From positions 27,735 to 91,734 of the forward strand of contig JNDT01001541.1 of NCBI GenBank assembly GCA_000697055.1: 64,000 bases of DNA. Direction: 5' to 3'. The position numbers and the translations under genes are program-made. This DNA comes from Saksenaea vasiformis B4078 (taxonomy: Eukaryota > Mucoromycota > Mucoromycetes > Mucorales > Saksenaeaceae). Below, piece after piece: positions 1 through 64,000 of the stretch. Positions within the stretch are counted from its first letter, which is position 1. Every line of letters starts with the position of its first letter. A model generated the notes under the pieces. That model worked only from the letters and a program-made list of their open reading frames with translations. It searched no databases and had not been told where the DNA came from.

Positions 1-1063
1 AAACGTGAAAAGCTGCTGTGATCCATCATCTGGATCCATCATGGAGAGCAAATGATATAAGACGCTACACTGAAGTACTGATACGCGACGTGAACAACCC
101 TGTACAAGATGACCCATATTTCGCCCAGTTTCGAAGCTGGGACTGGTTTGCCGGTCATACTTGGGCAGGAGGTATTAAGGTGAACGGTGCCTTGGATGGC
201 CGTGACCAGGAATCCGTGCCGGAGGTAAGTCTTTAATGTATTTGTCAAGTGCGGTAATCGAACCTTAACAAATAATTAGTCCATTAACTTTTATTGGGGG
301 CTTAAACTCTGGGCATTAGCAACCAATAATATTGAATTGGAAAGACTTGCTTCATTACAACTAACTATTAGTAAACGAACAACGTACGAATACTTTTGGA
401 TGTTAGATGACAACAAGAACCGACCTGCTAGTATGGTAAAAAACAAGGTGATCGGTATCTTTTTCGAGACCAAGACAGATTATGTGAGTAATGTAGAAAG
501 CTTGTTTTCAATATTGATTTCAAACCTATATCCAGACAACCTATTTTGGAAGGTTCCTTGAGTTTATTCATGGGATCCAACAGTTACCAATGACACCAGC
601 TCTAGTAGATGATATCCGCACGCCGCAGTTTGTAAATGACCGAGAGAACGTGCAATAGCGGATGCTGATTTTCTCATGTAGGTTGCCGAAGAATGGTACC
701 AAAAATTAGCTCCAGTTGCCCCAACTTTGAAGACGCCTTGGGCTGGAGTACTTTATCTCAATTATGCTCTGATTAATCCAGCTGCAGCATACCGAAAGCT
801 GAGGAAGGTCGAAGTGGATGACGGCCAAACACGATCATACTCGCTGTACCTTGCTGCGACAAGACCAAACTTTTACAGGCAATGTAAGATTTTTTTTAAT
901 CGGAAAAAAGCGCTCACACTTGCACAATGTAGCATTGTCCAAGTCCGTTCAACAGCAGCTTGGCAACGTCAGCTTGTTTGATCTCCGTCGATCTATCGCT
1001 CGCGGAGTACGCCGATGGTCAACACTAAACTCGGGCCATGATGACCGTTATAATGGTTATTAA
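1..1063 (+). CDS. Endo-1,3-beta-glucanase, glycoside hydrolase family 81 (C-terminal part)
   Basis: GH81 enzymes hydrolyse internal beta-1,3-glucan bonds, in fungi for wall remodelling or feeding. The 5' part lies outside the window. Five exons join in frame: up to 224, 280-483, 536-631, 682-883 and 933-1063, with GT-AG introns of 49-55 nt. The first visible exon carries the family signature around FAGHTWAGG and DGRDQES, which leads to the conserved acidic residues (family knowledge). Exon 3 opens with TTYFG and continues into [13 protein letters not shown], another typical GH81 block, then TPQFVAEEW across the third intron. The segment [15 protein letters not shown] near the end also fits the family. 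The last ~45 residues after RPNFYRQ are less typical, so the final intron is the least certain. The stop codon lies 86 bp from the stop of the convergent receptor kinase gene. I see no inactivating change. The family call is firm; secretion cannot be judged without the N-terminus. Confidence 0.9.
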
Positions 1064-1148
1064 TCAGCATCTAATTTAACAAATATATTTCTTTTTATTT
1101 CCCCAAAGATTCTATGTTCTATGTTCTTTCCTCATATATTGGATCTAT

Positions 1149-4100
1149 TCAATTTGTCATTTCAGTTTCGATTTGTTCCGTATATTTGCGGATGGCTGCT
1201 TCGAGCTCTTTCTTGAGCACAGGCTTACTGATGTAACCGTTCATGCCTATGGAATGAAGGTTACTTTTACACAACACGTCGTGTTGTCAATTTTCTGACA
1301 TTACCTGCTTCAATGCATTTCTCACGGTCGCCCGGCATGACACATGCTGTCATGGCTATAATGTAGGGGCGCGTAGAGGATTGTGCTAGATCCTTGCGAA
1401 TTTTTTCTGCTGCCTCAAGTCCATTCATTTCTGGCATCCAAACGTCCATAAAAACCAAGTCAAAAGTTTTGCCTTCTGTGCAAGCATTTGCCAGAATATC
1501 ACATGCTTTCTTTCCATCCTGAGCAACCGTTGGTTTGCTACCCAGTATCTGCTCTAGCATGCGCGAAAATACTTTTTGGTTGACCGGGTTATCATCTACG
1601 AGTAAACTCTTGAGTTTCAAATTTGTCAGAGATGCATAATCTGTTTTCTTGCAAGACGACCGGCGTTCGCATTGTGGTTCCGTAATGGCGATCTTAGTGG
1701 TGAGTTGATGCAGTATCCGGAACAAATGTGTGTTTTTGAACGGTTTTATAAGGCTAACAGTGGAAGTAACACCGATAACGTCGTCAGAATTGCTTGTCAG
1801 GGCAGAGTCGTGCCTTTTAGCAGATGATCTTTGGAGACGACTATCCTTGATACAAAGAATTGGCATCGTCAAACAGAAACGTGATTTCAGTTCGTCCAGC
1901 ACACTTTCACTAGAGGTAGGTTCATTTCCAAGTTCCTGGACAATTTCAAGATCAAGATCGATGATCAGCAACGATATTGTCTGTAGATTAGTTTTAATGT
2001 AATCCACAGCATCAACAAAGTTGTACGCGTGCATTTCGACACCGGCAGTGGTTAGGATACTAATCCATGCTTCGTGAAGACATGGTTTTTCACTGATGAC
2101 AAGAACATCTGTACATTCGTTTGCCAATTCCTGCAACTGATATTGCTCTCCATATGTAGGACTATTTGACTGTACTTCAAGCATCATGCGACAATAAAAC
2201 GTTGACCCTCGCCCAACTTCCGATTCAACCCACTGGAAATGATTAGTATTGGCTTGGCATCTTGTATCGTTACCATATCACCACCCATCATACGGCACAA
2301 CATCCTACTAATCGCTAAACCGAGCCCTGTAGAACTACGGTAAACAACTAGCCATTATTGCAGCAGACTCACCTGTACCACCAAAGTTACGTGATGTAGA
2401 CGCATCGTATACTTGCGAAAATGATTTGAAAAGCTGCTTTATCTTGTTATGCGGAATCCCAATCCCAGTGTCCGTAACAGAAATAGCAAACGTAACGAAG
2501 TCTTTGGCATCACCCATGTCGATGTAGCATTGTGCATCACTGTCGTCGTCTTCTTTCTTGGAAAAGAAGGCATCGGGGGTTTCCGTGCTTACATAGATCG
2601 AAACATATCCATCGCTGGTGAACTTAATTGCATTTGAAAGCCTAAGCTGGAGCATAAGTTTTAGCCATATCAATGCCGCAACTTTTACAAGTTAAGTAAT
2701 ATTTGCCGTAGCCGCACTAGGTCCCCATATACATGAATTGGAACATTCCTATCAATATGATACCAAAGTGCGATGTCTTTGCTAAGATAATTCGATGATA
2801 GAAGGCTCATAGCACTTTCGACTGCAAATGTCTGAGGCATGCGTCAGATTAGTCCGTATTTCCGTTTTTCTTCCACTCACCATATCGAACTGACCCTTTT
2901 CCAAAGTAAATTTTCCGGATTCAATTTTAGAATAGTCCAAGATATCATCGATTAAAGCCATAAGATGATTCCCTGTAAATCAGGCACAATTAACACGGGA
3001 CTCCTAAATAGAAATACAAACCAGATGACTCTATCGTCTCCGCGCATTCGTAAAGATCGGGAGGCAGATCACTTTCCATAAGCATGCGAGACATGCCTAT
3101 CACCGCGTTCATTGGTGTTCGGATTTCTAATAAAACGAGGAAGTACAAGTTATAATACCTAACCTTCTTGATAGATACTTGTATACCGTGCGACATATTT
3201 GCCAAAAAGTTCTGTTTAGAGGCTGCTGCTGCTTCTGCTACTTCTTTTGCTGCCTTTAGATCTAGCAAACGAGATCAGATATACACGTATGTATACTAGC
3301 AATATCCTTTTCATACAAACCTTTGAGTAATGCCTGAGTCCGGGTCTTTTCTTCCTCAAGTTCCATCGTGCGTTGTTGTAAGTTCTCGGTGCGCTTCCTC
3401 ACCAAGTTCTCCATATCATTCGCATATTTCTCCAGCTATGTACCAGAAAGCAAATAAAATGAATGATTTCAATCCCTGCTTTCGTTCTTTCTACCATGAT
3501 AGCCATATTGTCAACGACACAGTCAGATCCTACTGAGTATGGGTCCAATTCTTTGACTCTAGCCTAAAAGGAGAGACGTTAGCTAACCCTATTTCGCATA
3601 GCAGCTTACCGCTATAGTAGATATAGCTGGTCGTGACTCAGGGTTACGTCGCAAACACTCTAGTATGATGGCGTTGATGCCATCAGAATACTCATCGTGA
3701 CCCTGTGGTAAGGTTCGCGGATACAGATCCTCTTCACGGATTTGATTGAAGATACTTTCGCAGCTAAATCCTTGGACCTGTTGCTCGATATATGGCTTTT
3801 CACGAGTCAAAATCTCATTAATGATAATGCCAGTACTGATACAACCCAATGAGAAAGGAAACCGTACAACATTTTAGCAAGCTACCTGTAAACGTTTGAT
3901 GCTTTGGTGGGTAAGGAGAGATAAAATCCCAAGGGAGTGCACACGATCGACTCGGGAGCAGCCCATAATAGCTTGTCGCTGGATTGGATTACCGAAGTAC
4001 AGTCATCGTAAGGTATCTGATGTTCTCGTTTGGGAAGAGCAGAAAGCATAAGGGGATCCAATTGAGAGCGCCTCACGGCGTTCAAACCATAGTCCGTGAT

Positions 4101-7100
4101 CTTGAGTTCCCACTTTCCAGATACCATACATGACGAAGAGGTCAATGATCCGTGAACTAAGAACCTGGACCGCTGCAAAAAGTCCATACCTATTATAAAA
4201 TAGAAATACAAAGTATCAGCTTCGTCCCTGTGTATGTACTTAAAATACCATCAAGTAGGTCATGAATGAGTGAGAACCGGAATATCCACGTTAGTTCAAT
4301 ATCTGTATTAGCCAAGACATCTGCTAATGTTCCTTTTGCGCAATGCTCTAACCAACGCCGTGTCAGTATGTTCTGCTGAAATTTCAGTAGATGTAACCTT
4401 CAACGACAAACGTGCGCTGCGGTTCAAAGCAAAGTCCAATGAACTCAGCCAGCTTCGGATGCCGTGCATCCTTCATCAATGCGATCTCTTTTCGCACCCC
4501 GTCATCGATACGAACACGTTTTTGGCCAATCTGTTTGATTAGGACAGGCAGGTTCCGGCTATTAAAAACAATGTCAATACACAAATACAGATAGAAGTGA
4601 CAATCGCACGGTCGTACTGGATACCAAGCGCTTGCGTAAACCCTGCTGAATTGCTAGACCGATGTTGAGTTAGCTTTGTTAACATATATGGGTAATTTAC
4701 ATCATCCAGTCCTTGTCTCGAGTCTCCTTTTTTGCACATTCCACATCCACAGTATTCTTAAGAGAAAGTTTCGTATTGCTTATACTTCTGGAGAGAGATG
4801 CTAATGGTTTCTCAAATTGTTTCTCATTTAACGGCACAGATCCTGCAATGGATGGTTGTTCTGTCAAGCATTGCGTGAGATCGTCAAAGCTCAGCAGCCA
4901 TGAATTATCCCCAAGGAGCGCAGCCGCTTTTCGGTTTCGGCGGATTTGCCATAGTTTCATTAACACAAGTCCAGCAAAAAGTAAGCAACCTAGTGGAATA
5001 AATACCGCCATATAGATTTGTTTGGTTGCCCTTGATAGATTCTCTACAAACGCCATACATGTTGGATTATGGCTATTTGCACCGTCGTCACAGTGCGAGC
5101 AAAATGAAGCACCTGGGAAAGCATAAGTCCCATCCTCGCAATGCTGGCAGGCTTGCTGATTTGGTTGTGACGAAAACATATTTTCAGGGCAATGTATGCA
5201 CTGGATTGCTTTCCGAATACGCCCATTATCCGTGCAGAAATAGTCAGAGGCTAATTTATAGTAGTACGTGCCTGACGGACATACGGACTGGATGCGTGAT
5301 GCCGAAACCAATGCAGCTTCCCACGGATGATAGGATACAACCGATTTTGCAAGAAAGAGATTCAACAGAGAAAGGAAACCTATAGCAAACATATTTGTGT
5401 ACCTAAGTCGCTGTTAGCCTCCCAAGTTGTCGTAAAAAGTTATTTACCAAAACGCTCTGATACGGCCTTCTAAAAATGCTTGTACCTGATCGTAAAGATC
5501 ACCCGACGTGTATAATGCAGTAGTATTCGTCATATAGCCTTTCAGCATGCGCTGAGGATTGAAAAAAGAATAAGTCAATCGGTAAATATCTATAGAAGGA
5601 AGTAGACGTTTCCTACAGTGTTGATGATACCAAACACATATTCCGAAAGTGTCACGTAAGCATCCGGTACGTAATTTTGCTTTTCAAGTGAAGCTATAAT
5701 GTTTCGAAATTCGTGATCCATGGCTTCTGATGTGGAAGGACTTATCGTGTGAATGACAAGATCGCGGTCGGGTACATGGCCTTGCATGTTATCATGAAGA
5801 GACGAATAAAAAATATCACAGAAATCTACCATCGTTCGATGTGTGTGCTCAGATATACATATCGGTGAAACCGCCTTATCCACCGCTACTGCCTGTGCCA
5901 CCGATTTGGCTAATGATGTTTTGTCCATCGTAATATTAACCGTAGTCCTGATTTAACAGCGTCAGCATTATATGAATAAACACTACAGATTGACCCACCG
6001 TTCATTCGGTCCCAGCTCTTCAAAAAATGCCCCTGTCGGTTCAGCAGGTAAGCTTGTAATGTTGCTAACAGAAGAACGATATTGTATCCTCTCCAAATCA
6101 CCAGATTCAAAGAAGATCCCATTTGCACCTTGTTCTGCGTAAGATATCAACCCAGTTCGAAACCCTTTTTGAAACAGCATTAACTAATCAGGAGCAGCCC
6201 ACGTTTATGTTCTTACCTACCGAAGATTGGGTTGCCTAATGATAAAAAGGATCACTCAGTATAATGTCCATCCACGTCTCTTATGGCTTTTTACCTCGGC
6301 CTGGTTGAGAACGGTCCAGTTCAGTTTGTGAGCAAAATCATGTGCCCCTGCCATGAGTGCTGCGTTGTATGTGTCACCTCGCGCATTTGAGACAACAGCG
6401 CTAATATAAGTGGATGTGGATCGGAGAGGGACCAGTTTTGATTTTTCATTCTGAATCGTTGTCAGTAAGGTTTCGTTTGTGACCAGTATAGGTCCAGTCT
6501 TGACAGTTTGGTTGACAAAGACATCATAGCCTGATAGCAACTGATAAAATGATAAATACTAAATCGGCCGCTGACTCGAAGGAGTTTACCCGGAGATACA
6601 TGTAAAAAACTGGCAGGGCTGTTTGATAATATGGGAGTTGAGATATTGCGATGGTGTCACCGTGTTCGTGGAACAGTTTTACCATGTTGTTACTGCCGAT
6701 ATCAAACATGGAAACACCCACACGACGGTGGTTATCCGTACGTTTGATAGCAAGCACAGCGTCGCTAACGATATCAGATGTTATCTGTCCAACTATGAGA
6801 AATAAGTCACGCATTGTGAGCTATTTTCTGTTACCGAGCCTCCTAACGCGATGATGGAGTCGAAAGAGTTATTTGCTAGAAAAGCGTCGCGAATCTCCGC
6901 TATAGGTTGGGCAAACGCCCCGTAGTCTGGAAGCGACAAAACAAAGGGGTTGTGTTGCAGGGCTTGCTGGATACCTGAGAGTCTTTTTTGGCAGCTCATA
7001 TCATCTAATCCAGGTACCTGCACCGCGAGTGGACGGGAGTAACCTCGCCTTTTCAGTTCCTGCCCAAGAAGTAGTCCTGCCTCTTCGTCGTCCTGCAGGA

Positions 7101-7615
7101 CGCTTGTAAGCCCAAGCTGCCGGGCGTATTCAATGCCAGTGTTAAATACAATAATCGGAACTTTTTTTTCAAGAGCATAATGGATTGCGCCGAGTAATCC
7201 ATCGTTTGGAATTGTTAATATTATGCCGTCGACACCCTGGGAAGAAAGTGAGAATGATAAAAGTACGAGATAGTGTATATACTCTGTCAACGGCACTGCG
7301 GATATCAGTTGACATTCTGGACGTTGTATTGACGAGATGCTTATTCCATGTGAGGTCGATATCGAGTATAGCAGCGGCATCACGAGCCCCCTGTTCTGGA
7401 TTATGGAAGGAGGTATCCATTGCCAAGTCATGAGAAATCATGGTAACCCGTCGTCGGCTCCAGGTGGAAGCGGCACATTGCGGCAAGTGAAAAGAAGGCT
7501 CCTCTGGGTGAGAGTAATGGTTGCTGTGCCGTTCAGCGGACGTCACGACAAGAAGAAGCCATGCAATATCGGTCAAAATTTGCCAACAGCGCAGGTTAAT
7601 AGAATGCTTAAGCAT
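1149..7615 (-). CDS. Receptor-type hybrid histidine kinase with guanylate-cyclase-receptor-like front half
   Basis: About 1,750 aa from 23 exons that join in frame. Residues ~1-27 form a signal peptide (MLKHSINL start; an in-frame ATG at 7660 would add 15 residues). Two tandem type I periplasmic-binding folds follow (~45-330, with [13 protein letters not shown]; ~335-640, with [18 protein letters not shown]), then a Cys-rich GCC2/GCC3-like stretch (~645-720) and one membrane helix (~728-750). A kinase homology domain (~833-1110) keeps the beta3 Lys (PVLIKQI) and APE, has TDYGL for DFG, and has HGSL where HRD should be, so it lacks the catalytic Asp, as in receptor guanylate cyclases. A coiled coil (~1127-1175) leads to HisKA ([15 protein letters not shown]), HATPase ([28 protein letters not shown]), a degenerate receiver (~1450-1590) and a canonical receiver ([10 protein letters not shown]; Asp in [16 protein letters not shown]). 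Inferred role: binding an extracellular ligand and signalling by phosphorelay. The 18-nt exon 4625-4642 and the junction 6184-6294 are tentative. Confidence 0.9.
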
Positions 7616-7660
7616 AGCGAATGAAAGAAGTGTTAATGGATCAAATTCCAAAGATGACAA

Positions 7661-9309
7661 AAATACCGAACTTGGTACTGTTGAACTCGAAGTGCGTTCT
7701 ACCGCGAGAATAAAAATTCCGTTTGAAGCTGCAGTAACGAAAGTTCTCTGAACAAAATATGCTTCAGGAATCTGATATCCGTAAATATTTGATCAGGAAA
7801 CCTTCTGTTAATCGCTTTTTGGTCAGAAAGTGTGCGGAGCTTTGCTTATAAATATCCTTACTGAGCGGTAGGGAGGTCAAAGGAGATACTCACCGACAGA
7901 ATTTTGAGATCTTATTCCAATTTGTTGATGGTCAGCAGAAAGATTGTCATTGTGATTATATTGACCAGTTAAGTCGCAAATCATCCATGCTCTTTCTGAG
8001 ATCCAATGTTCTTTGGGCCGAGGCATCCTTATGTTATACGGGAAGCGAATGGGCGGATGAGTGTTGTAAGCACTGTTACGAGTGAGCTCCTCTTCGCATC
8101 TCAGAACGATGGTCAACTGTATTACAGGTAGCTTTTCTCTTTTACACAAACTAAAAATTCGTCGAGATATGTGTCGGAAACCTAACAGCGCAATATCAAC
8201 ATTGCTTACGTTTCATGTACCTTCGACAATAAGTGACGCATCTATAGATGAGAATCGCCAAAGGAGGTAGATCATCTGAGTGGAGGTTATTATGTTTTGA
8301 CATCCTGACCCACATCGTATATCTTTAAATTACCCAAAACGGTCGCTAAAGGTAGCGATTGTAAAGACTTCTTCCGATATGTCCGCAATTTTTAAAAGAT
8401 CTGATGGGAACCCTTTTAAGCAATAGATATCAATATTTGCGTTACCTAGGTAACTCTTTTCATCCTTATCGCGTTCGCTACGTCGTGCTTTCTTCTTCTA
8501 GTTTCTAATCTGAGGCGCATAAGTAAACTCATTAACAGAAACATTCTCTTAGTTTTGTGGTTGTGATTTACGCTTGGGACAAGCCATTCGTTAGAATAGA
8601 AAAAGAGAAGATAAAATGAATCAAGAGCATGAGCTTTTGTCCTTTTGTCGTCTGTTTGGCTTGATACACATGAGCAGCGTTTCAAAAAATTGGTTGATTT
8701 GACGTCGAGCTGCTCTAGTGAGTATCTTCCCCTTCCTTCAATGTTACTGTGTATCTTCAACCCGTGCATTTTCAGAATGTTCAGTAAATAGAATGCAAAA
8801 GTTTGAGACGAAGCACTAGAAAAAGTAGGCAAAAATGTACGCTAGCCGAAAGCATGCTGCAATAGAACGTATACTAAGATGCATCTCAAAGAGCGCATAT
8901 TTTGTACAACCTACCGCAAGCGAGAAGCGTCGCAAAGGAAAGCATCGGTTCGAAAGGACATGTTGAGGAAGAAATGCCGGAGAAGATGTACCAAGAAGTA
9001 ATGGCATTGCAGCTAACGCTTTATTATTCATCAAACTTCTTCATCTAGACACGTATATAATATCATACGTTCTTGAGGAAGTAGTCCAGACAGCCTAACA
9101 GGGCAGGGAGCACACGTTTAGCCCTCGGGAGTTTATTGGCAAAAAAGAGAGAGACCTGGTTTGATAGTTTAATGGCTAATTCTTTTATGATAATGATGAT
9201 GATGATAGCTACCATATATCATATGCTGACATGGGTTTTGCATGCTTTTGCATGTTCCCAAGACTACGCGGCATTTGCCGACCTTTCAGTCAATACAATG
9301 ACACGTACT
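7661..9309. other. Gene-poor stretch upstream of the receptor kinase gene
   Basis: I found no complete gene here. Minus-strand open frames at 7877-8149 (90 aa, with a coding-looking run around HWISERAWMICDLTG), 8446-8832 and 8816-9034 (Met-rich start, AMPLLLGTSSPAF) could be exons of an unrecognised gene or remnants of one, but no splice set joined them into a convincing protein. A short ATG triplet run lies near 9190-9205. The bases directly above 7660 are presumably the receptor gene's promoter. Confidence 0.3.
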
Positions 9310-9900
9310 ATTTATTGAATACCATTTTACGCTACTCTAAATAAATTATGCGCCCATCAAGAGCCAAGCCTGTGCTAAGGAAGAAATCGAATATGCGGTC
9401 ATTGATGTAGAATTGGCAGCAAAAACATACTTTTACTTACATCAACTTTGGCCCTCGGTGGACTCATAATTTATTGGAACGGCGGAAAATGGCATTCACG
9501 GTTAATAAATGAAAGATGTCTTGATATCTCTTACTTACCACCGATGGGCACTCCTACTCACTGGTAGGGGCCTGCCCCGCACCTTGACCGGTGGGGAAGG
9601 CGAGATGAGTTGGACACGGTTGAAGCCGTCTTTGTGAGTTTTACTACCAGGAGTCTGAACAGTAGACAAACAGACATGAGGAATCCCGTATGTATAGTCG
9701 ATCCCAGTACGTATGTACCGGGGACATAATAGAGAAAACACACTCAAAAGAAAAAAAATTCATGCGTCCCCTTAAATACTCTCCCTTTACGCGTTCCAAT
9801 TGGTGTGTTGGGGAAGCTATTACAATGGACCAGCGCAGTACACCTTTGATCCAGATGTAAAGTATCTGCTTCTCTGCGCGAACGTTCACAGATACCAGAC
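9310..9900 (+). repeat. Dispersed repeat family A, copy 1
   Basis: Non-coding block that aligns by eye with 13188-13660 and 35562-36080 in the same orientation. Shared anchors in order are a left end of the form TACGCTACTCTAAATAAATT followed by TGCG, an ATATGCGGTC block, a GGTTAATAAATG block before TTACTTACC, the tract AAAAATTCATGCGTCCCC, and a final AAGCTATTACAATG block. The copies have diverged strongly, with many substitutions and indels. No open frame runs through it. Solo LTR remnants or a non-autonomous DNA element are both possible. Confidence 0.6.
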
Positions 9901-10399
9901 GCAAAATTGTTTTGGCACAAACGCCCACCGAGTAACATCACCTAAAGGTTTGACGCTGTGATAGGAGATTGGGGTGTAAGAAATGAGCTAACGTCAGACC
10001 AATTGGCGATTTGGAAAAGTGGAAATAGATGCAAGGAAAGCCGATACTTTTTATTATTGCCAACTTCCCCCCCCCCCTTATGTAATGTTGTTTATATAAG
10101 AATATCAAACTCACCACAGTTAGTAGCTCCTTGAAGCATATATCGATCTTTTTGTCTTAAGGTCTCCGCGTATTGTTATTCACTTAGATAAAGCATTTCT
10201 AGACAGGCATGACTTTTATGTTTCCAGATTCCTTTTTCAGTCAAATTTTTTATTGCGAAAAAAAATGGGCAAAGACACACCAGGATGGGTATCAACAAAC
10301 ATCCTTTCGGATATTAACCAGTCGTGTTCATATACTAGAAGAGATAATACAATTTTGCACAGGCATAAGGGCTTGGGTAGGTTGTGGCCATAAATAATA

Positions 10400-10515
10400 T
10401 TTGTGAGAGAAAGAAGAAGAGGAAGAAAAAAGAAGTAAATATATGTATATGTATGTTTGTGTATGCGTGTGTCTGTGTGTCCGTGTGTGAGTGGGTGGGT
10501 GAGAGAGAGATTTTG
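10400..10515. repeat. Purine tract plus GT-rich low-complexity sequence
   Basis: A GA-rich stretch (about 10403-10436) runs into alternating TATG/TGTG/GTGTGT sequence and ends in a GA microsatellite. It lies just past the stop codon of the minus-strand Myb-like gene, so it may fall in that gene's 3' UTR. Alternating purine-pyrimidine DNA of this kind can adopt Z-form (general knowledge). Confidence 0.6.
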
Positions 10516-10679
10516 ATTGTATATAATGTCCATGTATAAAGGTGAGGATAGAAATTGGTAGGGAATAATTTTACGCCGGTGTACTTTTTTTTTGTTGTTT
10601 TGTTTTGAAGAAAAAGGAAGAAACTTGGGAAAGGGATCCGTTCTACAGTTCACCTTTCATGATAAAAGCGAGGACGGGT

Positions 10680-11312
10680 TTACATGGCGTTGAGTTGGCG
10701 CTTGCGGATCATGCTGGCGATCTTTGCAGAGCGTAACTCGCATTCTCTCCATGAGCGATCGTTGACCTCACGGGCTACAGATTTCCAAGCTTGCTTGAAA
10801 AGACGAGCGTGCTTCTTCATGGCGATCATTAGCTGGCGATCCTCATTATCAGACCATTCACGTCGTTCCATAGCCTTGGCTTGCAAAGTTTTGAAGCGAC
10901 CCCAACAGCACCCGCGCGAACGATGGGGCAAATAGGTAGAAGAGATCATTGCCCAGGATAAACCTTGAGCGTAGCCTTGTTGCAACAAATAATCTTCGGC
11001 TGGTGTCCAAGGCGTACGGGTCTGTGATGTATTTCGTGCATGTCGAGGGACGGTGTGTTTCGGAACGGTTGGACGGACAAGCGAAGGGACTACAGGAGAT
11101 GATGCAGGCGACATTGCTGGAGAAAGTGACGGAAGAGAAGAATAGGAGGACATGGTTGGGCTGTTTGATGAAGCAGAGGATGAAGCAGACGACCAGACTG
11201 GGTACGATTGATGGTGAACGATAGGCGATTTCTGGCAAACTTCCACTACAACAGGCTGGCTGGAGTTGGAAAGAGGGCAGAGCAAGTTCTTAATATCCAT
11301 GGCAGTTAACAA
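10680..11312 (-). CDS. Two-repeat Myb/SANT-like DNA-binding protein
   Basis: Single-exon gene of 210 aa; an in-frame ATG four codons in (MDIKNLLCP) is an equally good start, and NLLCP-type N-termini recur in fungal transcription factors. Residues ~15-95 are Ser/Pro-rich and probably disordered. Two SANT/Myb helices-turn-helix follow: repeat 1 (~98-145, starting RTPWTPAEDYLLQQG) and repeat 2 (~150-205, starting RREWSDNEDRQLMIAM, with the third helix around RSWRECELR). Trp spacing is typical in the first helix of each repeat. The role as a nuclear sequence-specific binder is inferred from the fold; targets are unknown. A TATA-like element stands about 68 bp upstream. No intron is needed, unlike most genes here. 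Confidence 0.8.
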   Translation of the reverse strand: MLTAMDIKNLLCPLSNSSQPVVVEVCQKSPIVHHQSYPVWSSASSSASSNSPTMSSYSSLPSLSPAMSPASSPVVPSLVRPTVPKHTVPRHARNTSQTRTPWTPAEDYLLQQGYAQGLSWAMISSTYLPHRSRGCCWGRFKTLQAKAMERREWSDNEDRQLMIAMKKHARLFKQAWKSVAREVNDRSWRECELRSAKIASMIRKRQLNAM

Positions 11313-11379
11313 TGAAAAACAAAGGAAGAGAGAATAGATGAGAATAATGAATTTTTTTTATCCTTTCTGTCACGACCTC

Positions 11380-11385
11380 TTTATA
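11380..11385 (-). promoter_or_regulatory. TATA-like element of the Myb-like gene
   Basis: The minus strand reads TATAAA here, about 68 bp above the start codon at 11312, a plausible spacing for a TATA box with a short leader. Confidence 0.4.
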
Positions 11386-13187
11386 GGTTTTTTTGAGGCC
11401 AACACTCCTGGAATGAATAAGGTCCGCCATGCACCCGACCGCACGGAATATTTGTCAATGAAATAAGGGGTTACCTAAGCAAGGAACAAAAACGAGTTAC
11501 GTATCTTCGACATCCGTCTTATTTTTCTTTTTGATGACGAGCTGGATAACCCCTTAAGAGCTACCTCCTTCAATTTCATCAGAGAACCCTTGCAGAAACC
11601 CTCAATTTGTCGTGGTTGTATTGTCCTCCACTTCCCCTTTCGTTTTGATGTCTCTCGCATTTTCTCCTTTTACGTGGCCTTCTCCATGACCGCTTGCCGA
11701 GTTGGTGTCCACTCCATCATCTTCACCCACCAATTTATTCTATCTTACACACACTCACACTCCCCTACTCGCTGTCTGTTCCTCCACGTTTCACTGCTCC
11801 TTTCCCGATGGGGAGTTTGCACATCGTGATTGTGCCTAAAGACATATCATAGGGGCACCAAATGCAAGTTGTTTTCCTGCCACGAAGCGCACAAAAGCAC
11901 AGATCAAGGAGTGCCTGCCATTGTTTTGGAGACCAGAAGAGGAGACATTACAACGTTGACCTTAACCTTTTGTATGGCCCTCCCTCCTAAAAATCAACAT
12001 GAACAATTTGTATCCTAATATTGTTCGATGGGAAGTGATATCTATTTATATGTGATTGACAGTATGCCAACTTATATACGGTCAAAGTCAGGGTTGCTAC
12101 GGTAACCAGTTGTGCATGTCTATTGTAACTATAGTGGAGTTTTAATTTCAGAAAGTGTTACTACAGTCTTATTCTGACACTCTATCACATGAAGAAGAAA
12201 AAAAATGAAGAAAAGAAAAGAATAAGAAAAAAAACGTGGTGTTCGAAGCGAAAAAAAAAAGAAGGGAAGAAAGGAGTGACTTCTCCTAGTTGTCGCGTGT
12301 GGTTTTTATTGTGGCTTTCCACGAGTCGTGGAAGGAGCAAGGGCATGGCATGCCACGCGTTAGTTGTACGAATAACAGAAGTTTGTACTTCATCGTCTAT
12401 TGAAGATAATCTCTATCTTGAGGAGCACCTCCCTTGAGAAAGCGTGGCTCGGATGTAAAGCTTTTTTGCGTCCAAGACCATGGCATCAAAGCACGTGGCT
12501 GATATATAATAGCTTAATGCTTAAACAGATGCACGCTTTTAGTGTATCACGTTGTTCACTCCTCCCCTCTTGACTCTTTGCTTATAAAATTTTTCAGTGA
12601 TGCGAAAGGGTCTCATCGTAGATCACGCTAAACAAAATTTAGCGCGCAAAATTTCCTTCCAACCGGTTAGAACCAGCGTCTTTATCGATAGCTAATACAT
12701 ATAGCTACGTCATTGATATTTCAGTGCCAAATAAATTGCCTGTGACCCATGGTGCCTCTTCCAAGATGGCCCAGTTTAGGCTATCGGTCATTGTTGTTGA
12801 CCTTGGAAAGTATTTTAATCGTTACGATATGATAGTAACTGCACTTATGACAGATATTTGACGACGGACAGCCTTGCATTGCTGTCTTAGGCGATGTGTA
12901 CGGTATGTGCTATTGTACGGGCGTCTTCCACCATAGGAGCTCAGCCATCATGTGGCACTGCGGCAGCAATTAACCATGCTTACAACTATTATCTGCAGCA
13001 AGGCTTGCTAGATCTTAATTCTGCAGGAGCGGAGAGGCATATATAACTGTCTCAGAATCATCACCTACTTCTATTCCACTATATTTAGAAGTGAAAGTAA
13101 ACAGGTAACATACGATAATAGAGAATAAAGTACGTACAATCTTTCAAATAATAAACATCTCAAGATAGGAAATACGTCGTAGCTTCA
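11386..13187. other. Gene-poor intergenic DNA
   Basis: Only short open frames without conserved motifs or sensible splice partners. A-rich purine runs lie at about 12185-12275 and pyrimidine-rich runs at 11620-11800. I see no RNA gene. Confidence 0.5.
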
Positions 13188-13660
13188 CTGTTTATCGAAC
13201 CAGTCCTTATGCTACTCTATATAAGTTTTGCGTCCACAGGAGAGCCAGACTGACGCTAATGAAGGATTTGATATGCGGTCATCAGTATAAATTGGCACCG
13301 CTCTTATACATTGCACTTGGGTGAATTTGGTTCCTTGTGGATGCTAATTTAATAGAGTGACAAAAAAAGACCTCGTTCATGGTTAGTAAATGGAATACTT
13401 CGATGTCACCTTAACTTACCTGAAGGTAGCGCTGCCATTTGACAAAGGGACATGTGTAATCTTATATAAGTGTGGATCGACCTCTTTAGCGAGATCTTCC
13501 TTTCTTCTTTTCTTTTTTGGAAAAGGCAGAGCCAAAGAAATATAAAATAATTTATGTGTCCCCTTTATCCTGAAACATTCTCAACTCTTGCGGTGGGGTA
13601 CTGAGAAATCATCACTGGTATAATAAGCTATTCCAATGCAAAATCAAGGCCATCCAGGCA
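13188..13660 (+). repeat. Dispersed repeat family A, copy 2
   Basis: Shares the family's ordered anchors: TATGCTACTCTATATAAGTTTTGCGTCCACAGGAGAGCC at the left (given in short form TGCTACTCTATATAAG), GATATGCGGTCATC, GGTTAGTAAATGGAATA, CTTAACTTACCTGAAGG, ATTTATGTGTCCCC and AAGCTATTCCAATG. It is shorter than copy 1 in the middle, where copy 1 has an extra GC-rich segment. Same orientation as copies 1 and 3; no coding capacity. Confidence 0.6.
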
Positions 13661-15058
13661 CGAACTATTCCTTGGAGTTAAATTAAAACAAATCATTTGC
13701 TCTCTTTAAAGATGTTGTTCGTTGCGTCGTTGCAATTTCAATCATTTCCGTTTGTCGCTATATGTGAACATTACACCGTCGTCTGTGATTCTCCGGCTTA
13801 GAACTTACCTTGTGCCTACAGGAAGTCGGGTACCAGCCGACAGTACCGAATGCATCTCTTACCGAAACATGCTTGCTGAAAACAGAAACATATAAAGTTT
13901 GAGAAAATGTTGGCGCTTAAAATCTCAGATGCACAGGGAAAGGTGTCAATGCAGGAAGCTTTTTAAGTTTTGGTTGTCATTCGTCCTTATTCTATTACTT
14001 ACCTCCAATCATGGGAAACATGCTACCCTCCTGCAGATTGCCCTTTCATATCCAGTTATTTTCCTCGGTATCCTGCGTTCTCTTTCCTGTTCCTTTATCC
14101 TCTCTCGTTTTCTTTTGCCGTCTATTTTACCTCTGTTTGTGCACAACGAGAGCGAGGTATGTATTTCAATAAAATAAACCAAGGTTATAGAATAAGATAG
14201 CACAAGCTATGCGAGGCACTCATGAAATACACAAAAAGTGCAAAGTAGGTATATCAATGTTTACATGAGTAATAAGCGTATTTGTTACATTTCTGGGAGT
14301 GGCAGATTAATCGCTGTAAAAAAAATAAACTTTTGCATGCTGCATGACTCTCCTTAATGTGGTTTACGGGGAGTAAAAAATCATTTACTGTCTACTTAAT
14401 GTGGAGACAACCGGCGCTGGCTTACATAATCGACAGAAAGGAGTTGGCGTTCTAAACTAAAGGACGACCATTCCATGTCAAAGCGAAGAGTGCGTTCCAA
14501 ATAATGGCCTTCAGAATTAACAAATTAGGATTTTTGAATCTGTATGTTTGCCGCTTTTACCATTCTACCGATAGACACCAGTGTGGCGGGGGCCTCCCAT
14601 GTTAATCGATAGTAACAGCAGTTTTTTATGCTTTGTATGAAAAAACACTCTTCATGACTTCTGTCGTACCCGGCAGTTACGATACAAAGATAGGTTGTAC
14701 CGACAGCCGCACTACAGTCTCGCTATGTTTGCCCGCCCCAGTGTTCTATCTGTCGAGTAGCACAACTACTGCCTAAAGAAACATGGATAGAGAAAAAGCG
14801 AGAGTTGATGTTAGAAAGATTTGAAATTACAGGGAAGCACCGTAGGTCAATCGCTGTATGCACGGCTTCAAAAATATATCTAACCTACACAAACGCTCAA
14901 CGCCTATTAGGGACCCCGGTGGATGACAATTGCGGAGAAAATAAATTGCTTTTAATTTAAGAGAATAGATGAGGATGATATAGAGTATTGAGCTTTATGG
15001 ATGTGCTTCCATTACAGTACTAAATTTTAAGATGAAGGATTTGCAAATCTTGAGATCT
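13661..15058. other. Gene-poor intergenic DNA
   Basis: No supported gene. Open frames at 13899-14203 are short and low-complexity (pyrimidine-rich). Nothing recognisable on either strand before the end of the ZNFX1-like gene. Confidence 0.5.
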
Positions 15059-18000
15059 TTAGGACTGAGGTTGTCCCGGCCACGCAGGTTTAAAAGAGCC
15101 ATCAAACTCGCCATAAAATCGATTGGAGTCGACCACTTTATGTTGTAGTCCACCGATTACTGCACCACATTGAGGACACTTCGATATCTCCGTTGCACCA
15201 CCACAGTCCCCTACAAAGATGAAGTTAAATTGACCGATAAATAATTGATAGATACATACCAATAAAGTAAGGATGTTGATTTTCGCATACAAACCATCGT
15301 CCGCCGACGATATTATGGATACCAGCGCGAGTTTCTTTGTTCATAGCCTCAATGATATCTGTTTTCTCCTTTTGGGTTATTTTCTGTCGTGCCTCTTCTT
15401 GCCGCTGTTTGATTTCATTGACCAAAGCAATCTCAGTCTTGATATACATATTGTATCGCAGAGCCGTATAGACTGGGGTCTGGCAAGATGGGCATTGCCA
15501 AAGTTTGATGGCAGTATGCTCACCTACAGCAAGTGACGAATTAGCTTCTCCTTTGTGCCTTAGGTTTCTTACCGTTCTTTGCTTGGTTTTTGAAATACAT
15601 ATCCAGGATTTCAACAGAATACACTAATGCAAAAGTTAAGCAAATGAAGGCGGTCGCTATTCGGACATACCGCAGCCGCATTCTGGCAGGACATACACTT
15701 TCTCATCTGGGTCAAATTCGGAAAGCGTGCGAAGAGAAATAGTACACTTTAGATTTGTATTACATAATTTGCAGGGTGGACAAGTTTCTCCACATAGTCC
15801 ATTACAAGGATGCCTAGTCATAAACGTGATCAGATGGTTCCATGTCGGTTCCAAGTACGTACCCGCATTTTAAAGTTTTAGGGCAACTTTCATTGCAGGG
15901 TGGACGATCACACTTCTATACAAGAGCCTTTACTAAACGCCCACTGACTTTCAATATCATACCTCATAACACTTCTTTGTGCATTTATAATGCTTACACT
16001 ATGAAAAAAAGCGTTATGACCAACATTGTTGCCTCTTTCGCTTACCTCGTAGGGACAAGTAGTGACACATGTATTGCAAGCTTTCCAACACTCCCTGCCG
16101 CACTTGAATCCATGAGAACATACATACTGACATAACTCCAAGCATCGATCCGTATGTTCGTCTGGTCTCGCGCATCCTTTTCAAGACAATCGTTAAAGAT
16201 TTCACGCTGTCGATCCTCTCAGACCTTACCTTTTGCACAGTTATGACCGCAGATCAACTGCTTTGGACATGTTGCTGTACATCGAGATCTGCGATGGTCA
16301 TGTGGTTCACCACACTAAGTGAAACATAGTCAATATTTAGTCTTCACGCTATGAAAAGTTATGACTAACCTCCTGAGCACAAGGATGTCCACATTCAAGC
16401 AACTTTTCGCATTTTTCTCTGCATATCGGGGTTGACCCACAACGTGCTCGCGTTTTATGGCCACAGCTGAGTACCATATCAATTATCTCCTTACACTTTA
16501 CGCGCGATTTTCCGGACAGTGCTATACTGAAACATTTTACAGACTGAACGTGCCCGCAAGGAAGAGTGTGCTCTACTGTCTCGTTGCAAAGAGTGTCATT
16601 CGAATCCAGTACTTTGCAGCATACACCGTATGTCTCATGACCACATGGTAAGGTCGCTGTCGTCATTTCTGTACAAGGGGGGCATGCTCCTCTGTTGGAC
16701 GTACACTCGTAACACTTTCTAGGACATCGATGGGTACAACCTGTTGGTCGCGGTCGCACACATGGCTCCCGACAAGTGACATAGGTATGTGGCATATGGT
16801 GGCAAGTCTATCAGTTTGTCAATGAAGAGCTTAATACATAGATGACAGCTTACCTCTGGACAGACATGCCCGCATTCAAGGAGAGTGTTGCACGAAGCCT
16901 TCAAAGTAACGTTTAGTAAAGCGACCAAAAAAGCTATGATGTTACACTTACCCCACAACCTCCGTTTTTAACATAAACAAAATCTTTCCAATGGCTGACA
17001 TCGATTTCACTAGCCGAGTGTCTCTGGCAACAAAGACGGATGCTAGTTGAGCATAAACCTATAGAGGAAGAATGAGGTTAAGTTGAATTAAATGGGAAGA
17101 AATGTATTAACCTTTCTCCGTCATGTAACGAACGATATTACACCATGGTGTCTCGTTTAGCAAAGCCGACCTCCCGATCACGTAAAGGCCATATCTTGCT
17201 CGTGATAGTGCCAGCACAAGATTGTTTGTGGGTAACTGTCTACCACACGGCATGGCTAGAGATAGTACTACAATCCAGCTTTCTTGACCTATATGATCAT
17301 CCACCAAATCCACCCGGATTGATTTTTCATCAGCCAGAAAACAAGTTCGTTTTGGAATCTCCTCCCTCATGATACCCTTGATCAGCATCTTCTGCAAAGG
17401 AGACAACGTCAATATAGCAACTCTGCCGGGCTTGTATCCTTGTTGATAGATGTACAATGCTAAATGGCAAACGTAACGGGCTTCGTCAATCATGTTTTCG
17501 GTTACATTGCAGTTCATTAGGACGCTCCAGTAATGTTCCATTGCATCGGTGGAAGAGCCCTTTTGATAGTCAATGAAATAGAGACGCTGTTTGATACCCT
17601 TTGTCACGGGTAAGTCTTGGTCAAAACAGCTTGGCATTTCTGCTGCCAGAGGCTTCGTTATCAATAATCGCTGGCCACGGGAATCGTTTGCTAATGCATC
17701 TTGCATATCTGCTAGTTCGGGGCACATTCTCCATTGCTCTTCCAACGTGACCATCTCACCACCTGCCATTCGCCAGCGTTCAAACATAGATACATCGAGA
17801 TGCCGTGGTGCGCCGTTGAGTGCTTTATTGGTAACCGTCGGTTTCACGTTGGAACAGACATCCCCTAGCAAGATCAAATGTTCCGTACGAGGACCGAGTG
17901 AAGATGTTGCAATAGTGGACTCGAGGATTGAGGATGCTTCATCCACAATGACAACTCGTGGTCGAAGCGACGCCAGCATTTCTCTATTAGCAGCAGCAAA

Positions 18001-21000
18001 ATCCGCTGTCATTCCGATGAGACGACTAAATCGGCATACAGAGGTCCATTTCTGGATACGCGCCTCCTCTAGTGCTCTCGATGCATCAAATTGTTCTTTT
18101 AACAGCTTTTCGATGTCTCTATCGATGTATGTCAATAGGACAGACCTCACTTCCTGGCAAAGTTTCCTCCTTCTGTCGAAAGATGTTTTCCACAATGCCT
18201 CTGGCGCAATCTGCGACCAGATGTCCGCCAAATCCCTGCGAATATCCGCCCCGCTTCCAGAGGTTGGCAGAGGCCAGTTGTTCGCATCACGGACATGACT
18301 GATTCGCGGTTGGTGTTGATCAATTCGTTCAGTCCGTTGCTGATAGTCATCGTAATTGATAATAGGTAACATCCTAATCCCTGTCTCGGAAAACAAGGTA
18401 GACGCCAGCTTTCTGTAAGCAGCGGACTGTCTTGCTAACGTTGCGTTTGCTGTTCGCGACGGTCTCCTCGCTGTTTCGTTATCTATTCGTCTAGCGTAAG
18501 TATTCAAATTTCCGCAGGAGAAAAAGTCATACATCTGATACCAATCCATTGTCTCCATGCTTCTTCCACAGTATTAGCTCGCGAGACGCCTGCTGTCAGC
18601 GCGCTGGTATATCTTGGTGGCACACAAGTAGCCATAATCGTCGCATCAGCTTCGACAATTTTTGATCGATAGGTCCAGAGAGCAGCTAGCTTGGATTCGG
18701 CGTCAAATAGAATTCTTTCTGCATGGACAACCTGTCGTCGATGGGGATCATTCACACTGGGTCTAATTGTATTCACAGCCTGCTTCTCCCTCAACGCGTC
18801 CTCCACCTTATGGCTTCCTAAACGTAATAGTTCGGGAATGCTTCCGGTAACATTGCCGAGAATACTGTCAAGCGTCGCTTCCGTTCGCGTTAGAAGAAGT
18901 ATCGGCTGAAAACATTGCCCAGAGACTAACGATTGGTAGATAAGCTGGACTAGCTTGCTAGCTAGGAAAGTTTTCCCCGTGCCAGGGGCACCAGCAATAA
19001 CGGCGACCCGATGACTGAGGGCATGACGCACAGCCTTGATTTGACTGTGGGATAGCTTGTAGGGCGACTGTCTCGGTCTGTGCGGTGCAGTTGCGAGCTT
19101 AGGCGGTGGCAAACGCGGCCAATTGCTCCCTGCAACTTCTACTTTGTATGGACGATTTGATGCCGCCAAAATGCATGCGATATCGATATCCCGAGATTCC
19201 AAATAATCTGGTATAGTGACTCTTTGTCTTCCCTCAATGTGTGATCCGCTTTTATCGAGATAGTTCGTTGTTGCTAATAGCCGTGGGACCAGAGAAGAAG
19301 AGAAATTTCTTTCTTCAAATTCTAAGGCTTCTCCGCGTAGCCAGGAGAGAGTAGACATGATCGAGGCACCGTTTGCATAGGTTGCTACCAGCGTGTATGT
19401 GGACGACCATTGGAGATTGAGAATATCTTGAAAGTTCATATGCACCGCGATCATACGAGACGATATTGGATCCGAAGCATTGGCTTCCTTGGACGATGCA
19501 GAATGGACAATCACACCAGTAATGATCTTACCCGCCACATCAATCAAGTATTTGCGTTTATCGGCTGATGTATCAGGGCATTCAGGGATAAGTGCCACGA
19601 CAGAACCTTCACGTAGATCCAAATTATCGTGACTAGGTATATGTCTTTCTTCTTCAAAACTGAATACGATCGCAGGATCCGTGAACGTCACTGTCAAAGT
19701 CGTGCCATAGATGCGTAAGCTATTACAAATGATCCACGGTTCTCCTGTAGATGTTCCGGTTGTTTTCCCGGTGACATAATGCTCAAACGCACATCGAATA
19801 TTTCCACATAGCTCTTCTCGTAATAGCAAATAATGGACCATGAGATAAGCTAGTAAGCCATCGTTGGGCCAGGAGCCGGATATATTGTCCGTATATTTTT
19901 CCGCAAGTCTGCTACCTTTGCAATTGTTAGCAGTCGTTTTCTTGCTGATCACTTCCCGTACCTTTTTTATCCTCAAAAGCAAGCTGTCGGGCTACATCTC
20001 CACCACTCGGTAATGGGGGTAGCGTATTACTAATGTCCTTCCCTTGACCCATCCAATTAATGTCCTGCTCTGACAGGTTGTCATCATACAATCCGTCGTC
20101 ATTATCAAGCCATGTGTTCGTTGTTTCCCGCTGTTTTTGAATCATAGATAGTTTGTCGAAAAGTCCCTTAATCGTCTGAATTTCTGCAGATAAAAACGTG
20201 TTGTTGATCTGCTTAAACCGAGTGTCAAGGAACCGAATTGGTATACTTTCCACCATCTCTGAACAGTTAACGGAAACCTTGAGAAACAGCTCCAGAAGCG
20301 ATATCAGCTCATTTGGTGTCTGTACGTAGGATTGAATGTACAAGTATAAAACTGGTAGAAATGCAGAGAAATTTGATTGCAGGATCGTGACCAGTCGACC
20401 TGAATTCCCCGACATTTCCGTCCGATCTTGCTCTTGCTTCCAAGCAAAATTAATAGCTTTGATAAGTTTCTTAATCGTTCGAGGACTTAGGTAGGGCGCT
20501 TGTCTTAACAAATGCTCCAGAAATTTTTGAAGTTTAGATACAGTATGCTTTCCGTAGAAGTTTCTCGTGATAGAGTCGAGGAAGCGGAAGGCCTTCATGT
20601 CCTCTTCGATATGCATAGGTGCAAATTGGCCTGTAGGTGACTGAGACATAGGCACTCCAGGGTAAGGCGAAGGAGCACCATAATATCCATACGTTCCTTG
20701 CAAACGTGGATCCACGGGGCCCATCGGACTAGGCTGAAACACCGGTCCTGCGGGTTGTTGCCAAACGGCACGCCCTTGGAAATTGTTATGAATGGATGAA
20801 GAGACATCGAAAGGTGTTTGTGACCCATCCCCGAGCATCGTGTTGGATACATCTGGCGAAGTCGCGGACCATGAAGGAACTTTTTTCGATGCTACCTTAG
20901 CCCAGCTGACATTTCCCGTGCCATCATCTATTGACGATGCAGACGATGTGGATTGCAATGTCTCTGTTTGCCGTTGTGGTGTCCTTTCCGTTATCTTTTC

Positions 21001-21763
21001 AAACTCTGCCTCTGACATCCAAGTAGATCCTTTGCTTTTTTCCCTCCTCTCATTCTTTAATTTTAAATTAACACCTGACGTCCACATCTGTGTAGCTTCC
21101 TCACGAATATCTTCAAATTTCGCTGATGCAGGTGCAAACTTGACATATTCGTCGTCATCGTCATTTGTATCCCGGTACTGATTTAATGTTTGATTCGTAG
21201 ATTCCTCTATTGATCGGTACACTTTTTCGTGTATTTGCTCGTTTGATATCGTTTTTCCTGTGCTTGTTTCGTCAAATATTGCCTCTGGCCTACTGCTGTC
21301 ACATATTGGCAATTGAGCTTCAAAGCCATATTATCACAGTACCTCTGTGTCTTAAATTCATTCCAAGCAGGATCTGCACCAGCAATTTTAGTGGAAGATT
21401 CACGTCTCGGTGGAAATCTCCCTTGAGAAAAGCCAGGTGGAGCTATATCGTCCATGGCTACAACGTCATGGCGGCCACCATTCACCGCACGTATATTGAT
21501 TACTGCTCCAGACTTGGTGACAGCACTTCCAGTGCTGGATCGAGAAGAGTCAGCCTGTCCTTGTGCAGGGGTGCCGTCCCGTTTGGTTCGTACCATTCGG
21601 AAAAGGTTGAGACAATCTCTGTGGGTGCCAGTTTCCATAAATCGTTTGTCTGAATGTTCCAATGAGAGCTGGTCTCAGAAACTGCGGTATTGTGACTTAA
21701 ATTTGCAAATCGTGTGCCACGACCACCTTCCTTAGAAAGAAAAGACATGCCCAATTCTTGCAT
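15059..21763 (-). CDS. ZNFX1-like SF1 helicase with NFX1-type fingers and RZ finger
   Basis: About 1,965 aa from 15 exons (introns include 21535-21593, 21296-21342, 19916-19961, 18471-18541, 17059-17111; the one at 18471-18541 is least sure). The N-terminal ~600 residues are mostly disordered with a helical block. The family's lead-in (YLMVHYLLLREELCG) precedes a UPF1-like helicase: Walker A GAPGTGKT, motif II VIVDEAS, QWRM, and motif VI ALSRARYGLYVIG. Motif III reads LLGDVCSNVKP, without the usual Gln, and motif V reads VDDHIGQES instead of the QG form. The C-terminus holds many NFX1-type Cys/His repeats (LECGH, LPCGH) and ends with an RZ finger (ENQHPYFIGDCGG, then CPQCGAVIGG). Relatives (animal ZNFX1, yeast Hrr1) act in small-RNA pathways beside RNA-dependent RNA polymerase, so a role in RNA silencing or antiviral defence is inferred. 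Whether it still unwinds RNA is open. Confidence 0.88.
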
Positions 21764-21786
21764 TATCGACCAAGAGCACTGATAAA

Positions 21787-22074
21787 CTAGTTTCCGAGAG
21801 AAAAATCATGGACGCGACGTAAATATGTGGGTGCAATATAACAATGCATAAATGGTTCTTTAAGGAGCAATTGTGCTGGGGAGATTGACTTTGACGACAT
21901 AGGACACAGTTTACTAAGATACATTACTCCCATTAACCGACCGAACCGTCCTGGCCGTGGCACCGCCTGTTTTTCACCATCAGGCAAGCAAATTCTGTCG
22001 CCAATTCCTATGGTAATGATTGACTGCATGTCCAATTTCTTCTTTAGCGGAAGCTTGGCCCTTAATGGAGGCAT
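21787..22074 (-). CDS. Small hypothetical ORF, 95 aa
   Basis: An uninterrupted frame with a basic N-terminus (MPPLRAKLPLKKKLDMQS) directly upstream of the ZNFX1-like gene on the same strand. I tried to splice it into the helicase frame and found no junction that keeps the frame open. It has no motif I recognise. It may be a real small gene, an upstream ORF in the helicase transcript, or chance. Confidence 0.25.
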   Translation of the reverse strand: MPPLRAKLPLKKKLDMQSIITIGIGDRICLPDGEKQAVPRPGRFGRLMGVMYLSKLCPMSSKSISPAQLLLKEPFMHCYIAPTYLRRVHDFSLGN

Positions 22075-22647
22075 AATTTATTTAGAGAAGTGTAAAAGAT
22101 CGCTTAAATAAACATTAAAACTAGATTGACGACATCAGCTGCCATTCGATACTAAATTAACGTCGCTTCAGCACAGCCTCATAGCAATGTGTCTCCTTAG
22201 GTTTTTGATGAATGCTTTATATTCATTCGTATTTCTTTGATCGTTAGCTACGCTTCGACTGCACACCTGGCTTCCTCAGTGCTTCATTACCGCGGTTACT
22301 GTGGCTAAGAATAATGAAATCACGCGCAATCAAGAGAAGGCAACATAAAGGTTGCACAGAAAGATAACAAATCCTGCATTTGAGACCAACACAACATGGA
22401 AGAGCATGACACGTAAACCTTTGCATTCGACAATATGGATAGATCTGCTTTCTATCTCAAATGGTTTTGGAAGCGACGCAAAATAATTGAGAATTCTGTA
22501 TTTCAGACGACTGGAATTGGTACTCATTTCATTCTAACGGACTGTTCGTAAATGAAGAATGAAAACAATAAAAAAAGAAAAGAAAAGTATCTACATGTAC
22601 CAACATCATGGGAAAACAAAATTGCTCCGGGATGAGTGCACTCAACC
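22075..22647. other. Intergenic, nothing seen
   Basis: About 570 bases between the helicase region and the LRR gene. Only short unsupported frames; it includes the 3' flank of the LRR gene. Confidence 0.5.
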
Positions 22648-24736
22648 TCAAACCGTCCCACTACGATCTCTTGTGAAACGTGAACGAAGATGAGCCAAAC
22701 CAGCTGGGAACACTCCTTTCACCGGCACTTTGGTAGGTCGCACTGTTGATTCTCTTTGTGAATTAACGTCTATTCGTTCAGGAATCGTGATGCTAGATGA
22801 AGCAAATCCATCTACCCACTGACGACTTGAGACCTGCTCATAGTCGTCACTCCTTCCATCGTCCTCTTGCTGTGTCTCACTTATTTGAGAGGATCCATCG
22901 AGAGCGGCATTATTTTCACCTTCCACTAACTGCTGATGGAGGGCCATGCTACTCTGTGATCGAGAAAGGTTCGATTTCGGCGGTGATAAAAAGTCTGCGA
23001 TTCTTCTTGTAACGGATGCACTGGAAGATGCACGTTGCCTCATCCTTCGAGGGGCTAACGGTGAGGATGATCGACGTGTTGTCGATGATAAGGATGGACG
23101 CGGCTCGATTAATGCGGGAAGAACAGGTTGATTCTTCAGCAAGTGGATGGGGATTGTAGCTGAAACGTTGTCAAGGCTGTCCGCAAAGGAGTCGGATCTA
23201 GGTAACACAAGCGAAGATAGTGAGTCGGATCTTCGAGAAAGTTGTGGTGAGGAAGATGGCCAGATAGATATTGTAGGCATAGCTGACAGAGAATGCTGAC
23301 TGTCTGAATGACTTATGCTCCTATTGATTGGCTTTGATGCTTGTTCAAACTCATCGGAATCCATCAGCTTCTGCTTATTGTTGGACATTTTAACGACCGC
23401 TGTTGAGGCTAAGCTAGAAAACATGGCCATGATCCTGTCCTCATTGTCGCTCCAATGGGCAGAGCATAGCGTATAGCTCAATGCCACAGTCTGTCTTGCT
23501 GTTCTTTGGATGAAGCGTCCGCGCGTCACATACGAATCGAAATAGGGCCCACCACAAAAGGAGCAAACCTGTCTACGAGCAAAGTACTTTTTGAGGTATT
23601 CTGGGGAGTCGGTGGGAATTTGAAGCTCATGTCGTACGGCTAAGCGTGCACAGACCTCAACTAAAGAGGGTGGATCATGCTGTAAGTCATATTCAAATTC
23701 GGTCACAAATTCGCAATGGTCTGCCATCAGCTTGCGCAATGACTTCACTGTGGCGATCTCGGCTGGGAGTGATTTTAAGGGGTTGTGAGAGACGTTCAAA
23801 ACAAGTAAACTGGGGAGGTGTGCAAGTTCCCTCGGGATCTCTGTCAATTTGTTGTTGTTGAGAATGATCGTTTTAAGCTCTGACAATAAACCAATGGATG
23901 ACGGAAGACTCGTGATGTTGTTGTTATTGAGATAAAATTTCTCTAGTTTAGACAAGAAAGCGATTGTGTCCGGAACGCTTTCCAGTTGGTTGTGTGACAT
24001 ATTCAGAACACGCATCTTGTTCAGGTATCCGACTTCCGGAGGTAGGCTAGTCATCTGATTCCGGGATCTAATACAGATAATCAGCATAAGGAAATGTAAG
24101 CACTGATCACCCCACTTACAGGTTAAGTTCGGTGAGATTGTCCAGGTGGCCAATACTCCGGCTAAGCTTTACAAGCAGTTTTCCGGACAGATCCATCGCT
24201 TTCGAAGGGCTGGTTAGCCGTCTAGGCCTTCGCGAACGGGGAATCACGTCGCCAACGGTAACCCGGTCCAGATTCCCATCACGGTAATCGTCGATCATCT
24301 GCTCTTTCGGGAAGCTCGGTTGAACGCTTCCATTCTTCTCTGAGTTTTCTTGAGAGTTATAGTGAACAACGTCTGGGTAATAGGTTTCATCGATGTATGC
24401 CAAATCCTTTTCTAAGCCCCGCCGTATCAGCGACAAGCGTTTGTTTCGGCGACAGTACTGACACTCTTCATCAATCATGGTAGTTGCCACGATAGTTTCA
24501 GAGCCGTCTGAGGTTGGCATTGCAGTGCTGCTGCTGATGGGGGATCCTTTTCGACTTGCAGCACAATTGTTTTGGCAAACAATTTCCAGTTTGTAAAGAT
24601 GGGGGTTTGCTAGAACAAAGTCCTTCGTTGGCTTGCCTTCATCGAACACCTGTTCTGCCAAGCGTTCCTCGCTATCTGTTCTGTTGATATATGCGATGGT
24701 GAGAGGTGCATCGAGCTTGCTAGTATGTTGCCCCAT
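22648..24736 (-). CDS. Leucine-rich repeat protein with N-terminal myristoylation-type motif
   Basis: 678 aa from two exons (24120-24736 and 22648-24067; GT-AG intron of 52 nt). It starts MGQHTSK, a good match to the N-myristoylation consensus (Gly2, Ser/Thr6), so membrane attachment is likely but inferred. Residues ~185-330 carry about six LRRs of the LxxLxxLxLxxNxL type (LSKLEKFYLNNNNITSLP, LLVLNVSHNPLKSLP). A conserved-looking Cys block follows around residue 375 (CSFCGGPYFDSYV, then a further Cys ~30 residues on), possibly a small metal site. The C-terminal half is Ser-rich and disordered, with many SDS, RRSDS and SPP sites suggesting phosphorylation. The layout suggests a scaffold at the membrane, like SHOC2- or SOG2-type LRR proteins, but I cannot assign an ortholog. 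Confidence 0.8.
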
Positions 24737-25552
24737 GCTAAAGCCGTCTCATGGAATACTGGGAGGAGAACAGAAGAACCTGGGGAAAGGGATATGTCCC
24801 GAAATAAAGTTTGCGACTGCCGGGACGGCGACTCGCCCCGCCACCTTTTTTTCGACGCCAAAATCTTGGCTATTCCATGACACAAAAGTTGGTGCTATAA
24901 CGTTTATAAACAGCGTTTGAAAAACACAACTCAATCCTTCCCTCCCTTTTCTAGCGAGAGTGCCCTCTATGTACCGTTATAGTCTAAGTTTTGCGGATGT
25001 GATAAAATGAAGATGAGCGGTGATATGATCGTAAGAATCCTAAAGTCAAGGGGTTGATCCGTAAAAATCTGTTATTAGGAACAGCTTGCTAAGAATGTTT
25101 AGGTAATAGAAGTCTCCTTGCTACAAGATCCTCCCACACCATAAGCAATGGTAATCACACCTTCCATAACATGTACAGTACCTTGATGAAAAATTGGATC
25201 CTTGCTATAAAGGTCACAGCTTTTTGCCACAGTTCTTTCGAAGTTTACGGGTTAACGTCTCTTTATTTATGTATGGCCCGCACTGCGATACTAAACACAA
25301 AAATGTCATATTCTCCGAATATTCGCAGATTCTTCAGAGATACTATTAGCCGCTGGGTAAGATAATAAGCACCCCCCTCCTTCTGTGTATTCTCCTTGCG
25401 CTGATTGACGTCGTTAGAGAGGAATGATATATCCATGTGTATGCTTGGGGAAAGGTTCATGCCCCTGACTCTCGTAATGTCAAAAACTTGACTTCTAATT
25501 CCAAACAGAAGCCGCTCAATTCATAAAGCAAATGCCACGACGAAAAGTGAAT
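24737..25552. other. Intergenic, promoter side of the LRR gene
   Basis: No gene seen. A TATA-like TTTATAAA lies at about 24903-24910, about 167 bp above the LRR start codon, and may belong to it. The rest is AT-rich with short frames only. Confidence 0.4.
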
Positions 25553-25801
25553 TTATAAACCTAATTGCCGTAGAAATTGTTCAACTTCGAAATACGTATA
25601 TTGGTCATCTTTTCCTTGATGTCTCAGGCGCAGCTCTGCTTCAGGGTGCCATTTTAAATCTCCGACATGGATCCAAAGTTCCCGCGATCTGGGAAAAGAG
25701 CAGTTGAAACAGAGGGAAAATGCTGAGACTTCTGACTCTGGTACCTGAATATCGTACCGCTATCGCAGGCCCTCGTGTTAAAACCGTATTTGTAGTTTTT
25801 C
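25553..25801 (-). pseudogene. Coding-like fragment of unknown family (two exons)
   Basis: An exon at 25745-25801 reading KYGFNTRACDSGTIF joins through a 56-nt GT-AG intron (25689-25744) to an exon at 25553-25688 reading SRELWIHVGDLKWHPEAEL and on to a stop after FLRQLGL. The amino-acid composition (Trp, His, Glu and acidic/aromatic mix) and the clean splice look like real coding sequence. I found no start codon or upstream exon in this frame, and I do not recognise the family. It could be the 3' end of a small gene with unseen exons or a remnant. Confidence 0.35.
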
Positions 25802-26420
25802 TCTTTGGAATTTCATGTGAGGACCGAAGGTTAATTTCTATTTTTATTTACTCGAGTATTAGACATGACAGAGAAGAAGGCTAATGCATAACAAAAAGAC
25901 CGTCCGTAACGTGCTGTTCATTCTTTAAGGTCATTGGATCCAATTTCCTGGCAATGAATAGGACGTCCAGTATCATGCGCAAGGATCACAACGACGCGTT
26001 ACACGGGTCACAACCGTCCGATTAAAATTTGGCTGGGTCACGGGCAGAGCCACGGCGCCCCAGGCGAAGATACACCGGTACGTACTGGGATTGACTATGC
26101 ATGCAGGATTACTCATCTCTTTTGGTCTATTGTTTAGACTCGGTCGTTGTGGGTTATATGACATGTCGTAGTGCACCTAGAATTGGATAGTTGTGTACAG
26201 TTACAGATCAAATGGTAATCGGGGTTAACGTATTAACAAATATAATGACCTTCCTCTTTGTATACGATTATATATCGCGAACACAAATTTATACAGCTTT
26301 GTATATAAGGGATCTAATGGTTAAAAAGCACAGGGAAAGTTTACTATTAAAAAAACACACACTAGAAGACCGAAATCATGTAAAAAGTAGACAGTAGGAT
26401 CTAATAAAGTCAGCTTTTTC
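25802..26420. other. Intergenic, nothing further seen
   Basis: Short frames only on both strands; no motif or splice pattern that supports a gene. Confidence 0.4.
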
Positions 26421-26550
26421 TTAGGAGCCATACCAAAAACCGGAGCCATACCAGAAACCGGAGCCATACCAAATTCCTGGCCCGGAGATCAATAAGGCGT
26501 TTGTGGTAGTTTCTGGCGGGTGTGCGGTTGTGCAAGGTATGGCTCCTAGG
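26421..26550. repeat. Three 18-bp tandem units bounded by an inverted match
   Basis: Three tandem units of CGGAGCCATACCAGAAAC type occupy about 26423-26476. Near 26536-26549 the sequence GGTATGGCTCCTAGG is the inverse of the first unit's start (TTAGGAGCCATACC), and TTTCTGGCGG near 26509 mirrors part of the unit. The block can therefore fold back on itself. It sits in otherwise gene-free DNA. Confidence 0.65.
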
Positions 26551-26706
26551 AGATCTGGTGCGGCAGCTGGCATTGGCTAGGACCACAGCTTCGGCTGCTA
26601 AGCTCATTTTAACTTCCTTCATCTAATATCATTTTGAACCCCTTCAGTATTTTAGCAATAATTTATTGATGTATTGATATATGGGTAAGTACACTAATGA
26701 AATAAA

Positions 26707-28112
26707 CTAGTACGTATTCTGCAAAGGTTTTCCACTTGTTGTGGAGATCTGGATAGAGTGGAGGCTTTCAGTATCATCGTTTGGTTTTGAAAGATACGCT
26801 TGAATTTTTGACTCTGCTGCCGGTTCGCGGTCATCAAACGTCATTTCCGCTGTCATTTCTGCTTGTGTCTTGTTGTATTTGCCGTCGTCATTGCCCTTAG
26901 CACCACCACTGCCTTTTGAAGTAGTGACCTGGATTGAAAAGTAGGATGAGACAAATTTTTTTTGACGTATTAAACGCGTTACATACCCAGTGAACTGTAA
27001 CAACGTTGACCTGGTAAAAGAAAGAATAGTGTGTGTGTCAGAATATGGAAACAATCAAGGATCTAAATTACCGTCACATCAACTGTGCACATGGTTAAAC
27101 AGACTAAACCACGTTCGTGACCTTGGGTATACACGACAACAAACACATTTGCAAAGGAGACCAGAAGACACACTACTGAGGCAACGAAGGTATGACGTGC
27201 TAAACGATAGAGTCGTGAGCGTTTCCAGTCGACTCTGGAGTTACGGCCCACGCTCATGAGAGGACGCATAAATAGCCAGGTAAGATATAAATTAAATATC
27301 TAACGGTGGGAATTGTTAGCTCTCGCATAAAGAAATAAACAATCAAAAAAACCTACAAAATCATACACCTAGTATCAAGTAAATATTAGTTGTGATTTTT
27401 CAAGCGGAAGACTGTAACTAACCATCAGAGGAATACTGGCAATCGGTTGTAATCCGATGGTACATTTTCCATCTTCTTCAAGATAAATATTTCTGAAAGA
27501 AAGCTAGTGGATAATATAGTTAGTGTCACACTTATAGCACAGCTCTGGTAGTGGTTACCATAAGAATAAAAATGATCACGTAGGGACACAGCAACACAAT
27601 ATGAAATCGGTATTGACATGTCTTAAGCCGGGTAGTCTTGACAGCTGTCACCAAGTGGACACGTTCAATAAGCCTGGGGAATATACGCATGGTAAGTTGC
27701 GATGCCCAAACAACGTTCTGTCAACTATGTAGCTTTACCAGGCATAAATAGCAACTTTACTTCCAGCATAAAAAATGTCACAGGTAAGCATGCCAAGAGT
27801 ACAAGAAACAATGTTATCTAACATGAACTTGGTTAATTCGTCGTGGTTATCATGATTCATTTTCATACTGTTATTGGTTGACACCACAACGACCGAGGTG
27901 GTGGAAAATGCCCACGATAAGAAATAAAGCAAAATAACAAGAGCACGACCATAGTTCATGGATTTGAACTGTTCACCATGTGTCTTGATGCCTAGAGCCA
28001 CGGCCAAAACTGTGATGCACGACAGAGAAACAATTTCAGACATAATTTCTAATGCATCTGGACCCACAACGCCAAGTGGGATCATGAACGCCGTTGTTGT
28101 CGCGTTATCCAT
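26707..28112 (-). CDS. Seven-transmembrane receptor-like protein (copy 1)
   Basis: 351 aa from seven exons: 28112-27739, 27673-27559, 27503-27423, a 12-nt microexon 27368-27357, 27299-27072, 27010-26987 and 26928-26707; all introns GT-AG and the sum is whole codons. About seven hydrophobic helices can be seen: ALEIMSEIVSLSCITVLAV, ALVILLYFLSWAFSTTSVV, a third before AIYAWLIERVHLV, then YRFHIVLLCPYVIIFILM, a fifth around PLMVYDFIFNLYLTWLFM, a sixth FVASVVCLLVSFANVFVVV and a seventh around MCTVDVTVNVVTVHW. A G-x-C motif (DGKCTIG) lies in the loop before helix 5. The C-terminal ~75 residues are polar and cytosolic. The LIERVHLV segment and overall plan match a family of receptor-like proteins in early-diverging fungi; ligand and coupling are unknown. 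The gene at 54499-55722 has the same plan. Confidence 0.75.
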
Positions 28113-30182
28113 GAATCAAAAGAAAAAGAAGCTGAAGAGAAGAAGTGAGAAAAAAGATCGATACAGTTGCGTCGGTCGAGATATGGTTTGTATCGTCGGG
28201 ATAAAGTTCATGGGGTTTTGTGGCTCAATATTCTATTCTCTCAGTTTTGTTCTTGTACGGCCGCTTTCGCCAAGTAATAACCAGCCATCAATCCTGGTCT
28301 TTTAACGCCCCCCTTTTTTTAGGCATAAAATTAAAGTGGGTCCTTCCCTCCTCTGTGTAATATTGGCTGGAATACCGAATGCGGTAAGCTAAAATAAACA
28401 TCCCTCAATAGGTTTTCTTTGTTAATCTGGTGTCATTGCTTTGGAATATAAACATGGCACATCTATGAGTTACTCTTTACGCGAAGTATTCTTTGTCGGG
28501 CCATATTACTAAACTATAAAATCCAGTTCGGGGAACATGTGTAGACCCCTTTCCTAAACGTTGCATCTCGCTTCACGACGTGGTACAAGTGCCTATGTCA
28601 AATGGCAGATCCCTTTTTTTCCTTGTGATTTTGCCGCATTTTATGATCTCTTCAGGATTGGTAACACTGGAAAAAGAGAAATCATATATATTTTAAGGCA
28701 TACTCATGTGGAAGGACATAGTGGGCGTACATACGGAAACTGAAACGTGGAAAGTTAACATTCTATGAAGATGCAATAAGTAAACTGCGGTCATTTCCTA
28801 CAGTTGAAATATCAAATGTTCAAATTGTACATTATTAATCAGATGCTTCCTTGTGAAGCTAGCTTCGCTTGTGTGCATCCCGATTTCTCCAATTTCCCTT
28901 TAAACCACATAGGCCGTCATCGACAATGCTCAACTATGGTCTGCTCAATGTACCGAATGCTCTTCTTGTATTTTTGTCTCTATTCAGACGATATCACCGT
29001 TTGCACTTTCGTACAGCATAAAGAGATTTTCCGAAGAGACCTAAACGTTCATCGGTCTTTCTCCATAACATGCGACATTCATATACGTTCATCATGAAAC
29101 AGCGTTCTTTCTTTTTGTTGTAATATTTGCCAGGCGCACTCAGGTAACTGAGTAAATACCTTTTAATGAAGAGGGACTCAGCTCTTTTGTAGACGTTAAT
29201 GAGTTTTCTTCTTTGTTCAGCATGAAATCACTTTCGCGTACTTTCCTCTGTATTTGAACCCATACTTCATTTATTACCTTCACAACGCTTTGCGTAACGT
29301 TGCGAAAACTATGCGTGATTACTGGAGTATTTCCTGTCGTCGGAGTCAGGTTTGCGTAGAGGTAACACTTACAGGGCACAATAAATTCATGGCCGAGCAA
29401 GGGGTGATCGAATCTGAGATCTGTTCCTCCTCCGCAGATCGAGATTATGTGTCGGATTGAGTGAGATGTTCCATATTGTACTATACGTCTTCCTCTCGTA
29501 TCTGAACCGTTGGAGAGAGGGAATTGCAGTACTTATTAAGGTTGATATGTCTCCTTGGGAGTTACTAAGAGCAAAGCGTAAAGTCTCGTTTTTTTAAGCA
29601 GTATGCTTTGGAGAAAAGTGCCTATGGTTACCCTTTTCGAGATTAAGCAATCAGCATATTGGAGGGAAGTATCTGAAAGCTTTGCTCTAAGCTTCCTTTT
29701 CGGTCGATGGGTGGTAGAAATCGTCAAAATCTCGAAAGCTTTTTCTTAGATGACTGTGGACATGGCTGAACCGTATGCTTGTTACTTTATGCGCAAGGAA
29801 TAGTAAACGACGGCACTCATGACCTTCCGTTGCTGCACGGAATCCGAGAAGACTACTTTGTAGACGGAACCGACCAACCGCTGCGTCACGTTTGAACAAT
29901 ATTCCTTTTCTGTTCTTTTGTTAGCGTCTCCATCCCAAGCTACGTCTGGACGAGTCATTGAACGATCGTTAATATTGAACAATGGGCCAAAGCGAACTCG
30001 GGATCCCATCCTTTTGTTAACCTCGAGCTAGCTCGGCACAATGAACTTCTACTTCGAGAGTCTGTTCTTTGTTGAGTCAGGATAGAAGCAATGCATGATA
30101 TCCAAGCGAGCTCTGATTCTAAACTAGGCTTTTTTTTTACCATCTCAATCGACATTTCTTTATATAATTAGTGTAAGATACA
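28113..30182. other. Gene-poor intergenic DNA
   Basis: Short unsupported frames on both strands. Minus frames at 29140-29400 and 29687-30009 have mixed composition that could be decayed coding sequence (for example EYCSNVTQRLVGSVYKVVF), but no intact gene or splice set emerged. Confidence 0.4.
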
Positions 30183-32716
30183 TTATGCTTCGCCAAGGAG
30201 CCATTCTACAACAGCGTTTTCTTGGTCCTGAATATCTTCCCATTCATCATCCTGCAGGAACCATTCTTCATCACCGTCCATCACGCCGTGTTCGCTACTT
30301 CGTAGGCTAAGTATGCTTTCGGTATCCATTTCTCTGCTCGTTCTCAAGCTAGGTTCTGTCGTCACGACCAGCGTAGGCGTTACGTCTTTCTTCTCAGGTT
30401 CTGTCTGCACAGCCATATCAACGCCCAGGGGTGCTACTCGACTGAGTGGTCTTGCCGGCTTACGTTCCAGAGCATTCGAATCCCGCTGAAGGTACACAAA
30501 TCGCTGACGGCGAGGGACATACGAAGCACGGTAATCATCCAGGGATGATGCACCCTCAAATTTCAACACCTTGTCGAGCACCTTGCCTTCGACTTTACGT
30601 GAACGACGTCGGACACTATCTTGTTCACTACCACTGTTCGTCTCATCATCGTCATATGACATGGCGGATCGTCGTCGTTCTGACATGTTTTGCTTTAGAA
30701 TCTCGTCCCATGCCTTGATAGACATTCCAACAGAGCCAGCTGTCGATAACCGATTCAACGCGTTGCTTTCATGTAAGGACTGACGTCGTTTGGCCACAAC
30801 AAGCGAAGGCCTCTCTGGTTGCTTTGTATCTAACGATTCAGGTTCTTTTGTAAAATGTACTTGGCGATCTTCGTTATGAATACTAAGATTTGGTGCCGAT
30901 TTATTGACTTTCAAAGATTTCTTCAGAGAATCGCGTCGGCTATCCTTGACTTCCATATCTTCGCTGAGCGGTGGTGTGGGAAGATCGACCACCGGATGAT
31001 CTGGGGTCGGTTCGCATGGTAGCTCAGGTGCATTTTCCGCAGCCTTGGCAGCCTGTTCTTCCAACTCCCGTTGTCGCCGCAAATTTTCCCGACTTTTTCT
31101 GTTACTCATACTACCTCGTCGAAGTACCTTGACTTCTTTCTTTGGTTCGTCAATGGATTGCCTTGGCTTGGATGACTGATGCGAAGGTTTCTGAACAGGA
31201 GGTTTAGGCGCCTCACGAGGGTTCTCGAATCGGGCTGCCGGCTCATCCATGACTTTAGGCACCTCTGCTGGTTGCTCGAGAACAGCTTTCTGTTGCATTT
31301 CAAATTTCTTCAAGGCCTCGTCCAATGAAGGTTCCGATTTGGTAGGTAGTGTTGCTGGCCGTGTAGACTGAGGAGGTGCTGGTGAGGTAGGTCGAGGCGC
31401 GACAGATGCAGTTGACTTTCGCGGAGTATTTGTTGTTCTTCGCTCCCACGTTGGTTCCGGAAGGGGTTCGCTCAAATCTTTTACCTCAATCGATCGCAAT
31501 CGATTGGGTGTTAATGAGACACGCATAGTATTTCCGGATCGAATTAGATCTTCGAAATTCATGGTTGGCGTATCGGGATCATACACGGACACGGAAAGGG
31601 GAGGCGACTTTTGTGATTCCAGTGTCGACTGCCGTGCGTCTTTTTTAAACAGTTTGAACGCCTTTTTACTGCTGTTTGTTGTCGAACTGGCGGCTGTGCT
31701 AACGGTTCCGTTGCTGGTGCTACTTGTTAAGACGGAAGTTGGTCGATATGCACTAACATTCGACTTTAGAGAGTAGGTGGAAGAAAATTGATCTTGATCG
31801 TGATCTTCGTAGCTCACATCCATGTCATCAAAATTAATATTCAAAAACCCGTTGCCATTCATATCTATAGCTTCTTAGTCTTCACGCTGACTTTTATACG
31901 TACACAATTACCTAGATAGCTCTGCTTCCGCGATGTCGGGCGGCTTTGCACAGGTAGTATGGAACTTCGTGGTCTATAACCATACGCCATGGCTCGTTTC
32001 TATATGATGTGAGTTGTCATTGTTTAGCGTGAACAGTTATCATACCTCCATCTTTTCGCGAATGGACATTCGAGAAAAAACATCGCCAACCTGAGCGTCG
32101 TCTATCAAGGCAACATATACTTCCTTGACTCGCACGTATTCAACATCTTCGTGCTCTGCAATCACACCGGTTGCAGTCAATATGTATTCTGCAATATGTT
32201 CCAGGACTGTGGTAATGTAGATAGCAACAATGGGGGAAATAACAATCATGCCATCTTTTTTAGGTCCCGTAGATAATTGTTGTTGATCTTCTTTATCGGC
32301 AAGGGTACAAAATTCAAGACATTTGTCTCGTAGTAATGGAAGGGTGGTTTCCAACGGCAAATCATCTAGTGATCGCATACGCTCATAGGTCTCAATATCA
32401 ATGGTTTCTGTCTCCGTAAACGTTTTAACTTCAAGTTCAGCTTCAACAATCGCATTTTTCCCCAGTGTGGACGGTAAAAGATCAAACACGACTGCTTTCG
32501 TCCGAGATAGGTCAAGCGAGCAAGAATTACTAAGAAGGAGTCGGAGAAATTCATCAAGGAATTGATTGATTCCTTGAAGTGCATCTGTGGAGACTCGGTA
32601 TGGACCGATCTCTGAGATGATGGCGTTGGCTGCTCGTTGACAGATGTAACGAACATCGGCTGGAAAGAACATGAGAGACGCATAGTAGAATATATGGAGG
32701 ACCTACCTCTCGACAT
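30183..32716 (-). CDS. Fungal protein with histone-fold-like N-terminus and long disordered tail
   Basis: 797 aa from four exons: 32716-32707 (only 10 nt, MSR plus one base), 32659-32046, 31999-31912 and 31864-30183. Residues ~1-210 are helical; VAIYITTVLEHIAEYILT resembles helix 2 of an H2A-type histone fold and ALQGINQFLDEFLRLLL another helix. The remaining ~590 residues are low-complexity, rich in Ser, Pro, Arg and Glu, with short conserved-looking pieces such as TMNFEDLIRSG and MRVSLTPNRLRSIEV. The tail ends acidic (EEWFLQDDEWEDIQ). The combination suggests a scaffold that dimerises through the fold; location and partners are unknown. An ATG at 32672 opens the second exon's frame, but the spliced start at 32716 uses a good GTAGGT-TTCCAG intron and removes an odd MFFP start. 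I do not recognise a named ortholog. Confidence 0.7.
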
Positions 32717-35561
32717 TATGCTTATGGGAATATAGATAGGTATCGAAACGTTTTATATTGTTCTACTCAGACAAAAGACATAAGGAAAGAAAGAAAGAGA
32801 AAAAAAGAATGGAGAAATGAGATGAGGGTGATTAAGGGAAAAAAAAAGAGAAAAGAAAGGAGAAAGTGATTAGAAGGAAGGAAGAAAGACCGGCGTGAGA
32901 GAAAAGAAAAGTCAGGCGCGGCTAGAGGAAAGCCTCTGAAGAAGTAAAGAAACAGAGTTTCGGCAAGGTTGACAAAGGAGAAGCACGAAACAGATATGGC
33001 AAGGACAACACGAGACAGCAAACTAGTCCTGTGCATTGATTGGCCGGTCAATTAATGTGGTCTCTTTGTGAGGCGTACTATCCTCTCGGAGCACTTTTGT
33101 TTTACTTTAACTAGGCAATTCTTCACCTTTATTATTGATCTTCTCTTCTCTTATTGTTCCTTTTTTCGATGTCGGGCCCTCGATTGATTACCCATTTATT
33201 TGTATCTATCTCCGACCTGTTTATTTTTGTAATGTGAAGTTAAGCGTTTGCCATGGGAACCATGTGCAATATAGGCGTCTGTAACTATAAAATGAAGACA
33301 ACGCATCCTTAATTCACCACCTTCATTTTCCATCATCAATGCGTACCATTTAATATTTGAGGGCGATAGATTGGATGGTGGCAAAACATGCATCCTACTG
33401 AAAGCGGAACTTCAGGGCGAAAACACAATTAATTTTTTTTTGTCTCCTACACACATGCTGCTGGTGTTACTCTCAAGGTATTAACATTTTTCTCCTACTG
33501 ACAAGTGATGTTCGTAGGTTTGTCCTGATTTTCGTTACCTGCCCGGTATCCGTATCTTTTGTTGATTGTGCATTGGTTGCTAACCAACTTTAGTTATATA
33601 TGCAATTCCAGCATACTTCTTAATAAACTTCGACCCGAACACTTTCGGAGGTATCATCTTCTGCAAACTGATCTACCTGTGTTTACGGCTTCTTTGTTCC
33701 CTTGCATACGATTCATTGGCTATAACCATACGATTTCCTCATTGGACTCCCTTGAACGTGGACATGCGCACTAAACCTGTATGATTAAACATGAAATCAT
33801 AGCTGTACGGTTTATTGACATTTCGAAGCCCTCTAACTGACTGCATAAAATGACATGATCATTTAATTTCATTGGAACAGTGCACTAGCCAAGCTTAATC
33901 ATGAAGCCTTGAACTTTTCCCATCAGGTTAATGATAGTTATTATATGGCCCGCTCCAGTCAATGCGACATGGAACAATTTGCATCACACGACATTTGGGT
34001 CTTTTTTTGTCAGCTTGTAGGGGATGCGTTTCATTGATTATTACTCCTCTAACGGGTGCAGATTGCAGTGCTGAATGTTTTTGGGTCGGCCGTTCGACTA
34101 GCCTCCCTGAAACGCTCGTACAGGTCTCCGATCCAATTGTGAGGGTTATCGAGAAGAAATCGATGTTAAGAATGTAAGTTTCCCCATCCGTATTTCTCTG
34201 TTTTTATTTGTACTCCCAGTACTGTCATTCAAAATAAATGCACCAGTGTCAGGTTCGTCATGTATCCTCCCCGAGGATTTTGACTGGTAATTTAGTCCAT
34301 AAGAGGCCACTTGTCGGATGCATAGTACATTTTAGTGCTTACTTGACTCACGAAGGCCAGGAAAATTTTGCACGCCTTTGGATGGATAGATTGTCGGAAT
34401 GAAGCATGTCAACTGATGATGACACTACATTGGGATACACGTCTCCATGTAAGGGAACCATATCCGGCAGCGCTAATGCAGAATCTCCAAAATACAGACG
34501 ATATTTTTAGTAGAAATGGGTTTTTATCTCTTCGCAAGACCAAAAAATCGGATCTTTTATGTTTCCCGTAGCCAACTTATTAGTTCACAATGTTGTGTCG
34601 TGTCCATGTCAAGTACGTTTAAATGTTCCGTTACAATGTTCTTGCTTCAGATCAAAAGGTGAATAATCAAACGAACTTGCGGTCGTTGGAATGGCAATAC
34701 TCTTCTGACCAGAAACAACGCATAAATTACTTGTACTGATTTTGGTAAAATTGACTCTGTTACAATAAGGTAAGCCATGGATAGACTCTGTGCTTAGCAG
34801 GAGTACCCCTAATATACAACACGATACGTGTTCCGGCACTGTATAACAGGTGTTAACGGAAATCAATGGGCCGAAAGACACGAATTTTTGGAAGGAAAAC
34901 GTGAGAATGTCCAAAAATCAGATCACTTAGTTGGCAGAGAGGGGACATTGCATGAAGAGTTGAACGCATGGCTGTGCATCCCTACTTTCACCAAGGGTAT
35001 GTCCCACTAGCATTTATCTCCTGAATTGATATCATTCATATGACAGAAGAGAGGAGACTTGCCGTGCGCCATGTGCTTTATGACCCTGTTTTGTCATTGG
35101 CCACCATCGTGTAGCTTACTAAGCTCACAAAGCCCTAAAAATGTATTTGGTTTCCAGGTTCCCAGATTTCCAGTTTATCGGCTCCGCCGCATGCAGCGCT
35201 GAACGTCACCAATACGAAGAGATAGTGCTCTGCTGAAGACAGTGGACTTCAAAGTATTTTGATCCAAACACCACCATAGGCTACTATTATTGATTTTTTG
35301 GTGCTATGCGCATCCGCCGGAAATAAAACAATAGGAAGGGAGGCAAGATGATCCTCTGGTAAGTAATACATGATGTGGGCTGTTATTCAATGGTGTAAAA
35401 GCAGAAGCGGACGCCTGCTCCCTACAAAAGTTAGCTACGAGCGCAAGGAAAGAAAACTTATCTCCTTATTCATGTTATTCTGTTTGAAGATCATATAGGA
35501 TACTCATCTGTGAACAATAAATTCCAACTGATTATCCAAGCCCACGTGGATATCATTGCTT
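32717..35561. other. Gene-poor intergenic DNA
   Basis: A long GA-rich tract on the plus strand (about 32765-32900) adjoins the histone-fold-like gene and probably belongs to its promoter. Beyond it I see only short frames (for example 33962-34177 plus, 34609-34914 minus) without support. Confidence 0.45.
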
Positions 35562-36080
35562 TCCGTTTATTGAATGAATTTCTAGGCTAATCTATGTAAA
35601 TTTTGCATCTGTGAGAAGTCAATTCTGCGCCGAGAAAAGTTTGAATATACGGCTATTAGAATAAAAATCTGCGATAGACTCATACTCTACTTATATCAAC
35701 TTGGTCCCTCAACAGACGCCAGGTTCATATAGAATAGCGAAAAAATTACATTTATGGTTATTAGGTGGAATAATCCTTGGATGTCGGATGTTGCTTTATT
35801 TAACCTGAAGGAATTTCGTGCTATGTCCCTAGTCATTTCGATAGGTATGGGTGCTGCGGTTAATAACATAGAATTGACCGTATACTTGATTTTGCGACCA
35901 ATGGTCTAAATAATAAGTCCGAACACATGAGTTCTTCCGTGTATAGTCAACCCTAGCACATAGAGGGACATCTTATTGAGGAAACAAAAAAATTCATGCG
36001 TCCTTTTTAAATGCCGTTATTCTGCTGTCTCCGATTGGCGTTTGGGGCAAAAAGGTACACTTTCCAGGTAGTTCAAAACC
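35562..36080 (+). repeat. Dispersed repeat family A, copy 3
   Basis: Same order of anchors as copies 1 and 2: GGCTAATCTATGTAAATTTTGCATC at the left (short form CTATGTAAATTTTGC), AATATACGGCTATTAG, TCAACTTGGTCCCTCAACAG, GGTTATTAGGTGGAATAATC, TTTAACCTGAAGGAA, the TATAGTCAACCCTAG block and AAAAAATTCATGCGTCC. The TATAGTCGATCCCAG block of copy 1 matches its TATAGTCAACCCTAG. No coding capacity. Confidence 0.6.
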
Positions 36081-36459
36081 AACTCTGAGCTATACAAGAT
36101 CTTACTTATGTCAATTGATTAATATTGGAATTGGAAGCGTGATTTTTCTAATTGAGCTATGCTGTGTGCTCCACGAAACTTTCATCGTTCAACGAAGAAG
36201 ATTGATATGACCACGCCCTGTAAGAAATAATAATAATAGATTCGCGGATGTTTCTCCCCTAAATAATGATACTGATATCCGTTTTGGACATTTACAACGA
36301 TTATACATAACAACTCCATAGAGGATATTTTTACAAGCAGGATTACGCGGTCCGGCCATACCGAACATTGCTAAAGCACGTCACATTATCTTCATTTGGT
36401 CGCCAAGTGAAGGGAAACACGGTGCCAACGCCGAACCCATTTCTTATCCTTTGGTCGTC
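36081..36459. other. 5' flank of the ankyrin gene
   Basis: Open reading continues upstream of the chosen ATG in the same frame back to about 36350 without a better start, so an earlier exon cannot be excluded. Otherwise nothing recognisable. Confidence 0.35.
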
Positions 36460-37475
36460 ATGCAAAGTGGCAACCATCGTATCACTAAATCCTGTCAAAA
36501 TCGACGAGCACGTCGTGCAGAAAGATTGCGGGAGCTATTACATCTTTCTCCATCGGACTCGCTTTTGCTCGATGCTTGCGCACGGAAGAAGGTTGCTGAC
36601 GGTACAGCAACGTGATGGACTAAACTTATGTTAACACTATTCGTTTTACTTAGTCAAAGCAATTTTATCTGGGTTGCCGTGTTTGAATCCCGATACAATC
36701 CGAGACAAGTATCTTCGTACTCCGTTACATATTGCCTGTGGTCGACGAGACGATCTGCGAGAGGCAACGTCCATTGCACGACTCTTGATTCATTCAGGTT
36801 CTGACGTGAATAACGGTGTCGGTGATGTTGATGGACTTCAACCAATGCACATGGGTAAGATGAACCCCTTGATTTGCAAAGGATCCTTGTGACGCTGATG
36901 GCCTTGGTTAGCTGTCCTTGCGAACAATTTTCAGTGTGTTCTGATGTTATTGGAAGAAGGTGGGTGTTTTCATAGTTGACATGGGTCCACCTTTATGTAT
37001 ACCTTGACGGTTAGGCATATGCAGGCGCTAGTATCCCGGCTTCGGACCCCTTTCGGTTGACCCCACTTTTACTTGCTAAACTTAAGCTCGACAATTTACG
37101 CACATCCTCAACTACCACGTCCGAACATGAATACCAAGATTTAAAATCGGTATGCTAGTTTTATTATTTATGATAGCTTCGGCTGATATCTCGTAGATCA
37201 CCAAGGTCCTGGTAACACACCTTGCCAACAAACATATTACAACCTACGGCTCTCCTACTGCAACTAGCTATTATGGATTGTCTGACTTCCTGTTTGCAAA
37301 AGATCAGAATACGCAGCTGGATAATGCCATTGCTAACATTACAGATCGACTATCTGAAGTGCACATGGACGAATCAGGCAAAAAGGTGTTCCTTAATGAA
37401 TCAATGTCAAGTCTGATAGAGAAGGTGCGAGGTCTAGGGATTGATGAAGAATGTAAGATAGAAGAGAGCGAATAA
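36460..37475 (+). CDS. Ankyrin-repeat protein resembling ANKRD54
   Basis: Five exons: 36460-36601, then from 36654, two short internal exons and a final exon ending at 37475, all with GT-AG introns. After a basic N-terminus (NRRARRAERLRELL) come ankyrin repeats: KKVADVKAILSGLP, RTPLHIACGRRDDLREATSIARLLIHSGSDVN, LQPMHMAVLANNFQCVLMLLEEGA, and a last repeat RLTPLLLAKLKLDNL that leads into a helical tail. The TPLxLAKxKL ending followed by a basic helix is also how animal ANKRD54 ends, so the comparison is by layout. Fungal members may bind partner proteins; there is no catalytic motif. The start is uncertain because the frame stays open upstream. A poly(A)-type AATAAA lies about 75 bp past the stop. 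Confidence 0.75.
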
Positions 37476-37551
37476 AACATGTGCGTGTAGGAGAGATGAA
37501 AGCGAGCACACACAGTGCGCACTGTTTATTGGATCGTTTTTACCCCATTCC

Positions 37552-37557
37552 GAATAA
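37552..37557 (+). terminator. Possible polyadenylation signal of the ankyrin gene
   Basis: AATAAA about 77 bp after the stop codon at 37475, on the coding strand. Confidence 0.4.
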
Positions 37558-38215
37558 ATTTCACTTCTACAAAGGGCCCAAGCTGGCATTTGTATGAGTA
37601 GCAGGAAATGATATTCCCGTTTATATCAGGCTGATCCTCCAGTAGAGGCAGAATTTATCGAGCAAGGTAGAAGGAGACGCCGGTTAGTAAAAGTATATTA
37701 CCCCCCAAGTATAATCTTACCATGCAGCAGGGGAGTACCCCGCATCCATGATAGGGTGTGTCACGACGGGAGACTTTGGCAATGATGACCAGTGCCGACT
37801 TCCACACTCCGCAGAAGCCGTGAAACCAAGGTTGATCAATTCCTGCGAGACGTACACAGATAAGCACATAAACAGGCATAATTTTTTCCTACTAAGCTGG
37901 AGGTAATTTGGAGGCTCCACGGATTGACAGGACGATTTTGGACGGTGATCACATAGCCCAAACGAAAGAATGGAAATTTGCACTCTCGCTTTAATAGGTC
38001 GGAACTCTGGGACACAGACTATACCTCGCATTGTCATCAATATAGGACACTCGCTATGGAAATGAACATTCATCTTGAAGCAAAAAGTAGTATCTACCAA
38101 TATGCTTTCAACCAACGCATAAAAAAATGCAGCCTGCGGAAATCGAAAGTTTTAGAAAATGATAATAAAGACCGCCGCCCTCCAAGAACACCGCTTCTCT
38201 TCCCTCTTTAACATT
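37558..38215. other. Intergenic, nothing supported
   Basis: A minus-strand frame at 37717-38115 is open for 132 codons and Cys/Ser-rich, but it has no recognisable motif and its composition looks random. It contains the promoter of the next plus-strand gene. Confidence 0.4.
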
Positions 38216-39029
38216 ATGACTAAACATCATGCCTCAAAAGGCAAAGCAAAGAAATCAAATAAAAAAGATACGGATAGCATTTTTTCAGGTATATAATGGA
38301 TCAGCACCCGGATACCGATCTCAACTTGACCTGTCTAGCGGTACGAAAATCATCGGCTGCGCGTCCGAAACCGGCAAATGCTGATACCGGATCCAAACCA
38401 TCCCATGCCAAGGGAAAATCGAAAAAAGGAAAGGTAAGAGGGAGTATGCTCAAACGCCATCGGCTAATGCTTAATTCAAGACAAAGCAAAAGGAAACGGA
38501 ACCACAGGTAAGCTCATCTACCACTGGGACGACATGACATGCTAATGCCATGCAGAAGAAGCCGCAAAAATCTTCCTTGTTACGTCGTCTCTTCACCTTG
38601 CTTGTGATCGTATATATTTCATACTTCAGTCTCCACGCTTGCCAACGCGTACCCCGGTGTGACAAAGCATTAAGTCCGTTGACGGAGTTCTACGAAGCTC
38701 ACGGTAAGCCTGCTGTCACGTTGATGCACGCCCAATACGAGCGCCACCTCCAGCCACATATCGAGCACACATGGGCCAATACGTTGAAACCTCACCTGCT
38801 GATAACCCAGCAAGTGTTGGCACCGCATGTTGTCAGACTGCAAAATGCGACACAGCCTGTCGTAGCGGAGATCCGAGAGGCAGTTATCACCAACTGGCGT
38901 TCGGGGTGTGAACGATTGCAGCTGGGATGTATTTCCACTTTGCCACGGCGTATTTGGTCTCACGCCACATCTGTTTGGGAAGACTATGTGCAGGATCATC
39001 TGCAGAATTTTCGAAAAGTAACTGCTTGA
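38216..39029 (+). CDS. Single-pass membrane protein with helical luminal domain
   Basis: Four exons: 38216-38288, then from 38339 (intron 38289-38338), two further short introns, and a last exon ending at 39029. The first ~85 residues are highly basic and Ser/Lys-rich (KGKAKKSNKKDTDS, GKSKKGKTKQ). A single hydrophobic helix follows (RRLFTLLVIVYISYFSLHA), so the protein is probably type II with a cytosolic basic tail, or the helix serves as an internal signal. The remaining ~140 residues form regular amphipathic helices with repeated Pro/His spacing (HLQPHIEHTWANTLKPHLL, VLAPHVVRL) and three Cys. This recalls fungal SHE10-like secreted or ER proteins, a weak comparison. An alternative start at 38296 would drop the basic tail, but the spliced start keeps the frame. 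Confidence 0.65.
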
Positions 39030-39849
39030 CGATTGAAAATTAATGTCACTGGTGTCGCTTACTTAGAATGGGTCGTACTTTTTGAATGAACATCGCCTGT
39101 CTTTTTGAAATCATGTCGCAGGCTTGTAGTGAAATTGCAAGGGACCATTGATACTTTATGGTATGATGGTATATGTTCCTTTACTTTCCTTTCTTACAAA
39201 TTCTATGGTGTCGCACGATTTAATATCACAGTTCTTTTTTATGAAGATGGAGTTGGGAATATCGTCTACTGGGAATGGCAGGTCTGAATCCGTGGACTAC
39301 GTTGCTCGATCAAAAATTTCGCAATGCAATTATTGGATTTTGAACAAGCATTTGCGTCAGTTAGATATCCTCAGACGTTCATGTGTAATAATTTCGCGTT
39401 GGGAAGCGAGGCCTTTTGCGAAGGGGAGTAGTTTATTTTGCGTCAATCCAAGGAATAGTTCGCACCTTGATGAACCCTATTTTTGCATTAAAGTGCTTCA
39501 GTGATGGTTTTTCGATATCCCGTCGGAAAGCAGTAAAAATGTCTCACAATAAGGACAGGTTCCACCCGAACTGTCTTGGCTGTGTTGGCGCCCTTTGCCC
39601 TTCACTCAAGTAAGTAAATGTTGTCGTACACTCAGGATCGCTCATCTTTTGGAATAGATCGCCAGACGTTGTATCGCTTCAAGTCCTCTGCACGACGTTC
39701 CAAACGTGGCCACTCCATTGGAAGCCATCATCTAATCAAACCGCCCCCACCGAATCAGGTGCGGTGGCAGGATGCCATTAATGTATGGCAATACCCTTCG
39801 GGGGTAAGTGAAATGACATCCAAATATTATTCCATTTAATAACCAGGAA
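39030..39849. other. Gene-poor DNA with doubtful plus-strand frames
   Basis: Plus-strand frames at 39105-39287, 39148-39504 and 39618-39839 look partly coding (for example KFYGVARFNITVLFYEDGVGN), but I could not splice them into one protein. A decayed gene is possible. Confidence 0.3.
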
Positions 39850-40035
39850 TTACTTTTTTATGCTGCTTGAATAAATTCTGTGTCTATAGGAGGGTCCAAG
39901 TTCACGTAAGTTATTTGATACTCTGACGAAAAGTTGATGAAGTGATAACGCAAGTCCAATCTTTTCCTTAGCGCAAATTGGACCCTTGATGGACGCAAAA
40001 TTTATTTAAAGTAGTGTAAAAAGTAATTCAATAAA
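39850..40035. mobile_element. Foldback/MITE-like element with ~55-bp inverted ends
   Basis: The left end (from about 39850, ACTTTTTTATGCTGCTTGAA onward through GGAGGGTCCAAGTTCACG) and the inverse of the right end (to about 40035, ACTTTTTACACTACTTTAAA onward through AAGGGTCCAATTTGCG) match over about 55 bp with mismatches. The same terminal sequence forms the left ends of family A copies 1-3. Total length about 185 bp; no coding capacity. A non-autonomous DNA transposon is the likeliest reading. Confidence 0.55.
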
Positions 40036-41970
40036 CAGTATATGTTCAAAGAGAACAAAAAAAAATGAAGATCCGTATGAGAGAAGTGATTTTTAAGCAT
40101 GTGAATAGTCGATACACTGCTCAGGATGAAGCGAGGTCTTTCAAGGGGAAGATCGAAAAATATAGGAATGCACCGTTGCAGCGGAATAGCTGGATATTCA
40201 TATTGTGCAATGTAGAGATGGCTGAAGCAGCACGAACAGTGTCCTGATACCATCTTTGATAGCTGTAACAAGTAAACATCGTAGGCATATTTATGAATGA
40301 GAAACGTACAAAGGCTTCTCATCTAATACAGGTTTTCAAACACTTTTGTAAGTTACGTGAATTTTGTCTTGTGAATGCTTTATAACGGAACACCAATCTA
40401 TTATGACAAATCCTATGGTCTTCAACTCCCGGGTTTTGTCGGGGTTCTTCATCATGAACGATCGCAGCATGATTTTCAGAGACTTTTGCAACTTTGACAC
40501 CCGTCTTCGTTCATCTCCTTGGTGCCAAACTCCCCTTCATCATATCTTCTAACTTTAGCGCAACCAAACTCGTCCGTAACGTCGGTTATCTACTAAGTCG
40601 AAACGGTGAAGTTCGTGAGACTCGGTGTACTGTTTTTCTTGTGAAATAAGAACGAGGAACTATTTTACCAGAAATCCCTCTAGATAACTGAATTCAGCGG
40701 AGTGATGTGTGGTACACCTATTAGGAACTGTTGTGTAGCTTAAGTTGTTTAGACACAACATTGTCGATAAACGTGTTGAAGATCAAGTCGATTCTGCGAC
40801 CAATGATCTTTTGGGCTATTAGTGATTCTCCTGAGATCGTTTGCTTTCCATTCCGTTGCGCTGATGAAGCCTTGCTTGATTCTCGCCACTGAGAATAGAA
40901 GTGGGTTATATATAAGTTTCTGATTCCACGTAGCACTCACCTTCGAACATGGATCTCCGTATCATCAAAACATGTATCAATGAAGGCATATGTCCGTCGG
41001 ACTAGATCTGCTTCTGCCAGTGGGAAATAGTTGAATTATACAGCCGTAAAATCGATGAGATCGTCTCCTGTGCCCAGCTCAAGTTGAATTGGCTACGGTA
41101 ATCGAAAACCTGACTTCGAGCATGATCTATCAGCTCATCTATATCCGACTATCACAGTAAATCGTGATTTAATGATCTACTTTTCTCATTCTTGTACCAA
41201 CCTTGCCGACATATGATCCCAGACATCTCTATAACGCCATCCATTTAGGTGACTCCACACATCTGCATGTGCATAAGGCTCCTAACGGGACGAGACGAGA
41301 GGGAACGGAACAAACCTTTGTCTCGAACTAGGTCGGGACACATAGTTCAGGACACTTGTTTGTCCCGAGTTCGAGCGAGATGGGACAGTTAAGATGGTCG
41401 GGATGTACGTGTATAGAATGCTAACTGTAGCATTAGAGAAAAGGCATTTGATTCGGCATTACTAAATTCGATTACAAGTTTATTTAAGATTGCAAGTATA
41501 ATAGAGACGTTGTTCATTACTGGTGACTATGAGATGTCGACAGTACGTGCTCAGTACTAAGATATCAAACAGAGAAAGAAGAATTTAGCATTCGATGTCA
41601 CCTCCACAGCGTAAAGGTTTCGCTGATTTTTTTTGTCTTCTGGCCCTTTTTCACTTTTTCTACCTTATCACACATTACACGTTACACGTACGATGAAGAT
41701 CAAACGAAGTGTGCTTAGCTGCTACTTAGATGTGATCCTCCATTATATAAGTATCTTTATTTCCCATCTTTCTCCCAGCAAATAACAGCGGTAGAAGGCA
41801 CAAAAAGAAATGCATTTGTTGTCTAATGTAGTAGTATGAATATCTTCATTTTAGATGAGATGAATGATTGTTTCTTTTAATGTGTCAATGATAAAAGTGC
41901 TAAAAATGAGCCTGGAGCATGACTTTTTCGAATAAATTGATCACTGCTCATGCAGATGTTTGGTTTTTCT
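40036..41970. other. Gene-poor intergenic DNA
   Basis: Short frames only. It includes the GGGACA-type direct repeats listed separately and the 3' flank of the double START gene. Confidence 0.45.
41290..41405. repeat. Imperfect GGGAC/CGAG direct repeats
   Basis: Two related ~27-bp units, TTTGTCTCGAACTAGGTCGG followed by GACA (about 41317-41340) and TTTGTCCCGAGTTCGAGCGA followed by GATGGGACA (about 41359-41387), with a third related piece GGGACGAGACGAGAGGGAAC just upstream. The units contain short inverted CGAAC/GTTCG pieces. In AT-rich surroundings this block stands out by GC content. Confidence 0.5.
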
Positions 41971-44662
41971 CTAACAAACGCAAGCAAACTTGCCCATGTA
42001 ATAACAAAGCACCATGGCGATGAATACGACAGCCAGCTGCTGGCCGTTGAAAGTCAGTTCGTCGGAGATGATAATGATGTTGTTCTATGTACGAGATTAG
42101 ATGCGCGCGTGTGAGTAGGCATGTCTTTTACCTGTTGCTGGGGTACTAAAATATAACCTTTTGGAACCTGTGGGGCTTCTGTGACAGAAGGCTCGAGGAA
42201 TGAACCAGGTACAGAGCTTTGCTGTGGAGATTGTGATGCGCCTTGGCCTATCAAGGGTTGATTAATGAGACAAGGATATGTCCCTTTTGTTTTGCAAACC
42301 TTCTGTTCCGTCTTCCTTTTCCGTTGTAAAGAGTACAGAGCCGTTGCATATAATCTTCCCATCTGCCTCTTCGCGTCGTATCAGTTCGACATTGACGTGT
42401 TTTCCTTCAATCTCTTGGTGAACGGTGAAGATTTTGATGCTGTTGGTTTCGATCATCAATTGAACGCGAGTGTCGCGCGCAGGTGAGACGCAAACATCAA
42501 AGCCTTGTGCATACATGGATTTATGGTATCGAATATCTGTGCACCAGGCTGCAGACGCGTTTCCAGATTTACGTGCCCGGTAAGAGCTGGATGGTTCGTG
42601 CTTGGCAATATAAGTGATTCGATAGGCAGCATCCGCATGTTCGAAACTCTCGCGAACAACTTTACCTGCCACACGGCGGATATAAGGTGGATATCCGAAC
42701 TGCTCTATGTAATCACGTAATCCAGAGACGCATAGAGATGCTTCATAGGTGGAAATACACGTGATGTGGACACTTTGTGGCCTACCACGTTCATCAAAGG
42801 TAGGTACAAACGCCCAGCCACATAAGTCGAGTGTCTGTCGATTATCTGTTGTTGGAGGCACTTGTGAATCCACCACACTTGTGCTAGCTGTATAAATCGT
42901 TCCTGTCGCTGGGTTGGTTTCGATACTGGTAATAGCGCAGATGTCGCTATCTTGGAGAACCCAATGAACAAGATAATCCTTTTGACTAAATCGTTCAACC
43001 ACCTGACCCTCTTTAAAGTGCTCATCCCCTATGCAATGACGTTGAGTATCCAAAAAAAAAAGAAGAAACTAACATATTTTTCGTGCCCCAAAGCAATGGA
43101 CAACAGAGCAAAGCTGCTCTGCGCTAAGTCCGCCTTCGACTACATAGTCGTAGCGTCTATATTCATTGCAACTGTACATCTTTATGTTATCGTTATCGTT
43201 TTGCAATGTCCATTCTTCCAGTGAGGTAGAGAGATGTTTCAGCTGATTGATGCATTTTGCCTTTTTCGCTGGATGGCGATGGGATGGATACAAATGTCTT
43301 GTCGAAAAGGATTGCTTTATAGGAGGTAGAGCATGCGTAGGGGGCTTTTCTACTTGGCTTCCTGGATCAAATGCTGAATCCACAAGCGATTCTGGCGGGA
43401 ACGCTTTGCTGTTGGCAAACGTGATATGTCTCTTCGGCATTGCTGCTTGTCCTCCAGCTAAAAGGATGGAACCTTGTGAGGATGTCGGTGATACACTACG
43501 GTTCGAGGATGATCTTGCGCGAGGAGAGAGTGGGTTCCTGCTACTACAGAGGATAGAAAGCATAAGCACCACGCATGGCAGTAAAAATCAATATCTAACC
43601 TATTCGTTGGTGTGGGGTCCAGGTAGGCACTCCTCATGATCGACGGCCGTTTACTGTTGGACATACTTCGAAGAGAGCCATTCGAGGGCTTTTGCTGGAG
43701 GCGCATGCGCTCTGCTTTTTTCTGAAGATAACTGTTCACCTGGGCGATGACGAGCGGCCGACGCGCTAGGGATTTCCTTGCAAATCCAGGAACCCAACCC
43801 TTCATGTTTTCCTGTATCACATAGGTCACGCGAGTTGCAGGCGTATTTCCGCCACGTAATGGCTCAAAAATCCAACCTTGTAACTACAATAAGCATGTTA
43901 AAATAGATGTCTAACACAATCGATGCGGTTTATGTTGCCTTGATCTGTGCTCGCACACGACCCTGTATGCGAGGTATGCGTGGTGTCTCCACACTCGTGC
44001 AAGCAAAAATAATTGCTCCTGATGGAGTGCATTCGATTTTTTCAACTAACGCCAAATCACGGGGCCTAGAAATAAAAAAAAAAGTCGGGCTCGATAAACA
44101 CGAACCTAGTTTTATAATGCATACTTGGAAGTGGCGGAGGGCTTGGTTACTTCGTACGTCAGCGATGTCGTATCGTTCAGATTTTCCACCAGATTGCCAT
44201 CCTCATATCTTTGGACATGGATTACGTTATCTGTGGATTGCAGAACAAATCAACTTACTGTTCGTCCCACAGGCGACGCATGCCAACAATGTAAAACACG
44301 GATTGGGGCGAGAACCCCTGAATAATGGCTTCTCCTTTGAAAATCGGTGTTTTATCAGTCTTGTTGGCACTCGTCTTCATGTGAACGAGAACACCGCTTT
44401 TGTGTTTAAGTGCCTTTTTCCATCCATCCTCAGCAACCACTTGTTTCATGGTCATAAGTGCATTTTCCGCTTGGTGGATGTGATAAGCAGCTGAGCTGAG
44501 CAAGGGGTCGACGAAACCGGAGGAGATCGAGGCAAGCGATGGAAGTGTTTTTGGTGTGGAGTCATCTTCGTCATCACTGAAAATAGCGTTGAATTTGCTG
44601 AATGGCGATGGCATGGGATGGTTGTATGATTCGTCGTGTGTGCGTGGGGATTTCGGTCTCAT
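41971..44662 (-). CDS. Double START-domain-like protein with C-terminal membrane anchor
   Basis: 775 aa from eight exons: 44662-44259, 44208-44125, 44065-43939, 43883-43600, 43543-43074, 43028-42300, 42247-42132, 42084-41971; the sum is whole codons. The intron 43884-43938 starts with GC instead of GT; the others are GT-AG. START-like domain 1 (~30-260) carries FKGEAIIQGFSPQSVFYIVG, then RRLWDEQYEDGN. A Ser-rich linker follows. Domain 2 (~350-600) repeats the plan: EEWTLQNDNDNIKMYS, EGGLSAEQLCSVVHCFGARKIWDEHFKEG. The WDE motif after an intron-split region occurs in both, pointing to internal duplication. A final hydrophobic segment (LAVVFIAMVLCYYMG) anchors the C-terminus. START folds bind lipids; a tail-anchored double START protein could move or sense lipids at membranes (inference). 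Confidence 0.78.
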
Positions 44663-44699
44663 CTAAAAAGTAAACGAAGGATAGTCGTGTCTGTGCAGC

Positions 44700-44705
44700 T
44701 TTATA
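44700..44705 (-). promoter_or_regulatory. TATA-like element of the double START gene
   Basis: The minus strand reads TATAAA about 38 bp above the start codon at 44662, which would leave a very short leader. Confidence 0.35.
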
Positions 44706-45429
44706 GAGACCATCAATGCATCGTTGACTCCGTGTGGAAAGAGTGTCGGGGATTGGATGGATATGCGCGTGTGTTATATATGTGTATGTAAACGAACAAA
44801 TAGATTGCACACTCCAAAGAAAAGAAAACAGCTGGACAAGTTGTTGCTGTGGTGGCGGGAAAGGGGAAAGTTCCCGGACATAGAAAAAGGAATACAGCCA
44901 CGTTGCTGCTTGTGTGACATAGAACGGACTTGTCGATCATATTGAAGACGAGTTCTGCATAAATTGAAACGATCGGCTTACTCACTATTCGATCCATTGG
45001 CTAGTTGCGCGTATTTCTTGCTACAATTACGTAAATAATGAGCGCTAATCGTTGCCACGAGATGCCAATCGTTATTCTCCTTAGTCACAACACCTGCGCA
45101 AACAAGCGAGAAAGAAAAGTAAAGGCGGTTACTCTTCATTCGAACGACGTTATTGTCACAATCAGTTAATCGGACATCGATCTTCTTTTTCTCTCTCTCT
45201 CTCTATTGATTACGCACTGACCCCCTTTCTTCTCCTTTTCCCCCGCGCCAAGCCTCAGCAACAAAGACCATTCTCGTCACAGTAGGGTAACGTAACACAG
45301 AGAGTGGCCTATCGGTTCATGTCTATTCTTGAAATAGAGTTTGTCTTGTTTCTCTGCGACTTTATAAAAGGAAACGTATCAAGGGTAAGCGGGAACATCA
45401 CACATTCTGTCCCGAAAAGAGCATGCTTT
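44706..45429. other. Intergenic with CT microsatellite
   Basis: A run of CT dinucleotides lies at about 45190-45206 within a pyrimidine-rich patch. No gene seen. Confidence 0.45.
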
Positions 45430-46090
45430 ACTTCAGCTCTTGAAGTAACCAGTCCATCTCATTGTTGTGCACTATGGCGATATCTTGTGCAACTCAATGC
45501 GAACTTCTTACCAGATAAGCCGATCATCAAACTGTTTTTATTTCTTTTCCAGTACAGCTGTATATCAAATGGTTGCGCATTGGAGATTCCTCTGGATCCA
45601 GTGGAACCGTTGATTCGCATTCGGGAATACGTATCTTAGGTGGCTCGTTGGCGAATATATAAATCCGCTGTATTTTACTGCAGAAGAATAAAAGAATGTA
45701 TGAAGTAGCTACGCAATTTCTTGGCCTTGGAGCATATCGGTAATGTTTCAAAATGCATATTTTAACTTGCTACTGGGTGGACTTGTAAGCGGAACATGTG
45801 AGTTGCTTTTGTGCAACTGGCAGACAGTTAAGCGTTTATTATTAGTAACCTCAGCAACTGTCAGTAGAATGACTCCGTTCGGTAGGACCATATGTCTGGT
45901 GCTAATTTTTTCAACGATATAACATCTAGATTCTGTTTGATTAAGCCAGTTACATATTGTCGTCTCTGTAGCCGGATTGTTTGTTGCAAGCAGTACGTCT
46001 ATTGAAACAAAATGGTTTCTCTGCTGTGGAGGGACTTAACTGTGAGGATGGAATAGACCTGGGGAGACCCAACTTGGTAGTTCCAAGAAA
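45430..46090 (+). repeat. Dispersed repeat family B, copy 1
   Basis: Aligns by eye with 48010-48790. Shared blocks in order: TCTTGAAGTAACCAGTCCAT then CTCATTGTTGTG (copy 2: TCTTGAAGCGAATAGTTCAT then CTCATTGCTGTG), CATTCGGGAATAC (CATTCGGGAACAC), GTAGAATGACTCCG followed by GCTAATTTTTTCAACG (GTAGAAATGATCCG, GCTTATTTTTAACGG), and TATTGAAACAAAATGG followed by CTTAACTGTGAGGA (TATTGAAACAACGACA, GCTAACTGTAGGAA). No intact frame. Confidence 0.5.
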
Positions 46091-48009
46091 CAACAGAATA
46101 AAGGATGCCAAATTCATTACATGAATACAGTGCTATTTATCATACCAAGATACGTGCTCGAGACTGCACAAAGTTCAAGAAGATCCAACGGCTGACTTCG
46201 CCGGCCCCATACACCAGTTTTCATCATTGTAACACCTTTGGCATTCACACGAAAAGCATACAGCAGGTTGAAGATATAATATTCACAAGGCTTATCTTTA
46301 TGTGCTACCTGTTTTTTTTTTGATCTACCACGAATATTAAACAGGCTCGAAGAAAAAGTAGAAGTTCGGGATCTATCACCAACTCAAACTGATGACCCGC
46401 CAATGTTCCTTGTTGAAAGTAGCGCAGATCTATACCAGGTGAGTAAGTGGTAATAATTCAATTACCCCTCTCCTTATGGGTTTCAATACCTCAACAGGTC
46501 GGTCAACTCCAGAGGAAATATAACGTCATGCAATTTTACAGGTGCAGATTGTTTTGTAATTCTCTCCATGACAAGAACATGAGCACTGGGCATTTGGATC
46601 TTCCACAAATGTACAGCGTTGCCTATGTGTGTACTACATTGAAAAAGTGATCATGGATAAAATCGCGAGTACCTCGGGCATGTACAAAGAACAGTTACAA
46701 AGTCTTGATATTACCCAATGATCCTCAATAATACGCGTACAGTGTTTCGAAACGCTGTGACTAATCCGAAAGCACTTTATAGTACGATTAGGGCTCCCAA
46801 TGGGTGGGACTTGGTGGACTGAGCCTTAGTTAGCGGATCAAGATTCAGCTTGTGTCATCAGAGATATGGACTGATTCTCATGCCACTATTGACGTGCAAA
46901 ATCACGACGGATAATGCAAACTTAAAAAAAATCTTGATTAAGTTTGCGAAGTGACACACCAGTAGACACAAATCTGAGTCACCTAATATCCGTCTAACAG
47001 AAAAGAGGATAACGATTGAAAAATCAAGGTCTTATCAAAGTCTGTTTATTCAGCCAAGTCTCATGACTGTAATTCTTCCATAGACGGAAGATGTATTGAT
47101 CAGGTGGTTGACTGGACACTGAATTAAGCAGGTCACACTGGGCCTTGACGAAGGGTCTTTAAGTGGGCAGATACTTCACACGCTGGTTCAACTTTTCGGC
47201 CCAAAGCCGATCTACCTCACTCATTCGACTAACATCATAGGGTGTGGAAGGATAAGCTTTATTAGCCTGTCCTGCCAGTGTACTTTTGTCAATCGTTGGA
47301 CCTTGCATGAAAGGCACTAACCTTTTGCACGGCCGATTGGAGGTTATCACTCTGTTACGATAAGCGTTGAAGCTAGCTGTGAGTTTACGGAAACCGAAAA
47401 GCACTACGGTTTCCCGACAAGCTACTATTAAATCGACCGAGATATAGCTGCTAATTACATTTTACATAGAAAGCCAGAAGAACTTGGCTTAATTACATGA
47501 GCATGTAACGGTTAGAACACAAGCAAGGTCTCTGATCATACAAAATAGTGTCTTTAGTTCTCTGAGATACCATAGTTCTAAGTTAGGCGACAGCAGGCGT
47601 TATAAAGTTGCAGATAATACTTTGATATAACCTCTTCGTTTCTTTCCTTTTGTTCCACCTAGCGGTACCCCTATTCATGTTCTTTTATATATTTTAGTTC
47701 TTGTAGCATAAAAATCCATCCATCATTCTTTCGCTGCCTTTCATTGGTGTATGGCAGATAAACACAAACGCCCTTTTCCAATAATGGATATCTCCGTACG
47801 ACGTAAGGTTATTGCACGAGTTTGTACTATAAACATTTTTCAGTTCCCTCTCGCCTCATCGTGACAATTCGGCCCAGGCTCTTTGCTGAACTTTAGCAAG
47901 CATTTAATTCCTAAGTTGCAGGCACGAAAATCATGTCGTAGAGCTGGTTTTTTTTAGAAGATGTCGTAGGTTAAAGTTGGTGATCTTTTTGTCCAAAAAA
48001 GGCACTTTT
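46091..48009. other. Gene-poor intergenic DNA
   Basis: Short frames only apart from the small minus ORF at 47159-47404 described separately. A poly-T run lies near 46311-46321. Confidence 0.45.
47159..47404 (-). CDS. Small hypothetical ORF, 81 aa
   Basis: An open frame with a basic, Ser/Asn-containing N-terminus free of acidic residues (MLFGFRKLTASFNAYRNR), as in mitochondrial presequences, and a coding-looking C-terminus (TPYDVSRMSEVDRLWAEKL). It lies alone in repeat-rich DNA between the two family B copies. I do not recognise a family; it may be a real small protein, an exon, or a remnant. Confidence 0.3.
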   Translation of the reverse strand: MLFGFRKLTASFNAYRNRVITSNRPCKRLVPFMQGPTIDKSTLAGQANKAYPSTPYDVSRMSEVDRLWAEKLNQRVKYLPT

Positions 48010-48790
48010 TTCCTCGGGTCTTGAAGCGAATAGTTCATCTCATTGCTGTGAACTGTGACCATGTATCTTTGTCCCACGCAATGTAAAGCGTAAGTGCATG
48101 TTAAGATAAGGCACGCTAAAAAAAAGTTTATCAATGCGAAGCATCACACAGTAAGTTTTTGTCCGACAAATCCAACCTTTTCTTTTAGGCGCAATCGTAC
48201 GTTAAACCATCGTGTACCAGGGACCAGCCTAGATCCGACGTAACCACTGGCACAATGGTTCACATTCGGGAACACCCTTTTTTTGGAGAATGTTGACGAG
48301 TATTCAGGATCCGATAATAACTCTCTTCGCAATTCACTGGTTTATGAAAACATAGTAACGAGCTGAGGCAGAAAATTCAGAATTTACTGCTAAATAACTG
48401 ATGGGATAAGGATCTGTAAGCCGCTCTTGTACATTGTAGTGGAAAAGTACTGCACTGTATAGCTAACGCCTTGAAACTCTCCACGCTTTGAACAACAACA
48501 AACATACAGTATAAACCTTGCCAGCAGCACTATTTAGCTAGCTTGAGAAGCCGAAACGTAGAAATGATCCGATGGTATCAGGATTACGCTTATTTTTAAC
48601 GGAATCCGTTCTTCATCATCACATCCTTTACGTAGATCGTTTGCTACTGCTGGTACTTATTGAAACAACGACAGATTGTTTACTTCAGAGGCGGCTAACT
48701 GTAGGAACCAGTGGGACCTAGCAGTAGTTAGCATCCACGGTGCGGCGTGAATTTCCTGATCCACATAAAAAAGGCACGGAATTACAATGT
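48010..48790 (+). repeat. Dispersed repeat family B, copy 2
   Basis: The partner of 45430-46090, same orientation, about 2.6 kb downstream, with insertions in the middle. The blocks listed for copy 1 recur here in the same order. Divergence is high, so this is an old duplication or an old dispersed element rather than a recent insertion. Confidence 0.5.
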
Positions 48791-49866
48791 TCTACGTCCA
48801 AAATTCTCCCAACTCATCTTGTGGAGCCACTTTGCAATTACATATTTTCGTAACTTGTGCCAGATTCTGATAGCATCTACCAAAATTGCTATAATCAATT
48901 CTATTTGATTTCTCGCGTAATGAGAGAAGACTTGTAAACGGTCATCATACATCGCTTTTCAAGAATCGTGTACTTTGAGTCTGGGCAGTAAAGGCAGGAG
49001 AATTTACAAAATTGACTTGTGGAAACACCGGGAAAAGAATAGTCTATTGAAGGTCAAGAACATTATGGACTTTACGCCAACTGTTGTAGTTTCTTTGATA
49101 GATACTCGGGAGATACAAGTAACGGTTGCCAGTCTCGTGGAGTGACCAATTGACTTGTCGATGGGTTCATCTGTCTATTAACTCATCCTGACACTTTTGC
49201 GCCTCCGGTCCACACGGACATAGAGCGCGTTCATACAAGAATAATCAGCTGAGTACGTGACTATAGCCAATTTTCCAGTCTCAAGCCATCACACTAAGTT
49301 AGCAATCTGATCAGCGATACAAGCAACGCCCCCAGTACCCTGGTACTTTCGTTTTACATTGCGCAATATACGCACTCTATGATCATCACATTCTTTGTGT
49401 CTCCACTCACGTTGTCTTATGCAGCCGACATCAAACTGACGCTGTATAAACGCTGGGAGCGGAATATGTGTGATACAAAATTTGCGTGGCGTAGTTAGTG
49501 ATTCCAAGTTGAAACGCGATGTACCCGGTAATTAGGTGAAAAAAGAGAATTTTGCTGTTGTGAATGTGTCAGCGGGTGGAACCAAACTGAGTCTATTAGC
49601 TTTATTACAGCAGGGACCTGTTACACCTTGGCAGGTTACTCAAAGAACACAAGCCAAGAAGGGAAAAATAACAACTTCTGTTCTATTGAAGAGGGTAACT
49701 GGTGTCGATCATGGTAAGACAATGGTAACGGCAGTAGACATGGTATCAAGGCATGATAGAAGTCTGTGAGGCTTTACAAAATGCCAATGATATTTGCATT
49801 TACGAATTCCGATATTCATTCATCGTACAGTGTACCGGTAGCGCAATCGAGAAGGATGGCTATTGA
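48791..49866. other. Gene-poor intergenic DNA
   Basis: Frames at 49289-49507 (minus) and 49536-49769 (plus) are open but have no recognisable domain; the plus one (SAGGTKLSLLALLQQGPVTP) lacks a convincing context. Both may be remnants. Confidence 0.35.
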
Positions 49867-50103
49867 CTATCGTTTCTGCCGCCGTTTTCTTCGTTTTTGA
49901 ATCTGATCAAAGAGCACGGATTTTTGACACGGCGCATCCAAGAAGAAATCCCAGCCGTTAACATCAGAGGCCAACAGCGTCTTAGATGCCACAAAGGAGA
50001 CTCTCTCTCTCATCTTATCAATAAGTCTTGCTCCTGTCTTTTCTGATGTACCTTTTTCTTTCTTCTTTTTTTTTTGTTTTCTGGTTTTCTCTTTGAATGG
50101 CAT
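49867..50103 (-). CDS. Small basic hypothetical protein, 78 aa
   Basis: Lys/Arg-rich at both ends (KTRKQKKKKKEKG and QKRRKRRQKR) with a central non-repetitive core (SKTLLASDVNGWDFFLDAP). Such a layout fits a nucleolar or ribosome-associated small protein, but the basic runs also arise easily from A-rich DNA, and no family is recognised. It is transcribed away from the MYND gene. Confidence 0.35.
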   Translation of the reverse strand: MPFKEKTRKQKKKKKEKGTSEKTGARLIDKMRERVSFVASKTLLASDVNGWDFFLDAPCQKSVLFDQIQKRRKRRQKR

Positions 50104-50541
50104 GGTATGTCCATCTGTTTCATATAGTCAGTGCACAGCCCATGTTTACTGATTTTTCTTCTGCGGATCTTGAACTTTCATCAGTGCCCCCAAAGTGACA
50201 TTCTCGAATGCGGATCACTGTAAAGCAAGGCTGCCATCACGCGCTGTAACCAAGAGATGTGAGTGGGCCGCTGTCAACCAGTTTACCAATTAGTTCACTC
50301 CGCCCTAATCGGGTGGTTACACTGGTGTTATACTTCAAGACGTGGTTTCGGTGAAAAATGATAACATCGCTTGCCACACACAGGAAAAAACAGGTTCATT
50401 CCACGATCTACGGCTTACTAAAAAGCGGAAAACCACAGTCATTTGAGATTACTTTCCGTGGTCAACTGAAGAGAAAAGGTTCCACATTTTCTGGATTTAA
50501 ACCGCCGCTCACGTGGTGTCACGCCTCCATCTGCCATCGTG
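50104..50541. other. Intergenic, upstream of the MYND gene
   Basis: No supported gene. A plus-strand frame at 50358-50546 has no recognisable motif and ends at the TATA element. Confidence 0.4.
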
Positions 50542-50547
50542 TATAAA
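50542..50547 (+). promoter_or_regulatory. TATA box of the MYND-finger gene
   Basis: TATAAA stands 79 bp above the ATG at 50621. The same distance separates TATAAA from the ATG of the seven-helix gene at 54499, which supports both start choices. Confidence 0.5.
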
Positions 50548-50620
50548 TGGACGTCTATCTATAGGAGATGTCCACCTATCTATCACTCTTTTCCTCGCTT
50601 CTGTACTTTTCCTGCAAACA

Positions 50621-51340
50621 ATGCCTTTTCTTTTTTCAAACAAGCCATCTACAATTGAAAAGTCTCCTCTGACTAAAGCTCTTTTTACTCAAATCCATGT
50701 GCGCCATGATATTCATGGCTGTTTCCAGTGTGATGTTCTGGCAAACTGTTATCTGTCGGCGCTTACTAGCGTGAATCATGCCGAGGTGGTTGCCTGTACA
50801 AACGATTTACTTGAATTGGTGTGGCGAATGACCCATCTGGTCTTGGAGCATCGTGAAACGCGGTGCTATCGACCATTGCCGTGGTTCGATCGCTTAACAC
50901 ACGACTTGTGGGATTTTGCCAAGCGTCTGAAGGAGGAGAATGATTGCGAAGTGGACACAAAACAAGAAAACTATCGTAGGGCGGTCCAGATCACGATTTA
51001 CAGTTGCCGTGCACTGATTCACCAACAGAACGGCGACCTGAAAAAGGCAATATCTTATTATCGCAAGTGTGTGGCCGTGCGCTCTTGCGGGTTTGAATCC
51101 CAGAATCTGTTGCAACAATCGGCTTTGGTAACACTGGATCGTTTAATCACCGATCTCCCTACACCACCTACTTCTAGTGCTTCCTCCGTATCAAGTCAGT
51201 CCAGCTCCGTCTGCTGTGCCAACTGCGGCGTAGAACGACGCTCTATGCCGGTTTGTGCTCGTTGTCGGTTCCAAACATACTGTAGTAACAAATGTCTCAA
51301 GGCTCATAAGGCTATTCACGAGCCTATGTGTGGTCAGTAG
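50621..51340 (+). CDS. MYND-type zinc-finger protein
   Basis: Single-exon gene of 239 aa. An upstream in-frame ATG at 50513 precedes the TATA element, so the start MPFLFSNKP at 50621 is preferred. Residues ~15-195 are helical with no catalytic motif, including a TPR-like pair (RAVQITIYSCRALIHQQNGD, LKKAISYYRKCVAV). A Ser-rich linker leads to a C-terminal MYND finger: CANCGVE, CARCRFQTYCSNKC, then CLKAHKAIHEPMC, with all Cys/His ligand positions present. MYND fingers bind proline-rich partner peptides. Without a SET domain this is an adaptor rather than a methyltransferase (inference). A candidate AATAAA follows the stop by ~95 bp. Confidence 0.85.
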   Translation: MPFLFSNKPSTIEKSPLTKALFTQIHVRHDIHGCFQCDVLANCYLSALTSVNHAEVVACTNDLLELVWRMTHLVLEHRETRCYRPLPWFDRLTHDLWDFAKRLKEENDCEVDTKQENYRRAVQITIYSCRALIHQQNGDLKKAISYYRKCVAVRSCGFESQNLLQQSALVTLDRLITDLPTPPTSSASSVSSQSSSVCCANCGVERRSMPVCARCRFQTYCSNKCLKAHKAIHEPMCGQ

Positions 51341-51434
51341 GATCGTACCTGCCGTTTTCTCTATTTTCCATTTTTCTTTTATTGTACATATACCCCTTCC
51401 CCTCTCTTGTTTCTTATCATTTTATTATTCATGC

Positions 51435-51440
51435 AATAAA
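51435..51440 (+). terminator. Possible polyadenylation signal of the MYND gene
   Basis: AATAAA about 95 bp past the stop codon at 51340, in an AT-rich 3' flank. Confidence 0.4.
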
Positions 51441-51777
51441 CCTTATTCTTCTTCGCATCTCTCGATCTGTACCAGCGTAATACAAGAACACCAGGTCGGC
51501 TGAGACCCACGTCTTTCTCTTCATGCTCAAATTGATAAGCATCCTAGATCTTCCGACGGAATAAGAATAAGCTACTGCAGGATGCAGATAGCCGAGAATA
51601 TTTTGCTGCATTCGATGTTTTTCCTTTTGTCCTGCATTTCGTTCTCATGTGACTCACAATCAAATAATGCATCTTTGTCGATAGATGTACACAGTTACAG
51701 TCGACCTGTTTATAGTCACATCAAATGATTTATTGTAAAAAGATATACAGTAGCAAAAACTTCTAATTCCGCGAGAA
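51441..51777. other. 3' intergenic between convergent genes
   Basis: The MYND and dehydrogenase genes point toward each other; only their 3' flanks lie here. Confidence 0.5.
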
Positions 51778-53549
51778 CTAGAGCCCACCCATGTTGATGT
51801 ACTTGATGTTCATGTAATCATCCATACCGAACATGGATCCTGTAAACTGGTTTTCAGAATCTTATTTCAGATGCATCATCAACTTACCTTCACGCCCCAT
51901 ACCGCTTTCTTTGACGCCTCCGAAAGGTGTATAGCAATTGGAAATAATTCCTGAATTGACGCCAACCATACCACTCTCCAGCTGCTCAGCAACACGCCAG
52001 ATTCGACCAATGTCGCGAGAGTAGAAGTATCCAGCTAAACCAAAAGGAGTCTGGTTTGCCATCTTAATTACTTCATCCTCTGTCGAGAACTTAAAGAGAC
52101 CTGCTACAGGTCCAAATGTCTCTTCCTCTGACATAATCATATCCTTTGTCATCCCCGTAAGAACCGTGGGTTCAAAGAAACAGCCGCCAAGATGATTGCC
52201 ACCAATGACAATCTTAGCACCCTTGCTGGTGGCATTTTCGACATGCTTCTTGACCTTCTCGATTGCTTTGTTGTTGATGAGAGGGCCATGGGTGGTCTTG
52301 GCATCGAAACCATGACCGACTTGGAATTCAGCCACTTTGGCTGCAAATCGACGAGCAAACTCATCATAGACACCTTCTTGCACATAGATGCGGTTAGCAC
52401 ACACGCATGTCTGACCGGTGCCCCTATACTTGGATGCCAATGCACCTGCGAAGGTGTGAATAGATAACTTAAAATAGCACTTTTTACCTTCGACAGCGGC
52501 ATCAATATCAGCATCATCAAACACAATGAAAGGTGCATTGCCACCTAGTTCCAGGGATACTTTTTTCACTGTGCCTGCTGATTGTGTCATAAGAAGCTTT
52601 CCAACAGCCGTCTTACAGGTAAAATATTGTGTGAGAGACCCCGGTCAACATGAGCCATACAAGATAATTACCGATCCAGTGAACGAAATCTTCTTAACAA
52701 TAGGGTTCGTGCATAACTCTTTGCCAACATCAGAGACATGCTTTTCAGTAGTGACTACATTGATAACACCAGCCGGAATACCGACTCGTTTGGCAAGTTC
52801 ACACAGGGCCAGGGCAGAATAAGGCGTTTCAGCTCCCGGCTTAATAACAACGGTACAACCTGCAGCCAATGCTGCCCCCACTTTACGTGTAATCATAGCA
52901 TTTGGAAAGTCTACAAGTCAAACATGTCAGCTTTTTTCCATTTTTTATACATTGAGATAATTTACTCCAAGGGGTGATGATACCGACAACACCGACGGGT
53001 TGTTTGATAGTCAAAAATCGTTGACTGGGGATGTGTGATGGAATAATGGTGCCGTAGGTTCGCACAGCCTCCTCGGCAAACCATTCAAAGAAACTTGCAC
53101 CGTACACGATTTCACCTCGTGCTTCATTGATGGTTTTACCATTTTCCCACGTCAAAATAGTCGCCAAGTCCTCCTTGTGTGTCAGCACGGCATCAAACCA
53201 GCGTTTAAGCAGATCGTGGCGCTCTTTGGCAGTGGTACGCGACCAGGTCTTAAAAGCGTTCGAAGCAGCGTCAATCGCATGTTTTGTTTCCTGAACTGTC
53301 ATGTCTGGTACATCACCGATAGGTTTTCCAGACGCGGGGTCTTCCGAATGAGTTAGTATACGCGCCTCTGCCCTTTGGGTAACTTACCATAAACTGTAAA
53401 CGTCTCTTGAGAACTTTGCCACTCATTGTTAATGAAGGCTTGATGCCGAAGCAGATCCGGATCAGACAACTAAATGAACCTTAGCAGTCGTCCAATTTGA
53501 GTAAGCGTACCTTGGGTACAGTGGACGATGTAACAAAAGATTTGCTCAT
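51778..53549 (-). CDS. Succinate-semialdehyde dehydrogenase (NAD(P)+)
   Basis: Oxidises succinate semialdehyde to succinate, the last step of the GABA shunt. About 495 aa in seven exons with GT-AG introns; it starts MSKSFVTSS and ends [14 protein letters not shown] landmarks are all present: [20 protein letters not shown] (cofactor loop, split by an intron within PWNFPN), [17 protein letters not shown], catalytic-base Glu in LELGGNAP, and the nucleophile Cys in [12 protein letters not shown], where the CxC form is usual for [15 protein letters not shown] and [11 protein letters not shown] complete the fold. The ending [15 protein letters not shown] also fits the SSADH group. No mitochondrial presequence is evident, so it is likely cytosolic, as yeast Uga2. 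Upstream it shares a ~950-bp divergent intergenic region with the seven-helix gene. Confidence 0.93.
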
Positions 53550-54419
53550 GATGAGTGTTGGTTTACTATGAGAGTAAGACGAAGAAAAGCAATTTCTGAT
53601 GTAGTTTGTTCTCACAATAGACCGAAACATGGAAACAAAAGAGTTAGAAGTTTTTGCGCGCTAAACATTGTGTGTATTCGCTCTTTTTCCTTATTTGATC
53701 GTGAGAAGCCGGCATTAAAACCTTGTTAGCAATTCATCCACCACTAAGAAATGGTCTAAACATGATAGTTCAAACGTCCAAACTCGTGTCCAGCTCCTTC
53801 TTTATTATAGTACAACGAGGCTGACGCATTGCCAATACACACTATCAACAAACTGCAAAACAGATAGTACGCCGATCTCGGTTTGACACTGCTATACCGT
53901 TTGATCATGTGTATCCCAAACCTTTCGTCAGTTTGACGTTACATACATGATACCAGGCCCAGCAAGTCATACATGCATTGACACGTCAAGACCAATTGTA
54001 TTACAAATTGCAAGAATGACGATAATTCTGAGAAAACCTACACAGTACTGCCTTACAATTTGATCTATTCCAACGTGACACAGAACAGTCGATATGCTTA
54101 GCAGCAAAGTACATTATCTGTGTAAGGAAGAATAATTTGCAGCAGTTAGAAGAGAAATCCTCGGTCATTGTAAAGAAAGGAGGTAGTTTACCTTTTCTGG
54201 CGAACAAAAGGATCATTGTTTGTTCTAACGGTTTGTCATGTTCTTAACAAAAAAAAAAGTCGAGAAATACGTTCAGAAAATAGAGAAGTCGTGATCCCTT
54301 TATCTTGCTCGTATTTCCTCTTCGGTACCATCCGTTGTGTTACTCGATATCCAGGAAGAAAAGCAATGGAAGAAAGAAACGGGGCTGCTTCTGTAACAAG
54401 TGGCATGCATGGAAGGCAG
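53550..54419. other. Divergent intergenic region (dehydrogenase / seven-helix gene)
   Basis: About 870 bases holding both promoters. No supported gene; frames at 54001-54216 (minus) and 54216-54446 (plus) are unsupported. Confidence 0.5.
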
Positions 54420-54425
54420 TATAAA
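54420..54425 (+). promoter_or_regulatory. TATA box of the seven-helix gene (copy 2)
   Basis: TATAAA followed by T, 79 bp above the ATG at 54499. Confidence 0.5.
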
Positions 54426-54498
54426 TCCTCAGTCGTGCAATTTTGATACCTTTTTCACTACTCTTTCTTTTTTATTCTCTATTATTTAATATTTTACT

Positions 54499-55722
54499 AT
54501 GAACGATGCTAATAAGCAAATGTCAAAATACTACCGTGAAGCAAACTACACCTTGATATACATGAGTATATGTTTCTCATGTACTTTATGGCAGATTATC
54601 ACGGCAAGCAGGCTACTGTGGAAGAAAAGAAAACTTCTACACCTAGCAGTACTTTTCGAGACTTTGATTTCGTGTTTTTCTATCTTTTGCAGCTTACTCA
54701 ACCCGATTACCGACGTCAGTTGTCAATTTGTATGATCCATTGTTATTAGGCATTTGATTTCTGATTGTATGTCCTAGCGCTATTGGGTTTCCATAATCAC
54801 CGTCAACCTGGGAGGATGCTGTGTCCAGTCTATCCTGTTGTACAAGGCATTCATATGCTATCATAGAACGTTATGGCTCGCCCTTATAGGATCGGTAGTC
54901 AATCTTGGGTATATAGGTTTGACTTTTATTTTCGCAACCTTGGCACGAGTACCAACGTACAAAGACATCACAGGTGTTTGCATCGTAAGTCATAAGACGT
55001 GGCCCGTAGATAAATCCACTGACGCTATACACACAGCTTGATAATTGTAAATGAACATGCGCATGCTATCACGGATTTGCCCTTACGTCTTTCTTTAGTG
55101 GAATGGCCTGCTCTTGCCAAGTTGGCACTGGATATTATAAGCAACTTTGTTTTGTCATTAGCTTTCTTAATGGTGATCCACAAGCATTACCGCATGTTTG
55201 GTAATAGCGTACATAAATGGCTCTTGTCAAGCGGCTTGCTCTTCTCGTAAGAAACTATCCTATTAATGTACACGCTGATCTTTCTTTTTTTTTTTTTTTA
55301 GCATTGGCGTCATTGCTACCAACGTGGTGGTTGGCATCTTGATCTCTGTTAGAGCTGTGGGTGGTCTTTCTGCAGATCTCTATTCGTTTGAATGTAAGTA
55401 GATAAATGTAAATAGGAGACTCAACCAGTCAATGTTTGTAGGGGTCATCACTGGGTATCTGCTGATCAAGCAGTTCAAGGTGGATCACTCAGAGAATAAA
55501 GAAGGCAACGTGCATTCCCCTGAACTAAGTAGCAGTGCCAGTGTACTCCCGCGTCAATCACGTCATACAACAAGCTATGAAGAGGATGAAGAAATTCGGA
55601 TCACCGGAGACTTTCTATCCAACGTAATTCATCCACAATCAAAATTCTATTGCCAAAACTGTCGAACATCTGTTTACACAGTCAATGATCTACAACTTCA
55701 AACAAAAGAAGAATCAACTTAG
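54499..55722 (+). CDS. Seven-transmembrane receptor-like protein (copy 2)
   Basis: 322 aa in six exons: 54499-54729, 54778-54984, a 10-nt microexon 55037-55046, 55099-55246, 55302-55393, 55442-55722; introns GT-AG, total whole codons. Helices are visible at YTLIYMSICFSCTLWQIIT, LLHLAVLFETLISCFSIFC, YWVSIITVNLGGCCVQSIL, LWLALIGSVVNLGYIGLTFI, LAKLALDIISNFVLSLAFLM, GLLFSIGVIATNVVVGILIS and around FEWVITGYLLI. The loop before helix 5 has GVCILDN, where copy 1 has GKCTIG, and helix 5 aligns with that of copy 1 (D..xxN..L...FLM against D..xxN..L...LFM). The C-terminal tail (~85 residues) is Ser/Glu-rich and holds a Cys pair (FYCQNCRTS). Receptor function is inferred from topology; the ligand is unknown. 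Confidence 0.72.
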
Positions 55723-56094
55723 TTCCCTTTTCTGCTCAAATTGCTTTTCTTGATAATCAAAACAACATACATATCTTATCGCAGTCTTCCGGCCTGATAT
55801 GGAGAACATTAACATAATAATACCTTCCTCAATGCGTGTATTTTCATTGTACTATGACGAAATGTCACAATGTCAAACCCGTGCAAACAAGATATCCTTG
55901 TGTTCTTAAAACACTAGCTTTTGCTTCTTTTAATACAATGTACAAGTGAAGGAATAATGGAGGTTCAGATGCTGCAAAAATTACACGGGTATGTGTGCAA
56001 TTCAATTATCGAAATGCTTGCTCGTCGATGAAACGTCCATCCTACCATATCGTGTCTCCAGAATATTTCTCGTCAACAAGTTATCTAAACTTAT
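55723..56094. other. 3' intergenic between convergent genes
   Basis: AT-rich 3' flanks of the seven-helix gene and of LSG1; no gene seen. Confidence 0.5.
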
Positions 56095-58384
56095 CTACAT
56101 GTAATCATAGCCTCCTCCACTAACTCGAGATTTTTTCCTCTTTTCCTTCTTGTGCTTTTTGCCTGGGATGCCTACATCGCCTCGGGCGGCTTCTGCCAGT
56201 GCTAAACGTTCGCGACGTCCTTGCGGTAAAGGTGTGCCGTCATCTGCAATCATGCGTTGATGAGGATACATCTGCGTGCGTGAGAAACCACCACGCATGA
56301 CTTCACCAGCCTTTCCTCGCACTTTGGGTGCGCTCATATGGACATTGAAAAAGGCATTGTCCACTGCCTCCGTCTTGGAACCTGGTGGCGCTGTGGGCCG
56401 TCCAGCAGGAGCAACATAACTGTGCGCACTTGCAGGCACACGTGTAGTAGGTGCCTGCTTTTTAAGCACTTTGAGAGCAGCTTCGTGGTGCTCTTTGTTA
56501 AATTCGTCTGCGTCGTAGCCAGGAGGTGGATGACAGAATAGCAGTTTACCCTGATAAATCATAAACACCATGCAATGCTTTACGCTGTTAACTTACATTC
56601 ACATAGTCCTTCAAAATATAGCGAGCTGCACGAGCCTCATCAGGATTACCTTGGCTTGATCGGAAATAACCTCTAGCAACTACACACGTATTCAATACCT
56701 ACATTCAGCTGTACAGATACACTTACTTGCATAGGTTGTACACAATTCGGCACTTGTAGGGATACCCGTGCCACCATCCTCTTTAGGCTGTATTCTAATC
56801 TTGATACCATAAGTTGCCTCAAGAACATTCTGAGGAATTCGTCTTGCCACAAGTGAGGTGGGACCAGTATGTTCACGCAGCTGATCAATAGGTAAAACAC
56901 CGTTACAGACTTGATCTGCCTTCGTTGTCGAAAATGTTGGGAAAACCAAACCAGGACAATCGCACAGCACGAGAGAGGGCGTGAGATGGATTGTCTGGAA
57001 ATGTTTCGTTTTTCCGGGTGTAGAGGAGACAGATACACGCTTTTCACCAATCAATGCGTTGATAGTACTTGATTTTCCGACGTTGGGATAACCGACCAAA
57101 CCAATTGTGATCTTTTGACCATCTTCCGTTACTGGTGTTTCCTCAATCAACAAATCAAGCAGATCTGTCGTCGTACGTATACGTATCCGCTCATCTTCAT
57201 CCGACGGTGTCTGTTCCTCGGAAGAAATATGTGTCTTTGATAAATCCTCCGTCACCTTTTCAGTATCGCTGGCCTCGTCCTTCTCATCAGCACCATTAAC
57301 TTCAGTGTTCTCCTCCTCTTCCTCTTCCTCGTCCTCGTCCTCGTCCTCATCCTCTTCATCTTCGCTATTTTGTGCTCGCTTCTCTGCTTGCATAGCTTTT
57401 TCTAGCTCTTCCTTCTCCTGTCGTGCTTTTTCTTCTTCCTGCATTTTTGCGGCCAAGACAGCAGAAAAGAATGTGTATCTGATTCCTTTCGAGTCAAGAT
57501 AGTCGGCCCATCGTCGTCTAACCCTATGTGTTAGTACTTTTCATCCTTTTCCTGTGTGCTTTGTCCGCGTGTACCTTTGTTCTGAGGTTAGGAAATCACC
57601 CTTGTTAATCAGCAACAGATTACGTTTCTGTGGATCAACTTCCTTGACATATTTTTCCAGATCGGCACTGCGGAACAGCATAGGATTTCTTGCGTCGACA
57701 ATTTGTACGACCAGCTGCGATCGTTCAATGACTCTCCAAAGTTGACGCCATACTTCGATATTCTTCTCAAAGGGCGTTAACAACAATCCCTCTTCTTCCT
57801 CCAGCCTGCAATGCTATAAGTTTCTTTATCTTTCATTCATATCCTTACGTTGCCATGCCACGACGCCATTCCAAGAAAGATTCACGTTCATTGCGCTGCA
57901 CCTGTTCTGCTGTCATGGACTTGTCCCATGCCGGTCGTCGAGGAACAGAGAGCTTATCAAGATTGGCTTCATGTTTCTTTAGTCGTTCCTTTTCTTCGTG
58001 CTCTGATAGTAGGAAGGGATTCTGGTAATTATTTTCCACCACCTTGACATTTAGTCTCTCTAATATCTTAGTCAGCTCGGGCTCTTTTTTTTTCCCTTTT
58101 TCATTCTCCCAACCTGCGGTGAAATCCGTTCCGGCCAACTCTGCAGTGCTAAGAAAGGCCTCCAGATCGTTTTCTTGGGTAATACTCTGCATCTTGACCC
58201 ATTTGGGTTCCTCTGCGATATCCGTTGTATGCTAGCAACAAGTGTTAACGGCGAAAAAGTAACAGAGAAAAAAAATAGTTACGAGTTTTCCTTCATCGAT
58301 GGCGATCGCGCGTTGTCCTTGGAATCGAGCGCGAATCACTGCTCGACCGAGCGATCCCGCTTGCTTTTTTCCTTTTGGAGGCAT
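56095..58384 (-). CDS. LSG1: LSG1-type circularly permuted GTPase (60S ribosome biogenesis)
   Basis: LSG1 releases the export adaptor NMD3 from cytoplasmic pre-60S subunits (family knowledge). Roughly 690 aa; six introns, the first directly after GKL near 58283. The start MPPKGKK at 58384 is typical of the family, although the frame is open 15 codons further up. Motifs come in the permuted order: IVDARNPMLFR, then G4 as LLINKGDFLT, then far downstream G1 GYPNVGKSSTINAL, the switch region SSTPGKTKHFQTI, and G3 CDCPGLVFP. Between G4 and G1 lies a long acidic run (EDEDEDEDEEEEEEE), common in LSG1. The Lys-rich C-terminus (GKKHKKEKRKKSR) fits rRNA binding. All GTP-binding motifs look intact. Divergent from a small plus-strand ORF 127 bp away. 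Confidence 0.95.
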
Positions 58385-58511
58385 AGTGGAAAGTAAAAAG
58401 TTGAAGTATTCCTTCCAGAGCCAAACCAATTTTAACCAGTCAGTAAAAGCAGTCAGCTTCCCGCCACAAAAGAGGTCGGGCGCTATTCCGATTCGGTGCG
58501 ATGACTGAGCA
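58385..58511. promoter_or_regulatory. Short divergent promoter region (LSG1 / small ORF)
   Basis: Only 127 bp separate the LSG1 start codon from the plus-strand ATG at 58512. No clear TATA box is seen, which fits a housekeeping promoter. Assignment by position only. Confidence 0.35.
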
Positions 58512-58808
58512 ATGCGAGCAGTGATCGATCCACTAGTTATTCAGCATTCACCTTCGGGGGAATTATTACGGACAATCTACTTCGACTCATGCAACCAGGC
58601 GCTGTATGATGAGGAAACCTTATCGACTGATGAGATCTTATGTATCAAGAATCACACAAAAGCTGACCAGGTCATTCCGGCCGACTTCGCAACTTCATGC
58701 TCTAGACAGAACGCTGTGGAAATTAATTCCAAGGCTTCGCGAACATTAGATATTGCTCAACAGCCACAACGTACTAGGCGGCGCGATTTGCACGTGTTGT
58801 CATCCTAG
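58512..58808 (+). CDS. Small hypothetical protein, 98 aa
   Basis: An open frame starting MRAVIDPLVIQHSPSGELL, placed head-to-head with LSG1. The first half (GELLRTIYFDSCNQALYDEE) looks like real protein; the second half is more polar. No domain recognised. It could be a small single-exon gene sharing LSG1's promoter, or the first exon of a gene whose other exons I could not find. Confidence 0.4.
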   Translation: MRAVIDPLVIQHSPSGELLRTIYFDSCNQALYDEETLSTDEILCIKNHTKADQVIPADFATSCSRQNAVEINSKASRTLDIAQQPQRTRRRDLHVLSS

Positions 58809-59433
58809 TACCATGGTACAGTTAGTGATACTTTAGCGTTCGTGCATTTTCTCAGCTGTTTGCTTGAACTTTGATAACTACTGTTGTTGAATATATTACT
58901 AAGACATTGGCCGGGTTATCAGCAACAAATCCAAGCGATGAAGAACAGAGGTGTGCTGATCATTGGATATGTTCGGAAATCAAAAACGCCAGAAGTTGCG
59001 AAGGACTAGAATACAGCGTAAGGTGCCAAGTGACTACAGCCTGAGATTCAAAAATGACCATTCGACAAACTGACAGACTCTATACGAATCACACAGTTAG
59101 ACACGGCCCTTTCCATAACCATACAGATACCTTTTTCACCTACTACGACACAATTCCGACATCTTGCAGCCAGCAATTCTCTAACAAATCCACGTGACGC
59201 AGTTTTTCTATTAGTAGTCGTTATTTCTTCATAGTATCCGCTTAAATTTCAATAGTAGAGTGTCCCGTAGGCAAAAGTAGATCGTCCGTGGTAATTCTCC
59301 ACTTTCAAATGCGTCCGAACGCATCAAATGCTATTATATACAGTGTAATTCCTCTTCCTTTTCATTCCTTACTTTGGTCAGACACGATATCTAAGCACAT
59401 CTAAATTTTATATTTTTTCCCAACCCAATGAGA
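58809..59433. other. Intergenic, nothing seen
   Basis: No supported gene or repeat; AT-rich near the 3' end of the fluoride exporter gene. Confidence 0.5.
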
Positions 59434-60677
59434 TTAACACGTAATATTAATCCCTTGAGTCCAAATATAAGTTCCAAGTATGATAAACATCGATATCTGC
59501 GCAACAATAACCGACACTAAGCCATACTCATATGAACGCATAACAGGTAGCGACGTCAACTCCATCTGTAGAGCTGTCATTTAGCACATTTTTCATGCTG
59601 TGGTCACGGGCTTACCATAAATGTCGATATAGTCGTCAGACAACCTGCAAAGTATCAAATATTACTGCCCTGCAAAAAGCGAAAAGGGACACATACCACA
59701 AAATCCGTTTGCCAATGCACTCGCCACGTGACATTCTATAAATCGCAGCTTTCCGCTAGATGGTGCCACAGTAAGACCCGCCAAAACAGCCGTACCAAAG
59801 ATGTTGGCAATAAATGTGCCCAATGGATAACGCGGTGATTTGTGAATATTTAAAAATGAAAGGTACCATCGTAAAAGCGCTCCGACAGGAGCAAAGACGC
59901 AAGAGAGAACTAGCTCATGTTGTCGTGGTGTGAAAATGGCCGCCATCACGACCCCAATCCAACATGCCATGCCGAAAAGTATTACTATGTAATCATGAGA
60001 AGCGAGATATTGTAGGCTGTACCCGCACAGCGTGACTTTAGACTGTTTGATATCCTTCTTGCGTACTATTTCACCCACGTGCTGTCCAAAATGCAGACCG
60101 CAAAATGACATCGCAATTGTAACGACGAATTGTGAAATGGCGGCCAAAATATTATATCCCGTGGCATGGTTAGCTCCATGGAAATTGGCAAATTCTTGAA
60201 AAATATTCAACTGCCAGGATGAAAACGTTGTGATGGATCCACACAGGCCAGAAGATAGTCCCACTTGAAGAGGTAGATACCTACCAGGTAATATGAGACT
60301 CAATATACACGCTTGGTCTCTGGTTTCACCATTCGGAAATAGCAGCTTTGTTTCGAACAACAAAGCCCATAATAAAGCAGCCAATCCATTGCGCATAAAC
60401 TAAACCGAATACTGGCGCTCCATCGTACGTTTCTAAACTTTGCAATCCAATGCGGATCAGAACCCCTAAAATGGACATGGGAATAATGATGGCTGCCATT
60501 GGCCATTTGTTTTCATAAACAACGCGCTCCTGCGAGATATTAGCTGCGCCGAGATCTCATTCTAATACCCACATCCGATGGAAGTTCACCACTGTAATCT
60601 GTTTCTTCTACATGACCATGGGGCTCTTCTTTTTGTTTCCCATTACCGAGATTATTAAGAGGAATGGGAGATTCCAT
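59434..60677 (-). CDS. FEX1: Two-domain fluoride exporter (FEX/CrcB family)
   Basis: Fungal FEX proteins sit in the plasma membrane and let fluoride out of the cell. Four introns; the exons read MESPIPLNN... with an acidic N-tail, then ERVVYENKWP and the first CrcB unit (PMSILGVLIRIGLQ, LVYAQWIGCFIMG, GLSSGLCGSITTFSSW), a linker helix, and the second unit (FAPVGALLRWYLS, PLGTFIANIFGTAVLAG, GFCGCLTTISTFM across an intron at about 59700). Both units keep the Asn in the N-x-x-G helix region or its equivalent and the TTFS/TTIS motif that lines the pore. The C-terminal helix SVIVAQISMFIILGTYIW ends the protein. About 380 aa, the usual size of fungal two-domain FEX proteins. No lesion seen. A TATA-like motif lies near 60831. 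Confidence 0.92.
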
Positions 60678-62372
60678 AATAACGGTGAAGCAATGTGATC
60701 TTTAATTCTTTTTGTCTCACTTTGAGTGTTTGAATAGAAGACGCACGGTCCCACCAATTGGATGCAGGAACATGATTTGCAAAAGGATAAACTCCGGCCA
60801 TGCCGTCACCTGTCTAGGGCGCACCCTACCTTATAAAGTTGGCATAAGTTTAAGCATATGATGATAGCAAATCAGGAAAGATGATTTGTGCTTCTTTTCT
60901 TTTACAGAGTGACTCATTGATGCCACCAGAGACCGTCGCAGTAACGAATCAGAATTTCGGCCTGCTTTTGGCGAAGAATATCACTCCGTGTTTTGCGCAG
61001 GGTTTGACTATGGAATCTGAACCCCGGACAGGCTCGCCCTTGATGCATTGCATTCAACACGAATTGTCCAAAGGCATGGTGTGTATCTGCTTCCATCTCG
61101 GCTCTGTAACTCCTCTTTGTAGGATCGCAGCCGAAAGAAACATGGATACCGTCGCTCAGCCCAACCTCTCCGCCACGATCTCACAGTATTTCACCGGATA
61201 CATGTCTTGAGTGGACTCAGTCTGCAACTTGAACAGCTTAATAGGAAAATGATCTGGGATCGACAGCTCGCTCCTCCGTATTTCTCTTGTGAAATCGCAG
61301 CTGAGAGAGGGTAAAGCGCCTGATGTATGCGTCAGAAAACATGCAGGAATTTGAGGCATTTTTGTACTCTGATAGCTATGCCATTCTCTATACACGAAAA
61401 GCAAGTAGCAGACATAGTCAGGAATATTAGATTTAAGCGCCAGAATTTCGTGGGGCACTCCCTTGGGCACTCCCTTAGGCACTCCTTCGCAATAGTTAGA
61501 GTTTCTTTAGAACTTCATACATTTGCAAGTCGTTCAACGATCTGCTATACCGGACGGGAAAATGAACGAACGAAAATTGTTTACCAGAGCGCAGCGGAGT
61601 TCCAAGCATTTTTTGGAGTGAACTTCTCTCAGCGCCGAAAGGCACTGATCGAGCATTATCAATTAAAAGATATATTACTCACTGGCTCCTTCTCTGTCTT
61701 TTTTTATTATTTCCCGTACAACGATTGCTATTGAGCGAAGCTAAAGTGGCAGCTAGCACTGTGATAAAAGATAACTGACATTTTATTTAGTGTTTTTATC
61801 GAGTAGTATCTTTTTCTCTTCATCCAATAACGACCTCTATGATCATCTTGTTTTCTCTTATTGGTTGTACCCAGCCAATATAAGGAAGAAAGCACCATGA
61901 GATTAATCGAGAGAACTCTGTTAAGATTGTTGGTGGTAGAGGCAGATGATAAGCAGACATAAGAGACCGGACACAGCAGAGTGCCTGGTTAGTAGATCAT
62001 TGTACCTTAGTCATTACTTATTATTGTACTGCATGTATCGATATCTTTTTCATCATTCTCTTTCCGTTTTTTTTCAATCATTGGAGATAAAAGCGGGTGA
62101 TGGCATCCATTTGCGCAAGTAAAAGGTCTTTGATGTCATCAGGACCAGTGACTCGTAACATTATTTCTGACAGCCGAAATTGACAACATTTCCAACAGCT
62201 CCGGAATAAACCTTTCTTCGTCTTATTGTTATCCTATCCATCAAAACCACGTGGATACCTTTTTATCTTCTTTTCCATGGATCACAGTTCGTACAATTGT
62301 TTTATAATCGATTATGGGTGGTGTGCAGAGACATAACGCGTATTTGGATATACCGAAACTCCAGATCCTGCG
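60678..62372. other. Gene-poor DNA with decayed-looking frames
   Basis: Minus-strand frames at 61156-61482 and 60914-61096 may be pieces of one decayed coding sequence: reading on past the stop of the first needs a frame change. At 61455-61490 a 12-bp unit GGGCACTCCCTT is repeated three times with small changes. Plus-strand frames (60881-61210, 61327-61734) have no recognisable motif. Confidence 0.35.
61455..61490. repeat. Short 12-bp tandem repeat, three units
   Basis: GGGCACTCCCTT, GGGCACTCCCTT and AGGCACTCCTTC follow directly on each other. Confidence 0.7.
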
Positions 62373-64000
62373 ATGGTGGTATTTACTGAAAAGATTGAGG
62401 AAGCGTACCAAGCTAGTAGACGGTGTCCGCTAGCAAACGAAAGTACGAAAGATGCTTCGAAAAAATTGCAACATTATGGCTTGGTGATCGACAACTCACC
62501 CAACGATGTCGCGTTTGACGTACTTTCTGCACTGATTTCTGGTACCCACGACTTCGCGCTGAAATTTGACGCCACTCTCGAACCAATTCCAATCGCCGAA
62601 CCACACTTGCTGTTGTATTTGATAGCAAATCATTCCAATATCCAAATATACTTGTTTTCGAATCGCGCAAAGACCATCAAATATGGCAGCGGATCAATCG
62701 CAGTAGCTTTGTTTCACGACATATCGTCCTTTCATGTACTACGTGGTGGGACGAAAAGAAAGCAGACAGCAAAACGAACGCATAATCCAGTAATCCCTTC
62801 GAATATCCCAGTGGTAAATTTACGGATACCCAAAAAGGGAAAAAAAGAAAGCGAACAGAATTGCTTCAGACAGACGTTTGCGCAAGATATACTCTATCTA
62901 TCCATGAAGAATCGACTGGAAGAGGAAATACGGAAAAGACCCGACGAAGAAAATTACGGTACTATATGGGATAGTGTCATTAGTGTCGAAAGTCTGCCGA
63001 GGGGAGTACTTCCTAAAGCTGTAGAGATTGCAAAGCATACGCAGGACTTGAACGTCACCGTTCCACAGGTCAAGAGCACATTAGCAACAATAAATTACAA
63101 CTACCTTGAGCGATGGCAAGCATGTGTCGTGGAGAACTTTCAAGATACGTATCAATGGGTACGAAAAGACGCTCCTGAAGGAAGCACATCCCAGCAGAAG
63201 GATAAGAAGGGAAAGAAGAAAGCAGAAAAGGCCAACAAACTTCAGCCAAAGTACAAAACCTGCACTGCGAAGATCTTTCTAAAGAAGCGAGAGAAAGACT
63301 TTCAGCCACAATACTTGAGACTGCGATCGAGTTGACAGACGACGTTTCGGAGCTGTCTATGATAGCGTACTTGAGTCTGTTGCAGTATTCTCGTGAAGGC
63401 TTTCCTTCTGTACAAACTGACACAGGTAGCAGAAAGGAATTTGACATCTGTATTTCCGAAAGAATTTGTCAAGCGAAGCACAAATACCACCGACAATGTC
63501 GTACTACCACTAGATCCTGGACTACAGAACCATCTGACAGCAACGAAAGGCAAAGCCGATGATGCTTACGATTTCCTTTCACAGAATCATCCGCAATTTC
63601 TCCATTCCTATTTCATGACTTGGAGCAGGCACCACCTCCACAAGCACCACAGTTGGACGCAATTATGCAAAAGTTTGGGTGAAATCAATATCTCTCCGCC
63701 GCCACAAAAAATATCTACAACGATTGTAACAGCGATCCGAGAGTACGCCACTAATGTGAAATACATGTGGGAGGGAAGCGTCTTTCATAAGACGTTGGAA
63801 TATGTATGTCGAGTCCTCCTCCGGATCCATCTTGCGCCCAATCGTGAAGCAAAATGGATGGCATACCGTGCTAAACTGACAGAGGAAAGAAACGCATGCA
63901 AAGGTGAGAAGTGTGAAGTACCTGCTACGCCAAGTAAAAAGAGGTGCAAGCGAGAAATACGGAAAGGAATGGAAGAGTTGGCTGCTGGCTTACAAACAAG
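62373..64000 (+). CDS. Large protein of unknown family, 3' end outside the window
   Basis: The frame opens at ATG 62373 (MVVFTEKIEEAYQASRR) and stays open to 63335; the same frame is open again from 63426 to the window edge. Between them the middle reading frame (about 63245-63425, CEDLSKEARERLSATILETA) looks more coding-like. Either a 267-nt intron (63159-63425, GT-AG, a multiple of three) removes this piece, or two compensating frameshifts flank it. The N-terminal ~125 residues (VIDNSPNDVAFDVLSALISG, ANHSNIQIYLFSNRAKTIKYG, LFHDISSFHVL) recall the shape of OTU-type cysteine-protease domains, but I see no catalytic Cys, so this is a weak suggestion. A basic linker follows. The C-terminal part (YATNVKYMWEGSVFHKTLEYV) is unrecognised. 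It could be part of a mobile element or a lineage-specific gene. Confidence 0.5.

Follow-up and report, generated by a model that had tools for sequence, protein, structure and literature searches.

The window analysed here, a stretch of 64,000 nucleotides from the fungus Saksenaea vasiformis B4078 (contig JNDT01001541.1), carries on its minus strand, at 1149..7615, a gene of 24 exons for a predicted receptor hybrid histidine kinase of 1756 amino acids, which was aligned with 78 relatives. In a single frame the protein joins a tandem periplasmic-binding-protein (PBP) ectodomain, a Cys-rich segment, a membrane helix and a pseudokinase of the receptor guanylate cyclase (RGC) type, by way of an S-helix coiled coil, to HisKA, HATPase and two receiver domains. 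We read it as a whole, with a probability of about 0.7, as a cell-surface receptor in which a small cyclitol- or sugar-like ligand would act through a dead kinase and the S-helix on a His-Asp phosphorelay. An earlier note on this DNA had given the gene these coordinates, this strand and this order of domains, and had described one continuous spliced frame in which a pseudokinase and a coiled coil lead into a hybrid histidine kinase; the spliced frame and the domain scans bear out each of these points.

The frame runs from an ATG at 7615 to a stop at 1149 in a splice model set by hand on GT-AG sites and corrected against the relatives. Its 23 GT-AG introns measure 41-65 nt each; 16 of them hold an in-frame stop, six would shift the frame, and in just one would open read-through be possible. 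Intron 15 (3494-3436), the junction that the earlier note had singled out, sits inside the S-helix. A 31-exon model produced by automatic dynamic programming over splice sites was dropped for over-calling introns (its exon 10 was right). The Pfam scan, the 79-row alignment, the kinase tree and the S-helix comparison were made on a 1751-amino-acid version of the protein, in which residues 833-839 replace 12 residues of the final model and the numbers after 832 are 5 lower, the two versions being otherwise alike. On the plus strand, a GH81 gene points toward the receptor gene, the match to its C-terminal domain reaching to about 846.

A chance origin is excluded because P0001 of Apophysomyces, the nearest relative among the matches listed, is 65% identical in an alignment that takes in 99% of the searched region. 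Searches that rank candidates by shared short words gave, among the matches listed, at least 78 fungal relatives from the Mucorales and the Mortierellaceae, 22 with the window protein as query and 56 more with a Linnemannia query, and the domain order, which the earlier note had proposed to look for in other fungi, recurs in both lineages. By protein id, these are divided into Mortierella group A (P0022 and P0034-P0068), Mortierella group B (P0069-P0089) and, for the rest, Mucorales. At a threshold of more than 60% of columns filled, 57 of the 79 proteins span all ten parts, and 77 cover the S-helix and 77 HisKA; the 22 that miss one or more parts are mostly short or partial records. Peripla_BP_4, kinase and HisKA appear together in the Pfam lists of 68 of the 78 relatives. 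The record names include 'RGC/RGC protein kinase' and 'guanylate cyclase'; five records are named guanylate cyclase or RGC kinase (P0003, P0004, P0018, P0048 and P0074), three of them short (P0004, P0018 and P0048).

The domain search of the predicted protein, a check that had also been proposed, recovered Peripla_BP_4 (8.7e-14), PK_Tyr_Ser-Thr (1.4e-25), HisKA (3.5e-20), HATPase_c (1.6e-25) and one receiver (Response_reg, 1.3e-23) with Pfam in the 1751-residue version. The Peripla_BP_4 match, at 52.1 bits against a gathering score of 35.1, lies in PBP fold 1 (residues 56-338; 6457..7450, minus strand), which Pfam, PDB and NCBIfam matches place with the CUT2 sugar-binding type. PBP fold 2 (residues 352-602; 5393..6417, minus strand) is a diverged tandem copy, with no Pfam match in the window protein and nothing among PDB sequences at E up to 5, that is recognised by hhalign of its family profile to that of fold 1 (98.1%, E 9.7e-14; 0.1% and 0.6% for either fold against the kinase profile as a control). 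The two periplasmic-binding folds claimed for this region are thus present, one by Pfam and the other by profile likeness to the first. The further claim that this is the same front part as in natriuretic peptide receptors is not supported: the Pfam scan finds no ANF_receptor domain (PF01094) in the window protein and Peripla_BP_4, of the CUT2 type, in its place. In the same genome PF01094 is matched on four other contigs, and on three of these a class C GPCR (7tm_3) match is close by.

The affinity of the ectodomain to CUT2 proteins extends to particular members of that class. The top PDB sequence match for both ectodomains tried is the CUT2 sugar-binding protein 4ru1 (fold 1: 1.6e-17 for the window protein, 2.4e-17 for Linnemannia), which we take to have been solved with myo-inositol. 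In an NCBIfam scan of seven ectodomains (five from Mucorales and one each from Mortierella groups A and B) the rhizopine-binding protein model NF052284 ranks top in all seven, at 51.6-109 bits, and a second model, in the ectodomains that match one, reaches 20-22 bits; all seven fall far below the 420-bit cut-off of the rhizopine model, and the identity of the ligand is therefore a lead only. Rhizopines are inositol-derived compounds whose uptake uses the solute-binding protein MocB, as described in PMC10107442. MocB-type rhizopine-binding and CUT2 sugar-binding proteins (NF052284; PDB 4ru1) hence provide the best match of fold 1, which differs from them in belonging to a eukaryotic receptor ectodomain with a tandem second fold, besides its low scores. 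No bacterial donor of fold 1 was found with a 283-residue query, which returned six matches, the three source-named ones all being from Mucorales. Among the positions that we presume, from CUT2 chemistry, to line the pocket, Arg196 and Asp273 are each kept in 70 of 70 non-gap rows of the family alignment; 14 of 15 Mucorales and all 36 Mortierella group A rows have Asn143, which is Tyr in 20/20 of group B, while Gln294 is retained in 13 of 15 and 35 of 35, respectively, with Ser, Gly or Asn in 20/20 of group B. The Thr-Gly pair 325-326 of fold 1 is retained in all three groups. Columns conserved at 90% or more number 25 in fold 1 versus 9 in fold 2. Judged by these likenesses, fold 1 most probably has an inositol- or rhizopine-like ligand, either a cyclitol or a sugar.

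The signal peptide, membrane helix and Cys-rich segment of the earlier note fared less evenly. Its signal peptide is putative, being recognised by eye from the sequence at residues 1-30 (7526..7615, minus strand) and falling below the hydropathy threshold used on the predicted protein, and is weaker than had been stated. The single membrane helix corresponds to residues 727-751 (4946..5020, minus strand; hydropathy up to 2.44), which the hydropathy scan flags as 726-752; the scan also flags a second hydrophobic stretch, residues 603-622, at the end of PBP fold 2. We read this stretch, without proof, as part of fold 2, and because of it the membrane topology could differ from the one-helix reading. 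The GCC2/GCC3 (ephrin-receptor-like) Cys-rich segment, residues 640-715 (5054..5281, minus strand), has nine Cys columns conserved to at least 90% across the 51 proteins of alignment A2; its assignment is backed by PF07699 in two of the five relatives scanned (P0011 and P0069), the window protein itself showing no PF07699 in the Pfam scan.

The kinase homology domain, residues 846-1109 (3561..4557, minus strand), is a pseudokinase of the RGC type, with HGS for HRD, DYG for DFG and the β-3 Lys kept. Among PDB sequences its best match is ANP receptor 1 (E 2.9e-38), the match continuing into the coiled coil, followed by GC-C (guanylyl cyclase C, 1.7e-17) and then plant CTR1 (8.4e-14). A profile built from 78 fungal kinase domains, that of the window included, gives nine RGC-type proteins (eight from named animals, and P0027) 149-207 bits, the kinase-cyclase protein P0032, presumably from an amoeba to go by its id, 189 bits and the algal P0033 115 bits, whereas the seven PK-histidine-kinase proteins matched score just 11-16 bits (maximum 15.6). 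In the same genome, two pieces of one other kinase locus score 12 and 36 bits, and matches to the RGC-type pseudokinase outside the window gene are weak (25-26% identity). A kinase tree with 42 rows, made up of 25 from the 79 family kinases, 9 RGC-type, 3 from P0032 and P0033, and 5 PK-histidine-kinase, unites the fungal family in one group (93/99) and places it with the RGC-like set, apart from the five PK-histidine-kinase rows (100/100, across long branches). The animal rows do not form one group, and many branches are long; the 8 Mortierella group A and 5 group B rows of the tree separate from each other. The RGC-type pseudokinase of the earlier note is supported by PDB sequence match, profile score and tree.

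The two catalytic Asps of the pseudokinase occur together in none of the 79 proteins, and the manner of their loss differs between the three groups. None of the 21 non-gap Mucorales rows has the HRD Asp, whereas the DFG Asp persists in 17 of 21. Both are gone from all 36 rows of Mortierella group A, 35 of which carry Gly at the DFG Asp. In group B, 19 of 20 non-gap rows retain the HRD Asp, but in 21 of 21 the DFG Asp is replaced by Gly or Ser and the β-3 Lys by Arg. This pattern of residue loss suits a conserved non-catalytic role of the pseudokinase; given the Lys and DFG changes in the two Mortierella groups, many members may no longer bind nucleotides.

The coiled coil that had been described directly after the pseudokinase proves, by motif, spacing and homology, to be an S-helix (residues 1127-1170; 3260..3509, minus strand), interrupted by introns 15 and 16. 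In the window protein, the segment that leads out of the kinase up to the RT of the S-helix closely resembles its counterpart in animal RGCs, the coral stretch reading MDNMVNMLEKYANNLESLVEERT, and the family and the coral RGC have (V/M)DNMxxMLEKYAN..E.LV..RT in common. The distance from the kinase RP through this RT is 47 residues in the window versus 44-45 in the five RGC-type proteins compared; beyond it, the fungal helix is apparently one heptad longer than in RGCs, and RT and the phospho-accepting His lie 48 residues apart in 76 of 77 members and 65 apart in the remaining one. Homology to an RGC (P0023, 1088-1163) and to a histidine kinase (P0091, 1120-1200; both in the 1751-residue numbering) overlaps on the S-helix, while further histidine-kinase matches begin at varying positions. 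Compared with P0001, the S-helix (97%) and HisKA (96%) are the most conserved parts of the protein. In the portion of PMC1592074 available, an S-helix downstream of an S/T-kinase-type domain is a feature of animal RGCs only, and the fungal S-helix proteins known there are Sln1-type kinases only. By its predicted sequences, the present family is one that unites these two S-helix arrangements, after an RGC kinase-type domain and before a histidine kinase.

The output half comprises, all on the minus strand, HisKA (2914..3217, with the phospho-accepting His 1194 at 3188-3190), HATPase_c (2182..2726, with N-box Asn 1311), a degenerate receiver 1 (residues 1453-1595; 1693..2121) and an intact receiver 2 (1188..1605, with Asp 1678 and Lys 1732). 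Counting non-gap rows of the 79-row alignment, 77/77 carry the HisKA His, 72/72 the N-box Asn, and 67/67 in each case the receiver-2 Asp and Lys. Receiver 1 has no Pfam match in the window protein and was recognised by hhalign to the receiver 2 profile (96.6%, with 41 of the 79 rows usable for receiver 1; 1.0% for an unrelated control); its phospho-site position is D in 45 and E in 27 of 72 non-gap rows. The HisKA, HATPase and two receivers that had been named here are therefore all present, receiver 1 by profile and in degenerate form, receiver 2 by Pfam. The cyclase domain PF00211 is absent from the Pfam scan of the window protein and from the Pfam lists of all 78 relatives, some of which are short records. 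Two PF00211 places elsewhere in the genome were considered as RGCs and rejected, each having PP2C in the neighbouring open frame; a cyclase with a neighbouring PP2C is the layout of fungal adenylyl cyclases. The same genome has one HPt match.

With its phospho-His, HATPase N-box and receiver Asp and Lys, the predicted protein is filed as a hybrid histidine kinase, and not as an RGC, because it lacks the cyclase and the ANF_receptor ectodomain, despite its RGC-like build from kinase to S-helix. RGCs such as ANP receptor 1 (GC-A) resemble it in having an HGx/DYG pseudokinase followed at nearly equal spacing by an S-helix, with a PBP-type ectodomain and a membrane helix in front; unlike GC-A, the fungal receptor uses another PBP family (Peripla_BP_4) in two folds, adds a Cys segment and apparently a heptad to the coiled coil, and has a histidine kinase and receivers in place of the cyclase. 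The S-helix hybrid kinases (fungal Sln1; bacterial BarA and TorS) likewise have an S-helix before HisKA, HATPase and a receiver, and BarA is the top NCBIfam model, under its cut-off, in four of four relatives scanned; the fungal receptor differs from them in the PBP ectodomain and pseudokinase in front and in the lack of a HAMP match in the window protein. The fungal group X kinases (PK-GAF-HK) also combine a kinase-like domain with a hybrid kinase in one polypeptide, but the kinase of the receptor is not close to theirs by score or tree and no GAF or AAA match accompanies it, a comparison made with one fungal protein presumed to have that layout, P0090.

The 2021 receiver survey distinguishes 19 groups of fungal hybrid kinases (PMC8510515), and its available text, drawings aside, does not describe the layout of the receptor; nothing like it appears in the available sections of a 2019 review (PMC6944256). 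For most fungal histidine kinases outside group VI, no cell-surface location is predicted, according to a 2016 review (PMC4965123). Herivaux 2017 (PMC5285503), in the portion available, reports unprecedented transmembrane hybrid kinases in early fungi and includes Mortierella elongata in its survey, and the layout may already be drawn there, in Fig. 2 or the supplement. A literature search over titles and abstract openings, rhizopine included, found no account of it among the matches listed. The claim that the system is undescribed may hold for the literature searched, but not for the databases, where protein records of the family exist and a few bear the names guanylate cyclase or RGC kinase.

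In the mechanism that we propose, fold 1 of the tandem ectodomain would bind a small polyhydroxylated ligand outside the cell, and fold 2 and the Cys-rich stalk would relay its closure to the membrane helix. The RGC-type pseudokinase, catalytically dead yet conserved, would stand between the membrane and the S-helix as in natriuretic receptors, probably serving as a spacer or brake that depends on nucleotide. As an element common to RGCs and histidine kinases, the S-helix would transmit the movement into the DHp helices, upon which His1194 would be phosphorylated and the phosphate passed to Asp1678 of receiver 2 and from there to a Ypd1-like HPt protein. Expression as one mRNA, location at the cell surface, topology and dimerisation are predictions, as are the ligand, nucleotide binding, the direction of the switch, the HPt partner and the output.

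Several other explanations may be set against this mechanism. It is very improbable that two adjoining genes, for a receptor-pseudokinase and a cytoplasmic hybrid kinase, merely resemble one frame. Introns 15 and 16 do sit in the joint, and some records lack one side of it (P0017 and P0018 stop before the S-helix, and P0015, P0020 and P0021 come without the ectodomain); however, the alignment of 57 of 79 proteins over all ten parts and the coverage of both S-helix and HisKA by 77 of 79, in records that may share gene-calling habits, argue for one gene, as do the peak of conservation versus P0001 at precisely these two parts and the near-constant RT-to-His spacing. Decay of a duplicate into a pseudogene, or a histidine kinase that is dead too, also appears highly improbable: the frame in the window is intact, and no aligned row departs from the HisKA His, the N-box Asn or the Asp and Lys of receiver 2, even if the universal lack of the paired pseudokinase Asps and the degeneration of receiver 1 would fit such a course. 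The Ser/Thr-kinase-related sensor domain of fungal hybrid kinases belongs to group X. Since PMC4965123 names a domain of this kind as one of the sensor types found in the major fungal groups, the protein could in principle be a relative of the group X PK-type kinases that gained an ectodomain, its kinase not being derived from RGCs. This, too, we regard as highly improbable in view of the family-profile scores (149-207 versus at most 15.6 bits), of the 100/100 split in the tree, with its long branches and just five PK-histidine-kinase rows, and of the absence of a GAF or AAA domain from the Pfam matches of the window protein.

A different alternative retains the receptor and changes what it binds, the ligand being a peptide or protein partner as in natriuretic receptors. 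We consider this unlikely, while granting it appreciable weight. The divergence of fold 2, with its few conserved columns, the modest bits to the rhizopine model and the change of two presumed pocket positions (Asn143 and Gln294) in Mortierella group B would all be compatible with such a partner; on the other side, Arg196, Asp273 and Thr-Gly 325-326 of fold 1 are held in all three groups, and the best solved and modelled relatives of this fold are named sugar- or rhizopine-binding proteins.

On the preferred reading, of a cyclitol- or sugar-binding receptor that feeds a phosphorelay, a further and distinctly speculative proposal can be built, namely that the family might be a receptor class for rhizosphere inositol-derived signals (inositols and rhizopine-like inosamines), in which a nucleotide-sensing RGC pseudokinase would gate the phosphorelay, and which would predate the split of Mucorales and Mortierellaceae, with the Mortierella paralogues tuned to another ligand. 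The preferred reading would account for the records named guanylate cyclase though none lists a cyclase domain. Two receptor classes would here be joined at the S-helix that both use, which would offer a natural test of the pseudokinase and S-helix as an output-independent relay, and soil fungi would gain a candidate surface receptor with a concrete class of ligand.

Five of the receptor's fungal relatives (P0003, P0004, P0018, P0048 and P0074) are named guanylate cyclase or RGC kinase by their source, and a cyclase domain is listed for none of the five. Outside the fungal receptor set, P0032 combines a cyclase with two kinase-like stretches, and the algal protein P0033 carries a PBP domain, a kinase and a cyclase in its domain list; both are RGC-like layouts in non-animal proteins.

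Within the Saksenaea vasiformis genome itself, PP2C and cyclase domains lie in adjoining frames at both cyclase loci, L001 and L002. On the basis of this arrangement, which we take to be the fungal adenylyl cyclase layout, they are apparently two adenylyl cyclase genes within a single genome. Further, domain matches to ANF_receptor and 7tm_3 occur close together at L025 and L027-L035 (contigs C306, C600 and C5), identifying these loci as predicted class C GPCR-like genes, and one further ANF_receptor place, on C459, is without a 7tm_3 match.

Beside the receptor gene (minus strand), a GH81 glucanase gene on the plus strand is represented by its C-terminal domain (PF17652), spread over three open stretches (window 9-846), and the two genes are convergent.

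In the Mortierellaceae paralogue group P0069-P0089, the alignment by group reveals substitutions at candidate pocket positions, and the set of kinase residues that have been lost is not that of the other groups. These differences suggest that this group binds another ligand.
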